The notes under the pieces are model-generated. The model worked only from the letters and a program-made list of their open reading frames with translations. It was not told where the DNA came from and made no database searches. This document shows, piece after piece, positions 1 to 21,668 of a stretch of 21,668 nucleotides of DNA. This stretch comes from a virus. Within the stretch, counting starts at the first letter, position 1. Each line of letters opens with the position of its first letter. Where the stretch lies: positions 1 through 21,668 of IMG/VR virus record IMGVR_UViG_3300017760_000125. The stretch is one strand, 5' to 3'. The position numbers were made by a program, and so were the translations under genes.

Positions 1-2010
1 AAAAAAGATAACAAAAAAAAAAAAAAAGTTATTAAAAGTAACGAAGGCTTCATAGTATCTATTCAGAAAGAGAATAAAAAAAATATTTTATTTGTGGTTA
101 TACACGCCAAAAAAGAAAGAATAATAGAAGCTGGACAAGATATAGCAGAAAAAAAAGCTTTTTATTCTGCTCAAGCTTTAAATGAATATGGTATAGCAAG
201 AGATAACTTTGCTAAAAAAGAAGAAACATTTAGAACTATAGATACTCAACTAAAATCTTTAGGTGGTGATGCTACTAAAGAAGATATTGGAACAGCTTTA
301 GCAAAAGCAGAAATAGGTTCTGTAGAGTTTGCTAAACTTGATGACGAAAAACAAAAAAGAGTTATTGAAAGTTACTATGGAAACATAGAAGCTTTTGATA
401 AAGATGGTAATCTTGTTGGTTTAAATTCTGATATAGAAGGTAAAAAATATAGAGTTAGTGGTAATTATAATCAAGCTCCAAAAGTTCCTAAGTTAGAAGA
501 TTACTATAATGATGAAATGTTTATGAAAGCTGAAGAAGATATTAAGAATAATGTTAAAGGAGAATGGACAGACTTTATTAATAGAATCAGAGGTAAAGAC
601 CAAAGAACTATAACAGATGATGATGGAACAGAAAGAAAAATTTCTGCTAGTGAAGACATATTATTTAAATTACAGAATGATGTTGAGACAGGCTATCAAA
701 ACGCTAGAACTGAATCAAGAAATTTAGGAATATTAGATGATAATCCTTATGAGTTTAGTGCATTAGAAAGTGCTAAAGCTGCATCAGATTTTTCTGAGTT
801 TATGAATGTCCCTCCTAATTATTTATTTAATGAAGATGATGATAGATTTCCTACAATGAAAGAAGCTAAAAAAGATGATTATCTTAAGTTTAAAAACGAA
901 TTTATGGACTTTCAACCTGTAGATTCATTACAGCTTGATTATCTTAACGGTATTGTAGCTAATACTTTACCTGAAGAACTAGTAAAAAATATGTTTGTTG
1001 TTGATTCAGAGACTAAAAAAACAGTATTAACTCCGTTTGGTCAAAAAATATTATCTGACATTAGACCTATTATTACAGCTAACACAAAAGATATGTTAGG
1101 TCAATTAAATCTGTTAGCTAATTCAAGTAACGATGCAGAAGTCTTATACTCTGTGCAAAATTTTGATAGTTTTATAAGTGCAAATAATTTAAGTAACAGT
1201 GTACAAAATGAACTAAGTGCTAGATTACTTACATTTACAGATGAAAATTTTAAACTTTATTTTGATTCTAAAGAAAGACCATATATTATGGGAAGAGATA
1301 TAGTAACTCAAGAAAACTTAGCAATTATTGAACAGGAAGTTGGATTAAATGTATTTAAAAATCAACTTGATGATAAACTTACTAAGGCATTTAATTCAGA
1401 TACTTCTTTATTTAAAAAAACAGATTTAAATGAAAAAAGAAAAGAATTAGATGATATTATCAAAGCAGAAGTAGATATGGTTGTAAGTGGTAAAACATTA
1501 AAAGAGCCAGAAGAAGCAGCAACAACCAACTTTGTTCCTACAATAACTGATGATATGGTTACATACACATATACTGACCCAACAACTAATATTACTGACG
1601 TTAAAGAAATTAGTATTATTCAAATAGAAAATTTTGATAGCGAATTAAAACAAAAATTTAAAGAAATGAATCCTGAATCTTTTAAATTATATGAAGAATA
1701 TCAGTTAAATAAAAAAGAACAAGCAGCAAGAGAGCCTATGAAAACTCAAGTAGAAGATTTATTTACTGGTAATGAAAGTATAGATTCTATAATTAGTTCT
1801 ATTCCTAAACCAAAAATAGGACAAGGTAGAGGTGCTAAAGATAATCCAGCTTATTCTGAATGGATGGAAAATAACAAAGAAGTATTTAATAATTTAATAG
1901 ATGGAATTTTAGATATAGAACCTGATAAAGGAAAGAAAAATAAAGTTAATCCTGAGTGGACAGCATGGAATAAAAAATATAAGGATATACTTAAAATAGG
2001 AAAACAATAA
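1..2010 (+). CDS. Internal virion protein, gp15 position (5' incomplete)
   Basis: The reading frame is open from base 1 to the TAA at 2008-2010, about 669 codons. No in-frame ATG occurs before 94, and the GTG at 94 has no Shine-Dalgarno sequence, so the real start probably lies left of the window; a GTG start at 94 (638 residues) is the alternative. The protein is hydrophilic, rich in Lys, Glu, Asp and Asn, with long helix-forming stretches, no signal peptide and no membrane segment. I recognise no domain. The call rests on position and size: it comes just before a giant virion-type protein and a lysozyme-domain protein, like T7 gene 15 before gene 16. Its stop overlaps the next start (TAATG). 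The N-terminal part is Lys-rich and includes a 15-A run at 13-27, where a frameshift error or slippage could occur. Function is inference; that the frame is coding is nearly certain. Confidence 0.6.
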   Translation, partial: KKDNKKKKKVIKSNEGFIVSIQKENKKNILFVVIHAKKERIIEAGQDIAEKKAFYSAQALNEYGIARDNFAKKEETFRTIDTQLKSLGGDATKEDIGTALAKAEIGSVEFAKLDDEKQKRVIESYYGNIEAFDKDGNLVGLNSDIEGKKYRVSGNYNQAPKVPKLEDYYNDEMFMKAEEDIKNNVKGEWTDFINRIRGKDQRTITDDDGTERKISASEDILFKLQNDVETGYQNARTESRNLGILDDNPYEFSALESAKAASDFSEFMNVPPNYLFNEDDDRFPTMKEAKKDDYLKFKNEFMDFQPVDSLQLDYLNGIVANTLPEELVKNMFVVDSETKKTVLTPFGQKILSDIRPIITANTKDMLGQLNLLANSSNDAEVLYSVQNFDSFISANNLSNSVQNELSARLLTFTDENFKLYFDSKERPYIMGRDIVTQENLAIIEQEVGLNVFKNQLDDKLTKAFNSDTSLFKKTDLNEKRKELDDIIKAEVDMVVSGKTLKEPEEAATTNFVPTITDDMVTYTYTDPTTNITDVKEISIIQIENFDSELKQKFKEMNPESFKLYEEYQLNKKEQAAREPMKTQVEDLFTGNESIDSIISSIPKPKIGQGRGAKDNPAYSEWMENNKEVFNNLIDGILDIEPDKGKKNKVNPEWTAWNKKYKDILKIGKQ

Positions 2011-5000
2011 TGACTGATATTTTTGGAGGAAGTCCGATATCTACAAAAAAATCAGAAGGTGATATATTTGGAGGAACTTCAGTAGAACAACCTGTAGAAC
2101 AACCTGGTGATATATTTGGAGGAACTTCAGTAGAACAACCTGGTGATATATTTGGAGGAACTCCATTATCTGCAGTTTCTAGTTCTACTCCTGGATATGT
2201 TCCAAGTGAAACAGAAAAAGCTAAGTATGGTTTTTCTAAAGAACCTTGGATAGGTGGTAGTGCGTGGAGATTAATTCAAGCAACGACTGGTATGGGAGTA
2301 GAGGGTGATACTTTTGCAGAGCGTAGAGAAAATGCTTGGAACAGACACATGGATGAAGTGTATGAAAAATATCCATGGGCAAAAGGTGGAGACTTTGATA
2401 TGGATGCTGCCGTTATAGGTGGTGAAGTATCTTCTATTATGGCTGACCCACTTCTATGGATACCTTGGATTGGTTGGGGTGGTAAAGTTTATAAGACTGG
2501 ACAGGTAGGAAGTAAAGCTTATCAAACTGCAACTACTGCAGGAAAGACAGCGGCACAATTAAAAAGAGCAGCGGCAGTAGGAGGTTTTAGTGGTACTGTT
2601 GCAGGTGCTGACATGGGTCTTAGATTACTAGATAAAGATGGTCGTATAGACCCTAAGACATGGGCAACAACAACAGGAATAGCTACGGTATTTGGAGCAG
2701 CTTTACCTTTAGCTGGTGCTGGTGGTTCAAAAGCTTTAGAAAAACTTTTACCTAATTATTTTAAAGGTGGAGATAAAGTAGCAGAAGAAGTACTGTCTTC
2801 GTCTGTAGATGAAATAGTAAAAAGAAATGCTAAAGCAGGTATATCTACTAAAACAATAAAAGAAATAGCTTCTAATCCAATTATTGCTGCAGGTAGAGAA
2901 TCTTTACACAGTGCTCAATTAAGATTTAATCAGTTAAAACAATTAGAATTATCCCTTCCTGAAGTAATAAAACTAGATAAAGTAAATACTCAGTTAGATA
3001 AAATTATAAGTAAAGGTGGAAAAATAAAACAAATTATTCCAGGTGAACAAGCTGCTAAACTTAGACAAGAAAAATTACAGCTACAAAAAATTCTTAACTC
3101 TGATAAAAAATTTGAAGAGCTTACCGATATAAAACTACAATCAGATAGACAAGTAGCAGATAGATTAAGACAACAAATAAGTGATGAGTGGGATTCTATA
3201 ACTTATTCTTCAGGTAAAATACTAGCTGATATACAAGAAGAACTTTATAAAAAAGGTGGTGCTGCTATCTTTACAGATAGAGTATTAAAATCTGTTGCAG
3301 CTAGTGTAACTTATCCAGCTTTTTTTGGTTTAACTGGTGGTGTTATGGGTGCTGTGTCTAGTGATGATGATGCAACTGTTCAGAATTGGGCAATGAGTGG
3401 AGCTGCTATTGGTCTTGCTTATAGATTTGGATTACAAAGAAAAATAATTCCTAAACAAGTAAGTGATGATGTGTTTGGTTATCAGTTTAGAAACTGGTTA
3501 AACTTAGGAATGAGAAGAACTAAAATATTTTTAGGTATGACTCTTGGAACTAAGTTAGAAGCTAGAGGACCAGTAATGGAAAAACTTTCTAAGTTAATGT
3601 TTCCTAGTTTTAGAGGTGGTAACTTTAACAATGTTCAGTCTCAAGCAGAACTAAGGGGTTATGAAAAGAAACAAGTAATATTTGGTCAAGTATTTAAAGG
3701 TAACTTTGATTTAGTGAAAAATAAAGATGCACAAGAAATAGCAATAGCTATAAGTAATGGAGCTAAACTTAAAGATAATATTTATTTTAAAGACGGTAGA
3801 GTTTTAAAACTATCAGATATAAAGACAGACAATAGAGATTTATATAGGTCAGCTATACAGATATCTAAAGGTTCTGATATGTTCTTTAAAGAACTATATG
3901 ATGATGCTGCATCTGTAGGTTTTAAATTAGCACCTGAAGTAAAAAAATATTTTAGAAGAATTTATGATTTAAAAGCTGTAACAGAAAACAAAGAACAATT
4001 TATAGAAGATGTAGCACAAGCTCTTAGAAAACAAGGACTAAGAAACAAAGAAAATGGCACAGCTAAAACAGCTATTAGTTTAAATGCCGCAAAGAAAAAA
4101 GCAGAAGGTATTTTTAATAATATTAAGAGTAATGACTTTCAACAAATTCTTGACCCTAAAAAAATGATGGCAGGAAAAGAGTTTGTTAAGACTTTTGATT
4201 TACCTTTAAGTGATAGTTTAATTAAAAAAAGAGTTATTACAGGTGATTATGATTTAGTTGATGGGCCTCTTGCAAAATACTTTGTAAATGATGTGTCTTC
4301 TGTATTAAATGATACCGTTAATAAATCATATAAGTCAATAGAGTTTGCTAGAATATTTGGTGCAAAAGGAGAAAGATTAAATTACTTATTAAAAGATTTA
4401 GATGACCAATATAGAAACTCTGGTTTTGCTAAGCTAATGGATGGTAAAAATATTTCTTCACCTCATCAAGATGATTTAAAACATTTAGCTTATTCTGTTA
4501 ATGCTATGTTTGGTAGACATGGTTCAACTGTATACAATCAACAAGCTAATACAGTAGCTGCTTGGGTATCTGCTTTAACAAACATGAGACTAATGGGTAC
4601 TGTTTCTCTTGCAAACCTTGGTGATATACTTCAAACATTTCAAAACAGTACAAGTTTTAAAAGTTGGGTACAAGGAACATACGCTTCATTCAGAACACCT
4701 AAACTTCCTTTCACAGAAAGAGGTCTTCCTGATATGAATAAGATGAGTCCTGCTGACTTAATGTATATTCATCAAGACCAACTATTAAGAAAATCACTAC
4801 AAAGAACTGGTGCTGGAGCATTTGGTCCTGAACAAGGAGTAACTCCACAAGCTTTAGAATGGGCACAGCTAAGTAATGAAAAGTTTTTTAAACTTGTAGG
4901 TCTTGAAGATGTTACTTTGTTTTCAAGAAAGTATGCATTTAATGTAGGTGCTGTTGATGGTTTAAATATAGCAAAAGAATTATCTAAAATGTATACAGGA

Positions 5001-5849
5001 AGTGGTAAAAGTTTTGGTCAGTTGTTTACTGAAAGAACTTTTGCAGGTAATAAATTTAGAGACTTATTAAAAAGAGCACAATCTTATAACTTATTAGATA
5101 TAAAAGGTGGAGTGCCTACTAACTTTGATGAAGTAATTAAACATGGTTCTTTTAAAAGTTATAAAGAAGCTATGCAAGATAAACTAGGTGTTCGTTACTT
5201 ACAAAGAACTGGTCAAACTGTAATGAATAGAGATGCTATTATACCTAATGTAGGTAACAGAATGTTATTTACACAAAGTAAAAATCCTTTTATTAAACTA
5301 CTTGGACAGTTTAGTTCTTGGGCACAAGCTAAATCAGCACAAACTAATTCATTACTACAAAGAATAGAAGAGGGAGATGCAAAACTAGCTTTTAAAATGT
5401 TAGCAGTTATACCTATTTATACAGCCGTTCATCAAGTAAGACAATACATAAAGAACGGTTTTAATCCTACCGATACAGAAAGTGCTGTTGACCCTTTATT
5501 AGATGGTTGGGCATTGACAGGTAATAATGGTTGGTTATTAAATCAAACTTATTCTTATTTAACATATAATAGTAATAGACCTCTTGCTATTTTTCCTGGA
5601 TATGAAACAGTAACAGCTTTACCTAATTTAGGATTTGATATATTTGATAGTAAAACAAAGTTAAGTCAAGACATGATGGAATTTTTTGATGACGTAGCTC
5701 CAACTCCAGAGTTTAGAACTATAGCCGCAGATTTTGCTCCTGATTATTTAGGATTTTTAGATTATCAAAAATATAAAGAGATGAATAGAGCAGATAAAAC
5801 TATTGAAAGTAATAAAATATTTGATGTAAAAGGAACAGGAATAAGATAA
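2010..5849 (+). CDS. Giant internal virion protein, gp16 position, with N-terminal DIFGG repeats
   Basis: A 1279-residue protein, close to the length of T7 gp16 (about 1318), directly after a gp15-sized gene and before a lysozyme-domain gene, so an ejectable core or internal virion protein that helps the genome cross the envelope is the best call. The N-terminus carries DIFGG four times (residues 3-7, 18-22, 34-38, 46-50), two of them within a DIFGGTSVEQPG unit. Small-residue-rich hydrophobic stretches near residues 190-245 and 430-475 could be membrane-active. Much of the rest is charged helix, for example around 310-400. I see no soluble lytic transglycosylase motif, unlike the T7 gp16 N-terminus; the muramidase is in the next gene. 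The start ATG shares its A with the previous stop. Function is inferred from size and order, not from sequence motifs. Confidence 0.6.
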   Translation: MTDIFGGSPISTKKSEGDIFGGTSVEQPVEQPGDIFGGTSVEQPGDIFGGTPLSAVSSSTPGYVPSETEKAKYGFSKEPWIGGSAWRLIQATTGMGVEGDTFAERRENAWNRHMDEVYEKYPWAKGGDFDMDAAVIGGEVSSIMADPLLWIPWIGWGGKVYKTGQVGSKAYQTATTAGKTAAQLKRAAAVGGFSGTVAGADMGLRLLDKDGRIDPKTWATTTGIATVFGAALPLAGAGGSKALEKLLPNYFKGGDKVAEEVLSSSVDEIVKRNAKAGISTKTIKEIASNPIIAAGRESLHSAQLRFNQLKQLELSLPEVIKLDKVNTQLDKIISKGGKIKQIIPGEQAAKLRQEKLQLQKILNSDKKFEELTDIKLQSDRQVADRLRQQISDEWDSITYSSGKILADIQEELYKKGGAAIFTDRVLKSVAASVTYPAFFGLTGGVMGAVSSDDDATVQNWAMSGAAIGLAYRFGLQRKIIPKQVSDDVFGYQFRNWLNLGMRRTKIFLGMTLGTKLEARGPVMEKLSKLMFPSFRGGNFNNVQSQAELRGYEKKQVIFGQVFKGNFDLVKNKDAQEIAIAISNGAKLKDNIYFKDGRVLKLSDIKTDNRDLYRSAIQISKGSDMFFKELYDDAASVGFKLAPEVKKYFRRIYDLKAVTENKEQFIEDVAQALRKQGLRNKENGTAKTAISLNAAKKKAEGIFNNIKSNDFQQILDPKKMMAGKEFVKTFDLPLSDSLIKKRVITGDYDLVDGPLAKYFVNDVSSVLNDTVNKSYKSIEFARIFGAKGERLNYLLKDLDDQYRNSGFAKLMDGKNISSPHQDDLKHLAYSVNAMFGRHGSTVYNQQANTVAAWVSALTNMRLMGTVSLANLGDILQTFQNSTSFKSWVQGTYASFRTPKLPFTERGLPDMNKMSPADLMYIHQDQLLRKSLQRTGAGAFGPEQGVTPQALEWAQLSNEKFFKLVGLEDVTLFSRKYAFNVGAVDGLNIAKELSKMYTGSGKSFGQLFTERTFAGNKFRDLLKRAQSYNLLDIKGGVPTNFDEVIKHGSFKSYKEAMQDKLGVRYLQRTGQTVMNRDAIIPNVGNRMLFTQSKNPFIKLLGQFSSWAQAKSAQTNSLLQRIEEGDAKLAFKMLAVIPIYTAVHQVRQYIKNGFNPTDTESAVDPLLDGWALTGNNGWLLNQTYSYLTYNSNRPLAIFPGYETVTALPNLGFDIFDSKTKLSQDMMEFFDDVAPTPEFRTIAADFAPDYLGFLDYQKYKEMNRADKTIESNKIFDVKGTGIR
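2058..2163 (+). repeat. Imperfect coding tandem repeat (DIFGGTSVEQPG, 36-nt unit)
   Basis: Three near-identical DNA copies encode DIFGG followed by TSVEQP or TPL. One copy has a 12-nt VEQP insertion, so unit spacing is 48 and then 36 nt. A fourth, diverged DIFGG lies at the very N-terminus outside this span. DNA identity between copies is very high, which suggests recent expansion within the gene. Confidence 0.8.
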
Positions 5850-5850
5850 C

Positions 5851-7509
5851 ATGAGTGGATATAAAGATTATTTATCAGAAGAAATGCAAGGAGCTATAGA
5901 GACTCCTACTAAATCTAAAAGAACAAGACTTTCTCAGTTTAGGCACGGAGGATATCATAGTTCTATGGATGAGTTTTTTACTGCTGGTAAGAAATCTTAT
6001 GGAGTAAGAAATGTAGATGTAGCTAAGTTAGGAAAATATGGTAGTCCTGGAAGAGCAGGTAATCCTAGATTTGCTACAGCAGAATTTTTTGGTAAAACTT
6101 TTATGAGTAATGGTGGTGAAGTTATTACACCTGATAATATAGAAAAATTTAAAGAAACTATTAGACAAGCAGAAGGACTTAGACTTGAACCTTACAAAGA
6201 TAAAGATAAATATTCTGTAGGTTATGGTCACTTACTAGTAGATGGACCTACTGGTAATATTTCTGTTGATAGGATAGATAAAAAAGATGCAGAACAATTG
6301 TTAGAAAAAGATGTACAAGTAAGATTAAAAGAAGTTAATCGTTTACTGCCAGACTTTACAAACTTTCCTGAAGATGCACAACAAGCTATCTTTAGTGAGT
6401 ACTATAGAGGTTCAATAGGTCAGAGTGATGTTACTCGTGCACTTATAAATGCAGGTAGATACAAAGACGCAGCTAAAGAATTTTTAAATAATGATGAATA
6501 TAAAAATGCTGATAAAAATAAAATGGGTGGTATTAAAAAAAGAATGGAAGCTGTATCAGAAGCTTTGATGAACATGTCAGAAAAAAAATTTCTTAATGAT
6601 ACTATAGTTCCAGAAAGAAAACCATTTAGATATGGTGGTGGTGCTGACGCAGGAGCTGGTAGTGGCTTTGGTGGTGGCAATAAAGGCAATAAAGGTAATA
6701 AAGGTGGTAATAAAGGTGGTAATAAAGGTGGTAATAAAGGTGGAAGTTTAAGAGATAGTGGAATGGTACAAGGCTCATCTGGATATGGCCCAGCAGGTGC
6801 AGGTGGACAGGCACTAGGACCTAGTGGTAATCAAGGTGGTAATCAAGGTGGTAATCAAGGTGGTAATCAAGGTGGTGGACAAGACGCAGGTGCGAGTAGT
6901 TCAAGTGGAGATTCAGGAGCAGGTGCTGGAGTAAGTCAAGATGTAAGTGATTCAATAGGAGGAGGAGGAGCTGCAAATCCAAATCTACAACAAGGAGCAC
7001 AAGGAACTGTTAGTACCACTACTAAAAAAGCAGTTAAGAAAGCTAATAATTTACTAAATAATAGTATATATGGTACTTATAATTATACAACTAGTAATAC
7101 AGATTTTTTTGGCAACCCTATTGGCTCTACAATTACTGCTATTAATGAAGGTATTAAATCAGCTGGAAATGTAGGTGTATATGGTTCACTTTTTGGTAAC
7201 CCTACAAGTGCATCTTTAGGAATACAAAATACTTTAAGTCCTGAAAATGTACAAGGTTTAAATTTTGCAGGAACTGAAACAGATTTAGTAGGTAATTTAA
7301 ATACAAATGTTGGTAATTATAATATAGATGCTAATGTTAATTTTGGTGAGGATAGTGGTACACTTGGTATAAGTAGAGACTTTGATTTTAATATAGGTAA
7401 TCAAGATATTAATGCTACTCTCGGAGCACAAGTAGATGAAGAGGGAAATCTTTCACCTACTGTTGCAGTTAGTTTTAAAAAGGGCGGTCTGTTAGACAGA
7501 AGCCGATAA
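5851..7509 (+). CDS. Virion-associated or lytic muramidase (GH24, T4 lysozyme type) with Gly-rich repeats
   Basis: This 552-residue protein has a lysozyme domain at about residues 95-240. Residues 108-127 read EGLRL...YKD...YSVGYGH, matching the GH24 catalytic region of T4 lysozyme: Glu108 is the general acid, Asp117 matches Asp20, and Ser122 takes the place of Thr26, with one residue fewer between them. Before it lies an approx. 90-residue Gly/Lys-rich region of unknown role; after it a low-complexity linker (about 265-375) with NKGG and NQGG arrays, then an alternating polar/hydrophobic, Asn-rich, beta-strand-like C-terminus (about 440-552). An endolysin would normally be far shorter, so a virion-associated peptidoglycan hydrolase or tail-linked enzyme seems likelier. 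However, Hsp20 and holin-like genes follow, so a role in lysis remains possible. Muramidase domain: confident. Virion location: inference. Confidence 0.75.
   Translation: MSGYKDYLSEEMQGAIETPTKSKRTRLSQFRHGGYHSSMDEFFTAGKKSYGVRNVDVAKLGKYGSPGRAGNPRFATAEFFGKTFMSNGGEVITPDNIEKFKETIRQAEGLRLEPYKDKDKYSVGYGHLLVDGPTGNISVDRIDKKDAEQLLEKDVQVRLKEVNRLLPDFTNFPEDAQQAIFSEYYRGSIGQSDVTRALINAGRYKDAAKEFLNNDEYKNADKNKMGGIKKRMEAVSEALMNMSEKKFLNDTIVPERKPFRYGGGADAGAGSGFGGGNKGNKGNKGGNKGGNKGGNKGGSLRDSGMVQGSSGYGPAGAGGQALGPSGNQGGNQGGNQGGNQGGGQDAGASSSSGDSGAGAGVSQDVSDSIGGGGAANPNLQQGAQGTVSTTTKKAVKKANNLLNNSIYGTYNYTTSNTDFFGNPIGSTITAINEGIKSAGNVGVYGSLFGNPTSASLGIQNTLSPENVQGLNFAGTETDLVGNLNTNVGNYNIDANVNFGEDSGTLGISRDFDFNIGNQDINATLGAQVDEEGNLSPTVAVSFKKGGLLDRSR
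6679..6743 (+). repeat. Tandem repeat encoding NKG/NKGG
   Basis: Short copies of aataaagg(c/t) grade into 12-nt copies of aataaaggtggt. They encode an NKGN-to-NKGG array at about residues 277-298 of the muramidase-domain protein: a positively charged, flexible linker. Confidence 0.85.
6829..6876 (+). repeat. Tandem repeat encoding NQGG (four perfect 12-nt units)
   Basis: Four identical copies of aatcaaggtggt encode NQGG x4 at about residues 327-342. Only one base per unit (c for a) separates it from the NKGG array about 85 nt upstream, so the two arrays probably share an origin, with the charge switched from Lys to Gln. Confidence 0.85.
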
Positions 7510-7516
7510 ATATTTG

Positions 7517-7537
7517 GAGTGGCTAAAGGTAGCACTC
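7517..7537 (+). promoter_or_regulatory. Bulged RNA hairpin upstream of hsp20
   Basis: GAGTG-G-CTA, loop AAGG, TAG-CACTC: an 8-bp stem with one bulged G and a 4-nt loop, 49 nt before the hsp20 ATG. No U-run follows, so it does not look like an intrinsic terminator. A hairpin of the same design lies at 8109-8129. A processing site, mRNA stabiliser or protein-binding site are options; the structure is seen, the role is not. Confidence 0.5.
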
Positions 7538-7586
7538 TAGATGACAACAATAACAACAATAACTTGCTTAATGAAAGGAGTTAATT

Positions 7587-8024
7587 ATGAACCTACCTAC
7601 AAATAGAAGAGGTCTCGTATTCAACGCAGACCCATTTAAAAACTTAACAGTTGGATTCGATTCTTTATTCGACCAACTATCTTCACTGTCAGACTTTGAA
7701 GCACCGAGTTATCCGCCTTACAATATTCGTAAGATTGGTAATGATGGTTACGAACTTGAGATGGCTCTAGCTGGATTCAGTAAGAGTGATGTCAATGTAG
7801 AAGTAAAAGAAGATACATTAACTGTGTCAGCTTCAAAAGAAGGTAAAGATGAAGAGAATAGTTTTCTTCACAGAGGAATAGCTAAAAGGTCTTTCACTCG
7901 TAAGTGGACTTTAGCAGAACATCTTGAAGTAAAGGATGCTGAATTGAAAGATGGTATTCTTTTAATTAAGATGAAACTTAATCTTCCAGAAGAAAAGAAA
8001 GCTAAAACAATAAAAATAAAATAA
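7587..8024 (+). CDS. Small heat-shock protein (Hsp20, IbpA-like)
   Basis: A 145-residue ATP-independent holdase of the alpha-crystallin family, expected to bind unfolding proteins in the host cytoplasm during virion assembly. It resembles bacterial IbpA/IbpB in layout: an N-terminal arm with a GFDSLF motif (IbpA has GFDRLF), YPPYNI before the alpha-crystallin domain, A-G-F in the first strands, and a (V/I)-x-(V/I)-type C-terminal tail (KTIKIK). The start follows AAAGGAG with good spacing. Hsp20 genes are known from marine cyanophages and other marine phages. It stands between the muramidase-domain gene and the lysis-like genes, set apart by structured gaps on both sides, so it may be its own translational unit. 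It uses noticeably more C-ending codons (TTC, GAC) than the virion genes to its left, consistent with separate acquisition or strong expression. Confidence 0.93.
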   Translation: MNLPTNRRGLVFNADPFKNLTVGFDSLFDQLSSLSDFEAPSYPPYNIRKIGNDGYELEMALAGFSKSDVNVEVKEDTLTVSASKEGKDEENSFLHRGIAKRSFTRKWTLAEHLEVKDAELKDGILLIKMKLNLPEEKKAKTIKIK

Positions 8025-8094
8025 CCTCGTGTTTGGGGCAGGAGGCATTTTCTGTGCATTTTAGACGAAAAAAAACGCTCTAGGATGCACGAGG
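8025..8094 (+). promoter_or_regulatory. Structured intergenic RNA: 12-bp hairpin plus competing long-range pairing
   Basis: Bases 8054-8065 pair with 8079-8090 over 12 consecutive positions in RNA (two are G-U), with a C/G-closed A8 loop. Separately, CCTCGTG at 8025-8031, right after the hsp20 stop, is the exact complement of CACGAGG at 8088-8094; it shares 8088-8090 with the hairpin, so the full pairings compete. No U-tract follows. Candidates are an RNase III-type processing site, an mRNA 3' stabiliser or a switch controlling the lysis genes. The pairings are seen; function is inferred. Confidence 0.5.
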
Positions 8095-8108
8095 ATTAAC
8101 AAATCGGA

Positions 8109-8129
8109 GGTGTCTAGTACCCTAGCACC
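8109..8129 (+). promoter_or_regulatory. Bulged RNA hairpin upstream of the lysis-like genes
   Basis: GGTG-T-CTAG, loop TACC, CTAG-CACC: an 8-bp stem with a single bulged T and a 4-nt loop, 19 nt before the 18-residue ORF. It shares the GTG-N-CTA...TAG-CAC core, bulge position and loop size with the hairpin at 7517-7537, while the outer and inner pairs differ. No U-tract follows, so a terminator is unlikely. Confidence 0.5.
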
Positions 8130-8148
8130 CCCCTAAAAAGGAGATAAA

Positions 8149-8205
8149 ATGATAGAAAAGATAAAAGAACTAATCAAAAAGATTAGAGCTAAACTAGGAG
8201 TATAA
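8149..8205 (+). CDS. 18-residue cationic amphipathic peptide upstream of holin-like gene
   Basis: ATG to TAA encodes MIEKIKELIKKIRAKLGV. A strong Shine-Dalgarno (AAAAGGAG) sits 5 nt before the ATG, far better than chance for so short a frame. Ile/Leu at 2, 5, 8, 9, 12 and 16 fall on one helix face; Lys/Arg at 4, 6, 10, 11, 13 and 15 lie mainly on the other, and net side-chain charge is about +4. The stop is 1 nt before the holin-like ATG, and the AGGAG of that gene is inside this ORF, so the two should be translationally coupled. Possible roles are a membrane-active lysis helper (compare the cationic disruptin peptides reported in some phages), a holin partner, or simply a leader ORF that sets holin translation. 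No homologue is recognised. Confidence 0.6.
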   Translation: MIEKIKELIKKIRAKLGV

Positions 8206-8206
8206 T

Positions 8207-8647
8207 ATGGGTATCCCATTTGAAATGATAACCATGCTGGGTTCAACTGTTCTCGGTGGGGTTATGAGTATATGGTCTCAAAGTATTAAAGCTAAACAAG
8301 CTGAACAAAAAATGCTTTTACAAAGAGCAGAAGTTCAGACTGCAGCTTTTAAAGAAGCTAGAGAGTATGAGAATGTAGGATTCCAATGGACTAGAAGAAT
8401 CATAGCATTAACTGCTATCTTCGCTATTGTTGTACTACCTAAACTTATTCCTATATTTGCACCAGAAGTACAAATAATAGTAGGATATCTTGAGTTTAAA
8501 CCTGGATTCTTATTCCTTACAGAAGGTAAAGATATAATGAAATGGATACCAATGGCATCACCTGGTATTGTAATCACACCACTTGATACTAATTTAGTGG
8601 CAGCAATTACTGGTCTATACTTTGGTGGAAGTCTGGTTAAGAAATAA
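8207..8647 (+). CDS. Holin-like membrane protein
   Basis: A 146-residue protein with an N-terminal hydrophobic segment (about 5-24), a charged helix (about 27-58, Lys/Glu/Gln rich), a strong hydrophobic segment (about 64-80) possibly followed by a second (85-97), and a C-terminal hydrophobic segment (about 125-142) ending in VKK. Three membrane segments with charged connectors resemble phage and gene-transfer-agent holins of the 3-TM type. It would form inner-membrane lesions that release the muramidase or trigger lysis. It starts 1 nt after the 18-residue ORF and ends in a TAATG overlap with the next gene, so the three form a likely lysis unit. Holin assignment comes from topology and context; another membrane or virion protein is possible. 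Confidence 0.55.
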   Translation: MGIPFEMITMLGSTVLGGVMSIWSQSIKAKQAEQKMLLQRAEVQTAAFKEAREYENVGFQWTRRIIALTAIFAIVVLPKLIPIFAPEVQIIVGYLEFKPGFLFLTEGKDIMKWIPMASPGIVITPLDTNLVAAITGLYFGGSLVKK

Positions 8648-8862
8648 TGTATTGGGTAATTACAGTAATGTTAATGTTTAATACTACAGATGTGGTAATG
8701 GAAAGAGAATATAAATTAAAACAATTTCAAGATGATTGGAGTTGTCACGAATTTATACATGAGAATAAAATTTATTTATTAAAACCACATGTTTTAGATT
8801 ATCCTAATCAATTAAAAAGTTTTGAATTTTTCTGTGAAAGTAGATACGCAGAAGAAGTCTAA
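8647..8862 (+). CDS. Small protein with hydrophobic N-terminus, possible lysis accessory
   Basis: A 71-residue protein of unknown family. The first 12 residues (MYWVITVMLMFN) are hydrophobic, like a short signal or anchor but without a clear lipobox; the rest is polar with two cysteines (Cys33 in WSCHEF and Cys64 in FFCES) that could form a disulfide if exported. The start shares its A with the holin-like stop (TAATG). It is the last rightward gene, and its stop overlaps the stop of the opposing gene. A spanin-like or lysis-control role is only a guess from position. Confidence 0.6.
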   Translation: MYWVITVMLMFNTTDVVMEREYKLKQFQDDWSCHEFIHENKIYLLKPHVLDYPNQLKSFEFFCESRYAEEV

Positions 8863-9239
8863 GGATTTAACCACTCTTTTGTGTTGTCTCTGGTAGATAT
8901 AAAACTATCAGAGATAGCCATCGTTGGTTCTTTTGGATAGACAAACATAATACATTTCTCAGTTACATCCTTATCTATTTTTATTTCTGCAGGTTTATAT
9001 CCTGCTCCTACTTCTAACAAATGAACACTCCGTTCAACATTACCTTTTAATTTATAAGCCTCACCTTTAATTTTATATCCAGGTTCTCTCCTATATACAA
9101 TAGGAAAACAACCTTGAGAAAAATCTTTTATATCAAAGTTACTGTGTAAAGTTTCACACTCTCCTATAAACTCGGACTCTTCTAAAATCCAGTTTAGTCT
9201 ATGTTGTTTCTTTAAAGTGCCGTATACAAAATATATCAT
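8859..9239 (-). CDS. Gamma-glutamylcyclotransferase-like (AIG2/GGCT) protein
   Basis: A 126-residue protein with the family signature YGTL at residues 6-9, FPIVYR at 45-50, a GEAY strand at 59-62 and a candidate catalytic Glu76 in LLEVGAGY. Enzymes of this fold cleave gamma-glutamyl amides, releasing 5-oxoproline from gamma-glutamyl amino acids or from gamma-glutamyl-lysine-type isopeptides. Length fits a single GGCT domain. The start shares one base with the preceding stop, and it is the last gene of the leftward arm. Homologues of this fold have been described as genomic partners of amidoligases (Iyer, Abhiman, Burroughs and Aravind), and an amidoligase gene begins this same arm about 11 kb away. 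Fold: fairly sure. Substrate: unknown. Confidence 0.8.
   Translation of the reverse strand: MIYFVYGTLKKQHRLNWILEESEFIGECETLHSNFDIKDFSQGCFPIVYRREPGYKIKGEAYKLKGNVERSVHLLEVGAGYKPAEIKIDKDVTEKCIMFVYPKEPTMAISDSFISTRDNTKEWLNP
8887..8914. terminator. Hairpin at the convergent junction
   Basis: TCTCTGGTAG (8887-8896) and CTATCAGAGA (8905-8914) form a 10-bp stem (one G-U in the rightward RNA) around an 8-nt AT loop, 25 nt past the last rightward stop and inside the end of the leftward GGCT-like gene. There is no U-tract on either strand, so it is not a classical intrinsic terminator. It could block read-through or protect 3' ends. Confidence 0.35.
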
Positions 9240-9475
9240 TAGTTAATAGATGTAACATACTTCTGAACCCAGTGTTCTAGTTCTTTAAATTTTAACTTAA
9301 GTTCTTTTACAAGACCAACATAAAAATGTTTTTCTTCTTCACTCCTTTTAAAAGTTTCACTCATAATGTCTGCTTCATCTTCTGGAAGAGCTGATACTTC
9401 TGATATCAGCTGTCCATCAGTGTTGACTATAACACTATAACTAGCGATAACTCCTTCTTTCTTTTTCTTTGTCAT
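9239..9475 (-). CDS. Hypothetical protein (78 aa)
   Basis: Unrecognised small soluble protein. A Lys-rich start (KKKK), a beta-like segment (VIASYSVIVNTDGQLIS), then an acidic helix and a Lys-rich helix with heptad-like spacing (about 35-72). The start has AGGAGG 6 nt upstream, 1 nt after the RNR stop; its own stop shares one base with the GGCT-like start. Cotranscription with RNR is likely, but nothing in the sequence ties it to nucleotide metabolism. Confidence 0.75.
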   Translation of the reverse strand: MTKKKKEGVIASYSVIVNTDGQLISEVSALPEDEADIMSETFKRSEEEKHFYVGLVKELKLKFKELEHWVQKYVTSIN

Positions 9476-9476
9476 C

Positions 9477-11411
9477 TTAATCCTCCTGTGGTGCAGTTAC
9501 ATCAACTAACTCACAGACACCACCAGTACATGCAAGTTCTTGAGAACCTGTAGTATTATCTTCTGATTCATAATCAACAAGCTTACCAAAGTCTATAGTA
9601 GTAGGCATATCTTTTTTCAATTCAAGATATTCCTTTCTTTCTATGTCTTGATAGGGAGCTTGTTTATATATGTGGTCAGTATAAGGTAAGAAACTAATAC
9701 CAGAAACCTCATCAAAGTATTTGTATACCCAAGCACCTACTTCCATCCACTCATCTTCTCTAACACTAATAGTAACAGATGGTTTATGTTCGCACCATTC
9801 TCTTTGATACTTTAACCACAACTCTAGTTGTTGTAAAGCTGACATATCATTTCTTGTTACTGAACCTGGGGGAGATAAAGTAGGAAAAGAAAACACAGTA
9901 ACTGAATCTGGTTTAGTTATGTCTGGTTCGTTAGGAACTCCTTGGTCAATCATAAGCTGAGTCAATGGGTCTTTCTTATCACATCTAACTGTTCTTATAT
10001 AGTAAGGATTATGTCTAGTATGAATACCAGAAGCACTATCAACTAACTGACTCACTGTACCACTAGGTTTTACACAAGTAATAGCAGTAGATTGATTTAT
10101 CTTTAGTCGTTTAGCAAACTCTTTGTTAGTATCTACAGCAACTTGTTTTAACTCAGCTAAGAATCCTTTGTCTGGATTGTTAGTAAGTTTACTATCCATG
10201 ATACCAGTAAGAGATACACCAAGTAGTCTTTCATCTTCTGTGTTCTGTTTCCATATCTTACGGATGTATTTAAAGTCAGTAAGAGTAGATTGAAATGTAC
10301 CAAGTATTGTGGCTAATCTAACTTTTTCTTTTAGCATCTTATTAGTATCGGGACTACGAACAACAACTTCTGTAAGATTACAGAATTGATATGGTCTTAA
10401 TATAATTTCTGAACAAGGATTAGTTCCAAACTCATGTTCACTATCTCGTCTTCCATTCTCTTTAGCTTTGTTAATCGCCGCTTGTCTGTTAAAGATACCT
10501 CTTTCACCAGACTTACTATCATACAAAGCTTTCCATTCAGACATAAATAAAGCCATGTCTGGTCGTCTTGCATAACAAGCAGAGTTATTAGCTAATGCTC
10601 TTTGTCCATTATCTAACCACCAAGAACCACTTTTAGCATTACGAAGTCTATCATCTTGTATGTTACTGAGTGATATCAAAGCTGACCTACGAACACCACC
10701 TACAACAACAACTTCTCCAATCTTACAAACTAAATCATGACACTCAAGAGCGTCAAGCTTTCTACCAGAAGCGTTTTTAAATGTGGTGATTGCAAAGTCA
10801 AACAAATCTACAAGAGGCTGTGGACCACTTGCACGACCACCAAATGTTTTAAGTCTAGCACCTGCAGGTCTTACTCTTGTTACATCTATCTTTGGAACTT
10901 GACCACCATATAACATACCAAGTAGTTCTCTTAAAGATTTTGCCCAACCAGTTCTACTATCTTGTACTACAACAACAGTATCACTATCCTCAAACTCTTC
11001 AGCAATAGTAGGTAGTTGTTCTACATAATCTCTTTCAACAGAAAAACCAACACCAGTACCACACATAAGTATATACATTATCTCATCAAAACTTCTTACA
11101 TCATTGATAGGCATATAACTACAATTATAACCAGCAGTGTGGTCTTTAACTAAAGCATTACCTGCTGTCATAAGTGCTCTCATCGAAGGCATAATACTTA
11201 AACTAAGGACTGCGTTTTCTAATTCATGTCTTAACTCTTTTGGTAAAGTATATTTATTATTATTTTTTAAATGCTCCTGCATAAAATCAAAGTATCTTGA
11301 TACAGTTTCATCCCAAGTTTCTCTTCGTTTTTCTGATTCAACAAACCTTGCATACCTAGATGCATGTATAAATTGTTGATAGGTCGTTGGTAGATAGTTG
11401 TTATTAGTCAT
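9477..11411 (-). CDS. nrdJ: Class II (adenosylcobalamin-dependent) ribonucleotide reductase, monomeric
   Basis: A 644-residue reductase that converts ribonucleotides (probably triphosphates) to deoxyribonucleotides for phage DNA synthesis. Visible elements: Cys97 (GYNCSYMPI), the NPCSEI loop with Asn331, thiyl-radical Cys333 and Glu335, the second active-site Cys344 (QFCNLTEV), and the C-terminal reducing pair Cys628-X4-Cys633 (ACTGGVCEL). This order matches monomeric RTPR of Lactobacillus leichmannii (739 residues) and marine phage class II enzymes. No glycyl-radical or metal-ligand set of class III or class I is seen. The start follows GGAG and overlaps the MazG-like gene by 8 nt. It needs cobalamin and a thioredoxin-type reductant from the host; no phage thioredoxin is in the window. 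Confidence 0.95.
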   Translation of the reverse strand: MTNNNYLPTTYQQFIHASRYARFVESEKRRETWDETVSRYFDFMQEHLKNNNKYTLPKELRHELENAVLSLSIMPSMRALMTAGNALVKDHTAGYNCSYMPINDVRSFDEIMYILMCGTGVGFSVERDYVEQLPTIAEEFEDSDTVVVVQDSRTGWAKSLRELLGMLYGGQVPKIDVTRVRPAGARLKTFGGRASGPQPLVDLFDFAITTFKNASGRKLDALECHDLVCKIGEVVVVGGVRRSALISLSNIQDDRLRNAKSGSWWLDNGQRALANNSACYARRPDMALFMSEWKALYDSKSGERGIFNRQAAINKAKENGRRDSEHEFGTNPCSEIILRPYQFCNLTEVVVRSPDTNKMLKEKVRLATILGTFQSTLTDFKYIRKIWKQNTEDERLLGVSLTGIMDSKLTNNPDKGFLAELKQVAVDTNKEFAKRLKINQSTAITCVKPSGTVSQLVDSASGIHTRHNPYYIRTVRCDKKDPLTQLMIDQGVPNEPDITKPDSVTVFSFPTLSPPGSVTRNDMSALQQLELWLKYQREWCEHKPSVTISVREDEWMEVGAWVYKYFDEVSGISFLPYTDHIYKQAPYQDIERKEYLELKKDMPTTIDFGKLVDYESEDNTTGSQELACTGGVCELVDVTAPQED

Positions 11412-11679
11412 TTGTTTCTCCTTCCGCTAATTCACCTGCAATAGAACTATAGCCTACCATGTCAACATAATCATCTGTGTTATGTGAACCTGCTTTAGTT
11501 CTAGCAACCTTTAATAATACCATCATCAATGCGACATCACGACCGCTAATGTCAAAGTCAAGATAAGCTGACCACATCTTTGCAATATTATCGTGGTTTA
11601 TTTTTTTGTTACCGTGTGTTTTTTCTCTATCAGTAGAGACAATATCTTTTGCTTTATCAATGTAAGCTTGGGTCTTCAT
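11404..11679 (-). CDS. MazG-like / DUF6378 family protein
   Basis: A 91-residue all-helical protein. The pattern REKTHGN near residue 18, then IAKMWSAYL, DVALMMVLLKVAR and DDYVDMVGYSSIAGEL fits the phage DUF6378 family, whose helices resemble MazG-type nucleoside triphosphate pyrophosphohydrolases (the K-x-x-R and D-x-x-D residues are present). A role in nucleotide-pool control fits the next gene, RNR, with which it overlaps by 8 nt. It also overlaps the preceding gene by 23 nt. The fold relation is from memory of the family; enzymatic activity is not shown. Confidence 0.72.
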   Translation of the reverse strand: MKTQAYIDKAKDIVSTDREKTHGNKKINHDNIAKMWSAYLDFDISGRDVALMMVLLKVARTKAGSHNTDDYVDMVGYSSIAGELAEGETND

Positions 11680-11905
11680 CTTTTGTTTTTCCTTTCGCTA
11701 AATTATTTATTAATTCCATTTCCATTTCTCTAGCTCCTATATAATATAAAAGCTCTGGGTTATTGCTTACCAACCAACGAATACCATATGATATAGTATC
11801 AACTGACGGGTCTTCAGTATAGTTTATCATTTCTAATCCTACATCGCCTTCTCTGGGTGTGTTAGGTGTTAGTATTATGTAAGCTTTTTCTTTAGTTATC
11901 TTCAT
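11657..11905 (-). CDS. Hypothetical protein (82 aa)
   Basis: Unrecognised. The frame can begin at a TTG (11917), but the ATG at 11905 is preferred because it overlaps the endonuclease stop as ATGA, typical of coupled phage genes. The protein starts MKITKEKAYIILTPNTPREGD and is acidic with short helices, a Trp-containing core (YGIRWLVSNNPELLYYIG) and a charged C-terminus. No membrane segment or motif is visible. It lies between endonuclease I and the MazG-like gene, so it is presumably expressed with the DNA metabolism genes. Confidence 0.72.
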   Translation of the reverse strand: MKITKEKAYIILTPNTPREGDVGLEMINYTEDPSVDTISYGIRWLVSNNPELLYYIGAREMEMELINNLAKGKTKDEDPSLH

Positions 11906-12270
11906 TGTTTCATCCAATCTAAAGGTATATTCTTATCACACCAAATAAAATTATTAGCTTCACACCAATCACTATACTTAGTTTTAGAACCCTTTCTTAT
12001 TTTATTGTTTGCATTCATAAAACAAAAACGAATATCAAAATCTGTTTGGTCTTGTATCCATAAATGTTTCTTTCTATCTTCGATAGTTAATCTTCCTTTT
12101 AACTCAACGAATATGTTTGTCTTAGGAAAGTATAAGTCTGGTAAATAAGTTCTATCAATAGTAGGTTGAGTATAATCAATCTCATACTCTTCATACTTAT
12201 ACTTTATCTTTTTCTTTTTAATCTCGTTAACAATGTTCTCTTCGAACTTAGAGCGATATCGGACCTTCAT
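11902..12270 (-). CDS. Endonuclease I, T7 gp3-like Holliday junction resolvase
   Basis: A 122-residue structure-specific nuclease that resolves branched DNA and, in T7, also degrades host DNA. It follows T7 gp3 closely: YRSKFEENIVNEIKKKKIKYKYEEYEIDY, then the active-site block TYLPDLYFPKTNIFVELKG with Asp (PD), Glu and Lys of the PD-(D/E)XK fold, then DDRKKH-like EDRKKHL, a DIRFCF strand, and KTKYSDWCEANNF...IPLDWMKQ, matching the T7 tail (IPAEWI). T7 gp3 is 149 residues; this one is somewhat shorter. It overlaps the upstream unknown gene by 23 nt and the next gene by ATGA. Start ATG at 12270 is supported by the match to the family N-terminus. Confidence 0.92.
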   Translation of the reverse strand: MKVRYRSKFEENIVNEIKKKKIKYKYEEYEIDYTQPTIDRTYLPDLYFPKTNIFVELKGRLTIEDRKKHLWIQDQTDFDIRFCFMNANNKIRKGSKTKYSDWCEANNFIWCDKNIPLDWMKQ

Positions 12271-12559
12271 CTATCATCTTCTCTCTTCTTAATTGTCTGG
12301 CACTAGGCACAGCACTTTGTTGTAAGTCTTCAAATGCCCAATGTGGATTTCGTTTTAATCTTTTCATTACCCATTTAAAAGACCAAGCACTTAAGTGTAT
12401 TTGAAAGTTATGTATGTAATGAGTTTGTTGTGGCATTAGACTTAATATATTATTTATATTAACTTTCTTTTGTTCTTCTTCTGGAAGTAAAGACTTCAAC
12501 CACAAAACTAAAAACTCTTTGGCTCTGCGTCTTAATACTTTTATTTTTTTTCTATTCAT
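12248..12559 (-). CDS. Hypothetical basic protein (103 aa)
   Basis: Unrecognised. Lys/Arg-rich N-terminus (MNRKKIKVLRRRAKEF), a hydrophobic/aromatic middle (YIHNFQIHLSAWSFKWVMKRL) and a segment PHWAFEDLQQ before a basic C-terminus. The high charge suggests nucleic acid or protein binding in the replication/recombination group. It overlaps the Cas4-like exonuclease by 8 nt and endonuclease I by 23 nt; in many T7-like marine phages small unknown proteins occupy this slot. No function is assigned. Confidence 0.72.
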   Translation of the reverse strand: MNRKKIKVLRRRAKEFLVLWLKSLLPEEEQKKVNINNILSLMPQQTHYIHNFQIHLSAWSFKWVMKRLKRNPHWAFEDLQQSAVPSARQLRREKMIDEGPISL

Positions 12560-13442
12560 ACTGTGATGTTATCTCTTCTACCTTTGGTTGATTGACTACC
12601 TTAGTCATAAATACATTGGAATTTGCATACTTGAACACTCTGAGTCCATTGCCATCATTAGAATCAGCATGACAAATAAACTTGTGAGAACAGTAGACGC
12701 ACCCAACAGGAAGTTTAAGGTTGCCAGTTTTGTCATGAGGTATCGGCTGATAACATTTTTCAGGCGGTTCATTCTTTGTTAGTTTCTCCTTTAAGTTATT
12801 GATTAAGTCTTTTGCATTGGGCTTCATTAATTCATCTGGTCTAAACAATGCAATCTCTCCAGACGATTTGTTTACTGCAAGTAGTCCGCCGTTAGTAGTA
12901 CCTTCGTTATGTTCGTACCCTGCCAACTGTGCAATGTATCCGAATGGGTCATCTTCATAAAGAGTTCCATTCTTAAACTTTTTAAATGACATAGCAGAAG
13001 CAGACTTAACATCAACTACTTCACCATCAATCTTACAATCCATATGACCATTGACATCTTCTACTTTTACTTTCTTTTGTTGAGCAGTAACCGTATGTCC
13101 AGATACTTCAACAAGAAACAATAGTAAATGTTCTAGTACATGACCATATAAAAACTTTAATTGTGTTGAAGGGTCATGTATCTCTTGCTTTCTTTCGGTG
13201 TGATTGTCATACCAAAGTTGACGAGCAGGTCTACCAATTACAGACATTCGTAAACCTTTACCAGAACTTTTTCTTGGTTGTAACCAATCTAATAAAGCAA
13301 GTTTAGTATTGTTTAAGAACTTATCTATCTGTTCTTCTTTAACTTCTGGTGCTTTACCACTTGATATACCAGATAGTATACCATTCATATCATCAATTAA
13401 AGTGTCTAGTTTTTTAGTGTGTTTCTTGCCAGTTGTTTCCAT
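12552..13442 (-). CDS. PD-(D/E)XK exonuclease, Cas4/RecB-nuclease-like
   Basis: Probably the phage recombination/host-DNA-degrading exonuclease (the T7 gp6 role). From the ATG at 13442 (296 residues), Asp135, Asp144 and Lys146 form HMD...VDVKSA, and Gln172 lies in QLAGY: the RecB-family PD-(D/E)XK layout. C-terminal Cys248-X2-Cys251-X5-Cys257 resembles the three C-terminal Fe-S ligands of Cas4-like nucleases. The usual N-terminal cysteine in the SxIGxPCxRxLWY-like block is replaced by Ala (GRPARQLWY, residue 73), so the cluster may be incomplete unless Cys230 substitutes. A longer frame begins at 13457, but the 13442 ATG has GGAG 8-10 nt upstream. It overlaps the polymerase end by 29 nt. Confidence 0.8.
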   Translation of the reverse strand: METTGKKHTKKLDTLIDDMNGILSGISSGKAPEVKEEQIDKFLNNTKLALLDWLQPRKSSGKGLRMSVIGRPARQLWYDNHTERKQEIHDPSTQLKFLYGHVLEHLLLFLVEVSGHTVTAQQKKVKVEDVNGHMDCKIDGEVVDVKSASAMSFKKFKNGTLYEDDPFGYIAQLAGYEHNEGTTNGGLLAVNKSSGEIALFRPDELMKPNAKDLINNLKEKLTKNEPPEKCYQPIPHDKTGNLKLPVGCVYCSHKFICHADSNDGNGLRVFKYANSNVFMTKVVNQPKVEEITSQYE

Positions 13443-15141
13443 ATTTATATTCTCCATTTAAAGGACATCTAATTCCTAGTTCTTTACCTGCATTGATAAT
13501 AGAATCAACTGCAAGACTACCAAAGTCTTCTGCATGAGTTTCTAATACTTCATATTGAAACTCGTCGTGTACATTAGCGACTGGTCTTGCTTTTAGTTTA
13601 TGTTTACTAACTTGTTCTTCTAAAAGAATCAAAGCTTTCTTCATAACTATCGCACCACCACCTTGTATTAAGGTGTTGAGGGCGGAGTGTCGGTTTCGGA
13701 TTCTGAGTTTTCTTCCGTCGATTCCTCTGAGCCAACCTTTTCCAGTAGCTTTGTCCACTCGCTTTCTAAAGTTTGCAAGGGCTGGAGTACGGCTGAGAAA
13801 TCTGTTTTTAATCTCTTTGCCATAATTTCTAGACCCTCCGCAGATAGTTCCGAGCTTTTCGTCACCTGCCCCATATATGAAGGCATAGATGAAAGTTTTT
13901 GCCTGGTCTCTTGTGCTAAGACCTGCAAGATTTTGATTTGTTGTGTGTATATCTCCATTAATGATAGCATCTATATATTCCTTATCGTTCATGTAGTGGG
14001 ACAATATTCTTAACTCAAGACCAGAAGCATCTACACCCACTAATTTGTAGCCTTCTGGTACTACCCAAAGTTCTCTGCATTCTTTACCGTAGGGAGAATA
14101 CACTGCAGGAACTTGAGCCATGTTGGGCGACTGATGGCTCATTCTACCAGTGATAGCACCATTGGTTATCACTCTTCCGTGTACTCTCCCATCTCTTGCT
14201 ACTGCTTCTACCCAAGATTCAACTTGAGCAATTCGTTTCTGCAGTAGAAGAAATTCTTTAATAAGTTCTGCTTCTGGTATATCTTTAATACCTTGTAGAA
14301 CTTTCTCATCTACTATTGGTTGTCCGTGTTCAGTAAATTTACTCGGCTTCCAACCAAAATGTCTTAGCCATCTTGCAATCTGTTGACGACTACCTAGATT
14401 AAACTCTTTCATTTCTATGAGAGAAATATCTCCCACAACATTGACCCACCCCTCTCCCAGACTAGTTAGTCCAACCGTACTTAGAGAACCGTCTTTACGA
14501 TAACGAGGTTTTACTATCTTAACGAAAGTAGGCAGAGGTATAAATCTTTTTCTAACCTTTTGTTCAATTTCATTTATCTTCTCTCTTAACTTACCTAACA
14601 AAAGGTCTGCCTTAACTACATCAAAAAGAAAACCATTGTTCTCTTGTCGTGTGATTATCCTAGCTATATCATGCTCTAGTCTAATCGCCTCACGAGAAAA
14701 GTCTGGATTATGTTTAATCAAGTAACCAAGAACTCTTTCCGTAAGCTCTACATCTCTGATACAATACTCAAGCATCTCATCAGAGTATTCAGAGAAATTT
14801 TTAAAGTCTAACTTTCCAAACTTTAATCTCTCTCCGAAAGATTTTAAAGAATGTCCACCCTCTCTAGAAGGATTAAACAATCTTGATAAAACTAAAGTAT
14901 CAATGACTTTACCTTTATCATGTAGGTCAATACCGATAATCTTTTTAATAACTGGTGCATCAAATCCTATAATGTTATGCCCAACGAACTCATCATACCT
15001 ATCAATATAAGCACCAAACTTATCAAGCTCATCTTCCTTAAAGTATGTGATTTGTTTGTCGTCTTTACATACAATAAGAAAAATTCTATCTGGTAGTATA
15101 TCTGTAATAACAGTTGTTTCAACATCTAAAAATACTCGCAT
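13414..15141 (-). CDS. DNA polymerase, family A (T7 gp5-like) with 3'-5' exonuclease
   Basis: The replicative polymerase, 575 residues from the ATG at 15141 (T7 gp5 is 704). A frame one codon longer starts with TTG, which I reject. Exonuclease residues Asp6 and Glu8 (LDVET), Asn56 and Asp61 (GHNIIGFD) and Asp130 (YCIRDVE) are all present. Polymerase motif A is VDASGLEL (Asp371), motif B has Arg411, Lys415 and Tyr419 (RDQAKTFIYAFIYGAGDEK), and motif C is VHDE (His525, Asp526). Tyr419 corresponds to T7 Tyr526 (E. coli Phe762), a position used to group viral PolA proteins, where Tyr is usually linked to virulent phages. The shorter length suggests a reduced thumb/thioredoxin-binding region. SD-like GGGCGAG precedes the start; it follows the helicase by 14 nt. 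Confidence 0.95.
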   Translation of the reverse strand: MRVFLDVETTVITDILPDRIFLIVCKDDKQITYFKEDELDKFGAYIDRYDEFVGHNIIGFDAPVIKKIIGIDLHDKGKVIDTLVLSRLFNPSREGGHSLKSFGERLKFGKLDFKNFSEYSDEMLEYCIRDVELTERVLGYLIKHNPDFSREAIRLEHDIARIITRQENNGFLFDVVKADLLLGKLREKINEIEQKVRKRFIPLPTFVKIVKPRYRKDGSLSTVGLTSLGEGWVNVVGDISLIEMKEFNLGSRQQIARWLRHFGWKPSKFTEHGQPIVDEKVLQGIKDIPEAELIKEFLLLQKRIAQVESWVEAVARDGRVHGRVITNGAITGRMSHQSPNMAQVPAVYSPYGKECRELWVVPEGYKLVGVDASGLELRILSHYMNDKEYIDAIINGDIHTTNQNLAGLSTRDQAKTFIYAFIYGAGDEKLGTICGGSRNYGKEIKNRFLSRTPALANFRKRVDKATGKGWLRGIDGRKLRIRNRHSALNTLIQGGGAIVMKKALILLEEQVSKHKLKARPVANVHDEFQYEVLETHAEDFGSLAVDSIINAGKELGIRCPLNGEYKYGNNWQETH

Positions 15142-15155
15142 CAATCTCGCCCTTG

Positions 15156-16808
15156 TTATAATGTTTCATCTTCAAACTCTTCGCCAGTTGGCTTCTCGGT
15201 CTCATGTAGTCTACCAGTTTCTTTATCATAGTATAGATATGTAGCTGGACCAGTCATACCTATGAATCTATTCTTTAATACTCTTACGCAAGTTGTATTC
15301 CTTAGAGTAGGACTATCATTCTGTGCATCTCTTTCAAGACCAATAACCATATCAGATAACTGACCAATAGAAGCTGAACCTCTTAGTTGTGATAGTGAAG
15401 TCGCTGCTCCCTCTTCGTGTCCTTTACCGTCTGGTCTACGCAAGTGAGAGATAAGTATCAAAGCTATATCTGTTTCTTCAACAAGTGTTCTTAGCTTTGT
15501 CATAATCTCATCAAGTGCTTTTCTTTCATCTCCATACTCTTGAGATGATACGACCATACTAACATGGTCAAGTACAATGTATCTACAATCTAATGCTTTA
15601 GCCATGTACCTAACTCTAGATACAATGTTATCTACTGAATTAGAACCAAAGTGTTTATAGAAATAAAACCTACCAGTACCAACAGTAGAGTCAAAGTATC
15701 TTCTTTTATCATCATCACTCATATGAATGTCTGGTCTACGCAAAGGTAAATTAGCTTCGACACTCATGATATCTAGTGCGGTAATCTTAGGACTTTCCTC
15801 AAGCATAATCATACCAATCTTTTCTTCTGTATTCTTGAATAGATTGTATACTAATTCTTTTATGATAGAAGTTTTACCAAGTCCTGTACCTGCAGTGAAT
15901 GTAACTAACTCACCACTACGAATACCATAAGTCATCTCGTCTAGTCCTTGCCAACCATAATTAACTGTTGACCTTACGACTGGAGCAAGAACTTCTTCTA
16001 GTAATGACTCACCTTTAATGATACCATCTGGTGCATAAGTAGGTGCATTCCACCAAGACTTAATATACTCTTGATACTTGTTTGCTTTGAGTAAATCGTT
16101 AGCATCTTTGTATCCCTCTGGTAGTTTTAATATCTTAACTTTTGAGGGGGCGAACAACTCAGCAACTTTCTTACTTGCTTCTCTACCGACATCATCATTA
16201 TCAAAGTTAATAACAATGTTATCGAACTGGTCTAACCAATCATAGCTTTTCTTTATATCTTTGAGGGCGGAAGCTACACCATTTTTAATGCTTACTACTG
16301 CATACTTTGAACCAAGTAATTGATAGACCGACAACGCATCAATCTCACCCTCTGTTATGGTAACATATTTACCACCATTGTATAACTGCTGACCGAACAA
16401 TCCAGAGTCAGAGGTTGAACCCTTTATCGAGAATTGTTTATTCTTCACATACCTAGTCTTGGTAGCTAGAAGAGAACCAGTCGAGTCATAGTATGGGTAG
16501 ATGTGTCTGTCTATCGTGCCACTTGCGTCGCTGATAACTTTGACCCCATACTTTTTAACTGTGTCTTCGTTGATACATCTATCGCCGATAGCACTAAAAG
16601 TACCTGCGTTGTTTTCTATTATTATTGGTTTTGTTTGAACTGCTTGTATGCCCATTGTGTCGCCCTCATTTATATTTGTTTGTTCTGGTGGGAAGTAAGT
16701 GTTGCAAGAGAAACAGTAAGAACTACCGTTTTTATTAACACTCCTTGCATCACTACTCCCACACTTATCACAAGCTATGTGATACTTAACAAAGTTGTTG
16801 TTATCCAT
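15156..16808 (-). CDS. Primase-helicase (T7 gp4-like)
   Basis: A 550-residue bifunctional replication protein that makes primers and unwinds the fork as a ring. The N-terminal zinc ribbon (Cys13-X2-Cys16...Cys32-X2-Cys35; IACDKCGSSD, YCFSC) is for template recognition. The TOPRIM primase core has Glu153/Glu155 (TEGE) and DNDD at 203-206. The RecA-like helicase has Walker A GTGLGKT (307-313), a LDHVS Walker B-type strand, ISHLRRP, and a C-terminal KNRF with a likely Arg finger. The acidic C-terminus (EEFEDETL) matches the T7 gp4 tail that contacts polymerase. An in-frame Met52 just after the zinc ribbon has the same 14-nt start region as Met1, suggesting a short 4B-like form without the zinc ribbon. 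It lies between SSB and polymerase. Confidence 0.95.
   Translation of the reverse strand: MDNNNFVKYHIACDKCGSSDARSVNKNGSSYCFSCNTYFPPEQTNINEGDTMGIQAVQTKPIIIENNAGTFSAIGDRCINEDTVKKYGVKVISDASGTIDRHIYPYYDSTGSLLATKTRYVKNKQFSIKGSTSDSGLFGQQLYNGGKYVTITEGEIDALSVYQLLGSKYAVVSIKNGVASALKDIKKSYDWLDQFDNIVINFDNDDVGREASKKVAELFAPSKVKILKLPEGYKDANDLLKANKYQEYIKSWWNAPTYAPDGIIKGESLLEEVLAPVVRSTVNYGWQGLDEMTYGIRSGELVTFTAGTGLGKTSIIKELVYNLFKNTEEKIGMIMLEESPKITALDIMSVEANLPLRRPDIHMSDDDKRRYFDSTVGTGRFYFYKHFGSNSVDNIVSRVRYMAKALDCRYIVLDHVSMVVSSQEYGDERKALDEIMTKLRTLVEETDIALILISHLRRPDGKGHEEGAATSLSQLRGSASIGQLSDMVIGLERDAQNDSPTLRNTTCVRVLKNRFIGMTGPATYLYYDKETGRLHETEKPTGEEFEDETL
16652..16665 (-). promoter_or_regulatory. Internal translation start of primase-helicase (copy of the Met1 start region)
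   Basis: GGGCGACACAATGG covers in-frame Met52 (ATG at 16655). The identical 14-mer covers Met1 at 16805-16818. In both, a G-rich SD-like GGGCGA ends 5 nt before the ATG. A start here gives a 499-residue protein lacking the zinc ribbon, as in T7 gp4B. Confidence 0.6.
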
Positions 16809-16835
16809 TGTGTCGCCCCAATCATTTTAACTTAA

Positions 16836-17264
16836 TTAAAATTCATCAACGGAATCTGTTGCAACAAAGCCATCAACTTTATCGAACTCTTCACCGTAAG
16901 GGATTAAGTCGATAACTTGAACTGCTTGTAAGTCTAAACCTACACCAGCTTTACCTGCATAATTCCAATCGTATTCTTTGTACATAACTTTCACTTGTGA
17001 ACCGTTACCTACAAGAACATCAATCGCATTCTTAGCAGAGTCTACTAGCTTTGGAGCAGGGTTACTCGTACCGTCTGCACGATTAACTCTTCGTTTGAAT
17101 TTAACAATCTTACCTCGCTCATCTTCTTTAACAGTAATGCCTTTGCTACTAAAGTCTTTAGCAACATCTTCATCAACTGCTAAGTCAATCTGATAAACAG
17201 GGTCGAAAGTTGTGTTGGGTCTAGTGATAGATGCCCAATATGCTTTTCCTTGAACTGTAGCCAT
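16836..17264 (-). CDS. Single-stranded DNA-binding protein (T7 gp2.5-like)
   Basis: A 142-residue single OB-fold-type protein that would coat ssDNA and recruit helicase and polymerase. Features of the marine-phage gp2.5-like group: MATVQGKAYWASI, a basic KFKRRVNRADGT block, VGNGSQVKVMYKEYDW, and GVGLDLQAVQVIDL near the C-terminus. It ends in an acidic tail closing with Phe (DSVDEF), like the essential acidic, Phe-ended C-terminus of T7 gp2.5, though the whole protein is shorter than the 232 residues of T7. The start has TAGGAG upstream. It is the first gene after a strong promoter, and primase-helicase starts 27 nt after it. Confidence 0.88.
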   Translation of the reverse strand: MATVQGKAYWASITRPNTTFDPVYQIDLAVDEDVAKDFSSKGITVKEDERGKIVKFKRRVNRADGTSNPAPKLVDSAKNAIDVLVGNGSQVKVMYKEYDWNYAGKAGVGLDLQAVQVIDLIPYGEEFDKVDGFVATDSVDEF

Positions 17265-17310
17265 AATGTTTTCTCCTAATGTTATTTGTTAATGTTAATT
17301 TAATGTTTGC

Positions 17311-17339
17311 ATTATACCATATAACTTTTTATTTGTCAA
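17311..17339 (-). promoter_or_regulatory. Strong sigma70-type promoter driving the replication operon
   Basis: Reading leftward: TTGACA (17334-17339), 17-nt spacer, TATAAT (17311-17316), with TGG directly before the -10 (extended TGn). Both hexamers are exact consensus. The start would fall near 17304, about 40 nt before the SSB ATG. The whole 17265-17460 gap (196 bp) holds only this promoter and a weak hairpin; I see no gene in it. Confidence 0.9.
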
Positions 17340-17358
17340 CAACATAATGCGGTTATTT

Positions 17359-17381
17359 AAAAACAGGATATAAAAATCCTA
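17359..17381 (-). terminator. Weak intrinsic terminator-like hairpin
   Basis: Leftward strand: (T)AGGAT, loop TTTTAT, ATCCT(G), then a five-T run. The stem is only 5-6 bp, but it sits between the end of the small-gene cluster (17461) and the SSB promoter, where a terminator or attenuator would be expected. Confidence 0.45.
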
Positions 17382-17460
17382 TTTAAAAATATTTTAAAAT
17401 GTTATTATTGTTTTTATTATAATTAAAATAATAACTCTTTAAAAATCTATATAGATTATA

Positions 17461-17700
17461 TCACGATTCATCTTCATTGTCAAGAACTTTTTTATTGTTA
17501 TCCACAATTCGTAAATGATTACGCTCTTTGATGTTCTTGTTTTGTTCTTTAAGGTAGTTAAGGTATTGAATATCCTTGACTTTTACTTGAGGTAAACAAT
17601 CCCATACTGTTTGTATATACCAAACAATACTCTCTTCATTTAAATCACCTCTAATTAAAACATGAAATAAATCTCTAGCTTCCTTTGTTATCGTAGTCAT
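17461..17700 (-). CDS. Hypothetical protein (79 aa)
   Basis: Unrecognised soluble protein, last of the small-gene cluster before the SSB promoter. It reads MTTITKEARDLFHVLIRG, then a helix with an aromatic-rich stretch (VWYIQTVWDCLPQV) and a Lys/Asn-rich, then acidic C-terminus (NNKKVLDNEDES). The start has AGGAG about 10 nt upstream, within the end of the preceding gene, which it overlaps by 26 nt. No motif identified. Confidence 0.7.
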   Translation of the reverse strand: MTTITKEARDLFHVLIRGDLNEESIVWYIQTVWDCLPQVKVKDIQYLNYLKEQNKNIKERNHLRIVDNNKKVLDNEDES

Positions 17701-17869
17701 GTAGTCTTTCTCCTCTCTTTATTAAAGTCCAATATGTTTGGGCTTCTCTTAATAATTTTTTTACTGTTCTTCTTTGCACAACAATATCTTTTTCTTTTAA
17801 TGAACTTGATATATACTCACTAACAAAATCTTCAAAGTCTTTTCCAAATAATAATTTATAAGAGTCCAT
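17675..17869 (-). CDS. Hypothetical protein (64 aa)
   Basis: Unrecognised, predicted mostly helical: MDSYKLLFGKDFEDFVSEYISSSLKEKDIVVQ followed by a basic helix (RRTVKKLLREAQTYWTLIKRGERL). The amphipathic, Arg/Lys-rich second half could bind nucleic acid or a protein partner. It overlaps the tiny membrane ORF upstream by 14 nt and the next gene by 26 nt, which supports it being translated in a coupled series. Confidence 0.68.
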   Translation of the reverse strand: MDSYKLLFGKDFEDFVSEYISSSLKEKDIVVQRRTVKKLLREAQTYWTLIKRGERLHDYDNKGS

Positions 17870-17942
17870 TTAAGTTTCCTAAATATATACTAACAACTAT
17901 ATAAAGAATAGCTATTATAGTTAATACAATGTCCTCTTTCAT
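17856..17942 (-). CDS. Tiny single-pass membrane peptide (28 aa)
   Basis: Begins in a TAATG overlap with the nuclease-like gene upstream and ends 14 nt inside the next gene. The sequence is MKEDIVLTIIAILYIVVSIYLGNLNGLL: about 18 consecutive hydrophobic or neutral residues after a charged start, so a single transmembrane helix. No good Shine-Dalgarno is seen; coupling to the upstream stop would be needed. A similar 26-residue ORF lies at 19036-19116. Size makes it uncertain, but its exact fit between two genes favours a real gene. Confidence 0.5.
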   Translation of the reverse strand: MKEDIVLTIIAILYIVVSIYLGNLNGLL

Positions 17943-18334
17943 TACTCACTCATTGAATAAAAATCTTCGTTGAATATTTTTTTAATTGGTATTAGTACAC
18001 ACTTAGACGCATTACTATCACCAACATTCTTAGTCAGTTTATCTTTGTACTTATCTACAATACCTTTCAATACTTTTGTAGGAAATACTAATGTACAAAA
18101 CTCACCCTCTTTTAATTCTAATCTATGAAACCAATAATCACTTTCAGTTTTATAGATACCACTCGGCTTACCTCTGTACTCATACTCTACTGCTATGTTT
18201 CCAGTTTTTCTCCACCAAGACCTTTCACTTTTAACCTCAATGGTTTTATCTTCAAACATTTCTTTGACTTTATCCTCTCGTATTTGTCCATACGATAAAT
18301 CAATATCAAATTTTGTAAATCCTTTTTTAGTCAT
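17942..18334 (-). CDS. PD-(D/E)XK-type nuclease-like protein (130 aa)
   Basis: The N-terminal half has the arrangement of small phage nucleases of the restriction-endonuclease fold: GQIRED near residue 16 (helix with Glu), then TIEVKSERSWWRKTGNIAVEYEYRGKPSGI with Glu33-x-Lys35 as the (D/E)xK pair and Glu50 nearby. The C-terminal half has mixed strands and helices (CTLVFPTKVLKGIVDKYKDKL). It could cut branched or host DNA; a resolvase is possible, though the genome also has endonuclease I. The start has GGAGGA 3 nt before the ATG and lies just below a sigma70-type promoter. The nuclease fold is recognised by pattern; activity is inference. Confidence 0.68.
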   Translation of the reverse strand: MTKKGFTKFDIDLSYGQIREDKVKEMFEDKTIEVKSERSWWRKTGNIAVEYEYRGKPSGIYKTESDYWFHRLELKEGEFCTLVFPTKVLKGIVDKYKDKLTKNVGDSNASKCVLIPIKKIFNEDFYSMSE

Positions 18335-18343
18335 AAGTCCTCC

Positions 18344-18372
18344 ATTATAACATTATTGTTTATAAAAGTCAA
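18344..18372 (-). promoter_or_regulatory. Sigma70-type promoter abutting the nuclease-like gene
   Basis: Leftward: TTGACT (18367-18372), 17-nt spacer, TATAAT (18344-18349) with TGT before it (extended -10). Nine bases separate the -10 from the ATG at 18334, and the GGAGGA lies in those bases. Transcription from this site would start about at the ATG, giving a leaderless or nearly leaderless mRNA. The -35 overlaps the stop codon of the gene upstream. Confidence 0.78.
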
Positions 18373-18533
18373 GATATATTCCCATTTTCTTTATACAAAG
18401 CATCAAGCATTTTGCTTTCCTCTCTATCAAAATCTCTAATGACATCTTCTATTCTGTAATAAGGTATATTATTTTGACCTTTAAACTCGGTAAGAATATA
18501 TCTTAACCTTGCTATTGCTTTATCTGCTCCCAT
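18369..18533 (-). CDS. Hypothetical protein (54 aa)
   Basis: Unrecognised. The frame can begin at 18566, but the ATG at 18533 follows a near-perfect AGGAGG at 7 nt and is chosen. The product, MGADKAIARLRYILTEFKGQ..., is a helical protein with charged, amphipathic segments (RIEDVIRDFDREESKMLDALYKENG). Its stop overlaps the -35 box of the 18.35-kb promoter. It belongs to the cluster of small early-type genes. Confidence 0.7.
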   Translation of the reverse strand: MGADKAIARLRYILTEFKGQNNIPYYRIEDVIRDFDREESKMLDALYKENGNIS

Positions 18534-18567
18534 TTTTTTCCTCCTGTTGTGTTCAAAGACTATCATA

Positions 18568-18849
18568 CTAAGCCCCTAAATCTGTTAGTAATCTCTCTAG
18601 TAAATCGCCGTCAGTACAATGATTGTAATCTTTTATGTTTATCAAATCGTCTGACGGACAAGCATTCTCATTAAAGAAATCAATTAGTTTTTCTTTGTAG
18701 ATTTCTATGTCTACCTCGTTATAGATTATTCTTTTAAGAATTTCTATTTCTTCTGGTGAGAAATACTTTTCATACTCAGTATAAATTTCATCTCGCCACA
18801 TATCTAATTTGTTTTCTAGATATTCTTGGTGGTGTTCACAACTCATCAT
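18568..18849 (-). CDS. Hypothetical acidic protein (93 aa)
   Basis: Unrecognised. Strongly acidic and helical: MMSCEHHQEYLENKLDMWRDEIYTEYEKYFSPEEIEILKRII and a second half with LLERLLTDLGA at the end. It has a Cys-His-His near the N-terminus and two further cysteines (NACPS, NHCTD), not in an obvious zinc pattern. Two adjacent ATGs (18849, 18846) follow AAAGGG. It overlaps the end of the membrane protein gene upstream by 14 nt. A small, acidic, early-type phage protein could act as an inhibitor of a host factor, but nothing here shows a target. Confidence 0.7.
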   Translation of the reverse strand: MMSCEHHQEYLENKLDMWRDEIYTEYEKYFSPEEIEILKRIIYNEVDIEIYKEKLIDFFNENACPSDDLINIKDYNHCTDGDLLERLLTDLGA

Positions 18850-19039
18850 CTGCCCTTTCTAGTTTATACACCTCTACTGGTATTGTTTCAACTGTATTAA
18901 TTGCATTAGGTATTTGTTTTTCTATTGTGTAAATGTCAGCAACTTCTTTATTGTAATCTAACATCACTCCAACTATTGCAATCAAACCCCAAGCCCATAC
19001 TAATCCAAGCATGAACCAGACTACTGTATATTTATTCAT
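18836..19039 (-). CDS. Small membrane protein (67 aa)
   Basis: One strong N-terminal transmembrane helix (about residues 5-28: TVVWFMLGLVWAWGLIAIVGVML) followed by a roughly 38-residue polar, mostly acidic tail (YNKEVADIYTIEKQ...). With a short Lys-containing N-terminus, the tail could be in the periplasm or the cytoplasm; the start is not a cleavable signal I recognise. The ATG overlaps the stop of the tiny ORF upstream (ATGA), with GGAGG about 14 nt upstream. A role at the host inner membrane, such as superinfection exclusion, would fit but is not shown. Confidence 0.7.
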   Translation of the reverse strand: MNKYTVVWFMLGLVWAWGLIAIVGVMLDYNKEVADIYTIEKQIPNAINTVETIPVEVYKLERADDEL

Positions 19040-19116
19040 ACTGCCCCATATCCTCCATTTAAAATGTTATATATAAATATAATAAGTCCTATAATATTTT
19101 CAACACTTGTATCCAT
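19036..19116 (-). CDS. Tiny membrane peptide (26 aa)
   Basis: Linked on both sides by overlapping codons: its ATG shares the A of the preceding TAA, and its TGA overlaps the next ATG. The sequence MDTSVENIIGLIIFIYNILNGGYGAV has a short hydrophobic helix (IIGLIIFIYNIL). No strong Shine-Dalgarno. It resembles the 28-residue peptide at 17856-17942 in size, topology and arrangement but not in sequence. It bridges the only gap between two genes here, which supports it. Confidence 0.5.
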   Translation of the reverse strand: MDTSVENIIGLIIFIYNILNGGYGAV

Positions 19117-19286
19117 TATATATAACCCTCACCTATCATAAAAGAATACTCATCATTAAACACATGCTCTTGAGACTCACCATATTTATTTACAAAATTT
19201 TTTCTTGCTTCATCTACTTGCATTGTGTCTATTAAGTAATGAGAATACTCTTGCATTTCCATTAACCAATTTTTTACTCCACTCAT
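19116..19286 (-). CDS. Hypothetical protein (56 aa)
   Basis: Begins MSGVKNWLMEMQEYSHYLIDTMQVDEARKNFVNKYG and ends with FMIGEGYI. It is a helical, slightly acidic small protein with no recognised domain. AAAGGAG is 5-6 nt before the ATG, one of the best ribosome sites in this cluster, so the gene is credible despite its length. It is followed without a gap by a 26-residue ORF (TAATG). Confidence 0.72.
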   Translation of the reverse strand: MSGVKNWLMEMQEYSHYLIDTMQVDEARKNFVNKYGESQEHVFNDEYSFMIGEGYI

Positions 19287-19307
19287 TTTATACTCCTTTG
19301 TTATTTA

Positions 19308-19463
19308 TTAATCGTAAGTTTCATCTTCAACTTTATTGACTCCACCAACAATAGTGTCATCATCTTGTCCAAATAAAAACTCATCTACATTTTCATCTAG
19401 TATAGCAGACTCATCATAGATGTCAATAAGTTTTTTTTGTTTCTTATAAGTCTTTGATTTCAT
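19308..19463 (-). CDS. Hypothetical acidic protein (51 aa)
   Basis: MKSKTYKKQKKLIDIYDESAI then a strongly acidic remainder (DENVDEF, GQDDDTIV, VEDETYD). A basic N-terminus with an acidic body. AAAGGA lies about 9 nt before the ATG, and the start is 14 nt after the amidotransferase stop. A sigma70-type promoter is embedded in the coding sequence. Acidic mini-proteins can mimic DNA, but I claim no function. Confidence 0.68.
   Translation of the reverse strand: MKSKTYKKQKKLIDIYDESAILDENVDEFLFGQDDDTIVGGVNKVEDETYD
19399..19426 (-). promoter_or_regulatory. Sigma70-type promoter inside the 51-aa gene
   Basis: Leftward: TTGACA (19421-19426), 16-nt spacer, TATACT (19399-19404) preceded by TGC (extended -10). 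It would serve the small-gene cluster starting at 19286. It lies within a coding sequence, so chance is a little more likely than for the other two, but the same TGn layout occurs in all three. Confidence 0.55.
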
Positions 19464-19477
19464 TGTGTTTTCCTTTC

Positions 19478-20356
19478 TTATTTTTTGTTGTTTCCATAGT
19501 TATATAAGTCGTGAACAAAGATTCCCATACCAACAGGATTACTTTCAGCAACCTCAATCATTTCATCAACTGTTAAATCACATAACATCTCATCAGATAA
19601 TGGTTGTCCATTAGCATATTCAGTATCTAAGTTATCATCATAAGCAAGGCTACTATCCCAACTTGTATTGTAATATTTATCATTATAATTACCATACATA
19701 TCATAGTCAGATAACCAACCAGATTTTTTCTTAACAACTTTTTTACCTAAGTCAATGTCATAGTCATAACCAACACCACGACTGATAGAATAAGTATTGG
19801 ATACCCAACCTACATTCTTAACATCTTTACCCTCGCCTTGATTAATGATAGTAAACTCTTGGGTCTTACTATCAAGAAACAATAACTTGTCCGAGCCAAT
19901 CAAATCCTCAAGTGATTCAGTCCACTCTGCATTGTAAAGTAAGTTAGGATTGTTAAGTAATTGAGGTCTTACCACCCACTTAATAAATTGGTGGGTGTCC
20001 GACTTATTCTTATCAATCATTGGTGTTGGTAGCTTTGCCCCATTATGCATTACCCATAAATCTCTATCAGCACCATTCTCACCTTTACGCAAGACTTGAA
20101 ATGGGTGAGATAAATCTCGACAAGTACTACCTGCTGTTGTAAATCTGAAATGAATACCAACTTGAGTATTCAAATCTTTATAGTCCTTCCACATTTTATG
20201 TATATCTTGGAAGTCTTTTGGTACTATCTTATGGGTATGTACCTTACCTCTATTGTAAAACATAACCCCAAACCCGTCTGAATTATTTTGATAAGCACAC
20301 TCCATTAAATTCAAATCGAGTTCTTTAGGGTTGTTTGCTTTTATTATTAAACACAT
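19478..20356 (-). CDS. Class II glutamine amidotransferase (Ntn-type)
   Basis: A 292-residue protein whose Cys2 would become the N-terminal nucleophile after Met removal. It has the class II glutaminase pattern: MCLIIK start, NNSDGFGVMFY (24-34), HFRFTTAGSTCRDLSHPF (69-86) and MHNG (103-106). These enzymes release ammonia from glutamine and normally pass it to a partner synthetase; no such domain is fused here, and the last 130 residues (Tyr/Asn/Asp-rich) are unassigned. The amidoligase gene ends just 50 nt upstream on the same strand, making it the obvious partner; this pairing is known in phage amidoligase operons. Start ATG at 20356 follows GAAAGGAAAG and is fixed by the need for Cys2. The substrate is unknown. 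Confidence 0.85.
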   Translation of the reverse strand: MCLIIKANNPKELDLNLMECAYQNNSDGFGVMFYNRGKVHTHKIVPKDFQDIHKMWKDYKDLNTQVGIHFRFTTAGSTCRDLSHPFQVLRKGENGADRDLWVMHNGAKLPTPMIDKNKSDTHQFIKWVVRPQLLNNPNLLYNAEWTESLEDLIGSDKLLFLDSKTQEFTIINQGEGKDVKNVGWVSNTYSISRGVGYDYDIDLGKKVVKKKSGWLSDYDMYGNYNDKYYNTSWDSSLAYDDNLDTEYANGQPLSDEMLCDLTVDEMIEVAESNPVGMGIFVHDLYNYGNNKK

Positions 20357-20406
20357 AGTTTACTTTCCTTTCATTGTTATTATTATTATTTAAAGTTAAA
20401 AGTTTG

Positions 20407-21668
20407 TCAGCCATTACTTACATTATCGAATTGTCTTGATACATTTCTACTTGGTGTACCGAGTACATATCCATTAGTAATTAACCAACTCCAGAAATTA
20501 GGATACTCACTTCTGTTTTCTGGTTTCCTAATATAAGATAGAAAAGATTTATAATTTAAACTTTGCTCTCTTATAGAAGATTGTTTTAAGTATTGTATCA
20601 GTCCGTCAGTAAACTCCAATGCCCTCATAAAGCCATGCTCTGATACATTACTCTTAAATATTCTTAACTCGACTGTGTTTCTAGGTACTGTATTTACTGA
20701 CTCATACCTATCATCACTTTGATACTGTCCGTCAGATATCTTTTTTGTTTCTGATTTACACCACCTACCCATAGTGCGACCTGCAATATCTTCAATAAAC
20801 CTAGCATTTTTCTTATCATTAATAAATACTAACAACTTTCCAATCTCTAGTGGTGTTAGTGCTTTTTTATTAATATGTATATGCAATCCAGCACAAGTAG
20901 TATTCCACCCTTTAACATAGGTACTCCCATTATCATCAGTCCAATAATCACTATTAAACATTTGACTAAACCTATCTTTTAAAAATTTGAATGTACTCGG
21001 AGCAGTACATATCTCAAACCCACCATTACCCTCATCAAGTGAGCCGTCTCTCTTACATAGAAACCAATTATTATGCTCATGTAAAGTTTCTGGAAAGTCA
21101 TAAGGCATACTATTTCTAGCCATAACTTCCAATTCTACACCATACAATAAAGATTTACTAGAATATAAATCCTTATCAACTGTCTCATCTTCCCTACATT
21201 GTACACCAATCTCATCATGTACAGGGTATGTATAGTTTTTACAATACCTTTCATGCTCATAACCACACTCCTCATCTTCATAATAATCATCTTCCTCTTC
21301 TCTACGACTATCAGCACATAGTGAGCAACAATCATAATCACTATCATAATCATTTTCATCTCTTACCTCATCACAACTCGGACAGTTATAAACATCATCA
21401 TCAAATATGTTATATATTAACCAATTTTCAATAGCATGATATAACTTACTGATTTTAATAGCTAACTTATCTTCACACTCATAAGCAAGATTACCTCTAT
21501 GATTATCTTCATCATATATATTCTCATTATATAATTTTATTTTATTTTTAATATACCATAATCTTTGCAGTATTTCCTGATTATGCCAAAAACTTCTAAT
21601 AACTATATCTTGATATTCGACTGTTTCATATAATTCAGTAAGGTTTACATCTTCATTTTTATATAATC
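20407..21668 (-). CDS. Amidoligase family protein with N-terminal Cys-rich module (5' incomplete)
   Basis: The frame is open from the right edge of the window to the TGA at 20407, at least 419 residues; the first possible start inside is a TTG at 21147 (246 residues), rejected because the frame continues without a stop for over 500 bp above it. The C-terminal ~245 residues carry the COOH-NH2 ligase (Amidoligase_2) pattern: GVELEV, RDGSL...GGFEICTAPS, CAGLHIHIN, and RFIEDIAGR. The fold belongs to the glutamine synthetase/GCS superfamily and joins a carboxylate to an amine using ATP. The upstream part has CPSC and CCSLC pairs about 15 residues apart, more Cys/His after them and many Asp/Glu, likely a zinc-binding module. 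A glutamine amidotransferase follows 50 nt later. Substrate unknown; peptide tagging, envelope modification or small-molecule synthesis are options. Confidence 0.8.
   Translation of the reverse strand, partial: LYKNEDVNLTELYETVEYQDIVIRSFWHNQEILQRLWYIKNKIKLYNENIYDEDNHRGNLAYECEDKLAIKISKLYHAIENWLIYNIFDDDVYNCPSCDEVRDENDYDSDYDCCSLCADSRREEEDDYYEDEECGYEHERYCKNYTYPVHDEIGVQCREDETVDKDLYSSKSLLYGVELEVMARNSMPYDFPETLHEHNNWFLCKRDGSLDEGNGGFEICTAPSTFKFLKDRFSQMFNSDYWTDDNGSTYVKGWNTTCAGLHIHINKKALTPLEIGKLLVFINDKKNARFIEDIAGRTMGRWCKSETKKISDGQYQSDDRYESVNTVPRNTVELRIFKSNVSEHGFMRALEFTDGLIQYLKQSSIREQSLNYKSFLSYIRKPENRSEYPNFWSWLITNGYVLGTPSRNVSRQFDNVSNG

Follow-up and report, generated by a model that had tools for sequence, protein, structure and literature searches.

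Two adjacent leftward genes lie at one end of the window, i.e. the whole 21.7 kb stretch of viral DNA analysed here (record IMGVR_UViG_3300017760_000125, 33% G+C). Both open reading frames are found between positions 19478 and 21668, where the initial annotation had placed a ligase-type gene and a glutaminase gene; they encode a predicted amidoligase and a glutamine amidotransferase (GATase). In order of transcription, the minus-strand arm consists of the amidoligase, the GATase, a 56-aa protein, a 67-aa protein and several small genes. Further on come a gene at the position of the ssDNA-binding protein gene of Pelagibacter phage HTVC115P, the primase, the polymerase and further genes including endonuclease I. 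The last part holds a ribonucleotide reductase (RNR) of the B12-dependent type, a small gene and, at the end, a gamma-glutamylamine cyclotransferase (GGACT). The location of the pair among small genes ahead of the replication genes stands as first described; its expression early in infection is presumed. The primase/helicase of the window is 73% identical to its counterpart in HTVC115P, and for the terminase, taken from the contig of a close relative (L004), identity with HTVC115P is 79%. Collectively, these identities place the phage among the HTVC115P-like marine podoviruses, relatives of the HMO-2011-type group; its host is probably a SAR11 bacterium.

The first gene (20407..21668, minus strand) is assigned to the Amidoligase_2-like COOH–NH2 ligases of GS fold on the basis of Pfam, motifs and predicted fold. 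Its reading frame is truncated at the 5' end by the end of the contig; 419 aa can be read, and full-length relatives have about 450–470 aa. Against Pfam Amidoligase_2 (PF12224), the profile named for checking in the initial annotation, the protein scores 20.8 bits (E = 3.9e-4), 1.2 bits below the curated cut-off of 22. Ten of 24 family members match the same profile at E ≤ 1e-3, the best at 1.3e-6. Membership of PF12224 is apparent at the level of the family and marginal for the window protein itself. Matches to PHROG families include phrog_16683 (2e-12) and phrog_2443, named ‘amidoligase enzyme’ (1.7e-5). In an alignment of 24 members, 30–81% identical to the window protein, the motifs GxExE (G176/E178/E180), KxDGSL (K205/D207–L210), GFE (G216–E218), GxH (G260/H262) and ELRIF (E333–F337) are invariant. 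They comprise the acidic, His and Arg residues E178, E180, E218, H262, E333 and R335, which from knowledge of the family we take to have metal and ATP roles; the motifs also align with the amidoligase of Sinorhizobium phage phiM6. A CxxC...C pattern in the N-terminal part of the alignment is a putative zinc ribbon. The AlphaFold model (pLDDT 80.6) matches YbdK, the gamma-glutamylmethylamide synthetase GmaS, GS, Dop and PafA; the top 34 PDB matches all belong to the same GS-like superfamily, with a best E of 1.2e-4 and low TM-scores (about 0.3). A GS-like fold is thereby predicted. A scan of a collection with one genome per prokaryote species gave no cellular relatives of the amidoligase, and thus no cellular operon is at hand to reveal the substrate.

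The second gene (19478..20356, minus strand) starts 50 bp downstream of the amidoligase and would encode a stand-alone class II (Ntn) GATase of 292 aa, as judged from invariant residues, predicted fold and adjacency. Cys2, Arg71, Asn105–Gly106 and Asp120 are invariant in 23 homologues, as are the HFRF and MHNG motifs, which the initial annotation had listed together with Cys2; in the TTAG motif of the same list, the second T and the G are invariant and the rest is not. Profile matches are weak (E = 0.011 for the window protein against GATase_4; E ≤ 0.01 in 13 of 23 members, best 4e-6). The predicted structure, of moderate quality (pLDDT 69.7), matches class II glutaminases, namely GlmS (E 1.1e-5), PurF glutaminase domains and the glutaminase-like EgtC, which points to an Ntn-hydrolase glutaminase fold. 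The marginal Pfam scores of both enzymes suggest divergent subfamilies. Profile comparison with solved structures gave nothing useful for either enzyme, and neither NCBIfam nor PADLOC yielded a helpful name for any protein of the window. Taken together, the PF12224 and PHROG matches, the invariant residues and the predicted folds uphold the ligase-type and glutaminase identities proposed from the sequence alone.

The pairing of the two genes, likewise proposed at the outset, recurs widely. By an automatic test, they are adjacent in 104 of 107 loci that have the amidoligase and enough downstream sequence; several of these loci are overlapping fetches of one contig and the relatives are phylogenetically non-independent, and independent cases are thus fewer (81 distinct GATase loci). 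Among the three exceptions, the GATase is the next annotated gene in ctgrD200 and the next gene in Mycobacterium phage Marvin, and only a Microcoleus phage is without a recognised GATase. Comparison of the window with three relatives gives dN/dS values of 0.11–0.33 for the amidoligase and the GATase, indicating that both are selected genes and not chance reading frames. Purifying selection on the two is looser than on the primase.

A third enzyme, the GGACT (AIG2-like, 126 aa; 8859..9239, minus strand), is the last gene of the arm that the pair opens. Its match to PF06094 (E = 7.6e-11) is above the curated cut-off, and it carries a YGTLKK motif and a conserved Glu ahead of GAGY. Outside the lineage of the window, 40 distinct loci extend 2.5 kb or more beyond the GATase, and all 40 have GGACT 1.8–4.2 kb downstream of that gene; within the lineage, it was found in all nine records searched (at least 13.7 kb each), elsewhere in the genome than the pair. 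As with adjacency, these counts come from non-independent relatives. In the four records of the lineage that were read, GGACT stands behind the RNR, as in the window. GGACT is absent from 11 of 11 HMO-2011-type control genomes without the pair. The twelfth control, phiM6, has GGACT together with a fuller annotated cassette (GGCT, GATase, ATP-grasp, amidoligase) beside the primase. GGACT is missing from the OM43 phages MEP401 and MEP402, from ctgrD200 and from Marvin, all of which have the pair, and so it is not essential to the pair. The versions of GGACT in the window's lineage are 87–96%, 64% or 46–48% identical to that of the window, and the divergent versions (window 8859–9239; L212, L213, L214, L215) share the site behind the RNR, as if replaced in place.

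Two small proteins accompany the pair. A conserved ‘KNW’ protein of 56 aa (MSGVKNWLMEMQEYS...; 19116..19286, minus strand) has close homologues beside the pair and distant ones (≤40% identity) elsewhere; it is absent from the 12 HMO-2011-type control genomes. Distant relatives (≤40% identity) occur in the phage contigs L169–L178, which have no amidoligase–GATase pair in the stretch read. An exclusive partnership of the KNW protein with the pair, considered as a candidate, is weakened by such relatives in phages without the pair. The second protein (67 aa; 18836..19039, minus strand) has one hydrophobic, predicted transmembrane (TM) segment, whose strongest stretch reaches 2.3 on the Kyte–Doolittle scale, and a conserved C-terminal tail, IPVEVYKLER. 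A search of viral contigs found its homologues only on contigs that carry the module or end before it; the control genomes gave one marginal match, with an internal stop, in HTVC115P. Phage records of 50–60 kb also carry the pair and both small proteins, and a search of these records gave no relative of the primase of the window. Sharing of the block with phages of this kind suggests that it moves between phages. Outside the window's lineage, a strongly hydrophobic protein of 40–80 aa directly follows GGACT in 34 of 36 loci, as compared with 19 of 224 for other genes there. In most of these lineages, the proteins following GGACT (e.g. L032 13866–14033) apparently have two TM segments and a central N-P turn; one such hydrophobic protein was tested and gave no PHROG match.

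Amidoligase, GATase and gamma-glutamyl cyclotransferase, all three present in the window and its longer relatives, also occur in the early region of phiEco32, LUZ24, RIO-1 and PSA-HP1, in what is called a ‘peptidoglycan modification cassette’ (PMC5498523; PMC3890496). Those cassettes differ by an extra ATP-grasp enzyme and a second COOH–NH2 ligase, and their proteins are only remotely like those of the window. Neither of the two additional enzymes was recognised among the long reading frames of the window's arm. PF14395, the profile of the second ligase, had no match in 11 pair-bearing records and the same model also missed RIO-1, and an ATP-grasp search with PF14398 missed all positive controls. 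In phiM6, an HMO-2011-type phage, GGCT, GATase and Amidoligase_2 genes lie beside the primase and both enzymes can be aligned with those of the window; its annotation differs by an ATP-grasp gene, a second class II GATase, a C26 peptidase, an aminotransferase and another gene order. In the Zobellviridae MEP401 and MEP402, the pair has already been described (PMC10580990). It is adjacent, in the same order and ahead of primase, helicase and polymerase, as in the window, with identities of 28.8–31.0% (amidoligase) and 28.8–29.5% (GATase); unlike in the window, no GGACT, TM or KNW protein was found. The best reading is that the module is a reduced, glutamine-fed relative of the amidoligase cassettes of phiEco32, LUZ24, RIO-1 and phiM6.

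Marvin, of a distant host and phage type and without GGACT, resembles the window in having an amidoligase with N-terminal zinc-ribbon-like cysteines (gp105; L010 4767–6128) followed by a GATase (gp106; 6208–7107). Many Marvin-type records label gp105 ‘glutamine amidotransferase domain’; gp105 matches the amidoligase family, and the glutaminase signature sits in gp106. The mention of an amidoligase in the Giles interaction paper concerns the host CTP synthetase and is irrelevant here. In bacterial wall amidation by MurT–GatD and AsnB/LtsA, a glutaminase feeds the amidation of peptide carboxylates. The likeness to the phage pair is one of function, not homology: GatD belongs to the class I glutaminases, and the ligases have other folds.

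Class II glutaminases liberate ammonia, GS-type ligases make an amide by way of an acyl-phosphate, and GGACT-type enzymes cleave gamma-glutamyl amides (gamma-glutamylamines) to 5-oxoproline. By homology, the GATase would free ammonia from glutamine (step 1), and the GS-fold amidoligase would activate a carboxylate with ATP and add ammonia or an amine to give an amide (step 2). This predicted chemistry, taken by itself, is highly probable. From its co-occurrence, GGACT may act in the same pathway (step 3) and cleave a gamma-glutamyl amide, thereby reversing, trimming or deprotecting; extended in this way, the scheme is still fairly probable. In a weaker fourth step, the substrate would be an envelope peptide of the host that bears glutamyl or carboxylate groups, or else some peptide handled at the membrane, the small TM proteins would position the enzymes there, and the host surface or wall would be altered during infection, e.g. 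against superinfection. The cyclotransferase and the small membrane proteins suggest a gamma-glutamyl-linked substrate, possibly in the envelope. The envelope step draws on these membrane proteins and on older suggestions that the wall is modified to ward off superinfection, found in passages of PMC5498523 and PMC10580990 that cite Iyer and colleagues. Two observations count against it: the relative L006 has the 56-aa protein and lacks the 67-aa TM protein, and no hydrophobic protein follows GGACT in the four records of the window's lineage that were read. With its envelope substrate, the complete four-step mechanism is possible but tentative. A more elaborate version, in which amidoligase, GATase, GGACT and the small membrane proteins would form a membrane-associated, reversible gamma-glutamyl/amide tagging system, with the single-TM IPVEVYKLER protein as membrane adaptor or phage-encoded substrate, is distinctly improbable.

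The place given to the envelope in step 4 could instead be taken by host proteins, whose side-chain or C-terminal carboxylates the amidoligase would amidate or conjugate, redirecting the protein, with GGACT trimming gamma-glutamyl adducts. Among the structural matches are two enzymes that act on proteins, PafA (Pup ligase) and Dop (depupylase); the putative zinc ribbon could bind protein, and peptide-tagging roles were predicted for relatives (Iyer 2009, as quoted in later papers). Yet the closest structural matches are the small-molecule ligases YbdK, GmaS and GS, nothing points to a particular protein target, and this reading does not account for the small membrane proteins. Protein modification is somewhat unlikely on this balance, though not far behind the envelope reading. 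The same closest matches, YbdK and the gamma-glutamylmethylamide synthetase, speak for synthesis of a gamma-glutamyl amide or another amidated metabolite, in an auxiliary metabolic or signalling role and with recycling by GGACT, an enzyme type established to act on gamma-glutamylamines. GS-type enzymes, however, use free ammonia or amines, so that the presence of a dedicated glutaminase hints at another task; the small membrane proteins found with the pair are again unaccounted for, and small-molecule synthesis is just as unlikely as protein modification.

Possibly, only the amidoligase–GATase pair is a functional unit, with GGACT and the small proteins as hitch-hikers in the marine phage gene pool. 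The four annotated phages with the pair and no GGACT, the distant KNW relatives without the pair and the non-independence of the relatives agree with this. Against it, GGACT persists at two distinct locations in the genome, with divergent versions within the window's lineage, and none of the 11 controls that lack the pair has it; hitch-hiking is improbable. Amide-bearing bases occur in phages and the pair shares its arm with replication genes, but an amide made on a carboxylated base, for DNA-base modification or anti-restriction, is extremely improbable: no base-modifying partner was recognised in any reading frame of the window, nor in the early arms read in L004 and L006. The initial annotation had listed a DNA base among the candidate substrates.

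Systems of this kind have been predicted since 2009 (Iyer 2009, as quoted in later papers), and further examples are known from the OM43 phages MEP401/402, Marvin, LUZ24, RIO-1 and phiM6; the link drawn initially to the amidoligase-operon predictions of Iyer, Aravind and colleagues holds. A survey of HMO-2011-type phages (PMC9038755) makes no mention of amidotransferases or cyclotransferases. As far as the literature consulted shows, new features are the occurrence of the pair in HTVC115P-like phages, its pared-down composition with a cyclotransferase that is kept at a distance, and a small membrane protein that travels with the pair. The link between GGACT and the pair, and the hydrophobic protein that usually follows GGACT outside the window's lineage, are likewise new. 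The function of phage amidoligase cassettes is still called unexplored in the literature. The window's lineage offers a reduced version, with two core enzymes and a cyclotransferase, and a clear contrast of presence and absence between related phages, so that three or four small genes, in place of a seven-gene cassette, are enough to test the function. The phages concerned are related to ones whose hosts are among the most abundant bacteria of the sea.

Other genes of the window are of separate interest. The RNR (9477–11411) is a single-gene, B12-dependent type enzyme; in HTVC115P, its place is taken by a two-gene alpha/beta reductase. The phage also encodes an Hsp20 small heat-shock protein (7587–8024), as do HTVC115P and HTVC104P. 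In a 552-aa protein (5851–7509), a phage lysozyme domain is joined to a long repeat region rich in glycine and asparagine.
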